Positions 1 to 64,000 of a DNA stretch of 64,000 bases are shown in pieces. The stretch lies in NCBI RefSeq assembly GCF_000355695.1, contig NC_020891.1, forward strand, positions 1,922,001-1,986,000, written 5' to 3'. The stretch is from Clavibacter nebraskensis NCPPB 2581. GTDB lineage: Bacteria; Actinomycetota; Actinomycetes; Actinomycetales; Microbacteriaceae. Within the stretch, counting starts at the first letter, position 1. Every line of letters starts with the position of its first letter. Below the pieces are notes generated by a model. It did no database searches. It was not told the origin of the DNA and saw only the letters and a list, made by a program, of their open reading frames with translations. Position numbers and translations under genes: made by a program.

Positions 1-913
1 CGGGCACCGGGTAGCGCGGCATGTAGTTGGCGGACTCGTTGAACTGCACGTCGCACCGCTCGGCGATGAGGAGCGTGTTGTCGCATGCCTCCTCGTGGTC
101 GCGGAAGAGGTGGCGCATCTGCTGCGCGGTCTTCAGGTAGAACTCGTCGGCGTCGAACTTGAAGCGGTTGGGGTCGTCGAGCGTCGTGCCGGACTGGACG
201 CACAGGAGGGCCGCGTGGCTCGTGGCGTCGTGCTCGTGCGTGTAGTGCAGGTCGTTGGTCGCGACGAGCGGGAGGCCGAGGTCCTTCGCGAGGCGGTGGA
301 GGTCGGTCATGATGCGGCGCTCGATGCCGAGCCCGTGGTCCATGACCTCGCAGAAGTAGTTCTCGGCCCCGAAGATGTCGCGGAAGTCCGCGGCGGCCTT
401 CACGGCCTCGTCGTACTGGCCGAGGCGGAGGCGCGTCTGCACCTCGCCGGACGGGCAGCCGGTGGTGGCGATGAGGCCCTTCGCGTACGTGCTGAGGAGC
501 TCGCGGTCCATGCGGGGCTTGAAGTAGTAGCCCTCGAGCGAGGCGCGCGACGAGAGCCGGAACAGGTTGTGCATGCCCTCGGTCGTCTCGGCGAGCATCG
601 TGAGGTGCGTGTAGGCGCCGGATCCGGAGACGTCGTCCTGGCCGCCGTTGCCCCACCGGATGCGGGTGCGGTCGCCGCGGTGCGTGCCCGGCGTGATGTA
701 CGCCTCGGTGCCGATGATGGGCTTCACGCCCGCGGCCTTCGCCTGCTTCCAGAAGTCGAAGGCGCCGAACACGTTGCCGTGGTCGGTGATGGCGACGGCC
801 GGCATCTTCTGCTCGGCCGCGGCCTGCACGAGCGGGCCGACGCGGGCCGCCCCGTCGAGCATCGAGTACTCGCTGTGGACGTGGAGGTGGACGAACGAGT
901 CGTTGCGGGGCAC
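1..913 (-). CDS. dnaE: DNA polymerase III subunit alpha, N-terminal part (truncated by window edge)
   Basis: Replicative polymerase subunit. The visible 304 codons are the N-terminal PHP domain and the region after it: the protein opens with FVHLHVHSEYSMLDGA, which carries the HLHxHSEYS PHP signature, followed by ITDHGNVFGAFDFW and, later, GCPSGEVQTRL and ATNDLHYTHEHDA, all typical of DnaE. The GTG at 911-913 is chosen because an in-frame stop (TAG) lies just upstream and the conserved N-terminus starts there; a weak AGAAGAG ribosome site precedes it. The rest of the gene runs off the left edge. It follows the rluA-family gene in the same direction with a gap of about 76 nt, as in many actinobacteria. 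Confidence 0.95.
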   Translation of the reverse strand, partial: MPRNDSFVHLHVHSEYSMLDGAARVGPLVQAAAEQKMPAVAITDHGNVFGAFDFWKQAKAAGVKPIIGTEAYITPGTHRGDRTRIRWGNGGQDDVSGSGAYTHLTMLAETTEGMHNLFRLSSRASLEGYYFKPRMDRELLSTYAKGLIATTGCPSGEVQTRLRLGQYDEAVKAAADFRDIFGAENYFCEVMDHGLGIERRIMTDLHRLAKDLGLPLVATNDLHYTHEHDATSHAALLCVQSGTTLDDPNRFKFDADEFYLKTAQQMRHLFRDHEEACDNTLLIAERCDVQFNESANYMPRYPVP

Positions 914-989
914 GGGTCTCTTCTACTGGTCGATCGACGGTGTGGCCATCATAGGCAGGCTCCGGGAGGCCCCTCGGGCGTGTCGCCCA

Positions 990-1907
990 TCAGTCGCGCA
1001 GGACGTCGAGCGCGTGCTGCAGGTCGGCCGGGTAGGTGCTCGAGAACGACGCGCGGTCGCCCGTCGCGGGGTGCGTGATCTCGAGCCGCATCGCGTGCAG
1101 CCATTGCCGGTGGAGGTCGAGCTGGGCCGAGAGCGTCGGGTCGGCGCCGTACATCGCGTCGCCCGCGCAGGGGTGGCGCTGCGCCGCCATGTGCACGCGG
1201 ATCTGGTGGGTGCGGCCGGTCTCCAGGTGCACCTCCAGCAGCGCCGCGCGCCGGAACGCCTCGAGCGTCTCGTAGTGCGTGACGGACGGCTTGCCGTCGG
1301 CGGTGACCGCGAACTTCCAGTCGCTGCGGGGGTGGCGGCCGATGGGCGCGTCGATGGTGCCCGCGAGCGGATCCGGATGCCCCTGCACGACCGCGTGGTA
1401 GACCTTCTCGACCTCGCGGTCGTGGAACTGCCGCTTGAGCTCCGTGTACGCGCGCTCGGTCTTGGCCACCACCATCAGGCCGCTCGTGCCCGCGTCCAGC
1501 CGGTGCACGATGCCCTTCCGCTCCTCCGCGCCCGAGGTGCTGAGGCGGAACCCGGCGGCGGCCAGCGCGCCGAGGACGGTGGGGCCGGTCCAGCCGACGC
1601 TCGGGTGGGCCGCGACGCCGACGGGCTTGTCGACCACCACGATGTCGTCGTCGTCGTGCACCATACCGAGGTCGGGGACCGCGAGCGGCACGACCGACGG
1701 CTCCTGCCGCGGCTGCCAGCTGACGGCGAGCATGGATCCGCCGACGAGCCGGTCGGACTTGCCCGCCTCCCGGCCGTCCTGCGTCACGCCGCCGGCCTCC
1801 GCGACCTCCGCCGCGAAGCTGCGGGAGAAGCCGAGTAGCCGGGCGAGGCCTGCGTCGACGCGCTGCCCGTCGAGGCCGTCGGGGACAGGGATGGTGCGGT
1901 GCTCCAA
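990..1907 (-). CDS. RluA/RluD-family pseudouridine synthase
   Basis: Makes pseudouridine in RNA, most likely 23S rRNA by analogy with RluD. The 305-residue protein has an N-terminal S4-like RNA-binding region (about residues 8-65) and a catalytic domain from about residue 80. The catalytic signature [11 protein letters not shown] places the catalytic aspartate at residue 138, and the later [12 protein letters not shown] block is also diagnostic. The start is a TTG, supported by a good AGAGGT ribosome site 6-7 nt upstream. It lies between wag31 and dnaE; the lspA gene often found beside it in other actinobacteria is absent here. The exact target uridine cannot be told from sequence. Confidence 0.93.
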
Positions 1908-1967
1908 CGGGTGACCTCTTCCGGTGCGATGCGGCGGTGGTGCGGGCCCGCGAACGACGACGGCGAC

Positions 1968-2002
1968 GCGGGACCCCGTGGCTCCGAGGAGCCGGGTCCC
2001 GC
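1968..2002 (-). terminator. Hairpin after wag31
   Basis: GCGGGACCC at 1968-1976 pairs perfectly with GGGTCCCGC at 1994-2002, and a second inner stem (GGCTC/GAGCC) fills the loop. It lies 30 nt past the wag31 stop on the minus strand, before the rluA-family gene. There is no T-run, which is usual for high-GC actinobacterial terminators. Confidence 0.6.
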
Positions 2003-2032
2003 GCCGCCGTCGGGCGCGCGGGTGGTGCGGTG

Positions 2033-2668
2033 CTAGTTGCCGAACGAGGCGGTGGCGGGCGCCTCGCTGGAACCGGCCGAGTCCAGCTCGCGGAGCTGGC
2101 CCTCGATGTAGCCCTTGAGCTTGGTGCGGTACTCGCGCTCGAACGTGCGCAGCTCGTCGATGCGGCCCTCGAGGACCTGGCGCTCCTTCTCCAGGGCGGC
2201 GGTCTTCGAGCGCTGCTCGGCCTCGGCCTCGGCGGCGATGCGCGCGGCGGTGGCGTGCGCCTCGGCGACGAGGGCGTCGCGCTTCTCGACGCCCTCGCGG
2301 ACGTGCTCCTCGTGGAGCTTGCGGGCGAGCTTGAGGAGGCTGCTCGTGCTGGAGGTCTCGTCGTCCTCATCCGCGGCCGGGGCGGCGGGCGCCTGGGCGA
2401 CGACGGGAGCCGGCTCGGGCTCGACGGCGACGGGAGCCTGCTCGACCGCGGCGGGCGCGGGAACGGGGGTGTCGATGACGGTGGTCGCGGCCGGGGCGGC
2501 GTCGCCCGACGAGAGGCGCTGGCGCAGCTCCTCGTTCTCCTGGTGGAGGCGGCGCAGCTCGACGACCACCTCGTCGAGGAAGTCGTCGACCTCGTCCTGG
2601 TCGTATCCCTCGCGGAATTTTGTCGGCTGGAAACGCTTGTTGACGACGTCTTCAGGAGTGAGAGCCAT
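2033..2668 (-). CDS. wag31: DivIVA/Wag31 polar growth protein
   Basis: Coiled-coil scaffold that binds curved membrane at the poles and directs peptidoglycan synthesis and tip growth in actinobacteria. The 211-residue protein begins [13 protein letters not shown], followed by the DivIVA lipid-binding module ([18 protein letters not shown]) and a first coiled coil. A proline/alanine-rich spacer (about residues 60-110) leads to a second long coiled coil with many Glu, Arg and Ala residues (about 120-190). The internal ATG at 2668 is chosen over an upstream one because it has AGAGGTGG 8 nt before it and matches the family N-terminus. In mycobacteria Wag31 is phosphorylated by Ser/Thr kinases; a PASTA kinase is encoded at 24308-26257. 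Confidence 0.95.
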
Positions 2669-2807
2669 GGCCTGCCACCTCTTTTGTGCGTAGAGCGGGG
2701 TCCGCGGGCGCGGACGGGGATTCGGGACAACGTGCGACCCAACGCTATCAGCGGAACGCATTGCTCCGGGGACCCGCGCGGGGATCGGCGGATGCGGCGT
2801 CCCCGTC

Positions 2808-3113
2808 TCAGCGCATCAGGGAGCTGGCGACGTTGAACAGGATGATCGCCACGAGCATCGTGATCATCCAGCCGAAGTCGAGCGCCACCGGGCCGAGGCG
2901 CAGGGGCGGGATCAGGCGACGGACGAAGCCGATGGGCGGATCCGTGACCGTGTAGGAGGCCTCGGCGACGATGAGCATCGCGCCGCGCGGACGCCACTGC
3001 CGGGACAGCGACTGGACCAGGTCGAGGACGAACCGGCCCCACATGCAGATGATGAACGCCAGGAGGGCGAACCACAGGACGGTGGCGACGATGTTGACGA
3101 TGATCACGGACAC
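2808..3113 (-). CDS. YggT family membrane protein
   Basis: Small integral membrane protein of about 101 residues with two hydrophobic segments, an N-terminal one (IIVNIVATVLWFALLAFIICMW) and a C-terminal one (ALDFGWMITMLVAIILFNVA). Between them is the family motif PPIGFVRRLIPPLRLGP. YggT sits between sepF and wag31 in most actinobacterial dcw clusters and is thought to help division or envelope integrity; a precise function is not established. The start is uncertain: GTG at 3113 or GTG at 3107 are both possible. A 14-bp hairpin ends only 5 nt before the first of these, so the ribosome site is unclear. Confidence 0.85.
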   Translation of the reverse strand: MSVIIVNIVATVLWFALLAFIICMWGRFVLDLVQSLSRQWRPRGAMLIVAEASYTVTDPPIGFVRRLIPPLRLGPVALDFGWMITMLVAIILFNVASSLMR

Positions 3114-3117
3114 AAGT

Positions 3118-3157
3118 ATGGCGGGCGCCGATGGGAGGTCCCGTCGGCGCCCGCCAT
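3118..3157 (-). terminator. Strong hairpin between sepF and yggT
   Basis: A perfect 14-bp inverted repeat: 3118-3131 pairs with 3144-3157 around a 12-nt loop. It lies 18 nt past the sepF stop and immediately before the yggT start on the minus strand. It may end part of the sepF transcript or occlude yggT translation. Confidence 0.6.
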
Positions 3158-3174
3158 CTCGGGGGCTCGGTGGA

Positions 3175-3669
3175 TCAGCGTCCGAAGAAGGAGGCCTCGA
3201 CCTCGGCCTCGGTGGCCGACTGCTCGCCGGACACGGCGACGTGCGACGGCGACAGGAGGAAGACCTTCGCCGTGACGCGCTCGATCTTGCCATAGAGGCC
3301 GATGGACAGGCCGCTGGCGAAGTCGATGAGCCGACGCGCGTCGTCGTCCGTCATCTGCGAGAGGTTGATGATGACCGGCACGCCCTCGCGGAAGTTCTCG
3401 GCGATGACCTGGGCGTCCTTGTAGGCCTTGGGGTGGACGGTGAGGATCTCGTTCATTTCAGCCGGCGCCGCATTCCTTGTGGTGGTCGAGGGCTTGTGCA
3501 GGGGGGTCACGGGTGCGCGCTTCGCCTGCTGCTGCGGAGCGGGGGCGGGGGTCGGGACGGCCTGCACGGGCGACTGCTGCTGCTGCGCGGGCTGCTGCCC
3601 CTGCTGGTACTCGAGCTCCTCGTCGGCGAGTCCCAGGTACACCATGGTCTTGCGAAGTGGGTTGGCCAT
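3175..3669 (-). CDS. sepF: Cell division protein SepF
   Basis: Membrane anchor that tethers FtsZ to the membrane in bacteria lacking FtsA, as here. The N-terminus [18 protein letters not shown] is the typical amphipathic start of actinobacterial SepF. A Gln/Pro-rich linker (about residues 20-65) is followed by the conserved SepF core from about residue 75 ([19 protein letters not shown], then [23 protein letters not shown]). Length (164) is usual. There are two adjacent ATG codons (3672 and 3669); an AGAGGA abuts the first, so the second has slightly better spacing. It is downstream of ftsZ and yggS. Confidence 0.95.
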
Positions 3670-3717
3670 CATTCCTCTTTCCGGGTCGGCGTGACGAACC
3701 GGACCGCACTGTCGACA

Positions 3718-4449
3718 TTAAGGGCCGCCGGGCCGCTTTCCCGTGATTGCCGATCCGATCCGAAGGTGTGTCGCGCCCTCGAGGAGCGCCTCGCGCAGGT
3801 CGCCGGACATCCCCGCCGAGATGGCGCCCGCGTCGGGCAGGATGCGGCGCACGTCGTCGGAGATGCCGCGGAGGCGGGCGAACGCGCGGCGGGGCTCCCC
3901 GTCGTCGGGCGCGACCGCCATGACGCCGAGGACGCGGATGCCGGCGGCCACCGCCGCGTGCTCCGCGAGGGCCTCGGCCTCCGCGGGAGCGACTCCCCCA
4001 CGCTGCGGGTCGTCGGTGAGGTTCACCTGCAGGAAGACGCGCGTCTCCCGCTCGTCGGACGCGAGCGCGTCGACGAGCGACGCCCGGTCGACGGAGTGGA
4101 TCACCGAGGCGTAGCGCCGGACCTGCCTGGCCTTCTTGCCCTGCAACTGGCCGACGAAGTGCCATGCGACGCCCGCGCCCTCGAGCTCGGCGGCCTTGCC
4201 CTGGGCCTCCTGGTGTCGGCTCTCGCCGAGGTCGCGGACGCCGAGGTCGACGAGGGCGCGCAGGAGGGAGACGGGCTGGAACTTGGTCACCACGACCGTC
4301 GTCACCTCGTCCGGCTGGCGGCCGGCCACGCGGATCCCGTCGGCGACCTCCGCCTGCACGGACGCCCACCGCTCGGCGAGGCCCGGGTGGGCGTCGTCGG
4401 GGTGGGCGTCCGGCGCGTGCGCGCCGCCGGTCAGCGGAGCGGCGGTCAC
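3718..4449 (-). CDS. yggS: YggS-family pyridoxal phosphate homeostasis protein
   Basis: Single-domain, fold-type III PLP-binding protein that buffers PLP and affects amino-acid metabolism; it is not known to have strong enzyme activity. The 243-residue sequence has the family blocks VVVTKFQP (PLP-binding lysine), [25 protein letters not shown] and [23 protein letters not shown] at the C-terminus. Its ATG overlaps the ftsZ stop by 4 nt (ATGA), so it is translationally coupled to ftsZ. This position in dcw clusters is typical of Gram-positive bacteria. Confidence 0.94.
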
Positions 4450-5585
4450 TTCAGGAAGTCGGGGATGTCCAGGTCGTCGCCGTCGTCCTCGAACGTCGGG
4501 TCGCTCGCGGGGACGGACGCGACGGGCGCCTCCGCCTGCGGGCGGGCCGGCGCCTGCTCGACGGCCTCGGGAGCGATGACCGCTCCCCCGTCGGCGGCGA
4601 CGAAGCCGCTGCGGCGGTTCTCGACCTTGGAGACCGGCTCGCCGCCGTCGAAGCCCGCGGCGATGACGGTGACGCGCACCTCGTCGCCGAGGGTGTCGTC
4701 GATGACCGCGCCGAAGATGATGTTCGCCTCGGGGTGCACGGCCTCCTGCACGAGCTTGGCCGCGTCGTTGATCTCGAAGATGCCGAGGTTGGATCCGCCC
4801 TGGATGGAGAGCAGCACGCCGTGGGCGCCCTCGATGCTCGCCTCGAGGAGGGGGGAGGCCACCGCGAGCTCGGCGGCCTTGATGGACCGGTCGGCGCCGC
4901 GGGACGAGCCGATGCCCATGAGCGCGGATCCGGCGCCCTGCATGACCGACTTGACGTCGGCGAAGTCGAGGTTGATGAGGCCGGGGGTGGTGATGAGGTC
5001 GGTGATGCCCTGGACGCCCGCGAGGAGCACCTGGTCGGCGGTCGCGAAGGCCTCGAGCATGCTGATGCCGCGGTCGCTGATCTCCAGGAGGCGGTCGTTC
5101 GGCACGACGATGAGGGTGTCGACCTCGTTCTTCAGCGTCGCGACGCCTAGCTCGGCCTGGGCCGAGCGGCGCTTGCCCTCGAAGCCGAAGGGCTTCGTGA
5201 CGACGCCGATGGTGAGCGCGCCGATCGACTTCGCGATGCGGGCCACGACGGGCGCGCCGCCCGTGCCGGTGCCGCCGCCCTCGCCCGCGGTGACGAAGAC
5301 CATGTCGGCGCCGGCCAGCGCCTCCTCGATCTCCTCCGCGTGGTCCTCGGCGGCGCGACGGCCAACCTCGGGGTCGGCGCCCGCGCCGAGGCCCCGGGTG
5401 ATCTCGCGGCCAACGTCGAGCTTGACGTCGGCGTCGCTCATGAGCAGCGCCTGCGCGTCGGTGTTGATCGCGATGAACTCCACGCCCCGCAGACCGAGCT
5501 CGATCATGCGGTTGACGGCGTTCACGCCGCCACCGCCGATGCCGACGACCTTGATGACGGCGAGGTAGTTCTGGTTGTTCGACAC
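4446..5585 (-). CDS. ftsZ: Cell division protein FtsZ
   Basis: Tubulin-like GTPase that forms the Z-ring. The tubulin signature GGGTGTG is at residues 103-109, with [17 protein letters not shown] at the N-terminus and NTDAQAL and [11 protein letters not shown] further on. The variable acidic linker ends in [10 protein letters not shown], the conserved C-terminal peptide that binds SepF and other partners. The 379-residue length is normal. The GTG start at 5585 has GCGGAGGC 6-7 nt upstream. It is separated from ftsQ by 137 nt, enough for its own promoter, which is common because FtsZ is needed in excess. Confidence 0.98.
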
Positions 5586-5628
5586 GACGGGCCTCCGCTA
5601 GAACCTTCGACCTCCGGTGGAGGCTTAG

Positions 5629-5634
5629 AGTTTA
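5629..5634 (-). promoter_or_regulatory. Candidate -10 box for ftsZ
   Basis: TAAACT on the minus strand fits the actinobacterial TANNNT consensus, in the only AT-richer patch of the ftsQ-ftsZ gap. It lies 43 nt before the ftsZ start. No convincing -35 is seen. Confidence 0.35.
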
Positions 5635-5722
5635 CTCAGTATGCATTTCCTGATCCCGACGTTAGGGGGCTCGGGGTCGGCGCGACGACTCCCGTGCCGC
5701 GTGTCGCGAAGGCCGCGCGGGA

Positions 5723-6952
5723 TCAGGGTCCGGCGACGGGCGCGTCGGGCGCCGAGACGTCGTAGGAGCCCACGTCACCCCGGGCCTTCACGAGCGCCTG
5801 CAGCACCTCGGCCTTGTCGACCGAGCGCTCCCCGCTCCCCCACAGCACCTTCTTGCCGCTGCGCAGCGTGAGCATCACGTCGTCGGTCGTGTTCGCCTGG
5901 ATGCTGTCGACCTGCGGCAGGAAGTCGGCCGGCAGCGCGACGAGCACAGCGGCGGCGGCCTGGAAGCGCGGGGACGAGAAGTCGGCGCTCGGCAGGTCGA
6001 TGAGCGGGTAGCCGTCGGGGCGTGCCGTCGCGCGCTCGATCGTGATGCCCGCGGGATCCACGAGGTCGAATCCCGCGCCCGACTGGATGACGGCGACGGG
6101 CGTGCGCTCGACGATGCGGATCACGAGCGTCGACGGCGGGCGGCTCTCGGTGCTGTAGCTGCGGATGAGGGGGAACGCGCGGAGCTCGTCACCGACGCGG
6201 TCGAGGTCGACGAGGGGCAGCGGCGTGCCGACCTGGTCGGCCAGCGCCGCCTGGATGCTCGCGGGCGACACCCGGTCGGCGCCCTCCACCTCGACGGTGC
6301 GGAGCGCGAGCAGCGGCGAGTACACGGCGATGCCGACGACGATCGCCAGGGTGAGGACGGCGCCGAGCGCGCCGAGGAGCCCGGCGCGTCGACGACGGGC
6401 GCGCTGCGTGAAGCGACGCACCTCCTGGCGCTCGTAGCGCTGCCGCACGCGGCGGGCGCGGCGCAGCTGGCGGCGCGCCTCGGCGTCGCCGGTGGCCGAG
6501 CTCGCGGGGCGGGCGGGGCGATGGGCCCGGGGCGTTGGCTCCCCGTCCGCGTCCACGGGCGTGCGCCGGCGGAGCGGACGGGCGGCGGCCGCGGACTCGG
6601 CCGCGCCACGCGCCCGCGCGCCGAGCCGGCCGGCCAGGCCGCCCGTGCGAGGAGCGGCCTCCTCGCGGCCGGTGCGCGGCGTGGGCGGGGCCTGGACCGG
6701 CGCCTGCGCGAGGTGCGGGAGGACGATCGGCTCGGTGTCCGGCTCGTCGTCGTCGCGCCATGCGGCGCGGGGCCGCGGGGGCGCGGGCGGCGTCGGTGCG
6801 GGGGTCGGCGTCGGGGCCGGAGCTGGCGTCACGGGCTCGGCGGGCGCGGATCCGCGGCGACGGCGGGCGGGCGCGTCGGCCCCCTCGACGCGCGCGTCGG
6901 GCGCGGGCGGCCTCGGGACCCGGGGCCGGTCGAAGCCCTCGGGCCGCTTCAC
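5723..6952 (-). CDS. ftsQ: Cell division protein FtsQ (POTRA domain)
   Basis: Bitopic divisome protein that links FtsL/FtsB to FtsW/FtsI. The 409-residue product has a long cytoplasmic N-terminus (about residues 1-190) rich in Pro, Ala and Arg, one membrane span at about 191-213, then the POTRA domain ([17 protein letters not shown]) and the FtsQ/DivIB beta domain. The GTG start at 6952 overlaps the murC stop by 4 nt (GTGA). The low-complexity cytoplasmic arm is longer than in enterobacterial FtsQ but similar extensions occur in actinobacteria. Confidence 0.9.
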
Positions 6953-8379
6953 TCGCGGGGCCGGGAGGACGCGGCGGGCTGCGGGGATCCGGCGGGACGC
7001 TCGAGCGCGCCAACCACCTGCGGGATGATCCGGTACACGTCGCCGCAGCTGAGGGTGACGATGAAGTCGCCGTCGCGGGCGATCTCCGCCGCGCGATCCG
7101 CGGCCTCCTGCCAGTCGGGGAGGTAGTCGACGTGGCTCGGGTCCGCGAAGCGCTCGGAGACGAGGGCGCCGGTGACGCCGGGGATCGGGTCCTCGCGGGC
7201 GCCGAACACGTCGAGCACGATGGTGTGGTCGGCGAGCTCCTCGTATACGCGCGCGAAGTCGGCGGCCATCATCTGGGTGCGGCTGTAGAGGTGCGGCTGG
7301 TGGACGGCGATGATGCGACCGTCCCCCACGACCGTGCGCGCGGCCTCGAGCGCCGCGCGGACCTCCGTGGGGTGGTGCGCGTAGTCGTCGTAGACGCTCA
7401 CCCCGCGGATCTCGGCGTGCAGCTCGAAGCGCCGGCCGGTGCCGGAGAAGCCGCCGAGGCCCGCGATCGCGTCGTCGGGATCCACGCCGAGGCCGACGAG
7501 CACGGCGTACGCGCCCGCGGCGTTGATCGCGTTGTGGCGGCCGGGGACGCGGAGCGCGGCGCGGCGGGAGACGCCGTCGTGGGTGAGCGTGAAGGCGACG
7601 GGGCCGTCGGTGACGATGTCGGTGATGCGGATGTCGGCCGCGGGGTCCTCGCCGAACGTGACCACGCGGCCCTCGATGCGCGCGGTGACGCGACGCGCGC
7701 CCGGGTCGTCGCTCGAGATGACGACGAGCTCCGACGCGGCCGACGCGAAGCGCACGAATGCGTCGTCGAAGGCCTCGTGCGAGCCGTAGTGGTCGAGGTG
7801 GTCGGCGTCGACGTTGGTGATGAGCGCGACGGACGTGTCGTAGAGGAGGAACGAGCCGTCGGACTCGTCGGCCTCGACCACGAAGAGCTCCTCGGAGCCG
7901 GGGGCGCTCGATACGCCGAGCCCGCCGATCACGCCGCCGTTGACGAACGACGGGTCGCGGCCCGCCTCGAGGAGCGCGGTGACGATCATGCCCGTGGAGG
8001 TGGTCTTGCCGTGCGCGCCCGCGACGGCGACGAGGCGCTGGCCGGAGATGAGCCAGGCGAGCGCCTGCGAGCGGTGCAGGATCGGCAGGCCCCGCTCCTG
8101 GGCGAGCACGTACTCGGGGTTGTCCTGCCAGAGCGCGCCCGTGACGACGAGCGCCTCGGCGTCGCCCACGTGCGCGGCGTCGTGGCCGACGTGGATCTCG
8201 GCGCCGAGCTCGCGGAGCGCCTGCACGGCGTCGGAGTCGCGGGAGTCGGATCCGGTGACGCGGTGGCCGGCGGCGAGGAACAGGCGCGCGATGCCGCTCA
8301 TGCCGGACCCGCCGATGCCCACGAAGTGGACGCGGCCGAGCTCGCTCGGGATGTCCATGGTCAGGTCGGGTGCGATCAC
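6949..8379 (-). CDS. murC: UDP-N-acetylmuramate--amino acid ligase MurC
   Basis: Adds the first residue of the peptidoglycan stem peptide to UDP-MurNAc using ATP. The 476-residue protein shows the N-terminal [14 protein letters not shown] block, the P-loop [10 protein letters not shown], the EADESDGSF motif, HNAINAAGA and the C-terminal DDYAHHPTE block. The GTG start at 8379 has GAGGAG 7-8 nt before it. In Clavibacter-type (B-type) walls position 1 is glycine rather than alanine according to the literature; that cannot be read from this sequence. It lies between murG and ftsQ. Confidence 0.96.
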
Positions 8380-8423
8380 GTGCGGTCTCCTCGGGAGGTG
8401 CGAAGCGGGCGGGCGGCGCGCGG

Positions 8424-9524
8424 TCAGCGCCGCGCGGCGGGCCGGGGCGGGCGGGCGGCGACGGCGGCGCGGACGAGGTCGGCCATGCGGGCGGCGCCAT
8501 CGCGCGTGCCGACGGAGGCCGCCGCTCGGGACATGCGCGCGAGCGCCGCCGGGTCGGACAGGAGCGGGAGGACGTGCGCGAGCACCCAGTCGGGCGTGAA
8601 GTCGGCGTCGGCCACGACGATGCCGCCGCCGGCCGCGACCACGCCGCGGACGTTGACGGCCTGCTCGCCGTTGCCCACCGGGTACGGCACGTAGATCGCG
8701 GGGACCCCCACGGCGGTGAGCTCGGACAGCGCGCCGGCCCCGGCGCGGGACACGACGAGGTCGGCCGCGGCGATGGCGAGCTCCATGCGGTCGGAGTAGC
8801 CGACGACGTGATAGCGCTCGACGCCCGGGTCGGTGAACTCCTGCGCGCCGCCGACGATGTGCAGGATCTGCGCGCCCGTCGCGGTGATGCGCTCGGCCAC
8901 CTGCACGACGGTGCGGTTGAGGCTGCGCGCGCCCGTGGATCCGCCCGTGACGAAGAGCGTCGGGCGGTCCGCGTCGAGGCCGAGCTCAGCGCGCGCGGCG
9001 TCGCGCACGGCGTCGCGGTCGAGGGTCGCGATCTCGCGGCGCAGCGGCATGCCGACGGCCTGCGCACGAGGGAGGACGGTGTCGGGGAACGTGATCCCGA
9101 CGGCGATGGCGACGCGGGCCCCGAGCCGGTTGGCGAGGCCGGGCGAGGCGTTGGCCTCGTGCACGACGACGGACACGCCCGAGCGACGCGCGGCGAGGTA
9201 GGCGGGCGCGGCCGCGTAGCCGCCGAAGCCGACGACCACGTCGACGCCGCGCTCGGCGAGCATGCGCCGGATGTGCCCGACGGCCCGCGCGAACGCGGGC
9301 GCGAACGCCACGGCGGCGCGGTTCGGACGGCGCGGGAACGGCAGGCGCGCGATGGTGAGCAGCTCGTAGCCGCGCGCCGGGACGAGCCGGGACTCGAGCC
9401 CCTCGCGCGTGCCGAGGACGAGGATCGTGGACTCGGGCTCGCGCGCCCGCAACTCGTCGGCGACGGCGAGCAGCGGGTTCACGTGCCCCGCCGTGCCACC
9501 GCCGGCCAGCAGGTAGACCGTCAC
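8424..9524 (-). CDS. murG: UDP-GlcNAc:lipid I N-acetylglucosaminyltransferase MurG
   Basis: Transfers GlcNAc to lipid I to make lipid II at the inner membrane face (GT28 family). The N-terminus reads [22 protein letters not shown], the classic glycine-rich loop. Further blocks are [40 protein letters not shown] and [17 protein letters not shown] followed by IYVPYP. The 366-residue length is normal. The GTG start at 9524 overlaps the ftsW stop by 4 nt. Confidence 0.96.
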
Positions 9525-10810
9525 GAGCGCATGCCGATCACGGCCGGGATCACGTCCGGCGACTCCTCGGTCGTCGGCCTCCGGGCGAAGCCGAGCACGA
9601 TGCCCATCGCCACGAGCGTCGTCACGAGCGAGGACCCTCCCGACGACACGAACGGCAACGGCACCCCGAGCACCGGGAGCAGGTTCAGCACCACGCCGAT
9701 GTTCACGAAGGCCTGCACGATGATCCAGGTCATGACGGCGCCCGTGGCGACGCGCGCGAACGTGTCGGTGTTGGCGCGGATCACGCGGATGAAGCCGATG
9801 GCGAGCACGACGAACAGGAGGATGACGACGATCGCGCCGATGAGGCCGAGCTCCTCGCCGATGATCGCGAAGATGTAGTCGTTGTCGGCCTCGGGCAGCC
9901 ACATCCACTTGGCCTTCGAGTTGCCGAGGCCGACGCCGAAGATCCCGCCGGCGGCCAGCGCGTACAGGCCGTGCGTGGACTGCCAGCAGCCGCCCGCGTA
10001 GTCGCACTGGCCGGTGATGAACTCGGTGACTCGGCGCATGCGGCTGTCGCTGATCACGGTCATGAGCACCGCGAGCACGGAGCCGATCGTGAGCATGAGC
10101 GTCAGCTTGCCGATGGGGATGCCCGCGAAGAACAGGGCGCCGAGCACGATGCTCGCCATGATGATGACCGTCCCGAGGTCGCCGCCGAGCGCGACGAGGC
10201 CGACGGCGCCGCCCGCGACGGGCAGCACGGGGATGAGGATGTGGGGCCAGGTGCGCAGCAGATGGCGCTTCCGGGCGAGGATGAAGGCCAACCAGATCAC
10301 GAGGCCCACCTTGATGAGCTCCGCGGGCTGGAACGTCGTGCCCGCGATGCGGATCCAGCCGATGTTCTCGCCGACCTTCACGCCCATGGGGCCGAACACG
10401 AGCAGCTGCACGGCGGAGGCCGCGAGCAGGAGGACCCACGCCCAGCGCTTCCAGAACATGGGCGGCACGAGCGAGACCAGCAGCATCAGCGGCACGCCGA
10501 TGAGCGCGAACATCCCCTGCTTGAGGAAGATGCCGAAGAAGCCGCCGCCGGCGACGAACGAGTCGATGCTCGACGACGACAGCACCATCACCAGGCCGAA
10601 GACGACCAGGAAGAGCGTGGTGCCGAGCAGGAGGAAGTAGGAGCCGCTCTCCGCGTGGAAGGCGCGACCGAGGTGGATCCGGGCGGCGAGGCCGCGACGC
10701 TGCGTCCCCTCCTGCGCGTCCTCGGCGGGAGCGGACGGGGTGCGCGGGCCGCGGGGCCCCGGCGCGTCAGCCGCGCGAGGGGTCCGCGTCGTTCTCGGGG
10801 GCAGTGTCAT
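9521..10810 (-). CDS. ftsW: SEDS peptidoglycan polymerase FtsW
   Basis: Septal glycan polymerase that works with FtsI. The 429-residue protein has a Pro/Arg-rich cytoplasmic N-terminus of about 55 residues followed by about ten membrane helices. SEDS signatures include FQPAELIKVGLVIWLA, the long extracellular loop with GLGNSKAKWMWLPEADNDYIFAIIGEELG, and PFVSSGGSSLVTTLVAMG near the C-terminus. The ATG at 10810 is preferred to an upstream GTG because GGGAGGTG lies 7 nt before it and the GTG itself lies inside that site. The start overlaps the 3' end of murD by 44 nt. Confidence 0.96.
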   Translation of the reverse strand: MTLPPRTTRTPRAADAPGPRGPRTPSAPAEDAQEGTQRRGLAARIHLGRAFHAESGSYFLLLGTTLFLVVFGLVMVLSSSSIDSFVAGGGFFGIFLKQGMFALIGVPLMLLVSLVPPMFWKRWAWVLLLAASAVQLLVFGPMGVKVGENIGWIRIAGTTFQPAELIKVGLVIWLAFILARKRHLLRTWPHILIPVLPVAGGAVGLVALGGDLGTVIIMASIVLGALFFAGIPIGKLTLMLTIGSVLAVLMTVISDSRMRRVTEFITGQCDYAGGCWQSTHGLYALAAGGIFGVGLGNSKAKWMWLPEADNDYIFAIIGEELGLIGAIVVILLFVVLAIGFIRVIRANTDTFARVATGAVMTWIIVQAFVNIGVVLNLLPVLGVPLPFVSSGGSSLVTTLVAMGIVLGFARRPTTEESPDVIPAVIGMRS

Positions 10811-12311
10811 CCGCCGCACCTCCCAGGTGGTGGTCGACCGCGGCCCGGTATCGGCGTCCGCGATCGGCGTAGTCGGTGAATTGGTCCATGGATGCCGCTG
10901 CCGGAGCCAGGAGGACGGTGTCGCCCTCCCGGGCCACGCCCGCCGCGAGCCGCACGGCGGACCGCATGACCTCCTCAGTGTCGCTCTCGGCCACCTCGAG
11001 GACGGTCACGTCGGGCGCGTGTCGCGCGAATGCCGCGAGCACCTTGGCGCGCTCGACGCCGATGACGACGGCGGCGCGCAGGCGCGGCGCGTGGGCGCGG
11101 ATCAGCTCGTCGAGCTCCACGCCCTTGAGGAGGCCGCCGACGAGCCACACCACGGAGGGGAACGCCGCGAGCGACGCGGACGCGGCATGCGGGTTCGTCG
11201 CCTTCGAGTCGTCGACGAACGCGACGCCGTCGCGCTCCCCGATCCGCTCGATGCGGTGGCTGTCGAGCTCGAAGCGCTGGAGCGCCTGCCGCACGACCGC
11301 CGGCGAGACGCCGTAGGACCGGGCGAGCGCGGCCGCGGCGAGGATGTTCTGCACGATGTGCGGTGCCGCGAGGCCGACCGCGCGCAGCTCGTCGAGTGTC
11401 GTCAGCTCCAGGGCGCTGGTGAAGCGCTCCTCGAGGAAGGCGCGGTCGCAGAGGATCCCGTCGACGATGCCGAGGTCGCTCGGACCCGGCGCGTCGAGGC
11501 CGAAGCCGATGGCGCGCGCGCCGTCCTGCACGTCCGCCTCGCGGACCGCGTCCTCGGTGGCGCGGTCGGCGCGGTTGTAGACGCAGGCCACGCGCGTGTC
11601 CGCGTAGACGCGGCCCTTGGCGGCGGCGTACGCCTGGCGGGACCCGTGCCACTCGAGGTGGTCGTCGGCGAGGTTGAGGAAGGCGCTCGAGTACGGCCGC
11701 ACCTCGCGCATGTAGTGCAGCTGGTGGCTGGAGAGCTCGACGACGAGCACGTCGAAGCCGTCGGGATGGCGCACGACGTCGAGCACGGGCAGGCCGATGT
11801 TCCCGCACGGCACGGCACGCACGCCGCCCTCCTGCAGGAGCGCGGCCGTGAGCTGCGTGGTGGTGGTCTTGCCGTTGGTGCCCGTGATCGTGATCCACTC
11901 GGCCGGCGTCCCGGTCTTGTCGCGCACGCGCCAGGCGAGCTCGATGTCGCCCCACAGCGGGAGCCCCGCCTCCGTCGCCCAGGCGGGCAGCGGGTGCGCG
12001 GGCGCGTAGCCGGGCGACACGACGACGAGCTCGGGCGCGAACGCCACGAGCTCCGCGGGCACGGGCTCCTCGTCGGTGGGCCGGACCAGGCGCCCGCCGA
12101 TGACGTCGAGCAGCGCCAGCCGCTCCGGCGACGCGTCGGCCGCGACCACGAGCACGTCCGCGCCGAGCTCGATCAGCGTGTCGGCGACGGAGAAGCCCGT
12201 GCGCCCGAGGCCGAGGACGGCGACGCGGAGCCCGGTCCAGTCGTCGTGCCAGCTGTGCAGGGAGTCGGGTCGCGCGAGCGCCCGGCCGTCGTCGAGGGGA
12301 GCGTCCGTCAT
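10767..12311 (-). CDS. murD: UDP-N-acetylmuramoyl-L-alanine--D-glutamate ligase MurD
   Basis: Adds D-glutamate as the second stem residue. The 514-residue protein has the N-terminal nucleotide-sugar fold (VAVLGLGRTGFS), the P-loop TGTNGKTTTTQL, NLADDHLEWHGS and FVDDSKATNPHAA. The ATG at 12311 is 2 nt after the mraY stop; an in-frame ATG 18 nt upstream is an alternative. The C-terminus runs 44 nt into the ftsW start, a large overlap for this cluster. The C-terminal acidic tail (about 15 residues) is not part of the conserved fold. Confidence 0.95.
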   Translation of the reverse strand: MTDAPLDDGRALARPDSLHSWHDDWTGLRVAVLGLGRTGFSVADTLIELGADVLVVAADASPERLALLDVIGGRLVRPTDEEPVPAELVAFAPELVVVSPGYAPAHPLPAWATEAGLPLWGDIELAWRVRDKTGTPAEWITITGTNGKTTTTQLTAALLQEGGVRAVPCGNIGLPVLDVVRHPDGFDVLVVELSSHQLHYMREVRPYSSAFLNLADDHLEWHGSRQAYAAAKGRVYADTRVACVYNRADRATEDAVREADVQDGARAIGFGLDAPGPSDLGIVDGILCDRAFLEERFTSALELTTLDELRAVGLAAPHIVQNILAAAALARSYGVSPAVVRQALQRFELDSHRIERIGERDGVAFVDDSKATNPHAASASLAAFPSVVWLVGGLLKGVELDELIRAHAPRLRAAVVIGVERAKVLAAFARHAPDVTVLEVAESDTEEVMRSAVRLAAGVAREGDTVLLAPAAASMDQFTDYADRGRRYRAAVDHHLGGAADDTAPENDADPSRG

Positions 12312-12313
12312 CT

Positions 12314-13423
12314 CTACTGCGTGATCCATTCCAGGTAGAAGGTGCCGACGCCCGCCGCCACCAGCAGGCCCGCGATGATCCAGAAGCGCACGACGACCGT
12401 GACCTCCGCCCAGCCCTTGAGCTCGAAGTGGTGGTGCAGCGGGCTCATGAGGAAGATGCGCTTGCCGTGCGTGAGCTTGAAGTAGATGCGCTGGAGCACC
12501 ACCGAGCCCGCGACGATCACGAACAGGCCGCCGATGAAGACGAGCAGCAGCTCGGTGCGGCTGAGGATGGCGAGGGCGGCGAGGGCGCCGCCGAGGCCGA
12601 GGGAGCCGGTGTCGCCCATGAAGATCTGCGCGGGCGAGGTGTTCCACCAGAGGAAGCCGATGAGCGCGCCCACGATGGAGGCCGCGATGATCGCGAGGTC
12701 GAGCGGGCTCGCCACCTCGTAGCAGCGGTACTCGTTCTGGTAGCTGGAGACGCTGTCGCACGACTGGTTGAACTGCCAGAAGCCGATGATGACGTACGAC
12801 CCGATCGAGAAGATCGACGCGCCCGCGGCGAGGCCGTCGAGGCCGTCAGCCACGTTCACGCCGTTCGAGGCGCTCGCGACGATGAGGCAGATCCAGACGA
12901 TGAACAGGCCCGTGCCGATGACCGCGCCGAGCGCCATGAAGTCGAGCGGCAGGTCACGGAACAGGCTGATGGCGGTGGACGCGGGCGTGAGCCCCGACAC
13001 CGGGTCGCGCAGCGTGATGGCGAGCACCGCGAACACAGTGGCGACGATGACCTGGCCGGCGACCTTCTGCCAGCCGCCGAGGCCGAGGGACTGCTGCTTG
13101 CGGGTCTTCAGGTAGTCGTCGAGGAAGCCGACGAAGCCGAGGCCGACCATCATGAACACCACGAGGAGGCCCGACGGCGTCACGGGGTCGAAGCGGATCC
13201 CGTCCCAGGTGAGCAGGTGCCCCACGAAGTAGCCGATGACGCTCGCCAGGATGATGACGATGCCGCCCATGGTGGCCGTGCCGCGCTTGGTGTGGTGCGA
13301 CTGCGGGCCGTCGTCGCGGATGAACTGGCCCCACTGCAGCCGGTGGAACAGCTTGATGAACAGCGGCGTCAGGAAGAGCGTGAAGACGAGCGAGATGGCG
13401 CCCGCGCCGAGGAGGGCTACCAC
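12314..13423 (-). CDS. mraY: Phospho-MurNAc-pentapeptide translocase MraY
   Basis: Integral membrane enzyme that makes lipid I from UDP-MurNAc-pentapeptide and undecaprenyl phosphate. About ten membrane spans are visible in 369 residues. Diagnostic blocks are [16 protein letters not shown] near residue 45, [23 protein letters not shown] and, near the end, [12 protein letters not shown]. The GTG start at 13423 overlaps murF by 7 nt and has GGGGGAG upstream. A cysteine-containing periplasmic insertion near the middle (around [18 protein letters not shown]) resembles that of other actinobacterial MraY proteins. Confidence 0.96.
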
Positions 13424-14826
13424 GAGTACTTCTCCCCCAGCTCGTCGCCGAGGAAGCGGAGCCCGGCGGAGTTCGAGGACTTCACGAGCACCAGGTCGCC
13501 GTCGCGGAGGATCCGGTCGAGGATCTCGCGCGCCTCGCCCGCGTCCTCGGCGAAGATCGACTCGCCGTCCCAGGATCCCTGCGCGATGGCCTCGAGGTGC
13601 AGGCGGCGGGCGGGCCGGCCCACCACGACGAGCTGCCCGATGTTGAGGCGCACCGCGAGCAGGCCCACGCGGTCGTGCTCCTCCTCGGAGAACTCGCCGA
13701 GCTCGCTCATCTCGCCGAGGACCGCGACCGTCCGCTGCTCGGGCCCGCGGATCTGCGCGAGCGTGCGGAGCGCAGCCGCCATGGAGTCGGGGCTCGCGTT
13801 GTAGGCGTCGTTGATCACCGTGACGCCGTTGCCGCCGAGCACCTCCATGCGCCAGCGCTCGGCGCGCTGCACGGTCTGCAGGGCGGACACGATGGAGTCG
13901 CCGTCGACGCCGAGCGCCCACGCGCCCGCCGCGGCGGCCAGCGCGTTGGTGACGTGGTGCTCGCCGAGCACGCGGAAGGAGACCGGGCGCTCGGATCCGT
14001 CGGGCAGGTGCAGCGTGAAGGTGGTGCCGGCGGCGGACGCGACGATGTCGGTCGCGCGGACGGCGGCGCGGGCGTCCCGGCCGAACCACAGCACGGGCGC
14101 CTCGGTCTTGTCGCTCATGGAGGCCACGCGCGGGTCGTCGGCGTTGAGCACGGCGGTGTCCTCGGGCAGGAGGTCCTTCACCATCTCGGTCTTCGTCACG
14201 AGCGTCCGCTCGATGCCGCCGAAGCCGCCCGCGTGGGCGAGGCCCACCGTGAGGACGATGCCGACGTCGGGCTTCGCCATGCGGATGAGGCGCGTGATCT
14301 CGCCCAGCCCGCTCGCGCCCATCTCCGCCACGAGGAAGCGCGTGCTGCGCGTGACCTTGAGCATGGTGAGCGGCGCGCCGACCTCGTTGTTGAAGGACGC
14401 GACGGGCGACACGGTCTCGCCCTGCGTGGAGAGGATCGCGTGCAGCAGGTTCTTGGTGGTGGTCTTGCCGTTGGATCCGGTGACCGCGACCATCCGCAGC
14501 CCGCCCAGCGCGCGCACCCGTGCCACCACCTCGTGCGCCAGCCGGCCGAGCGCGTCGACCACGTCGGGCACGAGCACCTGGGGCACGGGCAGGTCGAGCT
14601 CGCGCTCGACGAGGAGGAGCGCGGCGCCGGCCTCGACGGCCTTCGGCGCGAACAGGTGGCCGTCGGTCTCCTCGCCGGGCTTGGCGACGAAGATCCCACC
14701 GGGGCCGATGAGGCGGCTGTCAGTGTCGACCGCCCCGTCGACGACGGTCTGCGCGGTGGCGTCGCCGCGCAACAGGAGGCGGCCGTCGACCGCCTCGGCG
14801 ATCTCGGCGAGGGTGAGGGCGATCAT
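13417..14826 (-). CDS. murF: UDP-MurNAc-tripeptide--D-alanyl-D-alanine ligase MurF
   Basis: Adds the D-Ala-D-Ala dipeptide. The 469-residue protein begins [15 protein letters not shown], has the P-loop [22 protein letters not shown], and [13 protein letters not shown], all MurF signatures. The ATG at 14826 is 1 nt after the murE stop, with GGAG 6 nt upstream. It overlaps mraY at its 3' end. No oddities. Confidence 0.96.
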
Positions 14827-14827
14827 G

Positions 14828-16381
14828 TCAGCTCCAGCCTGCGTCGCGGAGGGCCGCGCGCGCGTCGTCACGGGCGGAGAACGGGATCTTGCGCCCGGCC
14901 ACCTCGTGGTAGTCCTCGTGCCCGGGTCCGGCGACGAGGATGGTGTCGCCCTCGCCGACCAGCGACACCGCCGTGCGGATCGCGGTGGCGGGGTCGGGCA
15001 CCTCGTGGATCTCGCGGCCCGGCACCGCAGCCCGCGCGCCCGCGATGAGGCTCGCCCGGATCGACGCCGGGTCCTCGTAGCGCGGGTGGTAGTCGGTGAT
15101 GACCACGACGTCCGCGAGGCGGGCGGCGATCGCGCCCATCTCGGCGCGCTTCGTGGTGTCCCGGTCGCCGTCGGCACCGAACACCATCACGAGCTTCCCG
15201 GGCGTGAACGGCCGGAGCGCCTGCAGCGTCTGCTCGAAGGCGTCGGGCGTGTGCCCGTAGTCGACGAAGAAGAGGGGACCGGTCTCGCCGGACACGCGCT
15301 CGGCGCGGCCGGGGATGTAGGCCTGGATGCCGCCGTCGCGGTCGAGCACGTGGGCGACGGCGTCGAGGTCGTAGCCCGACTCGACGAGCATGACGATCGC
15401 GAGGCCGGCGTTCGCGGCCATGAACCAGCCGGGCACGGGCACGCGCGAGACGAGCACGCGGTTGTCGGGGCCCTCGAGGCGGAAGCCCGTGGAGTCGGGC
15501 GTCTGCTCGAGGACGGTCACGGTCCAGTCGGCATCGACGCCGGGCTTCGAGGAGATGGTCGTCATGGGGATGCGGGAGCCCTCGACGATGCGCTGGCCCC
15601 ACTCGGTGTCGAGCGACACGACGCCTCGGCGCGCGCGGTCGGGGTCGAAGAACGCGGCCTTGGCCTCGAAGTACTCCTCGAAGTCGGCGTAGTCGTCGAG
15701 GTGGTCGTGGCTCAGGTTGATGAAGGCGGCGACGTCGAAGACCAGGCCGTCGACCCGGTGCCGGGTGAGGGCCTGCGCCGAGACCTCGATCGTGACGGCG
15801 CGGACCTCCGCCTCGCGCATGCGGGCGAGGAGCGCGTGCAGCTCGCTCGCCTCGGGCGTGGTGAGGCGGCTGGTGATGCTCTCCTCGCCGATGCGCCGCT
15901 CGGCGGTGGAGGTCAGGCCGGTCACGACGCCGAGCTGGCGGAGCAGACCGTCGAGCAGGTACACCACGCTCGTCTTGCCGTTCGTGCCCGTGACGCCGTA
16001 GAGCGTCGCCGGGTTCTCCGCCGAGCGGTGGACCCATGCGGCGATGTCGCCGAGGGCCGCGCGCGGGTCGGGGGTGAGGATCACCGGCAGGCCCGAGCCC
16101 TGCGCGTCGGCGAGCCCGTCGGGGTCGGTGAGCACCGCGACCGCGCCGCTCGCGGCCGCGTCCGCCGCGAAGCGGGCGCCGTGCGCGCGGGCGCCGCGGA
16201 GCCCGACGTAGAGGTCGCCGGGCTGCACGTCCCCGGAGGACAGGGTGACGCCGGTGACCTCCACGTCGTCCACGTCGCCGGAGACGTCGAGCGCAAAGTC
16301 GCGCACCAGGCCGGACAGCGACCGTGCGACGGGATGCTCGGGGCGGAGGGCGGGAGTGGCAGGGGAGGTCATCGCCCTCAT
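14828..16381 (-). CDS. murE: Mur ligase MurE (third stem residue), altered specificity loop
   Basis: Adds the diamino acid at position 3 of the stem peptide. The 517-residue protein has the P-loop GTNGKTSVVYLL (about 132-143), the carbamylated-lysine block YFEAKAAFFDPDRA (K241), and VMVFGADGDRDTTKRAEMG. Where meso-DAP enzymes carry DNPR, this protein reads D430-Y-H-P-R434, so only the PR is kept in the aligned motif. Clavibacter-type walls are reported to use 2,4-diaminobutyrate, so the change may reflect that substrate; this is inference. The ATG at 16381 follows the ftsI stop by one base; an in-frame ATG 9 nt downstream is possible. Confidence 0.93.
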   Translation of the reverse strand: MRAMTSPATPALRPEHPVARSLSGLVRDFALDVSGDVDDVEVTGVTLSSGDVQPGDLYVGLRGARAHGARFAADAAASGAVAVLTDPDGLADAQGSGLPVILTPDPRAALGDIAAWVHRSAENPATLYGVTGTNGKTSVVYLLDGLLRQLGVVTGLTSTAERRIGEESITSRLTTPEASELHALLARMREAEVRAVTIEVSAQALTRHRVDGLVFDVAAFINLSHDHLDDYADFEEYFEAKAAFFDPDRARRGVVSLDTEWGQRIVEGSRIPMTTISSKPGVDADWTVTVLEQTPDSTGFRLEGPDNRVLVSRVPVPGWFMAANAGLAIVMLVESGYDLDAVAHVLDRDGGIQAYIPGRAERVSGETGPLFFVDYGHTPDAFEQTLQALRPFTPGKLVMVFGADGDRDTTKRAEMGAIAARLADVVVITDYHPRYEDPASIRASLIAGARAAVPGREIHEVPDPATAIRTAVSLVGEGDTILVAGPGHEDYHEVAGRKIPFSARDDARAALRDAGWS

Positions 16382-16384
16382 CTC

Positions 16385-18166
16385 TCAGTAGGTCGTCGGG
16401 AGGTTCGGGGACGGCACGCTGGAGGGCGGGACCCGGTAGGTCTTCAGTACCTGGGACATGATCTTCTGGAAGACCGGCGCCGCGGCCGCCGAGGACTTCA
16501 TGGTATCCGGATTGGCCAGGCTGATCGACACGACGTACTGGGGGTCCTCGGCCGGCGCGAGGCCCGCGATCGACACCAGGTAGTTCTTGCCGTACTTGCC
16601 GTCGGCCTCCGCGACCTGCGCCGTACCGGACTTCGCCGCCACCCGGTAGCCCGGGATCGTGAGGTCCTTGGAGAGGTGCCCGTCGGTGACGACGGTCTCG
16701 AGCATGTTCACGGTGGAGTCGGCGGCCTGGGGTGAGACGACCTGCGTGCCGGTCGTGTCCGGCTGGTCCGTGACGGTGCCGTCGGCGGCCTTGCAGCCCG
16801 AGACGAGCGACAGCGGCAGCTTCACGCCGTGGTTGCCAATGGTCTGGTAGATGCTCGCGACCTGGAGCGCCGTGGTCGTGAGGCCCTGCCCGAACATGGT
16901 CGCGTAGTTGGTCTGCGGGTCCCACTCCTGCCAGGGGCGGACGAGCCCGCTGCTCTCGCCGGGGAAGTCGATGTCCGTCTTCTCGCCGACGCCGAAGGCC
17001 TTGAGGTAGCCGTAGCGGTCCTGGGCAGACAGGCGCTCGCCGAGCGCCGAGATGCCCGTGTTCGAGGAGTCCATGAGCACGCCCGCGAGCGTGAAGTGGA
17101 GGTCGGGGTGCACGTAGCTGTCGCTGAGCTTCACGTTCGGGCGCGTGAACGTGTACGGCGCCACCACGTGGGTGCCCGCGTCCGCCTTGCCGGAGTCGAG
17201 GAGCGCCGCGGCGGTCACGGTCTTGAGCGTGGATCCGGGCTCGAACGGCGAGCTGAACGCGCGGCTCCCCCGGTCCTCGGGCTTCGTGGCGGACACGTCG
17301 TTGGGGTCGACGGACGGGTACTCGGCGACCGCGAGGACCTTGCCGGTCTTCACCTCGACGATGGTCGCGTGCCCGTAGTCGGCGCCGACCTTCACGGCCT
17401 GCTCGGCGACGGCGGTCTGGGCGAAGTACTCGAGGTCCGTGTCGATGTTGGTCATCACGTCGCTGCCGTCCTTGGCCGGCTTCTGCGTGACGGTGCTGCC
17501 GGCGATCGGCACGCCGTCCGCGCCGCGCTCGTACGTCTGCGCGCCGTCCTGCGCCGCGAGGCACGAGTCGTACTCCTGCTCGAGCCCGGCCTTGATCGTG
17601 CCGTCACCCGCGATGTAGCCGAGGATGCTGCCCGCGATCTGCCCGTTGGGGTACGTGCGGCTCGAGACCGCCTGGAAGTAGATCCACGGGATCTTGAGGT
17701 CCCGGATGGCCAGGTACGCGTCCACGTCGACGCCCTTGGTCACATAGCCGAAGAGCGACTTCGGGTCCGTGGCGAGCGCGCCGGTGATGAGCCCGTCGAT
17801 CTCCTCGGGCTTCTGCCCCGTGATCGCGCCCAGCTGCGCCTCCGCGTCCGCGAGCGACACGTCCTGCTTCACCGGCTTGCCGTCGTCGCCCGTCACCGTA
17901 CGGGTGAAGTCGCCGGCCTTGGAGGGGTCCATCGTCACGTCGTAGCGGAGCACGCTGTCCGCGAGCACCTTGCCGTCGGCGTCGTAGATGCTGCCGCGGA
18001 CGCCGGGCAGGGTCTGCGAGATGGCCCGCTTGCCGAGCGCCTCCTCGTTGAGCTCCGAGGCCTGCACGACCTGGATGTCGATGAGCTTCACGACGAAGAC
18101 CCCGATGACGGCGAGTATCGCGATCAGGGAGAAGGCGATGCGCCGTCGGTTCGAGATCGTGCTCAC
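16385..18166 (-). CDS. ftsI: Septal peptidoglycan transpeptidase FtsI/PBP3 (class B PBP)
   Basis: Crosslinks septal peptidoglycan with FtsW. The 593-residue protein has one N-terminal membrane span (about residues 10-28), a PBP dimerisation/pedestal domain that includes GVRGSIYDADGKVLADS, and a transpeptidase domain. Catalytic motifs are SxxK at S312-K315 (PGSTLKT), SxN at S367-N369 (MDSSNTG), and KSGTAQ near residue 512. The GTG start at 18166 has AGAGGAA 7-8 nt upstream. A C-terminal tail rich in Pro and Ser ends the protein. It lies between the FtsL-like gene and murE. Confidence 0.96.
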   Translation of the reverse strand: MSTISNRRRIAFSLIAILAVIGVFVVKLIDIQVVQASELNEEALGKRAISQTLPGVRGSIYDADGKVLADSVLRYDVTMDPSKAGDFTRTVTGDDGKPVKQDVSLADAEAQLGAITGQKPEEIDGLITGALATDPKSLFGYVTKGVDVDAYLAIRDLKIPWIYFQAVSSRTYPNGQIAGSILGYIAGDGTIKAGLEQEYDSCLAAQDGAQTYERGADGVPIAGSTVTQKPAKDGSDVMTNIDTDLEYFAQTAVAEQAVKVGADYGHATIVEVKTGKVLAVAEYPSVDPNDVSATKPEDRGSRAFSSPFEPGSTLKTVTAAALLDSGKADAGTHVVAPYTFTRPNVKLSDSYVHPDLHFTLAGVLMDSSNTGISALGERLSAQDRYGYLKAFGVGEKTDIDFPGESSGLVRPWQEWDPQTNYATMFGQGLTTTALQVASIYQTIGNHGVKLPLSLVSGCKAADGTVTDQPDTTGTQVVSPQAADSTVNMLETVVTDGHLSKDLTIPGYRVAAKSGTAQVAEADGKYGKNYLVSIAGLAPAEDPQYVVSISLANPDTMKSSAAAAPVFQKIMSQVLKTYRVPPSSVPSPNLPTTY

Positions 18167-18257
18167 TCGGTGGTTCCTCTCGGTGCCTGTGGTGCGGTGC
18201 GGTGCTCCGTCGGAGCGGTGTCGTGCGGTGCCGACGGCCCCTCGGCGGGGCCGGGCG

Positions 18258-18932
18258 TCAGCGGGTCTGCGGGGTCGGGATCGCCGTGGCCGACGCTAGC
18301 CCGGAGGCCGCGCCCGACGCGGGAGGCGCGCTCAGGGTCCCGGCGGTCACCCCGCCGGTCGCCTCGGCGGAGCCCGGGATGGCCGAGCCCGGGTCGACCG
18401 CGGCGGCGCCGTCCTGCGCGGTGGCGGCCTGGAGGGCGGCCGCGTGCTTCGTCGGGTCGCTCTCGATGGTGAGTGGCACGCCGGAGAGGAGCGAGTTGCC
18501 GATGAGGGTGTCGGCGGTGAGCGCCGTCGTGGCGCCGTCCTTGGCGTGCGGCGTGCCCTGGATGGTGCCGTCGAGCGAGAGGAAGGAGGGCGACGCGCTC
18601 GCGACCATGCCGAGCGCCTGGGCGTTCCGCGCCAGGTTCTGCGGGGACGACAGCCGGTCGACGTCCTCGGTCAGCGCCTGGTGCGTGCGGTCCAGCTCCT
18701 TCTGCTGCTGCTGCAGCGACTGGATCGCGTACGCCCCGTCGGACAGGCCGATGGAGAGCAGCAGCTGCGCGAGGAGCACGGCGAAGAGCCCGCCCACGAC
18801 GATCACGGCGTAGACGGTGCGCGGTCGGGCGCGACGCTGGCCGCGGGTGGCCACGACCTCGATGTGGCGGGTGGGCGGCTCGGCGGACGGCCGGATCCGG
18901 GGACGCGCGGTCGCGCGTGCTGCATCGGTCAT
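18258..18932 (-). CDS. FtsL-like bitopic division protein
   Basis: Position between rsmH and ftsI and its layout identify this as the FtsL equivalent: a basic cytoplasmic N-terminus (about residues 1-42), one membrane span ([22 protein letters not shown]), then a short coiled coil ([20 protein letters not shown]) and [17 protein letters not shown], which is the septum-formation-initiator-like core. The remaining 100 residues are Ala/Ser/Gly/Pro-rich and probably extracellular and disordered. The ATG at 18932 overlaps the rsmH stop by 4 nt and has GGAGG upstream. FtsL sequences diverge fast, so the call rests partly on context. Confidence 0.82.
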
Positions 18933-19885
18933 GCGTGTCGCCTCCTGGCTCGTTCGGCGGCGCGCAACCGGACGGATGCGGCGCGGGGGTTCTGGGCGAT
19001 CTCGTGCTGGTCCGCGAGCTCGGCGCCGCGGACGAGGAGCTTCAGCTCGGGACGGTGCTCGGGGAGCTCGACGGGGAGCCCCACGGGTGCGGTGCTCGTG
19101 GACCGGGCGCGCAGCTCGCGCTTCACGATGCGGTCCTCGAGCGACTGGTACGACTCGACGACCACGCGACCGCCGACCGCGAGCCGGTCGATCGCGGCCG
19201 GCATCGCCCGCGCCAGCACGCTCAGCTCCTGGTTGACCTCGATGCGCAGCGCCTGGAACACGCGCTTGGCCGGGTGCCCGGCCCGCTGCACCGCGGCGGG
19301 CGTCGCCTGCTGGATGATCTCCACGAGCCGCGCCGACGTGGTGATCGGCTCCACCTCGCGCGCCTGGACGATGCGGCTGGCGTAGCGGGGGGCGAGCTTC
19401 TCCTCGCCGTAGTCGTAGAAGATCCGGCGCAGCTCGAGCTCGTCGTACTCCGCCACCACCTGGGCGGCCGTGAGGCCCGCGGTGCCGTCCATGCGCATGT
19501 CGAGGGGCGCATCCTGCGAGTACGAGAAGCCGCGCTCGACCCGGTCGAGCTGGAGCGACGAGACGCCGAGGTCGAAGAAGACGCCCTGGACCTCGCCGAT
19601 CCCGAGCCCGTCGAGCGCGCGGCCGATGCCGTCGTACACGGTGTGGACGAGGTGGACCCGGTCGCCGAAGCGGGCGAGCCGCTCCCCCGCGATCGCGAGG
19701 GCGTCCGGATCGCGGTCGAGCCCGACCAGGCGGAGGCCGGGCAGCGCGTCGAGGAACGCCTCGGAGTGGCCGGCCATCCCGAGGGTGGCGTCGACGAGCA
19801 CGGCGCCATCTCCCTGGAGGCCGGGGGCGAGCAGCTCGAGGCACCGATCGAGGAGGACAGGGGTGTGGATGTCGTCGAGGGCCAT
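18929..19885 (-). CDS. rsmH: 16S rRNA (cytosine(1402)-N(4))-methyltransferase RsmH
   Basis: SAM-dependent methylation of C1402 in 16S rRNA. The N-terminal [13 protein letters not shown] block, the SAM-binding [44 protein letters not shown], and [15 protein letters not shown] are all RsmH signatures. The 318-residue length is normal. It follows mraZ after a gap of 103 nt and overlaps the FtsL-like gene by 4 nt. Confidence 0.97.
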
Positions 19886-19988
19886 GGCATCCCGATGCCC
19901 TGTCCGCGGCTCCTGATCCCCATCCGTCCCGACCTGCCACCGGGGAAGTGCGGCAGGGCGTCGGACGGCTGGGAGTCAGGGGCCGGGG

Positions 19989-20420
19989 TCAGAACAGGCC
20001 GGGGATCACCTCCTCCGCGGTGTCGGCGAACGCGCTCTCGTTGGCGGTGAGGTACTCGTCCCACGTGCCGGCGTCCCAGATCTCGACGCGGCTGCCCGCG
20101 CCGATGACCGCAAGCTCGCGGTCGAGGCCCGCGTAGGTGCGGAGCGCCTGCGGGATGGTGATGCGGTGCTGCTTGTCCGGCGTCTCGGCGTTCGCCCCGG
20201 ACAGGAAGACGCGCATGTAGTCGCGCGCCTGCTTGCTCGCGAGCGGCGCCTGGCGCATGCGGTCGTGCAGCTCCTCGAACTCGCGCGTCGTGAACACGTA
20301 GATGCAGCGGTCCTGGCCGCGCGTCATGACGACGCCGCCCTCGAGCTCGTCGCGGAACTTCGCGGGGAGGATGAGCCGCCCCTTGTCGTCGAGACGAGGC
20401 GAATGGGTGCCGAGGAACAC
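19989..20420 (-). CDS. mraZ: Transcriptional regulator MraZ
   Basis: First gene of the dcw cluster and a repressor of it in other bacteria. The 143-residue protein has two AbrB-like (SpoVT) halves: [16 protein letters not shown] and, about 75 residues later, [18 protein letters not shown]. The GTG start at 20420 has AGGGGGTG about 7 nt upstream. The target boxes lie directly upstream at 20461-20486, so autoregulation is likely. Confidence 0.96.
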
Positions 20421-20460
20421 ACCAACACCCCCTGTCTCTCCGGCCGTGGTTCAGGACTTG

Positions 20461-20486
20461 CTCCACTTTACTCCACAGCCCTCCAC
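20461..20486 (-). promoter_or_regulatory. MraZ operator: three GTGGAG boxes, with a -10 between them
   Basis: On the minus strand three GTGGAG hexamers occur at 20486-20481, 20476-20471 and 20466-20461, spaced exactly 10 bp apart, the known layout of MraZ boxes. TAAAGT at 20470-20465 fits an actinobacterial -10 and overlaps the last box, which would let MraZ block the promoter. The boxes are 41 nt upstream of the mraZ start. Confidence 0.8.
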
Positions 20487-20609
20487 CCACTGCCAGGCAC
20501 GTGAGGTTAATTCGCAGCGAGTGTCCCCCGATCCCCGTGATCCCGTGGCATCTCGTGCGGGGAGGGATGTGGAGGGACATCCGTCGTCCGGCGCGCCGTG
20601 GACGCGCGA

Positions 20610-20652
20610 CGACGCCCCGCCGGCGGTCACGGGGGCGGCCGGCGGGGCGTCG
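20610..20652. terminator. 15-bp perfect hairpin upstream of the mraZ promoter
   Basis: 20610-20624 pairs perfectly with 20638-20652, both arms almost all G and C, with a 13-nt loop. It lies between the DUF3040 gene and the mraZ promoter, as the second of two hairpins in a row on the minus strand. Confidence 0.55.
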
Positions 20653-20683
20653 GGGAGCGATGTGGGGCGCGGGGAGAACAGGA

Positions 20684-20718
20684 GAAGGGGCCGATCCCGG
20701 TTCGGGATCGGCCCCTTC
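20684..20718 (-). terminator. 16-bp perfect hairpin after the DUF3040 gene
   Basis: 20684-20699 pairs perfectly with 20703-20718 around a 3-nt loop; the minus-strand 3' side continues TTCTCCTGTTCTCC. It lies 42 nt past the DUF3040 stop and is the clearest intrinsic terminator in the window. Confidence 0.8.
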
Positions 20719-20759
20719 GGGTCGAGTGGAGGGCGGTGGAGGGCCGCCTCAGGAGGTGG

Positions 20760-21152
20760 TCAGTCCTGACCGCCCTGGCGCTTCTCCCAGCGCTCGTTAA
20801 TGCGGTCCATGAAGGAGGACGACGAAGAGGGTCGCTTGCCGGAACCGCGGCCAGGGGCACGGGGCGCGGAAGCGGTCGGCGCACCGGCGCCCGCGTCACG
20901 CGGACTGAAGATGAGGAGCGCCCCCACGATCATGATGGCGAAGCCGAGGATGCCGATGATCGCCAGCTTGGTGATGACGCCGGCGGCCAGGGCGGCGATG
21001 CCGAGGACGATGACCAGCACCCCGACCACGACCATCGTGTAGTTCGGTCTGGTGCGGCGACCGCTGACGGTCGCCACGAAGTCTGCGTCGTTGTGATAGA
21101 GGCTGCGCTCCATCTCCTCCAGCAGGCGCTGCTCTTGCTCGGAAAGCGGCAT
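20760..21152 (-). CDS. DUF3040 membrane protein
   Basis: Small actinobacterial membrane protein of unknown function. The 130-residue product starts MPLSEQEQRLLEEMERSLY, the family N-terminal helix, followed by two membrane helices (TMVVVGVLVIVLGIAALAAGV and LAIIGILGFAIMIVGALLIF) and a Ser/Arg/Pro-rich cytoplasmic tail. The tail ends in a helix (FMDRINERWEKRQGG). Two adjacent ATGs exist (21155 and 21152); the second matches the family start and is 6-7 nt from GAGGGG. The gene often flanks the dcw cluster in actinobacteria. It is transcribed divergently from idsA. Confidence 0.88.
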   Translation of the reverse strand: MPLSEQEQRLLEEMERSLYHNDADFVATVSGRRTRPNYTMVVVGVLVIVLGIAALAAGVITKLAIIGILGFAIMIVGALLIFSPRDAGAGAPTASAPRAPGRGSGKRPSSSSSFMDRINERWEKRQGGQD

Positions 21153-21198
21153 CATGTTCCCCTCAGGCTCGGGACGACGCGTCGGTGATCACCTGTGG

Positions 21199-21204
21199 AT
21201 TCTA
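21199..21204 (-). promoter_or_regulatory. Candidate -10 box for the DUF3040 gene
   Basis: TAGAAT on the minus strand, 46 nt before the start codon, in the 80-bp divergent gap with idsA. It leaves a leader of about 40 nt that contains the GAGGGG ribosome site. Confidence 0.4.
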
Positions 21205-21220
21205 GCTCCCTGCCCCTGGC

Positions 21221-21226
21221 TAGGCT
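21221..21226 (+). promoter_or_regulatory. Leaderless promoter -10 for the polyprenyl synthase gene
   Basis: TAGGCT ends 6 nt before the GTG start at 21233, so transcription should begin at or next to the start codon. No ribosome site is present in between. Confidence 0.55.
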
Positions 21227-21232
21227 AGGCGG

Positions 21233-22354
21233 GTGCCCGAAAGCGACCGCCTCGTCAGCCACGTCCAGACCCGCCTCGACGACTTCCTGACGACCCAGGC
21301 GGCGGGACTCCGGGAGATCAGCCCGGATCTTGCGCCCATCCAGGAGTTCTCCTCGGATCTGCTGAGAGGCGGGAAGCGGTTCCGCGCGCAGTTCTGCTAC
21401 TGGGGGTGGCGTTCGGTGATCGACCTCGAGCCCTCCCCTGCCGGACGGCCTCAGGGCGAGGAACGACCGGGCTACCGCGCGGTCGTCGGCGTGGCCGCGG
21501 GCCTCGAGATCTTCCACGCGGCGGCGCTCGTCCACGACGACATCATCGACCGCTCCGACACGCGTCGCGGCCGACCCGCAGCCCACCGCCGCTTCGAGGC
21601 GCTGCACGCGGCGAGCGGCTGGGGCGGATCCTCGGCGGGCTTCGGCGAGGCGGGGGCGATCCTCCTGGGCGACCTCCTCCTGGGGTGGAGCGACGAGCTG
21701 CTCATCGACTCGCTCCTGGCGCTGGCGGACGGGTCGGCGGCCCGCGCCACCCGCGCCGAGCTCGCGACGATGCGCACCCAGGTCACGCTCGGCCAGTACC
21801 TCGACGTGCTCGAGGAGGTGGCGTGGCCGACCGTGCCCGAGGACGACACGCTCGCCCGGGCCCACAACGTGATCGTCTACAAGTCCGCGAAGTACAGCAT
21901 CGAGGCGCCGCTCGTCGTCGGCGCGAGCCTGGCGGGGGCGACGCCCGAGCAGGTGGCGGCGCTCCGCGCCGTCGGCCTGCCGCTCGGCATCGCGTTCCAG
22001 CTGCGGGACGACGTGCTCGGCGTGTTCGGCGACAGCGCCGTGACCGGGAAGCCGAGCGGAGACGACCTGCGCGAGGGCAAGCGCACCGTGCTGATCGCGC
22101 TGGCGCGCCGGCGGCTGCCGGACGGGGTGCGCCGCACGGTCGATGCGCTCCTCGGGGATCCGGACCTCGACGACGAGCAGATCCGCGCCCTACAGTCGAT
22201 CCTCCGCGAGAGCGGCGCCCTCGACGAGGTGGAGGGGATGATCTCCCGTCACGTCCGCGAGTCGCTCGCCGCGCTGCGCGAGGCCCCCATCGGAGCCCGC
22301 GCGAGGAACCAGCTCGAGCTGCTCGTCGACACCGTCACGCGCCGCGTCACCTGA
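21233..22354 (+). CDS. Polyprenyl (geranylgeranyl/farnesyl-type) diphosphate synthase
   Basis: Trans-prenyltransferase that condenses isopentenyl diphosphate with allylic diphosphates. The first aspartate-rich motif reads LVHDDIIDRSDTRRG (about residues 100-114) and the second QLRDDVLGVFGD. The GGKRFRAQF block near residue 47 binds IPP. The 373-residue length fits the IdsA-like family. Chain length cannot be set from sequence alone; a C40-type carotenoid, menaquinone or lipid precursor are all possible. The neighbourhood (Rv2175c-like gene, PASTA kinase) matches idsA2-Rv2175c-pknL in M. tuberculosis. The GTG start is judged leaderless. Confidence 0.92.
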   Translation: MPESDRLVSHVQTRLDDFLTTQAAGLREISPDLAPIQEFSSDLLRGGKRFRAQFCYWGWRSVIDLEPSPAGRPQGEERPGYRAVVGVAAGLEIFHAAALVHDDIIDRSDTRRGRPAAHRRFEALHAASGWGGSSAGFGEAGAILLGDLLLGWSDELLIDSLLALADGSAARATRAELATMRTQVTLGQYLDVLEEVAWPTVPEDDTLARAHNVIVYKSAKYSIEAPLVVGASLAGATPEQVAALRAVGLPLGIAFQLRDDVLGVFGDSAVTGKPSGDDLREGKRTVLIALARRRLPDGVRRTVDALLGDPDLDDEQIRALQSILRESGALDEVEGMISRHVRESLAALREAPIGARARNQLELLVDTVTRRVT

Positions 22355-22382
22355 TCGGACCGCGGGTCGGACCCGGCCGATC
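22353..22382. terminator. Bidirectional hairpin between convergent genes
   Basis: GATCGG at 22353-22358 pairs with CCGATC at 22377-22382, with an inner CGGG/CCCG stem. It overlaps the stop codon of the synthase and lies 25 nt past the stop of the convergent Rv2175c-type gene. Confidence 0.6.
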
Positions 22383-22406
22383 AGCCCGCGGCCGCGAGGG
22401 CTCGGG

Positions 22407-22748
22407 TCAGGCGCTGGCCTGCGCGACCCGACGCACCTCGGCCTTGCGCCCCGCCAGCAGGGCGTCGATGGGGGCGGTGCCGAGGCTCGGCTCCTCCGTG
22501 AGGAGCCAGTGCATGGCCTCCTCGTCGGTGAAGCCGTTGTCACCGAGCACGATGATCGTGCCCCGCAGCTCGGACAGCGGCTCGCCGTCCCGCAGGAAGA
22601 CGGTGGGCACCTTGAGCACGCCGTCGAGGCGGACCGCGAGCAGGCGCCTGTCCTCGATGAGCCGGCGCACGCGGCTGACGGTGAGACCCATGAGGTCGAC
22701 GAGATCGGGGACGGTCGACCACTCACGGTCGGCATAGGGCTCGTTCAC
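22407..22748 (-). CDS. Rv2175c-family winged-helix DNA-binding protein
   Basis: 113-residue protein with an N-terminal helix-turn-helix (VPDLVDLMGLTVSRVRRLIEDRRLLAVRLDGVLKVP) followed by the family C-terminal part (LRGTIIVLGDNGFTDEEAMHWLLTEEPSLGTAPIDAL). In M. tuberculosis Rv2175c binds DNA and is a substrate of the neighbouring kinase PknL; here a PASTA kinase is two genes away. The GTG at 22748 is the only good start. It is convergent with the synthase gene and divergent from the LysM gene. Confidence 0.88.
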   Translation of the reverse strand: MNEPYADREWSTVPDLVDLMGLTVSRVRRLIEDRRLLAVRLDGVLKVPTVFLRDGEPLSELRGTIIVLGDNGFTDEEAMHWLLTEEPSLGTAPIDALLAGRKAEVRRVAQASA

Positions 22749-22905
22749 GCCTCACATGCTGGCACGTCCTGCGTCGACCCGGGACCGAGCACCCGGACGC
22801 GAGGCGCTTCGCCGCTCGGAACGCCTGCCTATCCGCCGAAGGCGCGTGTCGCTGTTCACTCCAGTCACATCCGTCCCTTATGTGCCCTTTTCTCTCCCTG
22901 CGTGT

Positions 22906-22911
22906 TAACGT
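22906..22911 (+). promoter_or_regulatory. Candidate -10 box upstream of the LysM gene
   Basis: TAACGT in the 211-bp divergent gap between the Rv2175c-type gene and the LysM gene. It lies 48 nt before the ATG and within a short imperfect GTGTT/AACAC dyad. The rest of the gap shows nothing I can name. Confidence 0.3.
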
Positions 22912-22959
22912 GAAACACCTGCATCAGGGAATCGAGCACGACGGCCGGAGTAGACCAGC

Positions 22960-24225
22960 ATGCCCATGACCGAACCCACCTCCCCTCGCGACACCAACCG
23001 GTCCTCGGACACCGCCACAGGACGCTCGGCGAACCGCCGCTCCAAGGCGCTCCTCGCGACCATGCCCATCGTGCTCGTCGGCTCCCTCGCGGTGAGCCTC
23101 GGCATGGCGTCGCCCGCGGAGGCCGCCCCCGTCAAGCGCATCCCCAAGGCCAAGTCCGGCCCGACGCAGACCAAGCTCCCCCGCATCGCGGCTCAAACGG
23201 CAGCCCCCGCGGCCGCGCCCATGGTGGCCGCGCCCTCCACGTACGTGGTCGAGCAGGGCGACACGGTGTCGAGCATCGCCGGCCGCTTCGGCCTCTCGAC
23301 CGCGTCGGTGCTCGCGCAGAACGGGCTCGGCTGGAAGACCACCATCTTCCCCGGCCAGACGCTCACACTCGGCGGGTCCGGGACGTCGACCCCGGCACCG
23401 GCCGCGGCATCGACCGGATCGGGAGCGAGCTACACGGTCGTCGCGGGCGACACCGTGACCGGCATCGCGGGCAAGCACGGCGTCTCGACCTCGGCCGTGC
23501 TCCAGGCCAACGGCCTGCAGGCGACGAGCACGATCTTCCCCGGCAACCGCCTCACCATCCCGGGCTCCGGTACCTCGGCTGCGCCGGCGGCACCCGCCAG
23601 CGCCTCCCCCGCCGCGAAGCAGGGCCTCTCCGGCACGTACACGATCGAGACCGGCGACACGCTCCACAGCATCGCGACGAAGTCGGGCGTCACCATCCAG
23701 GACCTCCTGAACACCAACGGCCTCAACTGGTCGAGCATCATCTACGCGGGCAGCAAGCTCACCATCCCGCACGCGTCCGCGTCCGTCGTCCAGGTCGCGT
23801 CGCTGGACGGGACGACGATCATGACCGACGAGATGCGCCGCAACGCGCGCGTCATCGTCCAGGTCGGACGCTCCGCCGGCGTCAGCGACTACGGACTCGT
23901 CATCGCGCTCGCCACCGCGGCGCAGGAGTCGACCCTCCGCAACCTCGACTGGGGCGACCGCGACTCGATCGGCCTCTTCCAGCAGCGCCCGAGCCAGGGC
24001 TGGGGCCAGCCCGCCCAGCTCAACGACCCCGTGTACGCGGCGCGCGCGTTCTTCGGCGGCAGCGTCAACCCGAACCCCGGTGCGACCCGCGGCCTCCTCG
24101 ACATCGCCGGCTGGAAGTCGATGACCGTCACGCAGGCGGCGCAGGCCGTCCAGTACTCCGCGTACCCGGACGCCTACGCCAAGTGGGAGGCCTCCGCCTG
24201 GGCGTGGCTCGACGAGATCGGCTGA
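22960..24225 (+). CDS. Secreted protein with three LysM domains and a lysozyme-like C-terminus
   Basis: Cell-wall-binding, probably wall-remodelling protein. A basic N-terminus and hydrophobic stretch (LLATMPIVLVGSLAVSLGMA) ending ASPAEAAP at about residue 57 look like a signal peptide. Three LysM repeats lie at about 94-137, 157-201 and 226-270, joined by Ala/Ser/Pro linkers. The C-terminal domain (about 288-421) has AQESTLRNLDWGDRDSIGLFQ, which resembles a lysozyme/transglycosylase fold with E323 as the likely catalytic acid. The ATG at 22960 has GGAG 9 nt upstream; ATG 22966 is an alternative. The kinase gene follows after 82 nt in the same direction. Confidence 0.85.
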   Translation: MPMTEPTSPRDTNRSSDTATGRSANRRSKALLATMPIVLVGSLAVSLGMASPAEAAPVKRIPKAKSGPTQTKLPRIAAQTAAPAAAPMVAAPSTYVVEQGDTVSSIAGRFGLSTASVLAQNGLGWKTTIFPGQTLTLGGSGTSTPAPAAASTGSGASYTVVAGDTVTGIAGKHGVSTSAVLQANGLQATSTIFPGNRLTIPGSGTSAAPAAPASASPAAKQGLSGTYTIETGDTLHSIATKSGVTIQDLLNTNGLNWSSIIYAGSKLTIPHASASVVQVASLDGTTIMTDEMRRNARVIVQVGRSAGVSDYGLVIALATAAQESTLRNLDWGDRDSIGLFQQRPSQGWGQPAQLNDPVYAARAFFGGSVNPNPGATRGLLDIAGWKSMTVTQAAQAVQYSAYPDAYAKWEASAWAWLDEIG

Positions 24226-24295
24226 CGCCGATCCGCAGGCGCACCCGCCCGGCGGCGCACCGGTGTGCCGGGGAGGCCCCGGCACCGGCGATCCC

Positions 24296-24301
24296 TAGAA
24301 T
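24296..24301 (+). promoter_or_regulatory. Leaderless promoter -10 for the PASTA kinase gene
   Basis: TAGAAT, 6 nt before the GTG start at 24308. No ribosome site is visible, so the mRNA probably begins at the start codon. Confidence 0.6.
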
Positions 24302-24307
24302 CATCCA

Positions 24308-26257
24308 GTGACCTCCAGCCCGACCGACCCCATGATCGGCCGTCTCCTCGACGGTCGGTACCAGGTCAGGTCCCGCATCGCACGCGGCGGGATGGCGACG
24401 GTCTACGTGGCGACCGACCTGCGGCTGGAGCGTCGCGTCGCCGTCAAGGTGATGCACGGGCACCTCGCCGACGACAGCGCGTTCCGGGACCGCTTCATCC
24501 AGGAGGCGCGCTCGGCCGCGCGGCTGGCGCACCCCAACGTCGTCAACGTCTTCGACCAGGGCCAGGACTCCGACATGGCGTACCTCATCATGGAGTACCT
24601 GCCCGGCATGACGCTGCGCGAGCTGCTGCAGGAGTACGAGCGGTTGACGCCCGAGCAGACGCTCGACATCCTCGAGGCCGTGCTCTCGGGTCTCGCCGCC
24701 GCGCACAAGGCCGGCATCGTGCACCGCGACCTGAAGCCCGAGAACGTGCTGCTGGCCGACGACGGGCGCATCAAGATCGGCGACTTCGGCCTGGCGCGCG
24801 CCGTCAGCGCGAACACGGCCACGGGGCAGGCGCTCCTCGGGACCATCGCGTACCTCTCCCCCGAGCTCGTGACGCGGGGCATCGCCGACACCCGCAGCGA
24901 CATCTACGCCGTCGGCATCATGATGTACGAGATGCTCGCGGGCGAGCAGCCTTTCAAGGGCGAGCAGCCCATGCAGATCGCGTACCAGCACGCGAACGAC
25001 CAGGTGCCCACCCCCAGCACAGCCAACGCGTCCGTGCCGGTCGAGCTCGACGAGCTGGTCCTGTGGGCGACCGCGCGAGATCCCGAGCAGCGGCCCCGTG
25101 ACGCCCGGGCGCTCCTCGACGAGCTCTACGCCGTGCAGAACCGCCTCGACGCGCGGTCGGGCGACCCGGCTCCGCTCCAGCGCACCGTCGTCTTCCCGAG
25201 CGCCCCGGCGCTCCCCTCCGTCACGACCGGCGAGACGCAGGTCGTGGGCGGTCCGCCCGTCATGACGCGGCAGGAGGACGAGCGCACCGAGCCGGAGTCC
25301 GTCGTCGCGCTCGCCGCCGCCGGCTCGCGCCGTCGATCGCGCGGGTGGATGCTCGCGCTCCTCGTGGTGATGCTCGCCGCCCTCGCCGGCGGCACGGGTT
25401 GGTACTACGGGCAGGGCCCGGGCGCGCGCATCCCGGTGCCGTCCGTGACGGCCATGGCCATCGACGACGCCGCCGGCACCCTCCAGGGCCAGGGCTTCGT
25501 CGTCGCGCGCGCCGAGGAGCCGAGCGTGGACGTCGAGGTGGGGCACGTGACCCGGAGCGTCCCGGCTTCCGGGACGCCCGTCGACCAGGGATCCACCGTG
25601 ACCGTCTACGCCTCGACCGGACCGCGGCTCCTCGACGTGCCCGACGTGGTCGGGGCCGCCGAGGCCGACGCCCGGACGCGCCTGGAGGGCGTGCCCTTCG
25701 TCGTGCAAGAGGCGACCATCCGGCAGTACGGCGACGCCGCCGAGGGCACCGTCGTGCAGGTGCTGGACTCCTCGGGAGCCCCCGTCGCCGCCCAGTACCC
25801 GGAGCAGCAGACGGTGACCCTGGTGGTCGCCGCCGGGAAGATCCCCCAGGTGAACGGCCGCTCCGTCGACCAGGCCAAGGCGACGCTCGCCCAAGCGGGG
25901 CTCGTCGGCGAGCCGGGGAAGCAGAGCTTCAGCGACGACGTCGACGCGGGCGAGGTCATCTCCGTCTACCAGCTGGACCAGAACCCGGTGCGCTCCGGTC
26001 TCGGCGACGCCCCCGGCAGCAAGGTGGGGCTCGAGATCTCCAAGGGGCCGGACCTCGTGGCCGTGCCGAACGTAGTCGGCCTCACGCGCGATGGAGCGAA
26101 GGCCGCGCTCGACAAGGCGGGCTTCACGTACGCGTACTCCACGTTCTGGGATGCGGTGCCGGACGGCATCACGAAGGTGGTGTCGGCGAGCCCGGATGCG
26201 GGCGCCATGGTCCGCCGTGGCTCCACCGTCAACCTCGGCATCACCGCCTCCGGCTGA
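24308..26257 (+). CDS. PASTA-domain Ser/Thr protein kinase (PknL/PknB type)
   Basis: Membrane-spanning eukaryotic-type kinase that senses peptidoglycan fragments. The kinase domain (about 18-275) has the glycine loop IARGGMATVY, catalytic K47, HRDLKPEN with D141, and DFG at 159-161. A juxtamembrane linker with threonine-rich sites leads to one membrane span (about 347-366). Four PASTA repeats follow, starting PVPSVTAMAI, VPDVVGAAEA, IPQVNGRSVD and VPNVVGLTRD. The neighbouring Rv2175c-type gene suggests PknL, but PknL of M. tuberculosis lacks PASTA repeats, so this may combine PknL context with PknB architecture. It is convergent with the DAHP synthase gene. Confidence 0.95.
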   Translation: MTSSPTDPMIGRLLDGRYQVRSRIARGGMATVYVATDLRLERRVAVKVMHGHLADDSAFRDRFIQEARSAARLAHPNVVNVFDQGQDSDMAYLIMEYLPGMTLRELLQEYERLTPEQTLDILEAVLSGLAAAHKAGIVHRDLKPENVLLADDGRIKIGDFGLARAVSANTATGQALLGTIAYLSPELVTRGIADTRSDIYAVGIMMYEMLAGEQPFKGEQPMQIAYQHANDQVPTPSTANASVPVELDELVLWATARDPEQRPRDARALLDELYAVQNRLDARSGDPAPLQRTVVFPSAPALPSVTTGETQVVGGPPVMTRQEDERTEPESVVALAAAGSRRRSRGWMLALLVVMLAALAGGTGWYYGQGPGARIPVPSVTAMAIDDAAGTLQGQGFVVARAEEPSVDVEVGHVTRSVPASGTPVDQGSTVTVYASTGPRLLDVPDVVGAAEADARTRLEGVPFVVQEATIRQYGDAAEGTVVQVLDSSGAPVAAQYPEQQTVTLVVAAGKIPQVNGRSVDQAKATLAQAGLVGEPGKQSFSDDVDAGEVISVYQLDQNPVRSGLGDAPGSKVGLEISKGPDLVAVPNVVGLTRDGAKAALDKAGFTYAYSTFWDAVPDGITKVVSASPDAGAMVRRGSTVNLGITASG

Positions 26258-26284
26258 TCCGCCCGACGCCAGCGCGGACCCGGA

Positions 26285-26327
26285 ACGACGATGCCCCACC
26301 GCCTCGAGGGCGGCGGGGCATCGTCGT
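26285..26327. terminator. Bidirectional terminator between kinase and DAHP synthase genes
   Basis: A 13-bp perfect outer stem (26285-26297 with 26315-26327) and an inner CCGCC/GGCGG stem. It lies in the 80-bp convergent gap. Confidence 0.8.
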
Positions 26328-26337
26328 GCTCGCGGGG

Positions 26338-27708
26338 TCAGCTGCGCGCGGCGGCCAGCTCCTCCGCGACGAGGAACGCGAGCTCGAGGCTCTGCATGTG
26401 GTTGAGCCGCGGGTCGCACAGCGACTCGTACCGCGTGGCGAGCGTGGCCTCGTCGATGTGCTCGGATCCGCCCAGGCACTCGGTGACGTCGTCGCCGGTG
26501 AGCTCGATGTGGATGCCGCCGGGATGCGTGCCCGCCGCCCGGTGCGCCTGGAAGAAGCCCTGCACCTCGTCGACGACGTCGTCGAAGCGCCTGGTCTTGT
26601 ATCCGGTGGGCGTGGTGAGGCCGTTGCCGTGCATGGGGTCGGTGACCCAGAGCGGGTTCGCGTCCGACGCCTTGACGGCCTCGAGCAGGGGCGGCAGGGC
26701 GTCGCGGATCCTGCCCGCGCCCATGCGCGTGATGAAGGTGAGGCGGCCGGGCTCGCGGTCCGGGTCGAGCTTCTCGATGAGCTCGTGCACCGTCTCGGGC
26801 GTAGTCGACGGGCCGAGCTTCACGCCGAGCGGGTTGCGGACGCGAGAGAGGAAGTCGACGTGCGCGCCGTCGAGGTCGCGCGTGCGCTCGCCGATCCAGA
26901 TGAAGTGCGCCGACGTGTTGTAAGGCGTGCCGGTGCGCGAGTCGATGCGCGTCATGGGCCGCTCGTAGTCCATGAGGAGCCCCTCGTGGCCGGTGTAGAA
27001 CTCGACGCGCTTGAGGTCGTCGAAGTCGGCCCCGGCGGCCTCCATGAACTTGATCGCGCGGTCGATGTCGCGGGCGAGCTGCTCGTACCGCTGGTTCGCC
27101 GGGTTCGCGGCGAAGCCCTTGTTCCAGCTGTGCACCTCGCGGAGGTCGGCGAAGCCGCCCTGCGTGAAGGCGCGGATGAGGTTCAGCGTCGATGCGGCCG
27201 TGTGGTACCCCTTCACGAGGCGCGCGGGATCCGCCGCGCGCGACTCGGGGGTGAAGTCGTAGCCGTTGACGATGTCGCCGCGGTACGCGGGCAGGGTCAG
27301 GTCGCCGCGCGTCTCGGAGTCGCTCGAGCGGGGCTTGGCGAACTGGCCGGCCATGCGGCCCATCTTCACGACGGGCATGGCCGCGCCGTAGGTGAGGACG
27401 ACGGCCATCTGGAGCACGGTCTTCACGCGGTTGCGGATGGCGTCGGCCGTGGCGCCCGCGAACGTCTCGGCGCAGTCGCCGCCCTGGAGGAGGAACGCGC
27501 GGCCGTCGGCGGCGGCGGCGAGGCGGGAGCGCAGCAGATCCACCTCGCCGGCGAAGACCAGGGGCGGCAGCAGGGCGATCTCGGCGGATGCCGCGTGGAC
27601 GGCGGCGGCGTCGGGCCACTGCGGCTGCTGCTTGACCTCGAGAGTGCGCCAGTGGTCGAGTCCGGCGAGGACGTCGGGATGGGCGGGGACGAGGTGCTCA
27701 GAGGCCAC
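26338..27708 (-). CDS. aroG: Class II 3-deoxy-7-phosphoheptulonate synthase
   Basis: First step of the shikimate pathway: phosphoenolpyruvate plus erythrose 4-phosphate gives DAHP. The 456-residue length and blocks LLQGGDCAETF, MGRMAGQFAKPRS, YRGDIVNGYDFTPESR, HTAASTLNLIRAF, EFYTGHEGLLMDYE and CDPRLNHMQSLELAF are diagnostic of the plant/actinobacterial class II enzyme. The GTG start at 27708 has GGGAT upstream. A 59-nt gap separates it from the upstream acyltransferase gene, so the two may be co-transcribed. Confidence 0.96.
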   Translation of the reverse strand: MASEHLVPAHPDVLAGLDHWRTLEVKQQPQWPDAAAVHAASAEIALLPPLVFAGEVDLLRSRLAAAADGRAFLLQGGDCAETFAGATADAIRNRVKTVLQMAVVLTYGAAMPVVKMGRMAGQFAKPRSSDSETRGDLTLPAYRGDIVNGYDFTPESRAADPARLVKGYHTAASTLNLIRAFTQGGFADLREVHSWNKGFAANPANQRYEQLARDIDRAIKFMEAAGADFDDLKRVEFYTGHEGLLMDYERPMTRIDSRTGTPYNTSAHFIWIGERTRDLDGAHVDFLSRVRNPLGVKLGPSTTPETVHELIEKLDPDREPGRLTFITRMGAGRIRDALPPLLEAVKASDANPLWVTDPMHGNGLTTPTGYKTRRFDDVVDEVQGFFQAHRAAGTHPGGIHIELTGDDVTECLGGSEHIDEATLATRYESLCDPRLNHMQSLELAFLVAEELAAARS

Positions 27709-27767
27709 GGTGGGATCCCGGTTCGTGTCGTGCGCGTGGTGCGCGGTGGAGGCGGGGCGGGAGACGG

Positions 27768-28457
27768 TCAGCGGGCCGCGCTCCCGCGCTTCTCCTTGAC
27801 CGAGGTCGCATAGACGTCGACGTACTCCTGGCCGCTCAGCCTCGAGAGCTCGTACATGATCTCGTCGGTGATGGAGCGGAGGATGAAGCGGTCTCCCTCG
27901 AGGCCGGCGAACCTACTGAAATCTAGCGGCTCGCCGATGACCACACCAATCCGGCGGACCTTCGGGATGCGGGTGCCGATGGGCATGACCTTCTCGGTGT
28001 CGATCATCGCGATCGGGACGACCGGGACGTCGCCCTCGAGGATCATGCGGGCGACCCCCGTGCGTCCGCGGTACATGCGGCCGTCGGGGCTGCGCGTGCC
28101 CTCGGGGTAGATGCCGAGCATGCGCCCCTCGGCGAGCACGCGGAGCCCCGTGTTGAGCGACGCCTCGGACGCCTTGCCGCCGGAACGGTCGATGGGGAGC
28201 ATGCCCGTGGCCGTGAAGAACATCTTCGTGGCCCAGCCCTTGAGGCCGGTGCCCGTGAAGTAGTCGCTCTTCGCGAGGAACACGAGGTTGCGGTCGACCA
28301 GCAGCGGGAGGAACACCGAGTCGATGAACGAGAGGTGGTTGCTCGCGAGGATGACGCCGCCCTTGGCGGGGATGTTCTCGAGCCCGGTGACCCACGGGCG
28401 AAAGGTGCTCCGGAGGAGCGGTCCGGCGACCAGGTTCTTCATGAACCAGTAGAACAT
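27768..28457 (-). CDS. 1-acyl-sn-glycerol-3-phosphate acyltransferase family protein
   Basis: Membrane-associated acyltransferase of the PlsC family, likely making phosphatidic acid. The 229-residue protein has the NHLSFID catalytic box (NHxxxxD), the second block GMLPIDRSGG, and the glycerol phosphate-binding EGTRSPDGRM. The N-terminus FYWFMKNLVAGPLLRS looks membrane-attached. The ATG at 28457 has GGAAGGTG 7 nt upstream. Acyl acceptor specificity is not certain from sequence. Confidence 0.92.
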   Translation of the reverse strand: MFYWFMKNLVAGPLLRSTFRPWVTGLENIPAKGGVILASNHLSFIDSVFLPLLVDRNLVFLAKSDYFTGTGLKGWATKMFFTATGMLPIDRSGGKASEASLNTGLRVLAEGRMLGIYPEGTRSPDGRMYRGRTGVARMILEGDVPVVPIAMIDTEKVMPIGTRIPKVRRIGVVIGEPLDFSRFAGLEGDRFILRSITDEIMYELSRLSGQEYVDVYATSVKEKRGSAAR

Positions 28458-28548
28458 CGTCGGTCACCTTCCGGGTGGGGTCGCATCCAGCATAGGCGGA
28501 CCGGGACGGGGGACGCCGCAGGCCGAGGCGGCCGGCCGACGCCCGGGC

Positions 28549-29514
28549 TCAGGCGCCGTGGCGGAGAGCCGCCGCGTGGCGTCGCGCGAGGTCGGCCGCG
28601 CCCACGACGCCGGCGTCGTTGACGAGCTCGGCGATGCGGAACTCCGCCTCCGGGTGGTATCCGCGGGCCGGGAGGTGCGCGAGGTAGGCCTCGCGGATCG
28701 GGTCGAGGAGGAGGTCGCCCGCCTGCGCGACGCCGCCGCCGATGACGAACATCTGCGGGTCGAGGATCGCGCCGATGCTGGCGGCCGCCTCGCCGAGCCA
28801 GCCGCCGAGGCGACGGAGGGCGAGGAGCGCGCCGGGGTCGCCGGCCTGGATGAGGTCGCTGACGTCGTGGCCGGTGAGCGTGCCCACCTCGCGCCGCCGC
28901 GCCGCGAGGCCCTCGCCGTGCGTGCCGCCGAGGTCGGCGAGCTCGTCCGCGGTGCGCAGGAGCGCGCGGCCGGATCCGTACTGCTCGATGCAGCCCCGGG
29001 CGCCGCACCCGCACGGCAGGCCGTCGGGCACGACGCGCATGTGGCCGAGCTCGGCGCCCGCGCCGAAGCCGCCGCGGAACAGGCGGTCGTCGGCGACGAT
29101 CGCGCCGCCCACGCCCGTGCCGATCGTGAGCGTGACCATGTCGCTGACCAGGCGGCCCGCGCCGTAGCGGAACTCGGCCCAGCCCGCGGCGTTCGCGTCG
29201 TTCTCGATGACGATGGGCACGTCGATCCGGCCACGCAGCTTCTCGCGCACCGGCTCGTTGCGCCAGTTGATGTTCGGGGCATAGTAGACGGAGGACTGCG
29301 CGGCGTCGATGAAGCCCGCCGCCGCGACGCCCACGGCGGCGACGTCGGGGTGCTCGGCGCGGAGCCGGCCGACCATCGCGACGACGGACTCGACGATGGC
29401 GTCCGGGCTGCTCGCCTCCGTGGGCGTGCGCTCCTCGGCCGCGATGGCGCCGAGCTCGTCGACCACGGCCCCCGCGATCTTCGTCCCGCCGATGTCGATC
29501 CCTATTGCATGCAC
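28549..29514 (-). CDS. ROK-family glucokinase
   Basis: ATP-dependent sugar kinase, most likely glucokinase. The N-terminal phosphate-binding motif is IGIDIGGTKIAGAVVD and the ATP-binding LTIGTGVGGAIV. The catalytic block ENDANAAGWAEF and the zinc-binding ROK signature (GHMRVVPDGLPCGCGARGC) are both intact. The GTG at 29514 is chosen because the conserved N-terminus starts there; the upstream frame has no family similarity. An upstream GGAAGGG lies about 9-10 nt away. The gene is divergent from the acyl-CoA synthetase. Confidence 0.92.
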   Translation of the reverse strand: MHAIGIDIGGTKIAGAVVDELGAIAAEERTPTEASSPDAIVESVVAMVGRLRAEHPDVAAVGVAAAGFIDAAQSSVYYAPNINWRNEPVREKLRGRIDVPIVIENDANAAGWAEFRYGAGRLVSDMVTLTIGTGVGGAIVADDRLFRGGFGAGAELGHMRVVPDGLPCGCGARGCIEQYGSGRALLRTADELADLGGTHGEGLAARRREVGTLTGHDVSDLIQAGDPGALLALRRLGGWLGEAAASIGAILDPQMFVIGGGVAQAGDLLLDPIREAYLAHLPARGYHPEAEFRIAELVNDAGVVGAADLARRHAAALRHGA

Positions 29515-29546
29515 TCCGCGGGCCCTTCCGTTCGTCTCGCCCGTCG

Positions 29547-29552
29547 ATCCTA
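29547..29552 (-). promoter_or_regulatory. Candidate -10 box for the glucokinase gene
   Basis: TAGGAT on the minus strand, 32 nt before the GTG start, in the 131-bp divergent gap. Confidence 0.4.
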
Positions 29553-29605
29553 CTGACGCGACGGGCGCCCCCGACCGGGGACGAGCGCGCGGGCCCGGCC
29601 GCCCA

Positions 29606-29611
29606 TAAGCT
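29606..29611 (+). promoter_or_regulatory. Candidate -10 box for the acyl-CoA synthetase gene
   Basis: TAAGCT, 34 nt before the GTG start; the leader contains a GAGGGAG ribosome site. Confidence 0.4.
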
Positions 29612-29645
29612 GATGCCATCCATTTCCGGTACCGAGGGAGTTGCC

Positions 29646-31472
<1,827 letters not shown>

Positions 31473-31479
31473 TCGCAGG

Positions 31480-31509
31480 CGTCGGCCCGCGCGAGCGCGC
31501 GAGCCGACG
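31480..31509. terminator. Bidirectional hairpin between acyl-CoA synthetase and deformylase genes
   Basis: CGTCGGC at 31480-31486 pairs with GCCGACG at 31503-31509, with an inner GCGCG/CGCGC stem. It sits in a 43-bp convergent gap. Confidence 0.65.
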
Positions 31510-31515
31510 GCCTGG

Positions 31516-32007
31516 TCAGAACCAGTCGGACTCGCGCACCTGCTTCATGGCCTCGCGGCGGCGCTGCTTGTCGAGCCGGTCGAGGTAGACGAGGCCGTCG
31601 AGGTGGTCGACCTCGTGCTGGAAGGCCTGCGCGAGGACGCCCGAGCCCTCGATGCGGACGGGCTTCCCGTCGAGGTCGAGCCCCGAGATGACGGCCTCGG
31701 GGTGGCGCATGGTGGGGAACCAGAGGCCCGGCACCGAGAGGCAGCCCTCGTCGACGAGGACGGCCTCGCCGCGCAGCTCCTCGATGACGGGGTTGAGGAC
31801 GTAGCCGAACGCCGGCCCCACGTTGTAGCTGAAGGCCCGGAGGTTGACGCCGATCTGCGCGGCGGCCACCCCGGCGCGGCCGTCGGGCCGCACGCTGTCG
31901 AGGAGGTCCTCGACCAGGGAGCGCACGCCCTCGTCGATCTCGCGGATCTCCGAGGAGACGGTCTTCAGCACCGGATCGCCGAACAGGCGGATCTGTCGTT
32001 CAGTCAT
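31516..32007 (-). CDS. def: Peptide deformylase
   Basis: Removes the formyl group from nascent N-formylmethionine. All three motifs are present: AGVAAAQIG (motif 1), EGCLSVPG (motif 2, metal-binding cysteine) and QHEVDHLDG (motif 3, metal-binding histidines and catalytic glutamate). The 163-residue length is usual. The ATG at 32007 has GGAAG about 6 nt upstream. The mycothione reductase gene lies upstream, with its stop 34 nt away. Confidence 0.96.
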   Translation of the reverse strand: MTERQIRLFGDPVLKTVSSEIREIDEGVRSLVEDLLDSVRPDGRAGVAAAQIGVNLRAFSYNVGPAFGYVLNPVIEELRGEAVLVDEGCLSVPGLWFPTMRHPEAVISGLDLDGKPVRIEGSGVLAQAFQHEVDHLDGLVYLDRLDKQRRREAMKQVRESDWF

Positions 32008-32041
32008 TCTCTGCTTCCGTGGGTCCTAGTCCGGCGGCGGG

Positions 32042-33514
32042 TCAGGATCGACCAGCCCCCGCGGGCGCGTCGCCCTGGCCATTCTCCCGTGCCCAGTCGG
32101 CCACCGCGGACTCGGCGGCGAGCAGCGCGTTCTCGACGATCTCCGTCACGGCCGGGTGCGGCCAGTACTGCGCCCGGGCGAGGCCCGTGACCCGGTGCCC
32201 GAGGCTCGCGGCCATGAGGAGCGGCTGGATCAGCGCCGCGGAGTCCGAGCCGATGATGTGCGCGCCGAGGAGGGTGCCGCCGTCGCGCGGATCCACCACG
32301 AGCTTGCAGAACGAGGTCGTGTCCTCGAGCGCCCAGCCCCACGCGGTGGACGAGTACGGCTGCTCGATCGTGACGACGGGTCCGGCCTCGCGCGCCTCCG
32401 CCTCCGTGAGGCCGAACGAGCCGATCTGCGGGCGCGAGAAGACCGCCAGCGGCACGGGCCCGGGCGCACCGCCGATCAGGTCGTCCGGGTGCAGGAGGTT
32501 GTGCTGCACGACGCGGGCCTGGTGGTTGGCCACGTGCTTGAGCTGGTGGTCGGCGCTGATGTCGCCGAGCGCGAAGACGCCGGGGACCGGCTCGCCGCCC
32601 GCGAGGACGCGCTGCCGGTCGTCGACCACGATGCGGCCGTCGTCGTGCAGGTCGTAGCCCGCGTTCACGACGGCGAGCGTGTCCGTGTTGGGGACGCGCC
32701 CGAGGGCGACCAGCACGGCCTCGGTCTCGACCAGGTGGCCGGACGCGAGACGCGACCTGAGCACGTCGCCGTCGCGCTCGATCTCCTCCACCTCGCAGTC
32801 GGTGATCACGTCCCACTGCGTGCGCGCGAGCGTCGTGAAGCGCGTCGAGACGTCCTCGTCGAGGTTGCCGAGCAGGTGCGCGGAGCGCGCGACCTGCGTC
32901 ACGTGCACGCCGAGGTGGCTGAAGACGTGCGCGAACTCGGCCGCCACGTAGCCGCCGCCGACGATGAGGAGCGAGGCCGGCAGCGCGGCGATGCGCATGA
33001 TCGAGTCGGAGTCGTGGATGTCCGGGTCGGGCGCGTAGACGGCCTGCAGCGGCCGGGGGCGGGAGCCAGCCGCGAGCACGATCCGGTCGGCGGTGATCCG
33101 CTGCCCGCTCGCCGACACGAGCTCGCCGGGCGCCTCGAAGCCCACGCTCTCGCGCAGCAGCGTGATGTTCTCCGAGCCGCTCTCGCGCCACTCGCGGCCG
33201 TCCTCGCTGATGGCGTCGATGCGGCCGAAGACGCGGTCGCTGATCGCGGGCCAGTCCACGGCGTCCACCGACGCGCGGATGCCGAGCGCGGCGCCGTCGC
33301 GCGTCTCCGCCGCGATGTCGGCCACGTGCACGAGCATCTTCGTGGGGATGCAGCCCGCGTTGAGGCAGGTGCCGCCGAAGTGCTCGCCGTCGTCGACGAG
33401 CAGCACGCGCTGGTCGGCGAAGCGCTCGTCGACGATCGAGTTGCCGGATCCGGCACCCACGATCACGAGGTCGTAGTGCTCGTCCTGCTGCGGGTCCTGC
33501 TGTGCGTCCGTCAT
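32042..33514 (-). CDS. mtr: Mycothione reductase (FAD-dependent disulfide oxidoreductase)
   Basis: Reduces mycothiol disulfide with NADPH. The N-terminus has LVIVGAGSGNSIVDERF (FAD-binding) and the redox-active disulfide GGTCLNAGCIPTKM. A second Rossmann motif LLIVGGGYVAAEFA binds NADPH, and the C-terminal dimerisation domain ends with AQYWPHPAVTEIVENALL, where mycothione reductases have the catalytic His. GNSIVDERF-type N-termini and the short WPHPA block favour mycothione over dihydrolipoamide or glutathione reductases. The ATG at 33514 has AGGAGGAG, which overlaps the stop codon of the upstream pyc gene, so the two are co-transcribed. Confidence 0.85.
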   Translation of the reverse strand: MTDAQQDPQQDEHYDLVIVGAGSGNSIVDERFADQRVLLVDDGEHFGGTCLNAGCIPTKMLVHVADIAAETRDGAALGIRASVDAVDWPAISDRVFGRIDAISEDGREWRESGSENITLLRESVGFEAPGELVSASGQRITADRIVLAAGSRPRPLQAVYAPDPDIHDSDSIMRIAALPASLLIVGGGYVAAEFAHVFSHLGVHVTQVARSAHLLGNLDEDVSTRFTTLARTQWDVITDCEVEEIERDGDVLRSRLASGHLVETEAVLVALGRVPNTDTLAVVNAGYDLHDDGRIVVDDRQRVLAGGEPVPGVFALGDISADHQLKHVANHQARVVQHNLLHPDDLIGGAPGPVPLAVFSRPQIGSFGLTEAEAREAGPVVTIEQPYSSTAWGWALEDTTSFCKLVVDPRDGGTLLGAHIIGSDSAALIQPLLMAASLGHRVTGLARAQYWPHPAVTEIVENALLAAESAVADWARENGQGDAPAGAGRS

Positions 33515-33529
33515 CTGGTGGCTCTCCTC

Positions 33530-36500
33530 CTAGGGCTCTACGATCACGAGCAGGTCGCCCGCGTCGACCTGCTGGGTTGTGGGGACCGCGAGGCGCGCGA
33601 CGCGGCCCGCGACGGGCGACGTGATGGCCGCCTCCATCTTCATCGCCTCGATGGACGCGACCGGCTGGCCGGCGGCGACGACCTGGCCCTCCTCGACCTT
33701 GAGGGTCACGACCCCGGAGAACGGCGCCGACACGTGGCCGGGGTTCGCCGGGTCCCCGCGCTCGGCCACGGTCGTGGTGACGGCGATGCCGCGGTCGCGC
33801 ACGAACACCGGACGGAGCTGCCCGTTCATGACGACCATGACGGTGCGCATGCCCGACTCGTCGGCGTCGCCGACGGCCTCCAGCGCGATGAGGACCTCGA
33901 CGCCCCGGCTGATCCGCACCGCGTGCTCCTGGCCCGGGCGGAGGCCGTGCAGGTAGTCGTCCGTGTCGAGCACGGAGAGGTCGCCGAACAGCTCCCGGAT
34001 GGTCTCGAACTGCTCGGTCGGCTGCGGGAAGAGCAGGCGGTTGAGCGCGCGGCGTCGCTCGGCGCCCGGCAGCTCGAGCGCGGCGCGGTCCTCGGCGAAC
34101 AGCGGAGTGACGCCGATCCGCACGTCCCGGCCCTGGAGCACGCGCGTGCGGAAGGGCTCGGGCCAGCCGCCGGGCAGATCGCCGAGCTCGCCCGCCATGA
34201 AGCCGACCACCGAGTCGGGGATGTCGTAGTCCTGCGGGTTCCGCTCGAAGTCGGCCGGGTCGGCCTTTGCGGCCGCGAGCTGGAGGGCGAGGTCGCCGAC
34301 CACCTTGGACGACGGCGTGACCTTCGGGATGCGGCCGAGGATCCGGTCGGCCGCCTGGTACATGTCCTCGATGAGCTCGAAGTCGTCGGCGAGGCCGAGC
34401 GCGATGGCCTGCTGCCGCAGGTTCGAGAGCTGGCCGCCGGGGATCTCGTGCCGGTACACACGCCCGGTCGGGCCGGCCAACCCGGACTCGAACGGCCGGT
34501 AGAGGCGGCGGACCGCCTCCCAATAGGGCTCGAGGTCGCTGACCGCGTCGAGCGAGAGGCCCGTGTCGCGCTCGGTGTCCGCGAGGGCCGCGACGAGCGC
34601 GGACGCCGACGGCTGGCTCGTCGTGCCCGACATGGGCGCGCTCGCCACGTCGACCGCGTCGGCGCCGGCGCGGCTGGCTGCGAGCAAGGTCGCGAGCTGG
34701 CCGCCCGCGGTGTCGTGCGTGTGCACGTGCACCGGCAGGTCGAACTCGCGGCGCAACGCGGTGACGAGGCGCTCGGCCGCGGCGGGGCGGAGGAGCCCGG
34801 CCATGTCCTTGATCGCGAGGACGTGCGCGCCGGCGGCCACGCTGCGCTCCGCGAGCCGCAGGTAGTAGTCGAGCGTGTAGAGGTCCTCGGCGGGATCCAG
34901 CAGGTTGCCCGTGTAGCAGAGCGCGACCTCGGCGACAGTGGTGCCGGTGGCGAGCACGGAGTCGATGGCCGGCCGCATCCGTTCGACGTCGTTGAGCGCG
35001 TCGAAGATGCGGAAGACGTCGACGCCGGTGGCGGCCGACTCCTGCACGAACGCGTCTGTGACCGCGGTGGGGTACGGCGTGTAGCCGACGGTGTTGGCGC
35101 CGCGCAGCAGCATCTGGATCGCGACGTTCGGCAGCGCCTCGCGGAGCGACGCGAGCCGCTCCCACGGGTCCTCGCCGAGGAAGCGGAGCGCGACGTCGTA
35201 GGTGGCCCCGCCCCACGCCTCGACCGAGAGCAGCTCGGGCGTCGTGCGCGCGACGTACGGGGCGACCGCGACGAGGTCGCGCGTGCGCACGCGCGTGGCC
35301 AGCAGCGACTGGTGAGCGTCGCGGAACGTCGTCTCCGTGACGGCGAGGGCGGTCTGCGCGCGAAGGGCCTCGGCGAAGCCGAGCGGGCCGAGCTCGAGGA
35401 GGCGCTGGCGGGATCCCGCGGGCGCCGGCAGCCGGAGGTCGGCGTCGGGCAGCTTGTCGGCGGGCCGGACGACCGCGGTGCGGGGACCGTTCGGCTGGTT
35501 GACGGTGACGTCGGCCAGCCAGTTGAGGATCTTCGTCCCGCGGTCCTTCGACACGTTGCTGCGCACGAGGCCCGGCCGCTCGTCGATGAAGGACGTGCTG
35601 ATGTCGCCCGCCTGGAAGTCGGGGTCGTCGAGCACGCCCTGGAGGAACGGGATGTTCGTGGAGACGCCACGGATCCGGAACTCGGCGAGGGCCCGCTTGG
35701 CGCGCGTGACGGCGGTCGGGAAGTCGCGCCCGCGGCACGTGAGCTTCGCGAGCATCGAGTCGAAGTGGGGGCTGATCTGCGCGCCCGTGGCGACCGTGCC
35801 GCCGTCGATGCGGATCCCGCCACCGCCCGGCGACCGGTACGTCGTGATCTTGCCTGTATCCGGGCGGAAGCCCTGGGCCAGGTCCTCCGTCGTGATGCGG
35901 CACTGGAGCGCCGCGCCGCGCAACGCGATCGCGTCCTGGCGGAGGCCCAGCTCCGCGAGGGTCTCCCCCGCCGCGATGCGCATCTGCGCCTGCACGAGGT
36001 CGATGTCGGTCACCTCCTCCGTCACGGTGTGCTCGACCTGGATCCGCGGGTTCATCTCGATGAAGACGTGCTGTCCCGCCCGCGGCCCGTCCGTGTCCAG
36101 CAGGAACTCGACCGTCCCGGCGTTGACGTAGCCGATGCTCCGGGCGAAGGCGATCGCGTGCGCGTGCATGGCGTCGCGGATCGCGGGGTCGAGGTTCGGC
36201 GCGGGGGCGATCTCCACGACCTTCTGGTGCCGCCGCTGCACCGAGCAGTCGCGCTCGAAGAGGTGCACGGTCTCCCCCGTGGCGTCGGCGAGGATCTGCA
36301 CCTCGATGTGCCGCGGCCGGAGCACGGCCTGCTCAAGGAACATGGTCGGATCGCCGAAGGCGCTGTCGGCCTCGCGCATCGCGGCCCGGAGCGCGTCCTC
36401 GAGGTCCTCCGCGCGCTCGACGCGCCGCATGCCGCGGCCGCCGCCGCCCGCGACGGCCTTCGCGAAGATCGGGAACCCGATGCCCGCGGCCTGCTCGAGC

Positions 36501-36931
36501 AGCAGGTCGACGTCGGTGGACGGCGGCGTCGAGGCGAGGACCGGCACCCCGGCCGCGGTCGCGTGCTCCTTCGCCGTGACCTTGTTGCCCGCCATCTCGA
36601 GCACGCCGGCGTCGGGGCCGATGAAGACGATGCCGTTCGCGGCCGCGGCACGCGCGAGGTCGGGGTTCTCGGAGAGGAAGCCGTACCCCGGGTAGATCGC
36701 GTCGGCACCCGACTCCTTCGCCACGCGGATGATCTCGTCGACGTCGAGGTACGCCCGGACGGGGTGCCCCTCCTCGCCGATCAGGTAGGCCTCGTCCGCC
36801 TTGAGGCGGTGCAGCGAGTGCCGGTCCTCGTGCGGGTAGACGGCCACCGTGCGGGCGCCCAGCTCGACGGCGGCGCGGAACGCGCGGATCGCGATCTCCC
36901 CGCGGTTGGCGACCAGGATCTTCTCGAACAT
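33530..36931 (-). CDS. pyc: Pyruvate carboxylase
   Basis: Biotin-dependent anaplerotic enzyme that makes oxaloacetate from pyruvate. The 1133-residue single chain contains biotin carboxylase (1 to about 450, with MFEKILVANRGEIAIRAF and the glycine-rich loop AVAGGGGRGMRRV), a carboxyltransferase domain (about 530-800, with IFDALNDVERMRPA, IKDMAGLL and HTHDTAG), and the biotin domain with AMKMEA (K1098). The ATG at 36931 has AGAGG 7 nt upstream. It is divergent from the ParA-like gene. Confidence 0.97.
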   Translation of the reverse strand: MFEKILVANRGEIAIRAFRAAVELGARTVAVYPHEDRHSLHRLKADEAYLIGEEGHPVRAYLDVDEIIRVAKESGADAIYPGYGFLSENPDLARAAAANGIVFIGPDAGVLEMAGNKVTAKEHATAAGVPVLASTPPSTDVDLLLEQAAGIGFPIFAKAVAGGGGRGMRRVERAEDLEDALRAAMREADSAFGDPTMFLEQAVLRPRHIEVQILADATGETVHLFERDCSVQRRHQKVVEIAPAPNLDPAIRDAMHAHAIAFARSIGYVNAGTVEFLLDTDGPRAGQHVFIEMNPRIQVEHTVTEEVTDIDLVQAQMRIAAGETLAELGLRQDAIALRGAALQCRITTEDLAQGFRPDTGKITTYRSPGGGGIRIDGGTVATGAQISPHFDSMLAKLTCRGRDFPTAVTRAKRALAEFRIRGVSTNIPFLQGVLDDPDFQAGDISTSFIDERPGLVRSNVSKDRGTKILNWLADVTVNQPNGPRTAVVRPADKLPDADLRLPAPAGSRQRLLELGPLGFAEALRAQTALAVTETTFRDAHQSLLATRVRTRDLVAVAPYVARTTPELLSVEAWGGATYDVALRFLGEDPWERLASLREALPNVAIQMLLRGANTVGYTPYPTAVTDAFVQESAATGVDVFRIFDALNDVERMRPAIDSVLATGTTVAEVALCYTGNLLDPAEDLYTLDYYLRLAERSVAAGAHVLAIKDMAGLLRPAAAERLVTALRREFDLPVHVHTHDTAGGQLATLLAASRAGADAVDVASAPMSGTTSQPSASALVAALADTERDTGLSLDAVSDLEPYWEAVRRLYRPFESGLAGPTGRVYRHEIPGGQLSNLRQQAIALGLADDFELIEDMYQAADRILGRIPKVTPSSKVVGDLALQLAAAKADPADFERNPQDYDIPDSVVGFMAGELGDLPGGWPEPFRTRVLQGRDVRIGVTPLFAEDRAALELPGAERRRALNRLLFPQPTEQFETIRELFGDLSVLDTDDYLHGLRPGQEHAVRISRGVEVLIALEAVGDADESGMRTVMVVMNGQLRPVFVRDRGIAVTTTVAERGDPANPGHVSAPFSGVVTLKVEEGQVVAAGQPVASIEAMKMEAAITSPVAGRVARLAVPTTQQVDAGDLLVIVEP

Positions 36932-36997
36932 GGCGGGGCCTCTCGTCGGATGGGGCTTGGGCACCCCCGCGTTTAGGTCTTCCCAGAATATCGACGG

Positions 36998-37003
36998 TAG
37001 CCT
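36998..37003 (+). promoter_or_regulatory. Leaderless promoter -10 for the ParA-like gene
   Basis: TAGCCT, 7 nt before the GTG start at 37011, with no ribosome site between. Confidence 0.5.
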
Positions 37004-37010
37004 CTCCCAC

Positions 37011-37823
37011 GTGCATGTACTGAGCGTCAGCTCCCTCAAGGGGGGCGTGGGCAAGACCACAGTGACCCTGGGACTGGCGTCCGCCGCCTTCTCCCGCGGC
37101 TTGAGGACCCTCGTGGTCGATCTCGACCCGCAGGCCGACGTGTCGACGGGCATGGACATCCAGGTCGCCGGCCACCTGAACGTCGCCGACGTCCTCGCCT
37201 CCCCCAAGGAGAAGATCGTCCGCGCGGCCATCGCGCCCAGCGGCTGGACCAAGGGGCGCCCCGGCACCATCGACGTCATGATCGGCAGCCCGTCCGCCAT
37301 CAACTTCGACGGCCCGCACCCGAGCATCCGCGACATCTGGAAGCTCGAGGAGGCCCTCGCCAACGTCGAGGCCGACTACGACCTCGTGCTCATCGACTGC
37401 GCCCCGTCGCTCAACGCCCTCACGCGCACCGCGTGGGCGGCCAGCGACCGCGTGACGGTCGTCACCGAGCCCGGCCTCTTCTCGGTCGCCGCCGCCGACC
37501 GAGCGCTCCGCGCCATCGAGGAGATCCGCCGCGGCCTGTCACCGCGCCTGCAGCCCCTCGGCATCATCGTCAACCGCGCCCGCGTGCAGTCGCTCGAGCA
37601 CCAGTTCCGCATCAAGGAGCTCCGCGACATGTTCGGCCCACTCGTCCTCAGCCCGCAGCTGCCCGAGCGCACGTCGCTCCAGCAGGCGCAGGGCGCGGCG
37701 AAGCCGCTGCACGTGTGGCCCGGCGAGAGCGCGCAGGAGATGGCGCGCAACTTCGACCAGCTGCTCGAGCGCATCATGCGCACGGCCAAGATCGGCGACT
37801 ACGCGGAGAACGCCGCGCGCTGA
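37011..37823 (+). CDS. Orphan ParA/Soj-family ATPase
   Basis: Deviant Walker ATPase of the ParA/MinD class. The protein begins MHVLSVSSLKGGVGKTTVTLGL, the deviant Walker A with signature lysine, followed by VVDLDPQADVSTGMD and the Walker B-like LVLIDCAPSLN. The 270 residues are compact with no N-terminal DNA-binding domain, and no parB lies next to it, so it is probably an orphan that positions some cargo other than a replicon. The GTG at 37011 is chosen because the conserved N-terminus starts there and the promoter is leaderless. Confidence 0.9.
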   Translation: MHVLSVSSLKGGVGKTTVTLGLASAAFSRGLRTLVVDLDPQADVSTGMDIQVAGHLNVADVLASPKEKIVRAAIAPSGWTKGRPGTIDVMIGSPSAINFDGPHPSIRDIWKLEEALANVEADYDLVLIDCAPSLNALTRTAWAASDRVTVVTEPGLFSVAAADRALRAIEEIRRGLSPRLQPLGIIVNRARVQSLEHQFRIKELRDMFGPLVLSPQLPERTSLQQAQGAAKPLHVWPGESAQEMARNFDQLLERIMRTAKIGDYAENAAR

Positions 37824-37840
37824 CCCGCTCGAAGACCTGT

Positions 37841-37865
37841 CGCCGCTCCTCCTCGAGGGGCGGCG
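37841..37865. terminator. Hairpin between ParA-like and MerR genes
   Basis: An 11-bp stem with one T-G pair at 37841-37865, followed on the plus strand by TTCGTCATCT. Convergent gap. Confidence 0.6.
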
Positions 37866-37920
37866 TTCGTCATCTCCGATGCCGGACAGCACGGGACGTG
37901 CCGCCGGCGCGCGCTCGGGT

Positions 37921-38463
37921 CTAGGACGCCTTGATGGCGCGACGGGCGGCGAGCTCGTCGGTGGGATCCACGGTCTGCGTGTCGATCTCGACGAGGGAGT
38001 GCTCCACCTCGCGGAGGACCTTGCCGACGGCGATGCCGAAGACGCCCTGGCCACGGCTCACGAGGTCGATGACCTCGTCGTTGCTGGTGCAGAGGTAGAC
38101 GCTCGCGCCGTCGCTCATGAGCGTGGTCTGCGCGAGGTCGACGACGCCGGACTCGCGGAGCTGGTTCACCGCGGTGCGGATCTGCTGCAGGGAGATGCCG
38201 GTGTCGAGGAGGCGCTTGACGAGCTTGAGGACGAGGATGTCGCGGAACCCGTAGAGGCGCTGGGTGCCGGAGCCGGAGGCCCCGCGGACGGTGGGCTCGA
38301 CGAGGCCGGTGCGGGCCCAGTAGTCGAGCTGGCGGTAGGTGATCCCCGCGGCCCGGGCGGCGACGGCGCCGCGGTAGCCCGCGCTCGCGTCCATCTCCGG
38401 GAGGCCGTCGGTGAAGAGCAGACCGAGGTCGTAGCGCCCGGAGTCCGGGGTGGAGTCGCTCAT
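37921..38463 (-). CDS. MerR-family transcriptional regulator (Rv1830-like)
   Basis: 180-residue protein with a MerR helix-turn-helix: AARAAGITYRQLDYWARTGLVEPTVRGASGSGTQRLYGFRDILVLKLVKRLLDTGISLQQIRTAV spans recognition helix and wing, and the C-terminal half lacks metal-binding cysteines. It resembles the second MerR protein of the garA-ftsR-Rv1830 group of actinobacteria, linked to growth and division. The ATG at 38463 is preferred to the GTG at 38478 because GGAAGG lies 8 nt before it. It is downstream of ftsR across a 357-bp gap. Confidence 0.88.
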   Translation of the reverse strand: MSDSTPDSGRYDLGLLFTDGLPEMDASAGYRGAVAARAAGITYRQLDYWARTGLVEPTVRGASGSGTQRLYGFRDILVLKLVKRLLDTGISLQQIRTAVNQLRESGVVDLAQTTLMSDGASVYLCTSNDEVIDLVSRGQGVFGIAVGKVLREVEHSLVEIDTQTVDPTDELAARRAIKAS

Positions 38464-38820
38464 CGTTCTGCCTTCCACCCCTCAGCGCTCGCCCCGGTGG
38501 GGTTCGCGCGCTGCTCGGGTCGGTTCGTCGGGATCGTGTTCTCACGGTAGCGGGGCCCGCGGGCCCGATCAACGACATCCGGCCGAAGCGCCCGGCGTGT
38601 CGCCCCGGCCCTCCGCCGCGCCCCCGTCGGGGGTGCGCATCGGCCGGTCCCGACGGGCCCCTCCGACGTGCGGACGGCCCCGTGCGGGCACGTCAGTCTA
38701 CGGGCCGCACCCGTCGTCGCGGGCGCGATCAGGACGACAGGCGGCCGAGCGCGGACTCCGACGCCAGCGCGACCTCAGGACGACAGACGGCCGAGCGCGG
38801 ACTCCGACGCCAGCGCGACC
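38464..38820. other. 357-bp gap between ftsR and the MerR gene
   Basis: No gene is supported here. It holds the two extra copies of the 46-bp repeat (38729-38820), an imperfect stem at 38618-38638 that could end ftsR transcription, and a 14-bp palindrome at 38553-38566 (GGGCCCGCGGGCCC). The Rv1829-type nuclease gene found between the two regulators in mycobacteria is absent. Confidence 0.6.
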
Positions 38821-38847
38821 TCAAGACGAGAGGCGGCCGAGCGCGGA
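38729..38847. repeat. 46-bp tandem repeat, about 2.6 copies, duplicating the end of ftsR
   Basis: Copy 1 is 38729-38774, copy 2 is 38775-38820, and a partial copy 3 is 38821-38847. Copies 1 and 2 differ by one base; copy 3 differs by a few more. Copy 3 is the last codons and stop of ftsR, so each full copy contains the reading R-L-S-S-stop on the minus strand plus the following intergenic bases. Confidence 0.9.
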
Positions 38848-39522
38848 GCGGATGAGGCTCCCCCGCACGACCTCGAGCTGCGTGGCGATCTCGCGGGCGA
38901 GCTCCGCGGCGTGCGCGCGGCTGGACGCGTCGCGGCGGCGGGACACCGGCACCAGGGCCGACTCGATGAGGCTCAGCTCGCGCTCCGCGGCCTGGCGGAA
39001 GCCGCGGAGGTGCCGCGGCTCGATCCCGGTGCGCTGCAGCTCGACGAGCGCGCGCATCACCTGCACCGCCTCCTCGCCGTAGACCTCCGCCGGCATGAGC
39101 ACGCCCGCGGTGATGGCGTCGCCGAGGAGCGGGGCGGTGGCGCCGGACTCGCGCACGAGCTCCGCGCGGCTGTAGCGGCGCTCCTGGTCGAGCATGGAGA
39201 CGCCCGGGACGGGCGTGCCGCCGGGGAGCGCGGGCGAGAGGCCGGCGTCGAGGTCGTGGAGGTAGGAACGGATGACCTTGAGCGGGAGGTAGTGGTCCCG
39301 CTGCATCCCGAGGACGGTACGCAGGCGCTCGACGTCGGCGGGGCTGAACTTGCGGTAGCCGGACTCGGTGCGGGACGGCTGGACGAGCCCCTGCTCCTCG
39401 AGGAAGCGGAGCTTGCTGTTGGTGAGGTCGGGGAACTCCGGCGTGAGGCGCGCCAGCACCTGACCGATGCTGAGGAGACCAGGGGTGCGGGCTCGCGTCG
39501 ACCGGGCGGCGGACGCCGGCAC
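38821..39522 (-). CDS. ftsR: MerR-family division regulator FtsR
   Basis: MerR-type transcription factor; in Corynebacterium FtsR activates ftsZ. The 233-residue protein has the helix-turn-helix LLSIGQVLARLTPEFPDLTNSKLRFLEEQGLVQPSRTESGYRKFSPADVERL, matching the Rv1828/FtsR N-terminus, followed by a helical C-terminal domain. The GTG start at 39522 overlaps the garA stop by one base (TAGTG), so it is translationally coupled. Its last codons are duplicated downstream as a tandem repeat. ftsZ of this window is a plausible target. Confidence 0.92.
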   Translation of the reverse strand: MPASAARSTRARTPGLLSIGQVLARLTPEFPDLTNSKLRFLEEQGLVQPSRTESGYRKFSPADVERLRTVLGMQRDHYLPLKVIRSYLHDLDAGLSPALPGGTPVPGVSMLDQERRYSRAELVRESGATAPLLGDAITAGVLMPAEVYGEEAVQVMRALVELQRTGIEPRHLRGFRQAAERELSLIESALVPVSRRRDASSRAHAAELAREIATQLEVVRGSLIRSALGRLSS

Positions 39523-40004
39523 TACTCGGCGGTCCGGCCGACGAGGTCGGTGCGCGACGCGTAGAACGTGAGGCGGAACTTGCCGACCTGCACCTCCGCG
39601 CCGTCCTGGAGGAGCGCGGTGTCGATCCGCACGCCGTCGAAGTAGGTGCCGTTGAGCGAGCCGAGGTCCTTGACCTGGAACGACGTGCCCTGCCGGACGA
39701 ACTCCGCGTGGCGGCGGGAGACGGTCACGTCGTCGAGGAAGATGTCGGCGTCGGGGTGGCGGCCGGCCACCGTCACGTCGGCGTCGAGGAGGAAGCGCGC
39801 GCCCTGGTTGGGGCCACGGCGGACGACGAGGAGCGCGGATCCCGAGGGGAGCGCCGTCACGGCGTCCTTCTCCTCGGCGGAGACGGCGCCGTCGAGGCCC
39901 GCGAGCGCCGCTCCGAGCTCATCGCGGAAGGTGGCCGTGGTGTCCGTGCTCGTGTACTGCTCGGGCACGCGCGTGGCGCCGTGACCCTCTTCGCGTCCAT
40001 CCAT
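39522..40004 (-). CDS. garA: FHA-domain protein GarA/OdhI
   Basis: Phospho-dependent switch that inhibits 2-oxoglutarate dehydrogenase and controls glutamate metabolism in actinobacteria. The FHA domain (about residues 55-155) has SALLVVRRGPNQGARFLLD, VAGRHPDADIFLDDVTVSRRHAEF and DLGSLNGTYFDG. The N-terminal kinase target, ETTS in GarA, reads DTTA here (residues around STDTTATFRDEL). The ATG at 40004 has AGGAGGT 7 nt upstream; an upstream frame extension lacks conservation. It starts the garA-ftsR unit. The PASTA kinase of this window is a candidate partner. Confidence 0.93.
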   Translation of the reverse strand: MDGREEGHGATRVPEQYTSTDTTATFRDELGAALAGLDGAVSAEEKDAVTALPSGSALLVVRRGPNQGARFLLDADVTVAGRHPDADIFLDDVTVSRRHAEFVRQGTSFQVKDLGSLNGTYFDGVRIDTALLQDGAEVQVGKFRLTFYASRTDLVGRTAE

Positions 40005-40092
40005 GGTCGTACCTCCTGTGACCTGACAGCGTAACGGATCGGGCACGGCCGGGACCACGGTGGGCGGCACCCGGGCGTGGCCCCGTCCCTTC

Positions 40093-41478
40093 TCAGCGGG
40101 AGGTGGAGCGCGGCTCGTCGCCGCGCTCGCCCGCCCGCGTGACGTCCGCCTCGATGGCCTCCGCAGGGGCCTTCAACTCGGCCCCGTGCTCGGTGCCCAT
40201 GCTCTTCTCGTCGAAGGGGTCGCCGCCGCCGAGGACGAGGGCGACGCGGTCGGCGTCGATGCCGCGGGTCCACGTGCCGATGAGGAGCGTGGCGACCGCG
40301 TTGCCGGTGAAGTTCGTGAGCGCGCGCGCCTCCGACATGAAGCGGTCGATGCCGACGATGAGGCCGACGCCGTCCACCAGGTCGGGCCGGTGCGACTGCA
40401 GCCCGCCCGCGAGGGTCGCGAGGCCGGCGCCCGTGACGCCCGCAGCGCCCTTCGACGCGATGATCATGAAGACGAGGAGCGACACCTGCTCGCCGAGGGC
40501 CAGCGGGGTGCCCAGCGCGCTCGCGATGAAGAGCGACGCCATCGTGAGGTAGATGGCCGTGCCGTCGAGGTTGAACGAGTAGCCCGTGGGCACGGTGATC
40601 CCGACGACGGGCTTGGACACGCCCACGTGCTCCATCTTCGCGATGAGGCGGGGCAGCGCGACCTCGGACGAGGACGTGGAGACGATCAGGAGGTACTCGC
40701 GGCCGAGGTACCGCATCAGCTTGAAGATGCTGACGCGGGTGACGAACCAGAGGAGCGAGCCGAGGATCACCACGACGAACAGCGCGCACGTGATGTAGAA
40801 GCCGATCATGAGGGTCGCGAGGCTGATGACGGCCTGGAACCCGGTGGCGCCGACGACCGCCGCGATGGCGCCGAACGCGCCGAGCGGGGCCACCCACATC
40901 ACCATGCTGAGGATGCGGAACACGAGGATCTGGATGTTGCGGATGCCCTCGAGCACGGACTCGCCCCGCTTCCCGAGCTGCTGCAGGGCGAAGCCGACGA
41001 GGAGCGCCACGAACAACGTCTGCAGGATGCTGCCCGAGGTGAGCGACGACAGCAGGGACGTGGGGATGATGGAGAGGAGGAAGTCGGTCTCGCCGGCCGC
41101 CTCCGTCGAGCCCTCCGGCGCGCGCAGGCCGCTCAGGTCGAGGCCCTCGCCCGGGTGGATCAGGTTGCCGACCACGAGGCCGACCGCGAGCGCGAGCGTC
41201 GACATGACGATGAAGTAGAGGAGCGCGAGGCCGCCGACGCGACCCACCATGGCGGCCTTCGCTACCGAGCCGACGCCGAGCACGATGGTGCAGAAGATGA
41301 TGGGCGCGATCATCATCTTGATGAGGGCGACGAACGCGTCGCCGATGGGCTTCAGGGCCACGCCCGTCTCGGGTGCGACGAGGCCGACCGTGACGCCGAG
41401 GATCACCGCGATGATGACGGCGATGTAGAGGTAGTGCTGGCGGTCCAGGCGGCGGAGCGCGGCTATCGGGTTGGTCAT
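40093..41478 (-). CDS. dctA: C4-dicarboxylate:cation symporter DctA
   Basis: Imports succinate, fumarate and malate with protons or sodium (DAACS family). The 461-residue protein has about eight helices and re-entrant loops with the family motifs PLIFCTIV-like APIIFCTIVLGVGS, STSSSEVALPRL, PTGYSFNLDGTAIY, and SKGAAGVTGAG, ending with DRFMSEARALTNFTGNAVAT. A C-terminal acidic tail is cytoplasmic. The ATG at 41478 has AAGGAC upstream. It is divergent from the sensor kinase gene. Confidence 0.94.
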   Translation of the reverse strand: MTNPIAALRRLDRQHYLYIAVIIAVILGVTVGLVAPETGVALKPIGDAFVALIKMMIAPIIFCTIVLGVGSVAKAAMVGRVGGLALLYFIVMSTLALAVGLVVGNLIHPGEGLDLSGLRAPEGSTEAAGETDFLLSIIPTSLLSSLTSGSILQTLFVALLVGFALQQLGKRGESVLEGIRNIQILVFRILSMVMWVAPLGAFGAIAAVVGATGFQAVISLATLMIGFYITCALFVVVILGSLLWFVTRVSIFKLMRYLGREYLLIVSTSSSEVALPRLIAKMEHVGVSKPVVGITVPTGYSFNLDGTAIYLTMASLFIASALGTPLALGEQVSLLVFMIIASKGAAGVTGAGLATLAGGLQSHRPDLVDGVGLIVGIDRFMSEARALTNFTGNAVATLLIGTWTRGIDADRVALVLGGGDPFDEKSMGTEHGAELKAPAEAIEADVTRAGERGDEPRSTSR

Positions 41479-41574
41479 GGGACGTCCTTGTCTCGTGAGC
41501 GGCGCCCGCGCACGAGTGCGCACGGCGGTCCTCGACAGGATGGCCCACGCGCGGGGGCGCCTGGGCGTTGTGTT

Positions 41575-41580
41575 CATAAT
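41575..41580 (+). promoter_or_regulatory. Candidate -10 box in the dctA/kinase divergent gap
   Basis: CATAAT, the only AT-rich patch in the 141-bp gap, 40 nt before the kinase ATG. Direction is uncertain. Confidence 0.3.
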
Positions 41581-41619
41581 GTTCCTGCCGGGTGCCGGCC
41601 GCGGACGCTGGGGGGCAGC

Positions 41620-43359
41620 ATGGCCGGACGCGCCCTCGCCGACCCGCCCCGGCGCGCGCGGACCCGCCTCCGGGTGGGCCTCCCCCGCGGGATCGCCGCC
41701 CGGCTCCTGGTGGTGCAGCTGGCCGTCCTGCTGCTGGTCGCCGTGGTCGCGACCGCGGCGCTCTGGGCCGACTCGCGGCAGCGCGCCGAGCAGGCGGCGG
41801 CCGACCGGAGCCTGGCCGTCGCGACGACCGTGGCCGACTCGCCGCGGGTGGCGGAGGGTCTCGCGTCCGCGGATCCCACGGCCGCCCTCCTCGACTACTC
41901 GCTCGACGTGACGCGCGACACCGGGGTCGACTTCGTCACGATCATGGACCGCGACACCGTGCGCGTGACCCATCCCGACCCCGACGAGATCGGCCGCAGG
42001 TACCTCGGCACCACGGGCCCCGCGCTCGCCGGGCGGTCGATGACCGAGACCTTCACGGGGACGCTCGGGCCGAGCGTCCGCGCGGTCGTGCCCGTGCGCG
42101 ACGCGGACGGCGGCATCGTCGGGCTGGTCGCGGCCGGCGTCACCGTCGACCGCGTCACCGAGGTGCTCGGCGCGCGCCTCCCGGGGCTCGTCGGCACGGT
42201 CGGGGCGCTCGCGCTCCTCGTCGCCGCCGGGGCCGTGCTCCTCAGCCGATCGCTCGAGCGGACGACGTGGGGGCTCGGACCCGAGGAGATGGCGCGCATG
42301 CTCGCGTACTACGAGTCGGTGCTGCACTCGGTCGGCGAGGGCATCGTGCTCGTCGACCGCGACCGTCGGCTGGTGCTCCACAACGACCAGGCGGCCGAGC
42401 TGCTCGAGCTCGAGCTGGATCCCGCCACCGGGCCCGTCGAGGTGAGCGCGCTGGGCCTGCCGCCCGCGATCGAGCGGCTGCTCGTCGAGGGCACGACGGC
42501 CGACGAGGTCGTGCACCTGCCGAGCGGTCGCGTGCTCGTCGTGACGCAGCGGCCGGCGCTGCCGACGGGACGCACCGGGAGCGCCGCGCGGCTGGGCACG
42601 GTGACGACGCTGCGCGACCGGACGGAGATCCTGCGCCTGTCGGGCGAGCTCGCGACGCTCCGGACCCTCTCGGACGCCATGCGCGCGCAGACGCACGAGT
42701 TCGCGAACCGGCTGCACACGATCGTCTCGCTCATCGAGCTGGAGCGGCCGCGCGAGGCGCTCGCGCTCGCGGCATCCGAGCTCGAGACGGACCGGCGGGC
42801 GTCGGAGGGCGGGCTGGCGGCCGACGCGGATCCCGTCGTGCGGGCGCTCGTGTGCGGCAAGACGGCGCAGGCGGCCGAGCGCGGGGTGCGGCTGTCGGTC
42901 CGCGTGGCCGACGGCACGGGCGACCCGGGCGTGCCCGCGACCGAGCTCGTGACGATCGTCGGGAACCTCGTCGACAATGCCATCGACGCGGCGGCCGACC
43001 CGTCCGTCGCGACGGCGCGCGGGGACGACCGCGGACGGGTGGAGCTGTCGCTGTCGCGCACGGACGCGGGCGGGCTCGTCGTCGAGGTGGCGGACGACGG
43101 TCCGGGCGTGGATCCCGCGGTGCGGCCGCGCGTGCTGGAATTCGGGGTCACGACCAAGGCGGGCGACGCGGGACCGCGCGGGGTGGGCCTCGCCCTCGTG
43201 GCGCGCTCGGCCGCGCGGCTCGGCGGACGCGTCGAGGTCGGCGACGCGGACGCCCCGCTAGGCGGGGCGCGCGTGCGGGTCGTGCTCCCCGCGGAGCCGC
43301 GCACCGCAGCCGCCGACCCCGACCGGGCCGACGCGCGCGACGGCGGGGTGCGCGCGTGA
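41620..43359 (+). CDS. CitA/DcuS-type sensor histidine kinase for C4-dicarboxylates
   Basis: Membrane sensor of external di- or tricarboxylates. The 579-residue protein has a membrane span at about 27-50, an extracellular PASC-type sensor with TVRVTHPDPDEIGRRYLG and ETFTGTLGPSVRAVVPV (carboxylate-binding), a second span at about 187-209, a PAS domain, then the short phospho-acceptor helix MRAQTHEFANRLHTI with H359 and the ATPase domain (NLVDNAIDAA, VADDGPGVDP, GVGLALV). It is divergent from dctA and 4-nt-overlapped with the response regulator, so it probably controls dctA. The ATG at 41620 has a G-rich Shine-Dalgarno. Confidence 0.92.
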   Translation: MAGRALADPPRRARTRLRVGLPRGIAARLLVVQLAVLLLVAVVATAALWADSRQRAEQAAADRSLAVATTVADSPRVAEGLASADPTAALLDYSLDVTRDTGVDFVTIMDRDTVRVTHPDPDEIGRRYLGTTGPALAGRSMTETFTGTLGPSVRAVVPVRDADGGIVGLVAAGVTVDRVTEVLGARLPGLVGTVGALALLVAAGAVLLSRSLERTTWGLGPEEMARMLAYYESVLHSVGEGIVLVDRDRRLVLHNDQAAELLELELDPATGPVEVSALGLPPAIERLLVEGTTADEVVHLPSGRVLVVTQRPALPTGRTGSAARLGTVTTLRDRTEILRLSGELATLRTLSDAMRAQTHEFANRLHTIVSLIELERPREALALAASELETDRRASEGGLAADADPVVRALVCGKTAQAAERGVRLSVRVADGTGDPGVPATELVTIVGNLVDNAIDAAADPSVATARGDDRGRVELSLSRTDAGGLVVEVADDGPGVDPAVRPRVLEFGVTTKAGDAGPRGVGLALVARSAARLGGRVEVGDADAPLGGARVRVVLPAEPRTAAADPDRADARDGGVRA

Positions 43360-44060
43360 TCCGGGTGCTGGTCGTCGACGACGACGAGCTGACCGCCGAG
43401 GCCCACTCCCTGTACGTCGGCCGGCTCGACGGCTTCGCGGTCGTGGGCGTCGCGCACACGGGCGGCGAGGCGCTGCGGCTCGTGGCCGAGGCGGGGCCCG
43501 ACGGGATCGACCTGGTGCTGCTCGACATGACGCTGCCCGACATGCACGGCCTCGAGGTGTGCCGCCGGCTGCGGGCCGCCGGGCGCGCGACCGACGTCGT
43601 GGCCGTGACCGCGGTGCGGGACCAGGCCGTCGTGCGCAGCTCGGTGACGGCGGGCATCGTGCAGTACCTCATCAAGCCGTTCACGTTCGCGGCCTTCGCC
43701 GAGAAGATGGTGGCGTACGTCGGCTACCGCGAGGGGCTCGGCGCGGGCAGCGGGAGCACCACGCAGCTGCAGGTCGACCGGGCGCTCGCGGCGCTGCGCT
43801 CCCCCGCGTCCGACACCCGGCTCCCCAAGGGCATGTCGGCGGAGACGCTCGACCGGGTGCGCGGGATCGCGCGGGGCGACGGGCATGCCGACGCCACCGC
43901 CGACGGCGTCTCGGCCGCCGAGGTGTCGGGCGCGCTCGACGTGTCGCGCGTGACCGCGCGCCGGTACCTCGAGTACCTCGCCGACGTGGGCCAGGTGGAG
44001 CGGGTGCCGCGCTACGGGACGCCCGGCCGGCCCGAGCTCGGGTACCGCTGGACGAGCTGA
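43356..44060 (+). CDS. DcuR/CitB-type response regulator
   Basis: 234-residue regulator with an N-terminal receiver (RVLVVDDDELTAEAHSLYV, phosphorylatable D57 in LLDMTLPDMHG, and K in YLIKPFTFAAF). The C-terminal helix-turn-helix contains VSAAEVSGALDVSRVTARRYLEYLADVGQVER. The GTG at 43356 overlaps the sensor stop by 4 nt. The receiver plus this type of C-terminal domain is typical of citrate or C4-dicarboxylate systems. The likely target is dctA. Confidence 0.92.
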   Translation: MIRVLVVDDDELTAEAHSLYVGRLDGFAVVGVAHTGGEALRLVAEAGPDGIDLVLLDMTLPDMHGLEVCRRLRAAGRATDVVAVTAVRDQAVVRSSVTAGIVQYLIKPFTFAAFAEKMVAYVGYREGLGAGSGSTTQLQVDRALAALRSPASDTRLPKGMSAETLDRVRGIARGDGHADATADGVSAAEVSGALDVSRVTARRYLEYLADVGQVERVPRYGTPGRPELGYRWTS

Positions 44061-44153
44061 CGCGCCGTACGCGACGGGACGCGGTCGCGCGACCCCCGCA
44101 CCGGATCCGCCGCGACCCGTGACGATGTCGTCGCCCCGTGCGAGTCTCGGGTC

Positions 44154-45200
44154 ATGAGACGCACCATCCTCCCGCCGTACCTGCTGACCCGCCTCGCCGA
44201 GGCCGATCCCGACCGCCTGGCCGCCGCCCGCCAGGCCGCCCGTCGCGCCCTCCGCGACCAGGGGCCGCTCATCCACGACCGGCGCGGCCCGGGCGCCGCG
44301 CCCGAGCGGGCGGCGGCCGCCGAGCGAGACCCGTCGGGGATCCACCGCACCATCTCCGACGCGGGGAACCGCGAGGAGCTCCCGGGCCGCACGGTCCGCG
44401 TCGAGGGCGCGCCCGACACCGGCGACGCCCAGGTCGACGAGGCCTACGCCGGGCTCGGCGCCACCTACTCCCTCTTCTCCGAGGTCTACCGCCGGGAGTC
44501 GCTCGACGACCGCGGCCTGCCGCTGCTCGCGACCGTGCACTACGGCGAGGAGTACGACAACGCGTTCTGGGACGGCACGCGCATGGTCTTCGGCGACGGC
44601 GACGGCGAGGTGTTCGCGCCCTTCACGCGCTCGCTCACGGTCATCGGGCACGAGCTGACCCACGGGGTCACCGAGCTCACCCTCGGCCTCGTCTACCAGG
44701 GGCAGTCGGGCGCGCTCAACGAGTCGATCTCCGACGTCTTCGGCGTCCTCGTCGAGCAGCACGCGCTCGGGCAGACCGCCGCCGACGCGACCTGGCTCGT
44801 CGGCGCGGAGCTGTTCCTCGACCGGTCGACGGGCGTCGCGCTCCGCTCGATGCGCGCGCCGGGCACGGCGTACGACGACGACGTGCTGGGGAAGGACCCG
44901 CAGCCCGGGCACATGGACGACTACGTGGAGACCGAGGAGGACAACGGGGGCGTCCACATCAACTCCGGGATCCCGAACCGCGCCTTCTTCCTCGCGACCA
45001 CGGCAATCGGCGGCGAGGCCTGGGAGGGCGCGGGCCGAGTCTGGTACGACGTGATCGAGTCCGGCGCGGTGCGCGCGGACGCCGACTTCGGGGCGTTCGC
45101 CCGGGCCACGGTCGACGCCGCGTCCGCGCGGTACGGTGAGGGCGCGTCCGAGGTCGCCGCGGTCCAGGCGGCGTGGGAGGGCGTCGGGATCGAGGTCTAG
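44154..45200 (+). CDS. Protealysin-like M4 metalloprotease
   Basis: Thermolysin-family zinc protease of 348 residues. The catalytic HELTH motif is H166-H170, the third zinc ligand E190 lies in GALNESISD, and the catalytic histidine H268 lies in GGVHINSGIPNRAF. No signal peptide is present; instead the N-terminus carries TILPPYLLTRLA, the PPL motif of protealysin-type short propeptides (about 50-60 residues). Such enzymes can be cytoplasmic or exported without a classical signal. The next gene codes for an emfourin-type inhibitor. The ATG has a GAGTCT -10-like hexamer 6 nt before it. Confidence 0.92.
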   Translation: MRRTILPPYLLTRLAEADPDRLAAARQAARRALRDQGPLIHDRRGPGAAPERAAAAERDPSGIHRTISDAGNREELPGRTVRVEGAPDTGDAQVDEAYAGLGATYSLFSEVYRRESLDDRGLPLLATVHYGEEYDNAFWDGTRMVFGDGDGEVFAPFTRSLTVIGHELTHGVTELTLGLVYQGQSGALNESISDVFGVLVEQHALGQTAADATWLVGAELFLDRSTGVALRSMRAPGTAYDDDVLGKDPQPGHMDDYVETEEDNGGVHINSGIPNRAFFLATTAIGGEAWEGAGRVWYDVIESGAVRADADFGAFARATVDAASARYGEGASEVAAVQAAWEGVGIEV

Positions 45201-45473
45201 GTGGAGATCGCCGTGTCGCGCACGGGCGGGGTGGCGGGCATGACCCGCACCTGGTCGGTGCGCGTGGACGACGGCGCGTCCGAGTGGGGCGAGCTCGTCG
45301 ACGCATGCCCCTGGGACGAGCCCGCCGTGCCCGCTCACGGCGCCGACCGCTTCGTCTACCTCGTGCGTGCGGGCGACCGCGAAGCGCGGCTCGGCGAGGC
45401 CGCGGTCGACGGCCCGTGGCGTCGGCTCGTCGACCGGGTGCGCGACGCGTCCCGTGAGAGCCTCGGAGGATGA
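45201..45473 (+). CDS. Emfourin-type inhibitor of the M4 protease
   Basis: 90-residue protein that begins MEIAVSRTGGVAGMTRTWSVRVD, which resembles the emfourin (M4 protease inhibitor) N-terminus with its GGxAG motif. Emfourin was described in Serratia as a slow, tight-binding inhibitor encoded beside protealysin. The GTG at 45201 directly follows the protease stop (TAGGTG), so the pair is tightly coupled. The stop overlaps the next gene by 4 nt. The inhibitor activity here is inference from family and position. Confidence 0.78.
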   Translation: MEIAVSRTGGVAGMTRTWSVRVDDGASEWGELVDACPWDEPAVPAHGADRFVYLVRAGDREARLGEAAVDGPWRRLVDRVRDASRESLGG

Positions 45474-46330
45474 CGCCGCCTCCCCTCGACGACGACCGCT
45501 ACGGACAGGACGTGCTCACCCCCGGGTGGCGCGGGCCTGCGAAGAAGGCCCCGCGGCCGCAGGACGCGACGCGCGACCTCGTGGTCGAGGAGCTGTCGAC
45601 CGGCTTCTGCGGCGCGATCGTGCGCGTCGAGTCGGGCATGGTCGTGCTCGAGGACTACCGGCGGAAGCAGCGCACGTTCCCGCTCGGCGGGTCCTTCCTG
45701 CTCGAGGGCGAGCCCGTCGCGCTCCGCGTGCCCCGCGCGGCGCCCGCCGGCCCGGCGCGCACCGCGTCCGGGTCGCTCGCGGTCGCCGACCGGCAGGCCC
45801 GCGTCGCGCTCCCCAGCCGGATCTTCGTGGAGGGCCGCCACGACGCCGAGCTCGTCGAGAAGGTCTGGGGCGAGGACCTCCGGATCGAGGGCGTTGTCGT
45901 CGAGTACCTCGAGGGCGTCGACCACCTCGACGAGGAGCTCGACCGCTTCCGCCCCGGCAAGGGCCGGCGCGTGGGCGTGCTCGTCGACCACCTCGTGAAG
46001 GGATCCAAGGAGAGCCGGATCGCCGAGGCCGTCGCCCGCGGGCCGCACCGCGCGCACGCGCTCGTGGTCGGGCACCCCTACGTCGACGTCTGGCAGTCGG
46101 TGAAGCCCGCGCGTCTGGGCCTCCGCGAGTGGCCCGTCATCCCGCGGAACGTCGAGTGGAAGCACGGCATCTGCGCCGCGCTCGGCTGGCCGCACGACGA
46201 GCAGGCGGACATCGCGCGCGCATGGCAGCGGATCCTCGGCCAGGTGCGCTCGTACCAGGACCTGGAGCCCGCGCTCCTCGGCCGCGTGGAGCAGCTCATC
46301 GACTTCGTGACGGATCCCGCGGGGCGGTAG
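45470..46330 (+). CDS. DUF3097 protein
   Basis: 286-residue actinobacterial protein of unknown function. Characteristic blocks are DVLTPGWRGPAKKAPRPQ near the N-terminus, ELSTGFCGAIVRVESGMVVLEDYR, RIFVEGRHDAELVEKVWGEDLR (Toprim-like EGRHD) and RVGVLVDHLVKGSKESRIAE, which together look like a Toprim-related nucleic-acid enzyme; activity is not established. The ATG overlaps the emfourin gene by 4 nt, so it is part of the protease-inhibitor operon, which is an unusual partner. Convergent with the lacI-type gene, 21 nt away. Confidence 0.85.
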   Translation: MTPPPLDDDRYGQDVLTPGWRGPAKKAPRPQDATRDLVVEELSTGFCGAIVRVESGMVVLEDYRRKQRTFPLGGSFLLEGEPVALRVPRAAPAGPARTASGSLAVADRQARVALPSRIFVEGRHDAELVEKVWGEDLRIEGVVVEYLEGVDHLDEELDRFRPGKGRRVGVLVDHLVKGSKESRIAEAVARGPHRAHALVVGHPYVDVWQSVKPARLGLREWPVIPRNVEWKHGICAALGWPHDEQADIARAWQRILGQVRSYQDLEPALLGRVEQLIDFVTDPAGR

Positions 46331-46351
46331 CGCCCGAGGCCGGGGCGGCGA

Positions 46352-47425
46352 TCAGGCGGGCGCGGCCGCCGTGTCGCCGATCCGCACGCGCACCGGCAGC
46401 ACGACGTCCGCCGGCGCCCGGCCCGCGAGCAGCTCGCCGACCATGCGGCCCGCGCGCACGCCGCGGTCGTGCAGCGGCTGCTCCACGGTCGTGAGGCGGC
46501 GCTCGAGCCACGGCAGGTGCGCGCCGTCGAATCCCGTGACGGTGAGGTCCTCGGGCACGCGCAGCCCGCGGGAGGCGGCGGCCCGGATGGCGCTCGCGGC
46601 GAGGATGTCGTTCTGGGCGAGGATCGCCGTCGGCCGCGACGGCAGGTCGAGCAGCACGCCCGCGGCGCGCTCCCCCGCCTCCAGGTCGCGCCCGCCCGCC
46701 TCGACGCGCACGGCGTCGGGGAAGACGCTGCGCGCGGCGCGGAGCCGCTCGCGGATGGTGCGGTTGACGATCTCCTCGAGGCCGCGACCCACGGGGATCA
46801 CGGGGCCAGGCGGGCCGTCCTCCTCGATCCGCGTCGTGCGCATCAGCACGGCGACGCGGCGGTGGCCGAGGGCGCGCACGTGCCGCGCGAGCTCGCCCAT
46901 GCCGCGCGCGTCGTCGATGTCGACCACGGCGACGCCCTCCCCGTGCGGGCCCTCGACGCCGACCATGGGGATCCGGCGGGCGCGCAGCCCGGGCAGGAGC
47001 GCGTCCACCTCCTCGCCGCGGGTGAGGAATACCACGGCGTCGACGGGCATGCCCTCGAGCAGGGGCGCGGATCCCTCGCGCGGCTCCCGCCGGCCCGGCA
47101 GCAGCAGCTGGCCCACGTCGAGGTCGTCGAGCGCCTCGCTGAGGCCCGCCATGGTCGCGAGCGCGACCGGGTTCTGGAACGCCCGGCGGATGCTGCCCGC
47201 GACCACGACGCCCACGATGCCGGTGCGGCCGCTCTTCAGGGACCTGGCCGTGGGATCCGGCCCCGCGTAGCCGATGCTGGCCGCGGCGCGCAGGATGCGG
47301 GCGCGTGTGGCCGGCGTGATCGAGCCGGTGCTGCGGTACGCGAGCGACGCCGTGGAGGTGGAGACGCCCGCGAGCGCGGCCACGTCGGCGAGGGTCACGG
47401 AGGCGCGCGGCGAGTTCCTCCTCAT
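46352..47425 (-). CDS. LacI-family transcriptional regulator of the adjacent ABC importer
   Basis: 357-residue LacI repressor. The helix-turn-helix with hinge is VTLADVAALAGVSTSTASLAYRSTGSITPATRARILRAA (about residues 10-48), followed by the periplasmic-binding-protein-like core (VVVAGSIRRAFQNPVALATMAGL, AILAQNDILAASAIRAA, TVTGFDGAHLPWLERRLTTV). It is divergent from the ABC operon, 155 nt away, and inverted repeats at 47528-47552 sit near the operon start. The ATG at 47425 follows a TAGGGT -10 by 7 nt, suggesting a leaderless mRNA. The inducer is unknown. Confidence 0.92.
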   Translation of the reverse strand: MRRNSPRASVTLADVAALAGVSTSTASLAYRSTGSITPATRARILRAAASIGYAGPDPTARSLKSGRTGIVGVVVAGSIRRAFQNPVALATMAGLSEALDDLDVGQLLLPGRREPREGSAPLLEGMPVDAVVFLTRGEEVDALLPGLRARRIPMVGVEGPHGEGVAVVDIDDARGMGELARHVRALGHRRVAVLMRTTRIEEDGPPGPVIPVGRGLEEIVNRTIRERLRAARSVFPDAVRVEAGGRDLEAGERAAGVLLDLPSRPTAILAQNDILAASAIRAAASRGLRVPEDLTVTGFDGAHLPWLERRLTTVEQPLHDRGVRAGRMVGELLAGRAPADVVLPVRVRIGDTAAAPA

Positions 47426-47432
47426 GCCGCCC

Positions 47433-47438
47433 ACCCTA
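47433..47438 (-). promoter_or_regulatory. Leaderless promoter -10 for the lacI-type gene
   Basis: TAGGGT on the minus strand, 7 nt before the ATG at 47425; no Shine-Dalgarno lies between. Confidence 0.5.
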
Positions 47439-47527
47439 TTCACGGCCCGCTCCCCGGCAGGCCCGTTCGTCCTCGGGGACCGGTATCGCCACGTCCCGTT
47501 CACGTCCGGGCAACCGGAGGACCGCAC

Positions 47528-47552
47528 CATCGAAACGATGCGATCCGCATCG
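47528..47552. promoter_or_regulatory. Candidate LacI-type operator: two overlapping inverted repeats
   Basis: CATCG-AAA-CGATG (47528-47540) overlaps CGATGCG-ATC-CGCATCG (47536-47552), giving three alternating half-sites. They lie 28-52 nt before the GTG of the solute-binding protein gene, in the lacI/ABC divergent gap. Confidence 0.6.
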
Positions 47553-47579
47553 CTCCCCCAGCAGAAGGACACCCGACCC

Positions 47580-48746
47580 GTGATCCCCCGCCGTTCCCTC
47601 CTCGCCCTCGCCGCCGCCGCGTCCGCCGCGGTCGCGCTCGCGGGCTGCGCTCCCACCACGAGCACACAGGCCCAGGCCCAGAACCACGCCGTCACCGACG
47701 CATCGGGCACCGCCCGCGTCTTCATCTCCGGCGACACCAACGTCCAGGCCCTCTGGGACGACGGGATCATCCCCGCGTTCGAGAAGGCGAACCCCGGCGC
47801 CTCCGTCACCACGACGCTCGACCTGCACGGCCAGCACGACGCGCAGACCATGGCCACGCTCACGAGCTCGGTGCAGGGCGGATCCGACCCCGGCTACGAC
47901 CTCATCGACGCGGGCTTCACGGCCGCGGCCGGCACCGGCGGGCTCCTCGCGCCCGTCTCGGCCGACACCATCCCGAACCTCGCGACCGTGCCCGACGCGA
48001 CCGTGCAGTCCGGCGGCGGCTTCGGGATCCCCTACCGCGCCTCCTCCGTGCTGCTCGCCTACGACTCCACGAAGGTGACCGACCCGCCGAAGACGCTCTC
48101 CGGCCTGCTCTCCTGGATCCGGGCCAACCCCGGCCAGTTCGCCTACAACTCCCCCTCCACCGGCGGATCCGGCGCGGCCTTCGTCACGACCGTCCTCGAC
48201 ACCCACGTCGACGACGCCACGCGCGAGAAGATGACGACCGGCTACGACCAGTCGCTCGAGGGCGCGTGGGACGCGGGCTTCGACGAGCTCAAGGACCTGA
48301 ACTCGTCCATGTACCAGGGCGGCGTCTACCCCAACGGCAACAACCAGGTGCTCGACCTGCTGGGCACGGGCGCCATCGAGATGGCCCCCGTCTGGAGCGA
48401 CCAGGTCATCACGGCCCAGAAGGCGGGCACGCTGCCCGCGACCGTGAAGTACGCGCAGATCTCCGACCCGGCATTCACGGGCCACGCGTCCTTCCTCGGC
48501 ATCCCGAAGACGGCCGAGCACGCCGACGTGGCGCAGAAGCTCGCCGACTACGTGCTCTCCGCCGAGGGCCAGGCCATCATCGCGAGCACCATCGCGGGCT
48601 ACCCCGTCATCTCGCTCGACCAGGTACCCGCGGACCTGAAGGACCAGTTCGCCTCGGCCGACCCGTCGACGCTCCGTCCCGGCTACTACAGCCAGATGGC
48701 GTCGGACATGTCGAACCTCTGGGACCAGAAGGTCCCCGGCCAGTGA
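47580..48746 (+). CDS. ABC transporter substrate-binding lipoprotein (AfuA/PotD/iron-type fold)
   Basis: 388-residue extracellular binding protein. The N-terminus IPRRSLLALAAAASAAVALAGC ends in a lipobox with C23 as the lipidated residue. The body is a type II binding protein fold with ALWDDGIIPAFEKANPGASV, GYDLIDAG and GFGIPYRASSVLLAYDSTKV, the class that includes Fe(III), polyamine, 2-aminoethylphosphonate and sugar-phosphate receptors. The ligand cannot be read from sequence; the neighbouring phosphodiesterase-phosphatase argues for an organophosphate. GTG 47580 is chosen for the signal peptide; ATG 47538 is possible. Confidence 0.88.
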   Translation: MIPRRSLLALAAAASAAVALAGCAPTTSTQAQAQNHAVTDASGTARVFISGDTNVQALWDDGIIPAFEKANPGASVTTTLDLHGQHDAQTMATLTSSVQGGSDPGYDLIDAGFTAAAGTGGLLAPVSADTIPNLATVPDATVQSGGGFGIPYRASSVLLAYDSTKVTDPPKTLSGLLSWIRANPGQFAYNSPSTGGSGAAFVTTVLDTHVDDATREKMTTGYDQSLEGAWDAGFDELKDLNSSMYQGGVYPNGNNQVLDLLGTGAIEMAPVWSDQVITAQKAGTLPATVKYAQISDPAFTGHASFLGIPKTAEHADVAQKLADYVLSAEGQAIIASTIAGYPVISLDQVPADLKDQFASADPSTLRPGYYSQMASDMSNLWDQKVPGQ

Positions 48747-49696
48747 CGGCCGTCCGGACGGCGGCCCCCGCCGCCCGGGCCTCCCGCGCGCGGCGGGTCT
48801 CCCCGGAGACCCGCCGCGCCGGCGTCGGCCTGGCGCTCGCCCTCCCGCCCGCGCTGCTGCTCGCGTTCTTCGTCGGGATCCCCGTCGTGCTCGCGATCGG
48901 CTTCAGCCTGGGCCACACGGGCGGGCTCAACAGCACGATCGCGACGATCGGCCTCGGCACGCGCACCGCCACCAGCTGGTGGGGCACGTTCGACGCCTAC
49001 GTGGACGTGTTCACCGACCCGCGCTTCCTCCGCGACCTCGGCGTCACGGTGCTCGTGACGGTGCTCTCCACGGCCATCGTCATCGCCCTCTCGCTCGCGA
49101 TCGCGCTCAACCTGCGCCTCCGCGGCGGCCGGCTCGCGTCGGTCTTCGCCGGGCTCGCGATCGTGCCGCTGTTCATCCCGGTCGTCATCGCGTCGTGGGC
49201 GATCCTCACCTTCTACTCGGGCGACGGCTTCGTGCGCACGGTCTTCGCGCTCGTCGGCCTCGAGGGGCCGACGTGGGGCTACACGACCGTCGCGGTGGTC
49301 ATCGGCTCCGTCTGGACGAGCCTGCCCTTCGCCACCCTCATGGCGACCTCCGGTGTCCAGGGCATCCCCGACGCCATGATCGAGGCCGCGCGCGACGCGG
49401 GCGCCTCGACGTGGGCCATCGTCACGCGGGTGCTCGTGCCGCTCGCCGCGATCCCGCTCGTCATCGCGACGACCTTCACGGCGATCGGCGTGCTCGGCTC
49501 CTTCACGGTGCCGTACTTCACCGGACCGAACGCGCCCAGCATGCTCGGCGTCGACATCTCGAAGTACTTCACGGGGTTCAACCACCCGCAGGAGTCGATC
49601 GTGATGGCCGTCGTGGTGTTCGTCCTCGCCTCCGGCATCGCGTTCCTCTACGTGCGGGCCAACTTCCGCTCCGCGAAGAAGGAGGGCCGGGTCTGA
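48743..49696 (+). CDS. ABC transporter permease 1
   Basis: 317-residue inner-membrane permease with six predicted helices. The cytoplasmic EAA-type loop is DAMIEAARDAGASTWAIVTRVLVPLAAIPLV. The GTG at 48743 overlaps the binding-protein stop by 4 nt. It pairs with the second permease in the same operon; the two-permease layout matches the polyamine/iron/organophosphate ABC class. Confidence 0.93.
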   Translation: MTAVRTAAPAARASRARRVSPETRRAGVGLALALPPALLLAFFVGIPVVLAIGFSLGHTGGLNSTIATIGLGTRTATSWWGTFDAYVDVFTDPRFLRDLGVTVLVTVLSTAIVIALSLAIALNLRLRGGRLASVFAGLAIVPLFIPVVIASWAILTFYSGDGFVRTVFALVGLEGPTWGYTTVAVVIGSVWTSLPFATLMATSGVQGIPDAMIEAARDAGASTWAIVTRVLVPLAAIPLVIATTFTAIGVLGSFTVPYFTGPNAPSMLGVDISKYFTGFNHPQESIVMAVVVFVLASGIAFLYVRANFRSAKKEGRV

Positions 49697-50511
49697 TGCG
49701 CGCCCTCCTCTCCGCCCGCGGGTGGATCCAGGCGGCACTGTTCGCGGTCGTCGCGGTCTTCATCCTCGGCCCGCTGCTCTGGCTCGCGGCGCACGCGTTC
49801 GCGACCAGCTGGGACTACCCGAGCCTCGTCCCCGCCGGCCTCACGCTCGACTGGTGGCGCGTGGTCTTCGAGGACGCCGAGCTCGCCGCGGCCGTCCGCA
49901 ACTCGCTGTACTTCGCGCCCATCACGGTGCTCGTCTCGGCTCTCGTCTGCCTGCCGGCCGCCTACGCGTTCTCGCGCTTCCGGTTCCCGGGCCGGCGGAT
50001 CCTGCTGGTGGGCCTGTTCGCCACCAACGCGTTCCCCAAGATGGGGCTCTTCGTGTCGATGGCGTCGCTGTTCTACGGGCTGCACCTCATGAACACCATC
50101 ACGGGCATCGTCATCGTGCAGCTCATCGGCACGGTCGTGTTCATGACCTGGATCCCGGCCGCCGCGTTCAGCGCCGTGCCGCGCTCCCTCGAGGAGGCCG
50201 CGCGCGACGCGGGCGCCGGACGGGTGCGGACGTTCCTGCAGGTGACCCTGCCGCTCGCGCTGCCGGGGATCCTCGTGGCCGTGCTCATGTCGTTCCTCGC
50301 CGCGTTCGACGAGGCGCAGGGCACGTACCTCGTGGGCGCGCCCGTCTACATGACGATGCCGACCGAGATGTACTCGCTCGTCCTCAACCACCCGAAGCAG
50401 GTCGCCGCCGTGTTCGCGATCCTCCTCTCCGTCCCCTCCGTCGCCCTCCTCCTGCTCGCCCGCCGCCACATCATGGGCGGGCGTCTGGCCGAGGGCTTCC
50501 AGATCCGTTAG
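49696..50511 (+). CDS. ABC transporter permease 2
   Basis: 271-residue permease. The EAA-type loop is SLEEAARDAGAGRVRTFLQVTLPLALPGI. Six helices are expected. The ATG at 49696 shares one base with the stop of permease 1 (TGATG). Confidence 0.93.
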   Translation: MRALLSARGWIQAALFAVVAVFILGPLLWLAAHAFATSWDYPSLVPAGLTLDWWRVVFEDAELAAAVRNSLYFAPITVLVSALVCLPAAYAFSRFRFPGRRILLVGLFATNAFPKMGLFVSMASLFYGLHLMNTITGIVIVQLIGTVVFMTWIPAAAFSAVPRSLEEAARDAGAGRVRTFLQVTLPLALPGILVAVLMSFLAAFDEAQGTYLVGAPVYMTMPTEMYSLVLNHPKQVAAVFAILLSVPSVALLLLARRHIMGGRLAEGFQIR

Positions 50512-50518
50512 GCCGGCC

Positions 50519-51706
50519 ATGACCGCATCCGCTCCCTCCACCACGACCGTCTCTCCCCCGCGCGCCGACGACGACGGCACCGCGAGCGTCCCGCCGTCGG
50601 GCCTCGTCGTCGCGGGCCTCTCCAAGGACCTCGGCGGCCGCACCATCGTCGACGACCTCCACCTCGACGTCGCGCGCGGCGAGCTCGTCGCGCTGCTCGG
50701 CCCGTCCGGCTGCGGCAAGACCACGACGCTCCGCATGATCGCGGGCTTCCTCGAGCCCGACCGCGGATCCGTGGTCATCGGCGGCCGCGACGTCACCGCG
50801 TCCGGTCCCGACAAGCGGCCGAGCGCGATGGTGTTCCAGAACTACGCGCTCTGGCCGCACCTCACCGTGTTCAAGAACGTCGCCTTCCCGCTCACGCTGC
50901 GGAAGCTGCCCAAGGACGAGGTCGCGCGCCGGGTGATGGCGGCCCTCGAGACCGTGAACCTCGCGCACCACGCGCACTCGCGGCCCGTGCACATCTCCGG
51001 CGGCGAGCAGCAGCGCGCGGCGCTCGCCCGCGCGATCGTGCAGGAGCCCGACCTGCTGCTCCTCGACGAGCCGCTGTCGAACCTCGACGCGAAGCTGCGC
51101 GTGAAGGTGCGCGAGGAGATCCGCGACATCCAGCAGCGGCTGGGGATCACGACCGTGATGGTCACGCACGACCAGGACGAGGCTCTCGCCATCTCCGACC
51201 GCGTCGCCGTGATGCACCAGGGCCGCATCGAGCAGGTGTCGGCGCCGACGGAGCTGTACGCCCGGCCGCGGACCCTCGTGGTCGCGTCGTTCATCGGCAG
51301 CATGAACCTGCTGCCGGCGCCGCGCCTGCAGGGCACCACGCCCGAGACGCTCACGGCCGGCGCACCCGCGGCCTTCGTCCCGACGTCGGCGGACGCGGAC
51401 GTCTGGGCCGTGCGCCCCGAGGACGTGGCCTACGCGCCGCGCGACACGCGACCGGAGCCCGACGCGACGTCCGTGGTCATCCGCCGCGTGCTGCCGCACG
51501 GCCACTTCCAGGAGCTCGTGCTCGACGCGGGCGGCGTGGAGGTGCGCGCGCTCGTGACCGGGTCCGCGCCGGCGGTCGGCGAGGCCGGCACCGTCACGCT
51601 CCGCGAGGTGCGGCACTACCGGGAGGGGATCCTCGTGCCCGACCGGGCCCCCGCCGTCGCCACCGCCCCGACCGACGCCCCCGCCGCGACGGACGACGCG
51701 CGATGA
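50519..51706 (+). CDS. ABC transporter ATP-binding protein
   Basis: 395-residue ATPase. Walker A is GPSGCGKTT, the Q-loop FQNYALWPHLTV, the signature HISGGEQQRAALARAI and Walker B LLLLDEPLSNLDAKL, with an H-loop in VTHDQDEALAISDR. A C-terminal TOBE/regulatory domain follows, beginning after MNLLPAPRLQG. It has a Ser/Pro-rich N-terminal leader of about 30 residues before the domain. Seven bases separate it from permease 2, and its stop overlaps the next gene by 4 nt. Confidence 0.94.
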   Translation: MTASAPSTTTVSPPRADDDGTASVPPSGLVVAGLSKDLGGRTIVDDLHLDVARGELVALLGPSGCGKTTTLRMIAGFLEPDRGSVVIGGRDVTASGPDKRPSAMVFQNYALWPHLTVFKNVAFPLTLRKLPKDEVARRVMAALETVNLAHHAHSRPVHISGGEQQRAALARAIVQEPDLLLLDEPLSNLDAKLRVKVREEIRDIQQRLGITTVMVTHDQDEALAISDRVAVMHQGRIEQVSAPTELYARPRTLVVASFIGSMNLLPAPRLQGTTPETLTAGAPAAFVPTSADADVWAVRPEDVAYAPRDTRPEPDATSVVIRRVLPHGHFQELVLDAGGVEVRALVTGSAPAVGEAGTVTLREVRHYREGILVPDRAPAVATAPTDAPAATDDAR

Positions 51707-53295
51707 CGGCCGCGACCGCGCACCGCGGCGACTCCTCCCGGCACCGCGAGAACACGCTCGCCGCCATCCGCTCGGCGGCCGAGGCCGGCGTGCGGACGGT
51801 CGAGGTCGACGTCCACGTCACGCGCGACGGCGGGGTCGTGCTCCTCCACGACGACACGCTCGACCGCCTCTGGGGCGTCGACGCGCGGGTCTGTGACCTC
51901 GACCTCGCCGACGTGCGGGCGCTCGGCGGCGGCGAGCTGCGGATCCCGCTGCTCGCCGAGGCGCTCGAGCTCCTCGCGGGCACGGACGTCGAGCTCGTGA
52001 TCGACATGGCATCCGGGGATCCGGCCGCCGCCGCCCACGCGGTCGTCGCCGCAGCTCCGCGCACGCCGCGGGTCGCCTGGTGCGGGCACCTCGACGGCAT
52101 GCGCACGATCCGCGAGCTCGACCCGGCCGCCGTCATCTGGCTGCCGTGGGCCGACCCGCAGCCGCCCACCGCGGATGACCTCGCGGAGCTCCGGCCCGCG
52201 GTCGTCAACCTGCCGCACCTCGTCGTCGGCCGCGCCCTCGTGGAGGCCGTCCACGCGCACGGCGCCCAGGTGGCGGCGTGGACGGTCGACGAGCCCGCGC
52301 AGATGGAGTGGCTGGCGTCGATCGGGGTCGACGCGATCACGACCAACCGGCTGGCGACGCTCCTCGACGTGCTCGCGCGCCGGGCGGCGGATCCCGCGGC
52401 CGCCGACGCACGGGCGACCGCGCCCGCCGCCGAGCGCACCCGGGCCCGCGCCGCGGCGCGCGACCTCGCCGCGCGCGCGATGCACCACGTCCGGTCGCAC
52501 GCGGTGGGCGCAGTCACGACGAAGGCGAACCCCGCCGACCACGTGACGGAGATCGACCGGGCCGTCGAGCGCGACGTGCGCGCGGTCGTCGGCGCGCAGT
52601 TCCCGCACCACGTGCTCGTCGGCGAGGAGTACGGCGGCGAGGCCGTGCCCGGCCGCCCGTGCTGGTACCTCGACCCGGTCGACGGCACCGCGAACCTCGC
52701 CAACGGCGTGCCCTGGACGAGCTTCTCGCTCGCCCTCGTGGTCGACGGCGTTCCCGTCGTGGGCGTCGTGGCGGATCCCTGGCGCGGCACGGTCGTCGAG
52801 GCCGCCGCCGGCGAGGGCGCCTGGTCCGCCGGCGCGCGCCTCGACCTGACGGCCGCACCCGGCGGCGTGCACGCGCCCAACGCGGATCCGCTCCGCGGCC
52901 GGATGGTGAGCACCGAGCTCGCGGGCCACGCGCCCTGGCCGGGGATGCTCCCGCTGCTCGACGCACTCACCGCGCGGTACTGCACGATGCGGGTGATGGG
53001 GTCCGGCACGCTCACGGTCGCGGGCGTCGCGCTCGGGCACGGCGTGGGCGCGGTGGTCGGCTCGTTCGGGCCGGTCGACCACCTCGCGGCGACGCTCATC
53101 GTGCGCGAGGCCGGCGGCGTGGTGCTCGACGCGGACGGCGAGGACACGCTGTTCCCGGCGACGGGCGGCGTGCTCGCGGCCCGCGACCGGCCGACCGCCC
53201 TGGCCCTGCACGGGCTCTGGCGCGCGGGGATCGTCGAGGCCGCGTCGGTCGCCCTCGCGTCCGGCGCGACGGCCGAACCGGCTCCGGCCGCCTAG
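51703..53295 (+). CDS. Fusion of glycerophosphodiester phosphodiesterase and inositol-monophosphatase-type phosphatase
   Basis: 530-residue two-domain enzyme. The N-terminal half (about 1-230) is a GDPD TIM-barrel: AHRGD with H7 and R8, E16 in RENTLAA, EVDVHVTRDG (E34, D36) and LLHDDTLDR (H49). The C-terminal half (about 245-525) is an inositol monophosphatase-type fold: VGEEYGG (E308/E309), DPVDGT (D324, D327) and GPVDHLAATLIVREAGG (D459). All metal ligands are intact in both halves. The ATG overlaps the ABC ATPase gene by 4 nt, so uptake and two-step hydrolysis are encoded together. A likely reading is cleavage of a glycerophosphodiester followed by dephosphorylation; glycerophosphoinositol is one candidate. 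The stop (CTAG) is shared with the convergent gene. Confidence 0.88.
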   Translation: MTAATAHRGDSSRHRENTLAAIRSAAEAGVRTVEVDVHVTRDGGVVLLHDDTLDRLWGVDARVCDLDLADVRALGGGELRIPLLAEALELLAGTDVELVIDMASGDPAAAAHAVVAAAPRTPRVAWCGHLDGMRTIRELDPAAVIWLPWADPQPPTADDLAELRPAVVNLPHLVVGRALVEAVHAHGAQVAAWTVDEPAQMEWLASIGVDAITTNRLATLLDVLARRAADPAAADARATAPAAERTRARAAARDLAARAMHHVRSHAVGAVTTKANPADHVTEIDRAVERDVRAVVGAQFPHHVLVGEEYGGEAVPGRPCWYLDPVDGTANLANGVPWTSFSLALVVDGVPVVGVVADPWRGTVVEAAAGEGAWSAGARLDLTAAPGGVHAPNADPLRGRMVSTELAGHAPWPGMLPLLDALTARYCTMRVMGSGTLTVAGVALGHGVGAVVGSFGPVDHLAATLIVREAGGVVLDADGEDTLFPATGGVLAARDRPTALALHGLWRAGIVEAASVALASGATAEPAPAA

Positions 53296-54248
53296 CCCGC
53301 GTCGCGGTCCGCGCGCGCGTCGAGCAGCGCGCGGACCCGGCCCGGCCCGACGACCCGGGCGCCGAGTGCCTCGACCCGCGCGACGAGCCCGCGGTCCGCC
53401 GTGACCACCACGACCTCGCGGCCCTCGTCCCGCGCCGCGCCGACGACGCGCACGATCTCGCCGTCGCCGTCCGCCGCGGCCTCGACCACCGCGACGCCGG
53501 GTGCGCGCAGCACGGGCGACGCGGGATCCTCGACGGGCGCCGCCGGCAGCGACGCGTCGCGCGCGTGCCCCTCCACGACGGCCACCACGTCCGGCCACCT
53601 GACGTCGCCCGGCAGGCCGAGGTCGGCGGCGGGGAGGCCGTCGCGCGCCAGGGGGTCGAGCTCGGCGAGGAGGCGGGACGTGGATCCGGCGCGGTCGCGC
53701 CACCAGCCGTCCGGCCGGGAGCCGAGCAGGTTCGCGGTGTCGACGACCAGCGTCACCTCGCGCGCGAGCTCGCCGCGCAGCATGGGCCAGGCCCGGCCGA
53801 ACCCCGGGTGCAGCTCGCGGCCGTCGACCTCGTCGACCGGCACCCAGCGCACCTCGATGCTCTCGGCGTCCGCGACGCGCGGCTCGAAGGGCCGGAGGAC
53901 GCGCGCGCTGACGGTCGTGTAGCTCCAGAAGCCGAGGTCGAGCACGGTCGCGAGCACGGGCCGGATCCCCGCGGGCGGCACCCCCGCCTCCTCGGCGGCC
54001 TCGCGCGCGGCGCCGTCGACCGCGGACTCGCCCGCGTGCCGCGCGCCTCCGGGCAGGCCCCACGTGCCGCCGTGATGGCTCCACGCGACGCGGTGCTGGA
54101 GGAGGACGCCGCGATCCGGGTCGTGCACGAGCAGGCCGGCCGCGCCGAACGCGCCCCAGAAGCGCTGGCCGTCCGGGCCCTCGACCCACGCGTCTCCGCT
54201 GTCGCGATGCGCCCCGCGCGGGGGCTCGGGCGGGCGCTCGGCGGTCAT
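53292..54248 (-). CDS. Nudix hydrolase fused to a PIN/NYN-like domain
   Basis: 318-residue two-domain protein. The Nudix box matches GX5EX7REUXEEXGU: G68, E74, R82, E83, E86, E87 and G89. The C-terminal half (about 163-318) has LVVDTANLLGSRPDGWWRDR with D170 and N173 and, near the end, VVTADRGLVARVEALGARVVGP, the acidic residues and layout of a PIN/NYN-type nuclease. Substrates of both domains are unknown. A candidate leaderless-type hexamer (GATGGT) lies 6 nt before the ATG. It ends on a CTAG shared with the convergent phosphatase gene. Confidence 0.85.
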   Translation of the reverse strand: MTAERPPEPPRGAHRDSGDAWVEGPDGQRFWGAFGAAGLLVHDPDRGVLLQHRVAWSHHGGTWGLPGGARHAGESAVDGAAREAAEEAGVPPAGIRPVLATVLDLGFWSYTTVSARVLRPFEPRVADAESIEVRWVPVDEVDGRELHPGFGRAWPMLRGELAREVTLVVDTANLLGSRPDGWWRDRAGSTSRLLAELDPLARDGLPAADLGLPGDVRWPDVVAVVEGHARDASLPAAPVEDPASPVLRAPGVAVVEAAADGDGEIVRVVGAARDEGREVVVVTADRGLVARVEALGARVVGPGRVRALLDARADRDAG

Positions 54249-54276
54249 GGACCCACCATCTCACGGGCACCTTCGA

Positions 54277-54282
54277 TAGCGT
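54277..54282 (+). promoter_or_regulatory. Leaderless promoter -10 for the LRV-repeat gene
   Basis: TAGCGT, 6 nt before the ATG at 54289. A GGGG stretch lies between them but is too close to serve as a normal leader. Confidence 0.5.
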
Positions 54283-54288
54283 CGGGGC

Positions 54289-54768
54289 ATGTCGTGCATC
54301 AGGTTCACCACCGCCGCGCAGCTCGAGGCCCTGCACCGGACCGCGCCCGCCGTCCTCACCGCGGAGCAGGCTGCCGCGCTGCATCCCGCGCCCGAGGTCA
54401 CGCCCAGCAAGATCCGCCGGCTGCGCCTGCTCGCCGAGCACCGCGACCCCAAGGTGCGGGAGAGCGTGGCGAGCAGCCTGCACGCGCCGCTCGACGTCCG
54501 GCAGGCGCTCGCGCGCGACGCCGACGAGGGCGTCCGCGCGTGCCTCGCCCGCAACCCCCAGGCACCCGCTGCCGTGCTCACGATGCTGGTGGGCGACACC
54601 TCCGAGCGCGTGCGCTCCTGGCTCGCCGTCAACGACGCGACGCCCCGCGCCGCCGTCGCGATGCTCGAGTGCGACGAGTCCCCCGCGGTGCGCGACCTGC
54701 TGCGGTGGCGCGAGGCGCACATCGAGACCCCGGACGAGCCGGAGCCCGCCGAGGTCGTCGCGGGCTGA
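54289..54768 (+). CDS. Leucine-rich-repeat-variant (LRV/HEAT-like) protein
   Basis: 159-residue helical-repeat protein. Repeats of about 24 residues recur as LxxDxxxxVRxxxAxNxxxP: HRDPKVRESVASSLHAPLDV, DADEGVRACLARNPQAPAAV, DTSERVRSWLAVNDATPRAA and DESPAVRDLL. Such repeats bind other proteins; no enzyme motif is seen. It is divergent from the Nudix gene with only 40 nt between starts. Function unknown. Confidence 0.75.
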   Translation: MSCIRFTTAAQLEALHRTAPAVLTAEQAAALHPAPEVTPSKIRRLRLLAEHRDPKVRESVASSLHAPLDVRQALARDADEGVRACLARNPQAPAAVLTMLVGDTSERVRSWLAVNDATPRAAVAMLECDESPAVRDLLRWREAHIETPDEPEPAEVVAG

Positions 54769-54808
54769 CCGCCGCGGGCGTCACCCGCCGCGCATCACGC
54801 GCGACGCG

Positions 54809-55825
54809 TCAGGCACGCCCCTCCGCCACGTCGCGCGCCTTCGCCGTGCTGCGCCGGTCGCCCGGGTAGTGCACGGGCCGCATGCCGAGCACGATCTTGC
54901 CGCGGGCGTGCCGGCGCTCCAGGTCGTCGAACGCGTCCCGCACCTCCGCCAGCGGGTAGAAGCCGGAGACGAGCACGTCGACCTCGCGCTTGGCCGCGAG
55001 GTCCGCCACCGTCGCGAGCGTGCGGGAGCGGTGGACGTCGTCCTCCTCCACGGGTGGCAGGACGGCCTCGAGCTCGAGCTCGCGGCGGTCGTCGCTCGAG
55101 CTGAAGCGCTTCCCCGCCACGCCCAGCTCCTCGGCCACGTGCTCGCCGCCGCCGAAGTTGTCGACGAAGCCCTGCACGCCGTTCGGGGCCGCCGCGCGGA
55201 TCCGGTCGGCGAGTCCGTCGCCGTAGACGACCGGGGTGACGCCGATCTGGCGCAGGTAGTCGAAGTTCCGCTCGCCGCACGTGCCGATGACGCGGGCGCC
55301 GCGCCGCATGGCGAGCTGCGCCTCGATGCTGCCGACACCGCCCGCCGCGGCGGTGACGACGAGCGTGTCGCCCTCGCCGACCGTGACGGCGTGCAGCACG
55401 TCGTGCGCGACGAGGCCCGCGAGGAAGAGGCCGCCCGCGACCTCCCACGGGAGCTGCGCGGGCTTCAGGACGACGTTGCCCGCGGGCACGACCACATGCG
55501 TCGCGTGCGCGGCCATGACGGTGTGGCCGAGGACGTCCTGGCCCTTCCGGAAGCGGGTGACGCCCTCGCCGACCGCGGCGATGCACCCGGCGAAGTCGCT
55601 GCCCTGGCCGTTGGGGAAGGACGTCGGCACCTCGTCGGGGAAGCGGCCCTGCCGGATGTACGCCTCGATGTGGTTGATGCCCGCCGCGAAGACCTCGACG
55701 AGGACCTCGCCGGGGCCGGGCGACGGACGCGGGACGTCGACGACCTCGAGGACGTCGACGCCGCCGAAGGAGCCGAACTGCACCTGCTGGCTGGTGGATC
55801 GCGATGAAGGGCTCATGCGCGTCAT
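54809..55825 (-). CDS. Zinc-independent quinone oxidoreductase-type MDR protein
   Basis: 338-residue medium-chain dehydrogenase/reductase. The N-terminal catalytic domain includes FAAGINHIEAYIRQGRFP and GSDFAGCIAAVGEGV, and the NAD(P)-binding Rossmann motif is VVTAAAGGVGSIEAQLA. Zinc-ligand cysteines are absent, so it is a quinone/alkene reductase-like member. The ATG at 55825 is chosen (GGGAG 7 nt upstream); 55816 is an alternative. The substrate is unknown. It is divergent from the Pr6Pr gene. Confidence 0.85.
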   Translation of the reverse strand: MTRMSPSSRSTSQQVQFGSFGGVDVLEVVDVPRPSPGPGEVLVEVFAAGINHIEAYIRQGRFPDEVPTSFPNGQGSDFAGCIAAVGEGVTRFRKGQDVLGHTVMAAHATHVVVPAGNVVLKPAQLPWEVAGGLFLAGLVAHDVLHAVTVGEGDTLVVTAAAGGVGSIEAQLAMRRGARVIGTCGERNFDYLRQIGVTPVVYGDGLADRIRAAAPNGVQGFVDNFGGGEHVAEELGVAGKRFSSSDDRRELELEAVLPPVEEDDVHRSRTLATVADLAAKREVDVLVSGFYPLAEVRDAFDDLERRHARGKIVLGMRPVHYPGDRRSTAKARDVAEGRA

Positions 55826-55932
55826 CCTGCCGCTCCCGCCCGCGACGCGCGAGGGCACGGAGCCGATCGTGAGACCTCGTTCGTACACTGGATGCGGCTG
55901 GCCTGCCCGGTGCCGGCCGCGATCGGAGTCAC

Positions 55933-56676
55933 GTGCAGAGGATCCTCGGTGGCGTGCGCCTGGTCGCCGCGATCGTCGTGGTCGTCGCGCTCGTCGCCGA
56001 CTTCGACTATGTGCAGGGCTTCACGACCTTCGCGGCCGAGAACTGGTTCAGCTACTTCACGACGCAGAGCGGCATGGCGGGCGTCGTCGTGCTCGCGGCG
56101 TCCGGCCTGCACGCGCTGCGGGGCCGCGTCGAGCTGCCGCTGATGGCCGCCGTGCGCGCCGTGGTGCTCAGCTACGTCGTGGTGTCCGGCGTGGTCTTCG
56201 GCCTCATCGTGCTGGAGTCGAGCTCGCAGGCCTACTACGTCGAGGTGCCGTGGTCGAGCCGGCTGCTGCACTTCGTGATCCCCGCCTACGCGCTCCTCGA
56301 CTGGACCCTCGCGCCCGGACGCCCGCGCGTCACGTGGAAGGCGGTCGGCTGGGCGATGCTCTTCCCAGTCGCCTGGTGCGCGTTCACGGAGGTCCGCGGC
56401 CCGCGCGTGGGCTGGTACCCGTACTTCTTCCTGGATCCCGCGCAGGTCGGCGTCCCGTTCGAGATCGCCGCGTGGCTGGCGCTCGTGGCAGGGGTGCTGG
56501 CGGGGGTGTCCGCGTCCGTCGTGGCGCTCAGCCGCGTGCGGCCGGCGGAGGCCGCGCCTCGGGACGGCGCCCGCTCGGGCGGCGAGGAACAGGACCGGGA
56601 GGCCGTCGCGCCCGCCCCCGAGTCGAGGCCCGCGTCCCCGTCGACGTCGCGTGAGACGGCGGCCGCCGAGCGCTGA
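55933..56676 (+). CDS. Pr6Pr family membrane protein
   Basis: 247-residue protein with about six membrane helices, including LVAAIVVVVALVADFDYV, MAGVVVLAASGLHALRG and AVRAVVLSYVVVSGVVFGLIV. The block PWSSRLLHFVIPAYALLDWTLAPGRPRVTW matches the FAR-17a/AIG1-related Pr6Pr proteins. A charged, disordered C-terminal tail of about 45 residues follows the last helix. The GTG at 55933 has GGAG upstream. Function unknown. Confidence 0.8.
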   Translation: MQRILGGVRLVAAIVVVVALVADFDYVQGFTTFAAENWFSYFTTQSGMAGVVVLAASGLHALRGRVELPLMAAVRAVVLSYVVVSGVVFGLIVLESSSQAYYVEVPWSSRLLHFVIPAYALLDWTLAPGRPRVTWKAVGWAMLFPVAWCAFTEVRGPRVGWYPYFFLDPAQVGVPFEIAAWLALVAGVLAGVSASVVALSRVRPAEAAPRDGARSGGEEQDREAVAPAPESRPASPSTSRETAAAER

Positions 56677-56725
56677 GCGTCCGGTGCACCCCGATGGGCG
56701 GATCCGCCCGTGCGAGCCTGGGGGC

Positions 56726-57475
56726 ATGACCGCTCCCGACGACCCCCTGACCCCGGACGACGACCGCCCCGCCCTCGAGCTGCGGTGGCCGAGCGTGATG
56801 ACCGATGGCGGCGATCCCGAGGCCCCCGTCGTCGACGTCGTGAACGTCGGCACCGAGCGATGGATCCCGCGAGAGGGCGACGCCCTCCTGGCGTTCGGCG
56901 CGTTCACGGAGCCCGGCGCGCCCGCGCCCGGGATCCCCTTCGCCTTCGCCGGCGGGCCGCGCGGAGCGGTGGCGCTGGATCCCGGCGACAGCACGCGCGT
57001 GCCCGTCGCCATCGCGGCCGGCGACTGGACCGGGCTGCGACCCGGCCCGCACGACCTCCACGCCGCGCTCGTCGGCCGGCACGCGCACCGAGCCGGCCCC
57101 CTCCGCGTGACCGTCACGGCCGAGGCGATCGCGCGCCGCCGACCGGTCGACGGGTCGGGACGGCCTCCGACGGACTCCGACATCCGCCGGTCGTACGACG
57201 CGCGCATCGCCTGGCTCCGGATGCGCGTCGCCGCCGCCGACGCGCTCGGGCCCCTCGTCGCCGAGCTCGCCGGGGTCGCGTCCCGGGCCGAGGCCGGGGA
57301 ACGGATCCGCGGGCTGCTCGAGGTCGACGAGGAGCACGCCGAGCTGCTGCTGCACGCGCAGCTGCTGGATCTCCTGCCGTACTCGGCGGAGGCGACCCGC
57401 CGAGAGGTCGACGAGGCCGTGCTGCGGCGGGACGCGCTCGGGCCGGAGCCCGCGGAGGACCCGGGTCCGTCCTAG
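56726..57475 (+). CDS. Hypothetical protein with a GyrA-like C-terminal segment
   Basis: 249-residue protein I cannot assign. Residues 1 to about 150 look like a beta-sandwich (ALELRWPSVMTDGGDPEAPVVDVVNVGTERW). From about residue 158 a helical region (DARIAWLRMRVAAADAL, then AELAGVASRAEAGERIRGLLEVDEEHAELLLHAQLLDLL) has the spacing and key residues of the coiled-coil end of the DNA gyrase A N-terminal part. Whether this is homology is not certain. A GAGCCT hexamer lies 6 nt before the ATG. The stop is shared with the convergent amine oxidase gene as CTAG. Confidence 0.7.
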   Translation: MTAPDDPLTPDDDRPALELRWPSVMTDGGDPEAPVVDVVNVGTERWIPREGDALLAFGAFTEPGAPAPGIPFAFAGGPRGAVALDPGDSTRVPVAIAAGDWTGLRPGPHDLHAALVGRHAHRAGPLRVTVTAEAIARRRPVDGSGRPPTDSDIRRSYDARIAWLRMRVAAADALGPLVAELAGVASRAEAGERIRGLLEVDEEHAELLLHAQLLDLLPYSAEATRREVDEAVLRRDALGPEPAEDPGPS

Positions 57476-58965
57476 GGCGTCGGGGTCGCGCTCGGGCCCG
57501 GATCCGGGGTGGCCGTCCCCTCCGCCAGGAGCGACGGATCCGCGAACGGCGCGAGCGTGCGGAGCGCCGCCGACCGCAGCGCCTGGTCGTCCATGGCCGC
57601 CACCCGCTCGGCCGCCGCCGCGCCCACCTCGGCCATGAGCACGGGCTCGCCCGAGATCGGCATGAGGTTGTACCAGCGCGTGAAGCTGCCGCCGGCGTCG
57701 TAGGAGGTCCAGACCGTCGCGGTCGTGGACCAGAACGGCTCCTCGAAGCGCAGCCAGATCCGGTCGGCGCGGCCGGGCCCGAGCGCGCGGATGGCGACGT
57801 CGTGCGAGGACGGCAGCGCCGGGTCGAACGCGATCGCGCCCTCCTGCAGCACGCCGAGCGGCACGGTCACGACCACGCGGTCGACCGACAGCGACTCGCC
57901 GGACCCGAGCCGCAGCCCCACCCGGCCGTTGCCGTACGCGATGCGGGTGACGGTGGACTCCCGCAGCACGTCGATGTCCTGGTCCCGGAGGAGGTGCTGC
58001 ACGAGGCCCGCGAAGCCGCCCGTGACGGCGACGTTGCCGACGGGCGCCGGCTCGTCGAGGCCGTGGGCGCCGGAGAGCTCGTCGGGCGCGGCGCCGTGGG
58101 CGATCGCGACGTCGGTGGCGAGGAGCGCGGCGAGGCGGGCGGCGGGCGAGGCGGCGCCGCCCTCGGTGGAGAGCGCGTCGCCGCCGGTCTCGCGCAGGGC
58201 CGCGGCGAGGCTCACGGCGCCGGGCTGCGCGCGGGCCCGGGCCTGCGCGGCGGCGAGGGCGTCGGATCCGGCGGTCGAGGGATCCAGCACCGCGCCGTCG
58301 GGTCCGCGGCTCTCGGCGACGAGCGCGAGGCCGTAGCGCGCGACGCCGGCGGCCTCGAGCGCGTCGCGCAGCAGGTCGTCGTGGTCGGCGGCGATCCAGA
58401 GGGCGCCGAGCTCCGCGGGGTGCGGCCAGCCGGTGCCGCCGGCCGCGCGGATCCGGCCGCCGAGGTCCGCGCGAGCCTCCATGAGCACCACGTCGTGCCC
58501 GGCGTCGCGGAGGGCGCGGGCGGCCGCCGTGCCCGCGATGCCGGCGCCGACCACCGCGACGCGCTCGGATCCGGCGCCCGCGCGATCCACCTCGCCGGCC
58601 GCGCGGATCCCCGAGGCGTAGGCGCCCGCGACCGTGCCGGGGCGGTCGGCGCTGGTGTGCTCCCCGGCGAAGAACACGCGGTCCTCGAGCGGGCGGGCGA
58701 GCGCCTCGCGGTCGGCGGTCATGGCGCCGGGGCGGAGGAAGCTGCCGGATCCGCGCGCGAACGGGTCGCCCGCCCAGTCGGAGCGCGCGAAGGCGACGGG
58801 TTCCGGGAGGCCGGCCGCGCCCACGGTGGGCGTGGGGGTCGGGGTCGGCGAGGGGCTGGCCGTGGGGGTCGCGGGTGTCGGCGTCGTCCGGGTGCACGCC
58901 GCGAGCCCGAGGAGCGACAACCCCGACACGGACGCGGTGAGGAGGGTGCGGCGGGAGATCGACAT
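57472..58965 (-). CDS. Circularly permuted flavin amine oxidase (lipoprotein or Tat-type export)
   Basis: 497-residue FAD-dependent amine oxidase in an unusual order. The N-terminus (ISRRTLLTASVSGLSLLGLAAC) has an RR and a lipobox with C24. After a Thr/Pro-rich linker, residues 52-126 (PEPVAFARSDWAGDPFARG, DRVFFAGEHTS, GTVAGAYASGIRAA) match what is normally the C-terminus of monoamine oxidases, with the FAD-contacting FAGE and GTVxGAxxSG motifs. Only then comes the usual N-terminal Rossmann motif VAVVGAGIAGTAAARAL (G140, G142, G145) and ARADLGGRIRA. The chain ends just where the normal C-terminal segment would begin. Substrate unknown. Convergent overlap with the previous gene at CTAG. Confidence 0.85.
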   Translation of the reverse strand: MSISRRTLLTASVSGLSLLGLAACTRTTPTPATPTASPSPTPTPTPTVGAAGLPEPVAFARSDWAGDPFARGSGSFLRPGAMTADREALARPLEDRVFFAGEHTSADRPGTVAGAYASGIRAAGEVDRAGAGSERVAVVGAGIAGTAAARALRDAGHDVVLMEARADLGGRIRAAGGTGWPHPAELGALWIAADHDDLLRDALEAAGVARYGLALVAESRGPDGAVLDPSTAGSDALAAAQARARAQPGAVSLAAALRETGGDALSTEGGAASPAARLAALLATDVAIAHGAAPDELSGAHGLDEPAPVGNVAVTGGFAGLVQHLLRDQDIDVLRESTVTRIAYGNGRVGLRLGSGESLSVDRVVVTVPLGVLQEGAIAFDPALPSSHDVAIRALGPGRADRIWLRFEEPFWSTTATVWTSYDAGGSFTRWYNLMPISGEPVLMAEVGAAAAERVAAMDDQALRSAALRTLAPFADPSLLAEGTATPDPGPSATPTP

Positions 58966-58996
58966 GCTCGGGCCAGCGTACCGGGGAGCCGTCGCC

Positions 58997-59002
58997 TAGG
59001 GT
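58997..59002 (+). promoter_or_regulatory. Leaderless promoter -10 for the S4 protein gene
   Basis: TAGGGT, 6 nt before the ATG at 59009. GGAG lies between but is too close to act as a normal ribosome site. Confidence 0.5.
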
Positions 59003-59008
59003 CGGAGC

Positions 59009-59425
59009 ATGCCGTCCGACGCCCCGCCTCCCGCTGGCGCCGTGCAGTCCGCCGTCCGGGTCGACAGCTGGCTCTGGGCCGTCCGCGTGTACAAGACCCG
59101 ATCCCAGGCCACCGCCGCCTGCCGGGCCGGGCACGTGAAGGTCGGCGACGAGCGCGCGAAGGCGTCGCAGTCGGTGCGGCCCGGCGACGAGGTGCGCGTG
59201 CGCGTGGCGGGCGCCGAGCGGATCCTCGTGGTGCGCCGCACGCTCGTGAAGCGCGTCGGGCCCACGATCGCCGCAGAGGCGATGACCGACCTCACTCCCC
59301 CGCCGCCCCCGCGCGACGCCGTGCCCGCGACGGTCGTGCGCGACCGCGGCGCTGGGCGCCCGACGAAGCGCGACCGACGCGAGATCGAGCGGCTGCGCGA
59401 CCCGGACGGCGTCCGCGGGCGCTAG
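59009..59425 (+). CDS. S4-domain RNA-binding protein (Hsp15-like)
   Basis: 138-residue protein with an S4 fold near residues 16-62 (VRVDSWLWAVRVYKTRSQATAACRAGHVKVGDERAKASQSVRPGDEV), the signature of ribosome-associated heat-shock Hsp15 and related proteins. The basic C-terminal tail (GRPTKRDRREIERLRD) is typical of RNA-binding proteins of this class. It probably binds stalled ribosomes or tRNA-loaded 50S subunits, by family. It ends on a CTAG shared with the convergent gene. Confidence 0.88.
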   Translation: MPSDAPPPAGAVQSAVRVDSWLWAVRVYKTRSQATAACRAGHVKVGDERAKASQSVRPGDEVRVRVAGAERILVVRRTLVKRVGPTIAAEAMTDLTPPPPPRDAVPATVVRDRGAGRPTKRDRREIERLRDPDGVRGR

Positions 59426-60387
59426 AGCCCGGCGACGGCCGCGCGGCGGGCGTGCGCGAGCTCGGCGAGGATCCGCGCCCGCAGCGCGTTCGAGCGCTCG
59501 GCGAACGCGCGCTGCTCGGCCGCGTAGCGCGCCTTGCCCGCGGGCTCCTCGATGCGCACGGCCTCGAGGCCGAGGCCGGACACGTCGTACGGGCTCGCGC
59601 GCATGTCGAGCGAGCGGATGTCGCGGGCGAGCTCGAACGCGTCGAGCAGCGTCTCGCCGGCGACGAGCGGGCCGAGCTTGGTGGCCCACTTGTAGACGTC
59701 CATGCCCGCGTGCAGGCAGCCGGGCTGCTCGAGGTCCGGCTGCGTCTCGCGCGTGGGGGCGAGCGCGTTCCGCGGCACGGCCTCGGGCGTGAAGAAGCGG
59801 AACGCGTCGATGTGGGTGCACGCCAGCTTGTGCGTCTCGACGACCTCGTCGGTGGCGGCGGATCCGAGGCGCAGCGGCAGTCGCTCGTGCCGCTGCTCGC
59901 CGGGCCCGACCCGGTAGACCATCGCCCACTCGTGCAGGCCGAAGCAGGAGAAGCGGCCGGGGCGCGCTGCGGTGCGGGAGAGGATCCGCTCGACGAAGGA
60001 CGCGGTGGATCCGCGCGCCTCGAGGTACGCGGACGCGTCAACCCGCACGCCGCCGGCGGCGGCGTCGCCCGTCGGGACGTACCAGCGCCAGCCGGCCCGC
60101 TCCTCGTCGGCCGCGCCCGCGAGCAAGACGCCCGCGCCGGGGTGCCACCGCCGGAGCAGCGACGGCTTGTGCGGGTAGTAGGTGAAGAGGAAGTCGTCGA
60201 CCTCGTGCGTGCGGCCGGCGAGGCGGCGCGCGCGGAAGCCCGCGGAGAACGCGTCGGCGCGGTCGGCGTGGCGGGCGGCGCGGTCGCGCCAGGCCGCGGG
60301 ATCCAGGACCGCGGGCAGGCCGCGCTCCTCCCCGCCGGTCCCCGCGGTCGACGGCGGGGAGGGCGCGAGGCGGGCGGCGGGGGGCAC
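59422..60387 (-). CDS. Protein of the family annotated as 3-methyladenine DNA glycosylase (uncertain)
   Basis: 321-residue protein. It carries FTYYPHKPSLLRRWHPG, FSCFGLHEWAMVYR, CTHIDAFRFFTPEA and QPGCLHAGMDVYKWATKLGP. These conserved His-rich blocks match a widespread actinobacterial family often named 3-methyladenine DNA glycosylase, but I see no helix-hairpin-helix or other glycosylase motif, so the name rests on custom. The cluster of His, Cys and Asp suggests a metal site. The GTG start at 60387 follows TAGCCT by 6 nt. Convergent with the S4 gene. Confidence 0.65.
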   Translation of the reverse strand: MPPAARLAPSPPSTAGTGGEERGLPAVLDPAAWRDRAARHADRADAFSAGFRARRLAGRTHEVDDFLFTYYPHKPSLLRRWHPGAGVLLAGAADEERAGWRWYVPTGDAAAGGVRVDASAYLEARGSTASFVERILSRTAARPGRFSCFGLHEWAMVYRVGPGEQRHERLPLRLGSAATDEVVETHKLACTHIDAFRFFTPEAVPRNALAPTRETQPDLEQPGCLHAGMDVYKWATKLGPLVAGETLLDAFELARDIRSLDMRASPYDVSGLGLEAVRIEEPAGKARYAAEQRAFAERSNALRARILAELAHARRAAVAGL

Positions 60388-60393
60388 CCGTCG

Positions 60394-60399
60394 AGGCTA
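60394..60399 (-). promoter_or_regulatory. Leaderless promoter -10 for the glycosylase-like gene
   Basis: TAGCCT on the minus strand, 6 nt before the GTG at 60387. Confidence 0.5.
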
Positions 60400-60468
60400 C
60401 CCGCGCGACGGGCCGCCGATCCGCCCGGGGACGCGGGATCCGGGGCCCGCCGGACGCTCCGCCCCGGA

Positions 60469-60474
60469 TAGCAT
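60469..60474 (+). promoter_or_regulatory. Leaderless promoter -10 for the acidic 144-residue gene
   Basis: TAGCAT, 6 nt before the ATG at 60481. Confidence 0.5.
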
Positions 60475-60480
60475 GAGCGC

Positions 60481-60915
60481 ATGGATGACGACTCCCTTCT
60501 CACGCCTCCCGGCGTCGCCGGCTACACGATCACCGAGATCGTGGAGAGCGAGTCGGGCGGCGAGCCCCTCTTCATCTCCGCGATCCACCTCGACGGCGAG
60601 CACGTCGCCAACTGGATCTCCACCGACCTCGACGAGGACGACGGCATCGTCGCCGACCTCGACCACGCGTTCGGCGGCCCGGCCACCGACCGCATGTTCC
60701 GCCAGGCCGCGGCGATCTTCCCGGACGCCGTGCTGTCCGAGATCCTCCCCGAGCTCGTCAGCTTCCTCTGGGTCGTGGCCGACGTCGCGGGCGTCGCCGA
60801 CGACCAGGACCTCGACTTCGAGGCCGCCATCCGCGTCGTCGCCGCCGAGGGCGACCTCGACGCGCAGGACCGCGACCTCCTCGGCCGCCTCGAGAGCCTG
60901 AAGCGCATCGACTGA
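60481..60915 (+). CDS. Small acidic hypothetical protein
   Basis: 144-residue acidic protein with no family I recognise. It starts MDDDSLLTPPGVAGYTITEIVE, has a beta-rich N-terminal half (EPLFISAIHLDGEHVANWIS) and a helical second half (FPDAVLSEILPELVSFLWVVADVAG, DLDAQDRDLLGRLESLKRID). Strong codon bias and leaderless promoter support a real gene. Function unknown. Confidence 0.8.
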   Translation: MDDDSLLTPPGVAGYTITEIVESESGGEPLFISAIHLDGEHVANWISTDLDEDDGIVADLDHAFGGPATDRMFRQAAAIFPDAVLSEILPELVSFLWVVADVAGVADDQDLDFEAAIRVVAAEGDLDAQDRDLLGRLESLKRID

Positions 60916-60950
60916 CCCTCGAACGCCGCACGACCGGAGCCCCGCCCGCC

Positions 60951-60979
60951 CTGACGCGCGCGGGGCTCCGGCGTACGGT
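60951..60979 (+). promoter_or_regulatory. Promoter for the 59-residue acidic gene
   Basis: CTGACG at 60951-60956 and TACGGT at 60974-60979 with a 17-nt spacer. TACGGT ends 6 nt before the ATG at 60986, so the mRNA is probably leaderless. This is one of the few promoters here with a -35. Confidence 0.55.
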
Positions 60980-60985
60980 CGAGAG

Positions 60986-61165
60986 ATGGGCGACTCCGAC
61001 GCGAGCGTCGGCGGCACGGTCCCCGACGGCGAGAGCATCCAGCACGTCGACGACGACGAGGCGCCCGGCGACGGCGGCCTGTCCAGCGGCGGCGACTCGG
61101 TGGGCTCGGACGAGGACGCGGCCGACACGGGCGCGGGCGCCGCGCCCACGGACCTGCCCGCCTGA
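60986..61165 (+). CDS. 59-residue acidic Gly/Ser/Asp-rich protein
   Basis: A short frame from ATG 60986 to TGA 61163-61165. The product begins MGDSDASVGGTVPDGESIQH, has many Asp, Gly and Ser residues and no basic residue apart from one His, and ends GAAPTDLPA; it is probably disordered. Support comes from the leaderless promoter with both boxes, third-position G+C bias, and its position between two real genes. No homology can be assigned. Confidence 0.6.
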   Translation: MGDSDASVGGTVPDGESIQHVDDDEAPGDGGLSSGGDSVGSDEDAADTGAGAAPTDLPA

Positions 61166-61194
61166 TCCACCCGCACCGCACGCGCGGGTCGGCC

Positions 61195-62178
61195 TCAGTC
61201 CGAGGCGGGCCCGAGCAGCGTCAGACGTTCGCGGACGAGCGCGCGCACGGCGTAGGGATCCGCGACGCTGAGCCGGCCCTCCTCCGAGACGCCGTCGCGC
61301 AGCACGAGCGGCAGGACGGATCGACGGACGACGAGCGCGCCGCGGTTGCGCCCGCGCTCCACCCGTTCGACCGGCTGCGCGAGCGCGTCGTCCGGTACGA
61401 CGACCACCGCGGCCGCGAAGCGCACGCCGGCCGAGGCCGCGAGGGCGCGCGCGGCGCCCACCAGCCACGTGACGGGGGCGTCGCCCGGGGCGAGGGCGCC
61501 GTCGGGATCCGGCGCGACCGGCTGCAGCTCGCCGCGCACCAGCTGGACGTCCGTGCCCCAGTCCTCGGAGCTGAGCGCGAAGAGGCCCGCCGGCGCGAGC
61601 ACGACGTGGTCGACCTTGCCGGCGCCGTCGAGCGGCCGGACGTCGTGGAAGATCGTCGCGCCCATGCCGAGCGACGCGGCGGCGCGCGCGGTCGCCTCCT
61701 CGGCGAGGGCCTTGGCGAGGAGCCAGCGGACGTCGCGCGGGGCGCGGCGCACCAGCTCGGGCGACCAGGGATCCACGCCGAGGTCGGCGGCCGGCGCCGC
61801 GCCCTGCCAGGCGGCCACGCGGTCGAGGTAGTGGGCGCGGGCGAGCGCACCCGCGACGCCGTGGACGACAGCGCCGAGGCGGGTGCCGGATCCGGGCGCG
61901 GGCGCGTACCCGGCGTCGTCGGGGCCGAGCGGGTCGTCGTCGTCCGCGGCCGCCGGACGGCCCTGGCCGCGGTCGTAGGCGGCGCGGTCGGCGGGATCCC
62001 CGACGAGCTCCCACGCGCGCTGCACCGCGTGGAACAGGTGCGCCTCCCCGCCCGTGTCCGGGTGGGTGGCGCGGACGAGGCGGCGGTACGCGGCGCGCAG
62101 GGTCGCGGTGTCGGCCGTGGGATCCACGCCGAGCACCTCGTACGGCGTGCGGTCGGCGGGGCTCCCCGCGCGGCTCAC
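61195..62178 (-). CDS. J-domain protein with a NERD-like domain
   Basis: 327-residue protein. An N-terminal J domain (about residues 11-67) reads TPYEVLGVDPTADTATLRAAYRRLVRATHPDTGGEAHLF with the HPD tripeptide. A following domain resembles NERD (nuclease-related): GMGATIFHDVRP, KVDHVVLAPAGLFALSSEDWGTDVQLVRGEL, AAAVVVVPDDA. J domains recruit Hsp70; the partner is unknown. The GTG at 62178 overlaps the Stealth gene stop by 4 nt, so the two are co-translated. Confidence 0.82.
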   Translation of the reverse strand: MSRAGSPADRTPYEVLGVDPTADTATLRAAYRRLVRATHPDTGGEAHLFHAVQRAWELVGDPADRAAYDRGQGRPAAADDDDPLGPDDAGYAPAPGSGTRLGAVVHGVAGALARAHYLDRVAAWQGAAPAADLGVDPWSPELVRRAPRDVRWLLAKALAEEATARAAASLGMGATIFHDVRPLDGAGKVDHVVLAPAGLFALSSEDWGTDVQLVRGELQPVAPDPDGALAPGDAPVTWLVGAARALAASAGVRFAAAVVVVPDDALAQPVERVERGRNRGALVVRRSVLPLVLRDGVSEEGRLSVADPYAVRALVRERLTLLGPASD

Positions 62179-63845
62179 TCGGCGGGAGCGGCGGGCGCCT
62201 CGGCGACGGGGGCGGCCTGGTCGGCGACCTCCGCCTCCCACGGCGCCGGGATGCCGTAGTACCGCTCGAGGAAGTCCTGCACGCGCGCCTGGCGCTCGTC
62301 GGCCGGCACCTCCGGGAAGGAGCCGTCGTTGAGGCAGAAGAAGTCCTGCGAGCGGCGCTTGAGGAGGCCGGGGAGCATGTCGAGGCCGGCGCGCGACGTG
62401 GTGTCGACGTAGGCGACCTTGGCGTTCTCCTGCTGCACCGCGCGCGCGGTCATCTGCGCGTAGTAGTGGTACAGCGAGTTCGTGACCGAGATGTCGGTGC
62501 TCGAGCGGAAGCGGCTGAGCTGCGTGCGGTGGAAGTCCTCCGCGAACTCCCGCTCGAGCTCCAGCAGGACGCTCTTGCGCAGCGGCGTAGCCGCGTGCTC
62601 GAGGTGGCGCGTGATGAGGCGGCCGAAGCGCTCCATGAGCAGGCGCCGGTTGACGCGCGCCGAGTTCTCGAAGCCGCTGCGGTCGGAGTCGTTGTCGCCG
62701 AGGCCGATGCGGGTGGCCGCCTCGATGAACTTCGTGATCCCGCCGGGCGAGAAGAACATGCCGGGCTGCACCGGGCGGCCGAAGAACATATCGTCGTTCG
62801 AGTAGAGGAAGTGCTCGCTGAGGCCCGGGATGTGCTGGAGCTGCGACTCGACGGCCTGCGAGTTGTGCGTGGGGAGCGCGGCGGGATCCGTGAAGAACTC
62901 CTCGCTGCGCACGAACGTGACGGCGGGGTGGTCGGTCAGCCACGACGGCTTCGGGGAGTCGGTGACGATGAAGATCCGGCGCACCCACGGCGCGAACAGG
63001 TACACCGAGCGGAGCGCGTACTTGAGCTCGTCGATCTGGCGGAAGCGGGCCTCGGAGTCGTCGCCCTCGCCGACCACGACGTCCTTCATGCGCTCGGCGC
63101 GGCGCTTCTGGAACTCGGGGTCGTTGCCGTCGACCCAGGAGAAGACCATGTCGATGTCGAACGTGATGTCGGACGCCTGCGCGTCGAACATCCCGCGGAG
63201 CGTCTTCCACTCGTGGCCGTACATCTCGACCGTGGCGGGGACGACCTCGGCGGCGGGCAGGATCTCGCGCGTGAGGGAGTTCTCGACCGGCCAGACGATG
63301 GTCTCGCCCTCGAAGCGGAAGAACTGCAGCTCGACCGCGGTGGAGGCGCCGTACGCCAGGAGGCCCACCGGCTCGATGCGCGGGCGGTAGAGGCGGAAGA
63401 TGCCGGCGTCGGGGTTGTCGGTGAGGCGGCCGTCGGCCACGAGCAGCGGCGGGCGGCGGCGGCCGTCGACGGTCTTGGCGTAGAGCGGCTCGTCGGCGCA
63501 CGCGGCGACGAGGGCGCGGACGACGGTGTCGCGGTTCTGCACGTCGATGGCGATGACCGGGCGCTCGTCGTTGCCGCGGATCAGCCAGAAGTCGATGCCG
63601 GTCGCGAGCAGCGCGTCCCGGATGAAGAGCAGGTCGGTCACGAGCGCCTGGTGCGGCGTGAGCGTGCGGTTGACGAGGGTCGCGAGGCCCTTGCGGACGA
63701 CGACGTCGGGGCGGTGGTGCGTGGTGGGCCACGTGGCGGGCGCGGGGGCGACCGCGTCGTCCTGGCGGGAGTACTCCTCCTCGCTGGTGGCGGGATCGAC
63801 CGTCGGCTCGAGCGCTACGTTGAACTGCCGTGCGCTGCCCGCCAT
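62175..63845 (-). CDS. Stealth-family phosphotransferase
   Basis: 556-residue enzyme of the Stealth family, which transfers hexose-1-phosphate (for example GlcNAc-1-phosphate) to build phosphodiester-linked glycopolymers in bacteria. CR1 (about 229-243) reads FDIDMVFSWVDGNDP; CR2 (about 277-300) has RSVYLFAPWVRRIFIVTD and SNDDMFFGRP; CR3-4 follow (SRFRSSTDISVTNSLYHYYA, CLNDGSF). It may help make a wall or capsule glycopolymer. A good AGGGGATG lies before the ATG at 63845. The coupled J-domain gene is an unusual neighbour. Confidence 0.9.
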   Translation of the reverse strand: MAGSARQFNVALEPTVDPATSEEEYSRQDDAVAPAPATWPTTHHRPDVVVRKGLATLVNRTLTPHQALVTDLLFIRDALLATGIDFWLIRGNDERPVIAIDVQNRDTVVRALVAACADEPLYAKTVDGRRRPPLLVADGRLTDNPDAGIFRLYRPRIEPVGLLAYGASTAVELQFFRFEGETIVWPVENSLTREILPAAEVVPATVEMYGHEWKTLRGMFDAQASDITFDIDMVFSWVDGNDPEFQKRRAERMKDVVVGEGDDSEARFRQIDELKYALRSVYLFAPWVRRIFIVTDSPKPSWLTDHPAVTFVRSEEFFTDPAALPTHNSQAVESQLQHIPGLSEHFLYSNDDMFFGRPVQPGMFFSPGGITKFIEAATRIGLGDNDSDRSGFENSARVNRRLLMERFGRLITRHLEHAATPLRKSVLLELEREFAEDFHRTQLSRFRSSTDISVTNSLYHYYAQMTARAVQQENAKVAYVDTTSRAGLDMLPGLLKRRSQDFFCLNDGSFPEVPADERQARVQDFLERYYGIPAPWEAEVADQAAPVAEAPAAPAE

Positions 63846-64000
63846 GGATCATCCCCTTGGTGCTTCTCGTGTGCCTGATGCGTCCGCCGGACCCGATGGG
63901 TGGCGACTCGCCATCCTACCGAGCCGGGGCCCGCGCCCCCGGCGGGGGGGGCGGTCAGCGGATCACGGGCGATCGGCCGGGACGAGCGCCGGGCGCACGG
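63846..64000. other. Right-edge region, possible 3' end of another minus-strand gene
   Basis: A minus-strand TGA at 63955-63957 ends a frame of 14 codons that starts beyond the window; it could be the C-terminus of an upstream gene. A GCCGGGGC / GCCCCCGGC stem lies near 63922-63942. Neither is certain. Confidence 0.25.

What the first reader, a model, noticed from the sequence alone, without database searches (positions are those of the whole stretch)
57472..58965. Circularly permuted flavin amine oxidase
Seen: one uninterrupted frame in which residues 52-126 carry the FAGE/GTVxGAxxSG block that ends ordinary flavin monoamine oxidases, followed by the Rossmann GxGxxG block (140-145) that normally begins them. 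The chain stops where the normal C-terminal block should start. Inference: a circular permutation with a Tat/lipoprotein signal and a Thr/Pro linker in front. I know of no described example.
Basis: partly seen in the sequence, partly recalled or inferred. Interest (0 to 1): 0.85.

Follow-up and report, generated by a model that had tools for sequence, protein, structure and literature searches.

The report
Naturally rearranged flavin oxidase lipoprotein
A bacterial flavin enzyme is built with its tail end moved to the front, the same rearrangement is shared by many actinobacteria, and in this branch the usual catalytic residues are mostly gone while the gene stays paired with a membrane-protein gene.

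Summary
Window 57472-58965, MINUS strand, encodes 497 aa in which the C-terminal FAD block of flavin amine oxidases (54-127) precedes the Rossmann and middle blocks (134-475); PDB segments match in order C-N-M. It is no error: 17 of 18 Clavibacter genomes have it full-length, at least 135 of 398 Microbacteriaceae genomes match across the junction, as do other Actinomycetota. Of 140 frames holding both blocks, 102 were permuted, 38 ordinary, 0 mixed. All 36 examined break at the same loop. One origin is not rejected (p-AU 0.66).

New here: this protein's Microbacteriaceae branch keeps the FAD motifs but has mostly lost the flavin lysine (10 of 64 keep it; other permuted 21 of 23, ordinary 34 of 35) and the cage Tyr. 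In 37 of 37 testable branch loci a Pr6Pr membrane-protein gene lies convergent, its proteins forming one group (support 89). So 'amine oxidase' is doubtful here; I infer a Tat-exported, lipid-anchored, non-oxidase flavoprotein. No structure could be predicted. No earlier description was found in six searches of open-licence papers.

The parts
57472..58965 (-). permuted flavin amine oxidase-like gene, 497 aa plus stop
   Evidence: full-length orthologues in 17 of 18 genus genomes, its own included
58894..58965 (-). Tat-type signal with RR (5-6) and lipobox Cys24 (residues 1-24)
   Evidence: RR and Cys invariant in 54 of 54 distinct family sequences; the Tat/lipobox reading rests on recalled motifs, no predictor was run
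58807..58893 (-). Thr/Pro/Ser-rich linker, residues 25-53
   Evidence: sequence
58585..58806 (-). C-block (residues 54-127), C-terminal FAD-binding block of ordinary flavin amine oxidases
   Evidence: matches spermine oxidase 400-477 and LSD2 chain 700-773
58567..58584 (-). junction between C-block and Rossmann strand (residues 128-133)
   Evidence: G119 to G140 distance 18-24 residues in 36 permuted proteins, 21 in 21 of them
57541..58566 (-). Rossmann and middle blocks (residues 134-475)
   Evidence: matches spermine oxidase 4-78 and 252-324; collinear in permuted relatives
58531..58548 (-). GAGIAG dinucleotide motif, residues 140-145
57760..57762 (-). codon of Arg402 at the place of the flavin lysine
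   Evidence: aligned without gaps to LSD2 chain residue 615, a Lys (counted by me on the alignment); frequencies
58744..58746 (-). codon of Gly74 at the place of the aromatic-cage Tyr
57475..57540 (-). Thr/Pro-rich tail, residues 476-497
   Evidence: sequence; highest dN/dS of the regions measured (median 0.66)
55933..56676 (+). Pr6Pr family membrane protein, conserved convergent neighbour
   Evidence: NF038065, 220 bits; convergent in branch loci
56651..57475 (+). 274-aa frame between Pr6Pr and the flavoprotein gene; no family match
   Evidence: overlaps both neighbours by a few bases

Best explanation
A real, old and inherited circular permutation of the flavin amine oxidase (PF01593, LSD1/polyamine-oxidase-like) fold. 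Shown: block order C-N-M, one common breakpoint, wide distribution in Actinomycetota, invariant Tat-like RR and lipobox Cys in the family. Inferred: the ordinary C- and N-termini lie close together, so that joining them by a short linker and opening the chain at the loop before the C-block keeps the fold; a tandem duplication of an exported ordinary enzyme followed by loss of the outer parts would give this order while keeping the signal peptide. FAD is loaded in the cytoplasm, the folded protein leaves by Tat and is lipid-anchored outside. Outgroup permuted proteins mostly keep lysine, cage Tyr and WIH and are probably active amine oxidases. [quoted passage not shown] There I think it most likely works as a slow- or non-oxidase flavoprotein (dehydrogenase or electron-transfer partner) of the Pr6Pr protein at the outer face of the membrane. 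My confidence: permutation 0.97, FAD binding 0.9, loss of normal oxidase activity 0.65, working with Pr6Pr 0.5.
For: Order: (102 permuted, 38 ordinary, 0 mixed of 140 frames of 200 aa or more with both blocks; some frames are one gene seen in overlapping loci). Spread: 17 of 18 genus genomes; at least 135 of 398 genomes and 31 of 85 genera, counted from its rows and checked; 4 genomes outside the family among 396 searched; 13 among 394, plus one at a contig edge; 4 among 296. Same breakpoint in 36 of 36. One clade not rejected, held tree 8.66 lnL higher, p-AU 0.66. FAD motifs G140/G142/G145, E163, GGR 169-171, GE 101-102 intact in 120 of 122 sequences. Purifying selection: median dN/dS 0.25, C-block 0.12, Rossmann 0.18 in 15 of 17 Clavibacter genes. 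Lysine: 10 of 64 branch, 21 of 23 other permuted, 34 of 35 ordinary. Tyr74: 2 of 48 branch, 19 of 23, 30 of 35; His192: 2 of 48, 19 of 23, 31 of 35 (one Clavibacter row). Pr6Pr convergent in 36 of 41 loci by script and in L090 by its domain place; none seen beside 16 other permuted and 6 ordinary loci in the DNA held. Pr6Pr proteins of these loci group together: 38 of 39 rows, against 20 non-adjacent ones, support 89. Role of the lysine and Tyr761: passages in PMC3184146, PMC12272882, PMC7576179.
Against: No structure, no biochemistry. Lys is kept in 10 of 47 non-Clavibacter branch sequences and 14 of 47 have Phe at position 74, so loss is not uniform; the window protein keeps W190, and Arg402 might replace the lysine in part. 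Group counts are of related sequences, not independent events (the Fisher p of 1e-10 is therefore too small). Deep tree nodes are weak and the free trees put permuted proteins in several places. The group of convergent Pr6Pr proteins has support 89, under the 95 that the tool stars. Pr6Pr function is unknown, Pr6Pr also occurs in genomes without the permuted gene, and a convergent overlap could persist without shared function.
Confidence: 0.7

Rival explanations
1. Sequencing or assembly error, or a local rearrangement in this one genome.
Against: Same order in 17 of 18 genus genomes, at least 135 of 398 family genomes and other classes; purifying selection.
Confidence: 0.005
2. The window protein is an ordinary active amine or polyamine oxidase that merely has a permuted chain.
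For: Other permuted proteins keep Lys (21 of 23), Tyr74 (19 of 23), W190 (23 of 23); the window protein keeps FAD motifs, W190 and W412; some branch members keep Lys (10 of 47).
Against: R402, G74, A192 in the window; the branch lacks Lys in 54 of 64 and Tyr74 in 46 of 48. K661A abolishes LSD1 activity and K300M slows flavin reduction 1400-fold in maize polyamine oxidase (passage in PMC3184146).
Confidence: 0.25
3. The branch proteins bind FAD but are pseudo-enzymes: a structural or sensor lipoprotein with no turnover.
For: Active-site positions drift (eight residues seen at 402, twelve at 74, in 47 sequences) while FAD contacts stay fixed.
Against: Middle block is still under purifying selection (dN/dS 0.32) and new branch-specific conserved residues exist (R61, P181, E357, W404, A416), which fits a changed activity as well.
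Confidence: 0.25
4. The permutation arose several times independently at the same structural loop.
For: The free trees place permuted proteins in five groups or need four changes; linker lengths differ (18, 19, 20, 21, 24); the f15/f16 group has no visible signal peptide.
Against: Same breakpoint in 36 of 36; one clade not rejected, and the held tree was better.
Confidence: 0.3
5. The Pr6Pr neighbour is a passenger: convergent overlap is hard to break, so the pair is kept without shared function.
For: 27 of 36 convergent pairs overlap at their 3' ends, so separation would damage a gene; in the window a 274-aa frame lies between them, which shows the spacing is free.
Against: No loss in 37 testable branch loci; the partner is one group, support 89; the pairing is not seen in L205/L206, whose proteins (L155, L156) are the nearest relatives of the branch and keep Lys.
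Confidence: 0.4

Closest known systems
Flavin amine oxidases of PF01593 (LSD1/LSD2, spermine oxidase, polyamine oxidase, MAO)
   Same: All three sequence blocks, FAD motifs; best PDB matches LSD2 (E 5.2e-78 with profile A2) and spermine oxidase.
   Different: Block order C-N-M instead of N-M-C; exported lipoprotein-like leader; flavin lysine, cage Tyr and WIH changed in the window protein.
Ordinary-order exported actinobacterial amine oxidases (for example L184, L185, L186, L160)
   Same: Same family, leader with RR and a Cys, same phylum.
   Different: Ordinary order, lysine kept; no Pr6Pr neighbour in the two such loci looked at in more DNA (L212, L213).
Pr6Pr family membrane proteins (NF038065)
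   Same: The neighbour is a member (220 bits against a cut-off of 30).
   Different: Function unknown; no paper with the word Pr6Pr in the held library. Invariant Thr43 and His113 recall the Thr/His pair of AIG1/ADTRP hydrolases; that is recalled, and the Pfam match to that family is only 1 of 20 members at E 0.49.
Natural circular permutants in other folds (for example those treated in PMC2395249, seen only as title and start of abstract in a listing)
   Same: Same kind of event: old ends joined, new ends opened.
   Different: I found none reported for flavin amine oxidases in the searches made (listings only).

Membership tests
PF01593 flavin amine oxidase | Sequence match above the curated cut-off | tested here: met
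   166.5 bits against 19.8, three stretches
PF01593 flavin amine oxidase | GxGxxG, acidic ribose residue, GGR, and FAGE FAD-binding motifs | tested here: met
PF01593 flavin amine oxidase | Ordinary order of blocks N-M-C | tested here: not met
   C-N-M
Active amine oxidase of the MAO/PAO/LSD1 group | Lysine hydrogen-bonded through water to flavin N5 | tested here: not met
   Arg402
Active amine oxidase of the MAO/PAO/LSD1 group | Aromatic cage residue (LSD1 Tyr761 place) | tested here: not met
   Gly74
Active amine oxidase of the MAO/PAO/LSD1 group | Amine-dependent flavin reduction and O2 use | not testable with these tools
   needs purified protein
Circular permutant | All blocks present once, in rotated order | tested here: met
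   102 of 140 frames permuted, none scored as mixed
Circular permutant | Same three-dimensional fold as the ordinary protein | not testable with these tools
   prediction busy, then switched off
Tat lipoprotein | Twin arginine and lipobox cysteine at the N-terminus | tested here: met
   54 of 54 distinct sequences; no signal-peptide predictor was run, and lipid anchoring is not shown

The most novel reading that the evidence does not exclude
Actinobacteria evolved a circularly permuted flavin amine oxidase once, and one branch turned it into a new extracytoplasmic redox module: a lipid-anchored flavoprotein without the flavin lysine that hands electrons or a substrate to a dedicated Pr6Pr membrane protein encoded in a convergent, mostly overlapping gene.
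Probability: 0.3. Interest if true: 0.85.

Novelty: new variant of a known kind. Interest (0 to 1): 0.7.

Why it matters
Flavin amine oxidases are among the best-studied flavoenzymes and I found no natural permutant of them on record in the searches made. The set offers a natural experiment: permuted proteins with and without the catalytic lysine, and ordinary proteins, all in one phylum. It lets one ask whether the two-part FAD-binding site tolerates rewiring, why the rewired form was kept for so long, and how an oxidase fold can be turned to another use next to a membrane partner of unknown function. It also warns that naming by family match as an amine oxidase is probably wrong for much of this branch.

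Tried and rejected
Structure prediction: alignment A4 was made for it (A3 was misaligned at the Rossmann start and dropped), but the machine was busy and then switched off for all sessions. So no fold search was made.

Other phyla: searches failed because 'of' takes a G handle only. Breadth outside Actinomycetota is therefore hardly tested: plasmid records (102 records match, no place covers 80% of the query, and the 25 rows listed end at or before query residue 119, that is in the C-block; 77 rows were not listed), phage records (none), IMG/VR (8 loci, all in ordinary order: 3 loci, none spans the junction) and the pattern scan of genome contigs with the window protein (4 Clavibacter loci, one ordinary relative L027, the other 11 match one part only).

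An IQ-TREE run on the larger set timed out; FastTree and treekit quick trees with an AU test replaced it. Rows dropped before trees or counts: L106 (frame broken), L152 (partial), L170, L161, L162, most near-identical Clavibacter rows, duplicates; L168 lacked a full set of blocks. L012 and L014 fell out of the dN/dS set because the script searched for a start string they lack (15 of 17 used).

A match in G840 (query 10-137 with one TGA) looked like a junction; on reading the locus it lies at the start of an ordinary gene, so it was not counted. A weak spanning row in G228 with one TGA (E 1.2e-13) was not counted nor followed. No fused or half-way gene was found.

G004 (620 contigs) lacks the gene and also any long match to the 4.5-kb region; assembly gap and true absence cannot be told apart.

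An AIG1-like hydrolase reading of Pr6Pr was considered; Pfam and PDB searches do not support it.

Counts at single sites differ slightly between alignments (for example W190 in ordinary proteins 35 of 35, 34 of 35); one search is used.

A review of this superfamily by Tararina and Allen, seen only as a reference, was looked up by a DOI from memory and is not held; it may hold a permutant that I missed.

Full report
What is there. It starts with RR and a lipobox Cys24, has a Thr/Pro linker, then residues 54-127 that match the C-terminal FAD block of flavin amine oxidases, then GAGIAG at 140-145 and the rest of the Rossmann and middle blocks to about 475, and a Thr/Pro tail. Against Pfam it scores 166.5 bits to PF01593 in three stretches. 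Against PDB sequences the stretches 133-208, 344-415 and 48-124 fall on spermine oxidase 4-78, 252-324 and 400-477. That is the order C-N-M with every block present once. Its own genome has no second match to the protein at E 0.001; a PF01593 search of that genome lists 11 matched stretches, three of them in this gene and two full-length ones elsewhere that I did not identify.

It is not an error. 17 of 18 Clavibacter genomes carry it full length (the eighteenth, G004, is in 620 contigs and also lacks any long match to the surrounding 4.5 kb). A query made of the junction (residues 55-195) matched across the junction in at least 135 of 398 Microbacteriaceae genomes, 31 of 85 genera, at E 1e-20 or lower, by my count of the rows; one of the 135 rows (G373) has a stop inside, and no more than 10 candidates per genome were scored. 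Profile A1 of the junction found spanning matches in 4 genomes of other families of the order among 396 searched, in 13 of the class outside the order among 394 (one more ends at a contig edge) and in 4 of other classes among 296; those sets include Microbacteriaceae genomes too. A two-model test put 102 frames in permuted order, 38 in ordinary order and none in mixed order, of 140 frames of at least 200 aa with both blocks (some frames are the same gene in overlapping loci).

Anatomy of the permutation. In 36 of 36 permuted proteins examined the chain opens in the loop between the last helix of the middle block and the C-block, and G119 of the C-block is 18 to 24 residues before the first Gly of the Rossmann motif, 21 in 21 of the 36. 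In some ordinary relatives (L153, L159, L160, L165, L171) the chain ends one or two residues after the C-block, so the old ends can be joined by a short link; that they lie close in space is recalled from known structures and was not measured. RR and the lipobox Cys are present in 54 of 54 distinct family sequences. Proteins of groups f15/f16 show no such leader. Ordinary proteins with a similar leader exist. I infer tandem duplication and trimming of such an exported ancestor; no intermediate was seen.

One or several origins. FastTree puts permuted proteins in five groups and the quick IQ-TREE tree needs four changes, both with weak deep nodes. Held together as one clade they give a tree 8.66 lnL better than the free search found; p-AU 0.66, and 0.69 without the f15/f16 group. 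One origin is allowed, not proved.

Loss of the active site in this branch. Arg402 aligns without gaps to a Lys at LSD2 chain residue 615, which by construct numbering, from memory, I take as Lys661; Gly74 aligns to a Tyr in both LSD2 and spermine oxidase. Lysine is kept in 34 of 35 ordinary, 21 of 23 other permuted, 10 of 47 Microbacteriaceae main-branch and 0 of 17 Clavibacter sequences. Tyr74: 30 of 35, 19 of 23, 2 of 47, 0 of 17; the other 4 of 23 have Trp, the other 5 of 35 Phe, and 14 of 47 Phe. W190: 34 of 35, 23 of 23, 8 of 47, 17 of 17. His192: 31 of 35, 19 of 23, 2 of 48 (one Clavibacter row counted). FAD motifs are intact in 120 of 122; the two exceptions are Glu/Asp exchanges. New branch-conserved residues include R61, P181, E357, W404, A416. 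In Clavibacter the gene is under purifying selection, median dN/dS 0.25 over 105 pairs, 0.12 in the C-block, 0.66 in the tail. Passages seen: K661A abolishes LSD1 activity and K300M lowers flavin reduction 1400-fold in maize polyamine oxidase (PMC3184146); [quoted passage not shown] it is strictly conserved in the polyamine oxidases aligned there (PMC7576179). So an ordinary oxidase reaction is unlikely for the window protein, though Arg might stand in.

A conserved partner gene. Clustering of neighbours in 41 loci (window and L069-L108) showed one family beside 36 of them, the Pr6Pr membrane protein (NF038065, 220 bits). By script 36 of 41 are convergent, 27 of these 36 with overlapping 3' ends of 4 to 139 bases. 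Of the five others, L090 is convergent when its domain is placed inside a long frame, L082 is cut by the contig end, and L093, L094 and L096 belong to the lysine-keeping group (L093 and L096 on short contigs). So 37 of 37 testable branch loci have it. None was seen beside 16 other permuted loci (L093, L094, L096, L198-L208, L215, L216) or 6 ordinary loci (L209-L214) in the DNA held. Pr6Pr proteins are common in the family anyway (119 of 140 genomes). The 37 convergent ones and a second copy from L073 form one group apart from 20 non-adjacent ones, with support 89, under the tool's star of 95; a second copy in L083 falls outside. In the window the pair is 795 bases apart because a 274-aa frame lies between. 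Pr6Pr has invariant N37, T43, H113 and WYPY followed by F166 and D168; its function is unknown and no held paper uses the word.

Verdict. The permutation is real and shared by many lineages; I found no report of one in this fold in six searches of open-licence papers (I saw the listings and did not open the papers listed, Clavibacter with the family name, found none). My best mechanism is an exported, lipid-anchored FAD protein with altered chemistry next to a Pr6Pr membrane protein; the chemistry and the partnership are inference. The largest gaps are the missing structure and the missing search outside Actinomycetota.

Noticed in passing
window 55933-56676 (+) and L069-L108: Pr6Pr membrane-protein gene convergent with the permuted gene, with overlapping 3' ends in 27 of 36 scored pairs.
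   Followed up: yes
window 56651-57475 (+): A 274-aa frame without family match sits between Pr6Pr and the flavoprotein gene, overlapping both by a few bases; it did not appear among the shared neighbours.
   Followed up: partly
window 57475-57540 (-) and C-ends of L052, L054, L058, L063: The C-terminal tail is Thr/Pro/Ser-rich like the N-terminal linker; both lie at the new chain ends.
   Followed up: no
L073 and L083: A second Pr6Pr copy on the other side of the permuted gene.
   Followed up: partly
L106: The flavoprotein is spread over two frames in this genome while the Pr6Pr frame is open.
   Followed up: no
L093, L094, L096: Permuted proteins of small Microbacteriaceae genomes that keep the flavin lysine and have a shorter junction (18 residues); they group with permuted proteins of other families.
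   Followed up: yes
L130-L133: Permuted proteins without a visible export leader, with Trp at the cage place and Met at the Thr111 place.
   Followed up: partly
L162 and L213: Two ordinary-order amine oxidase frames on one strand about 1 kb apart in two genomes of group f22.
   Followed up: partly
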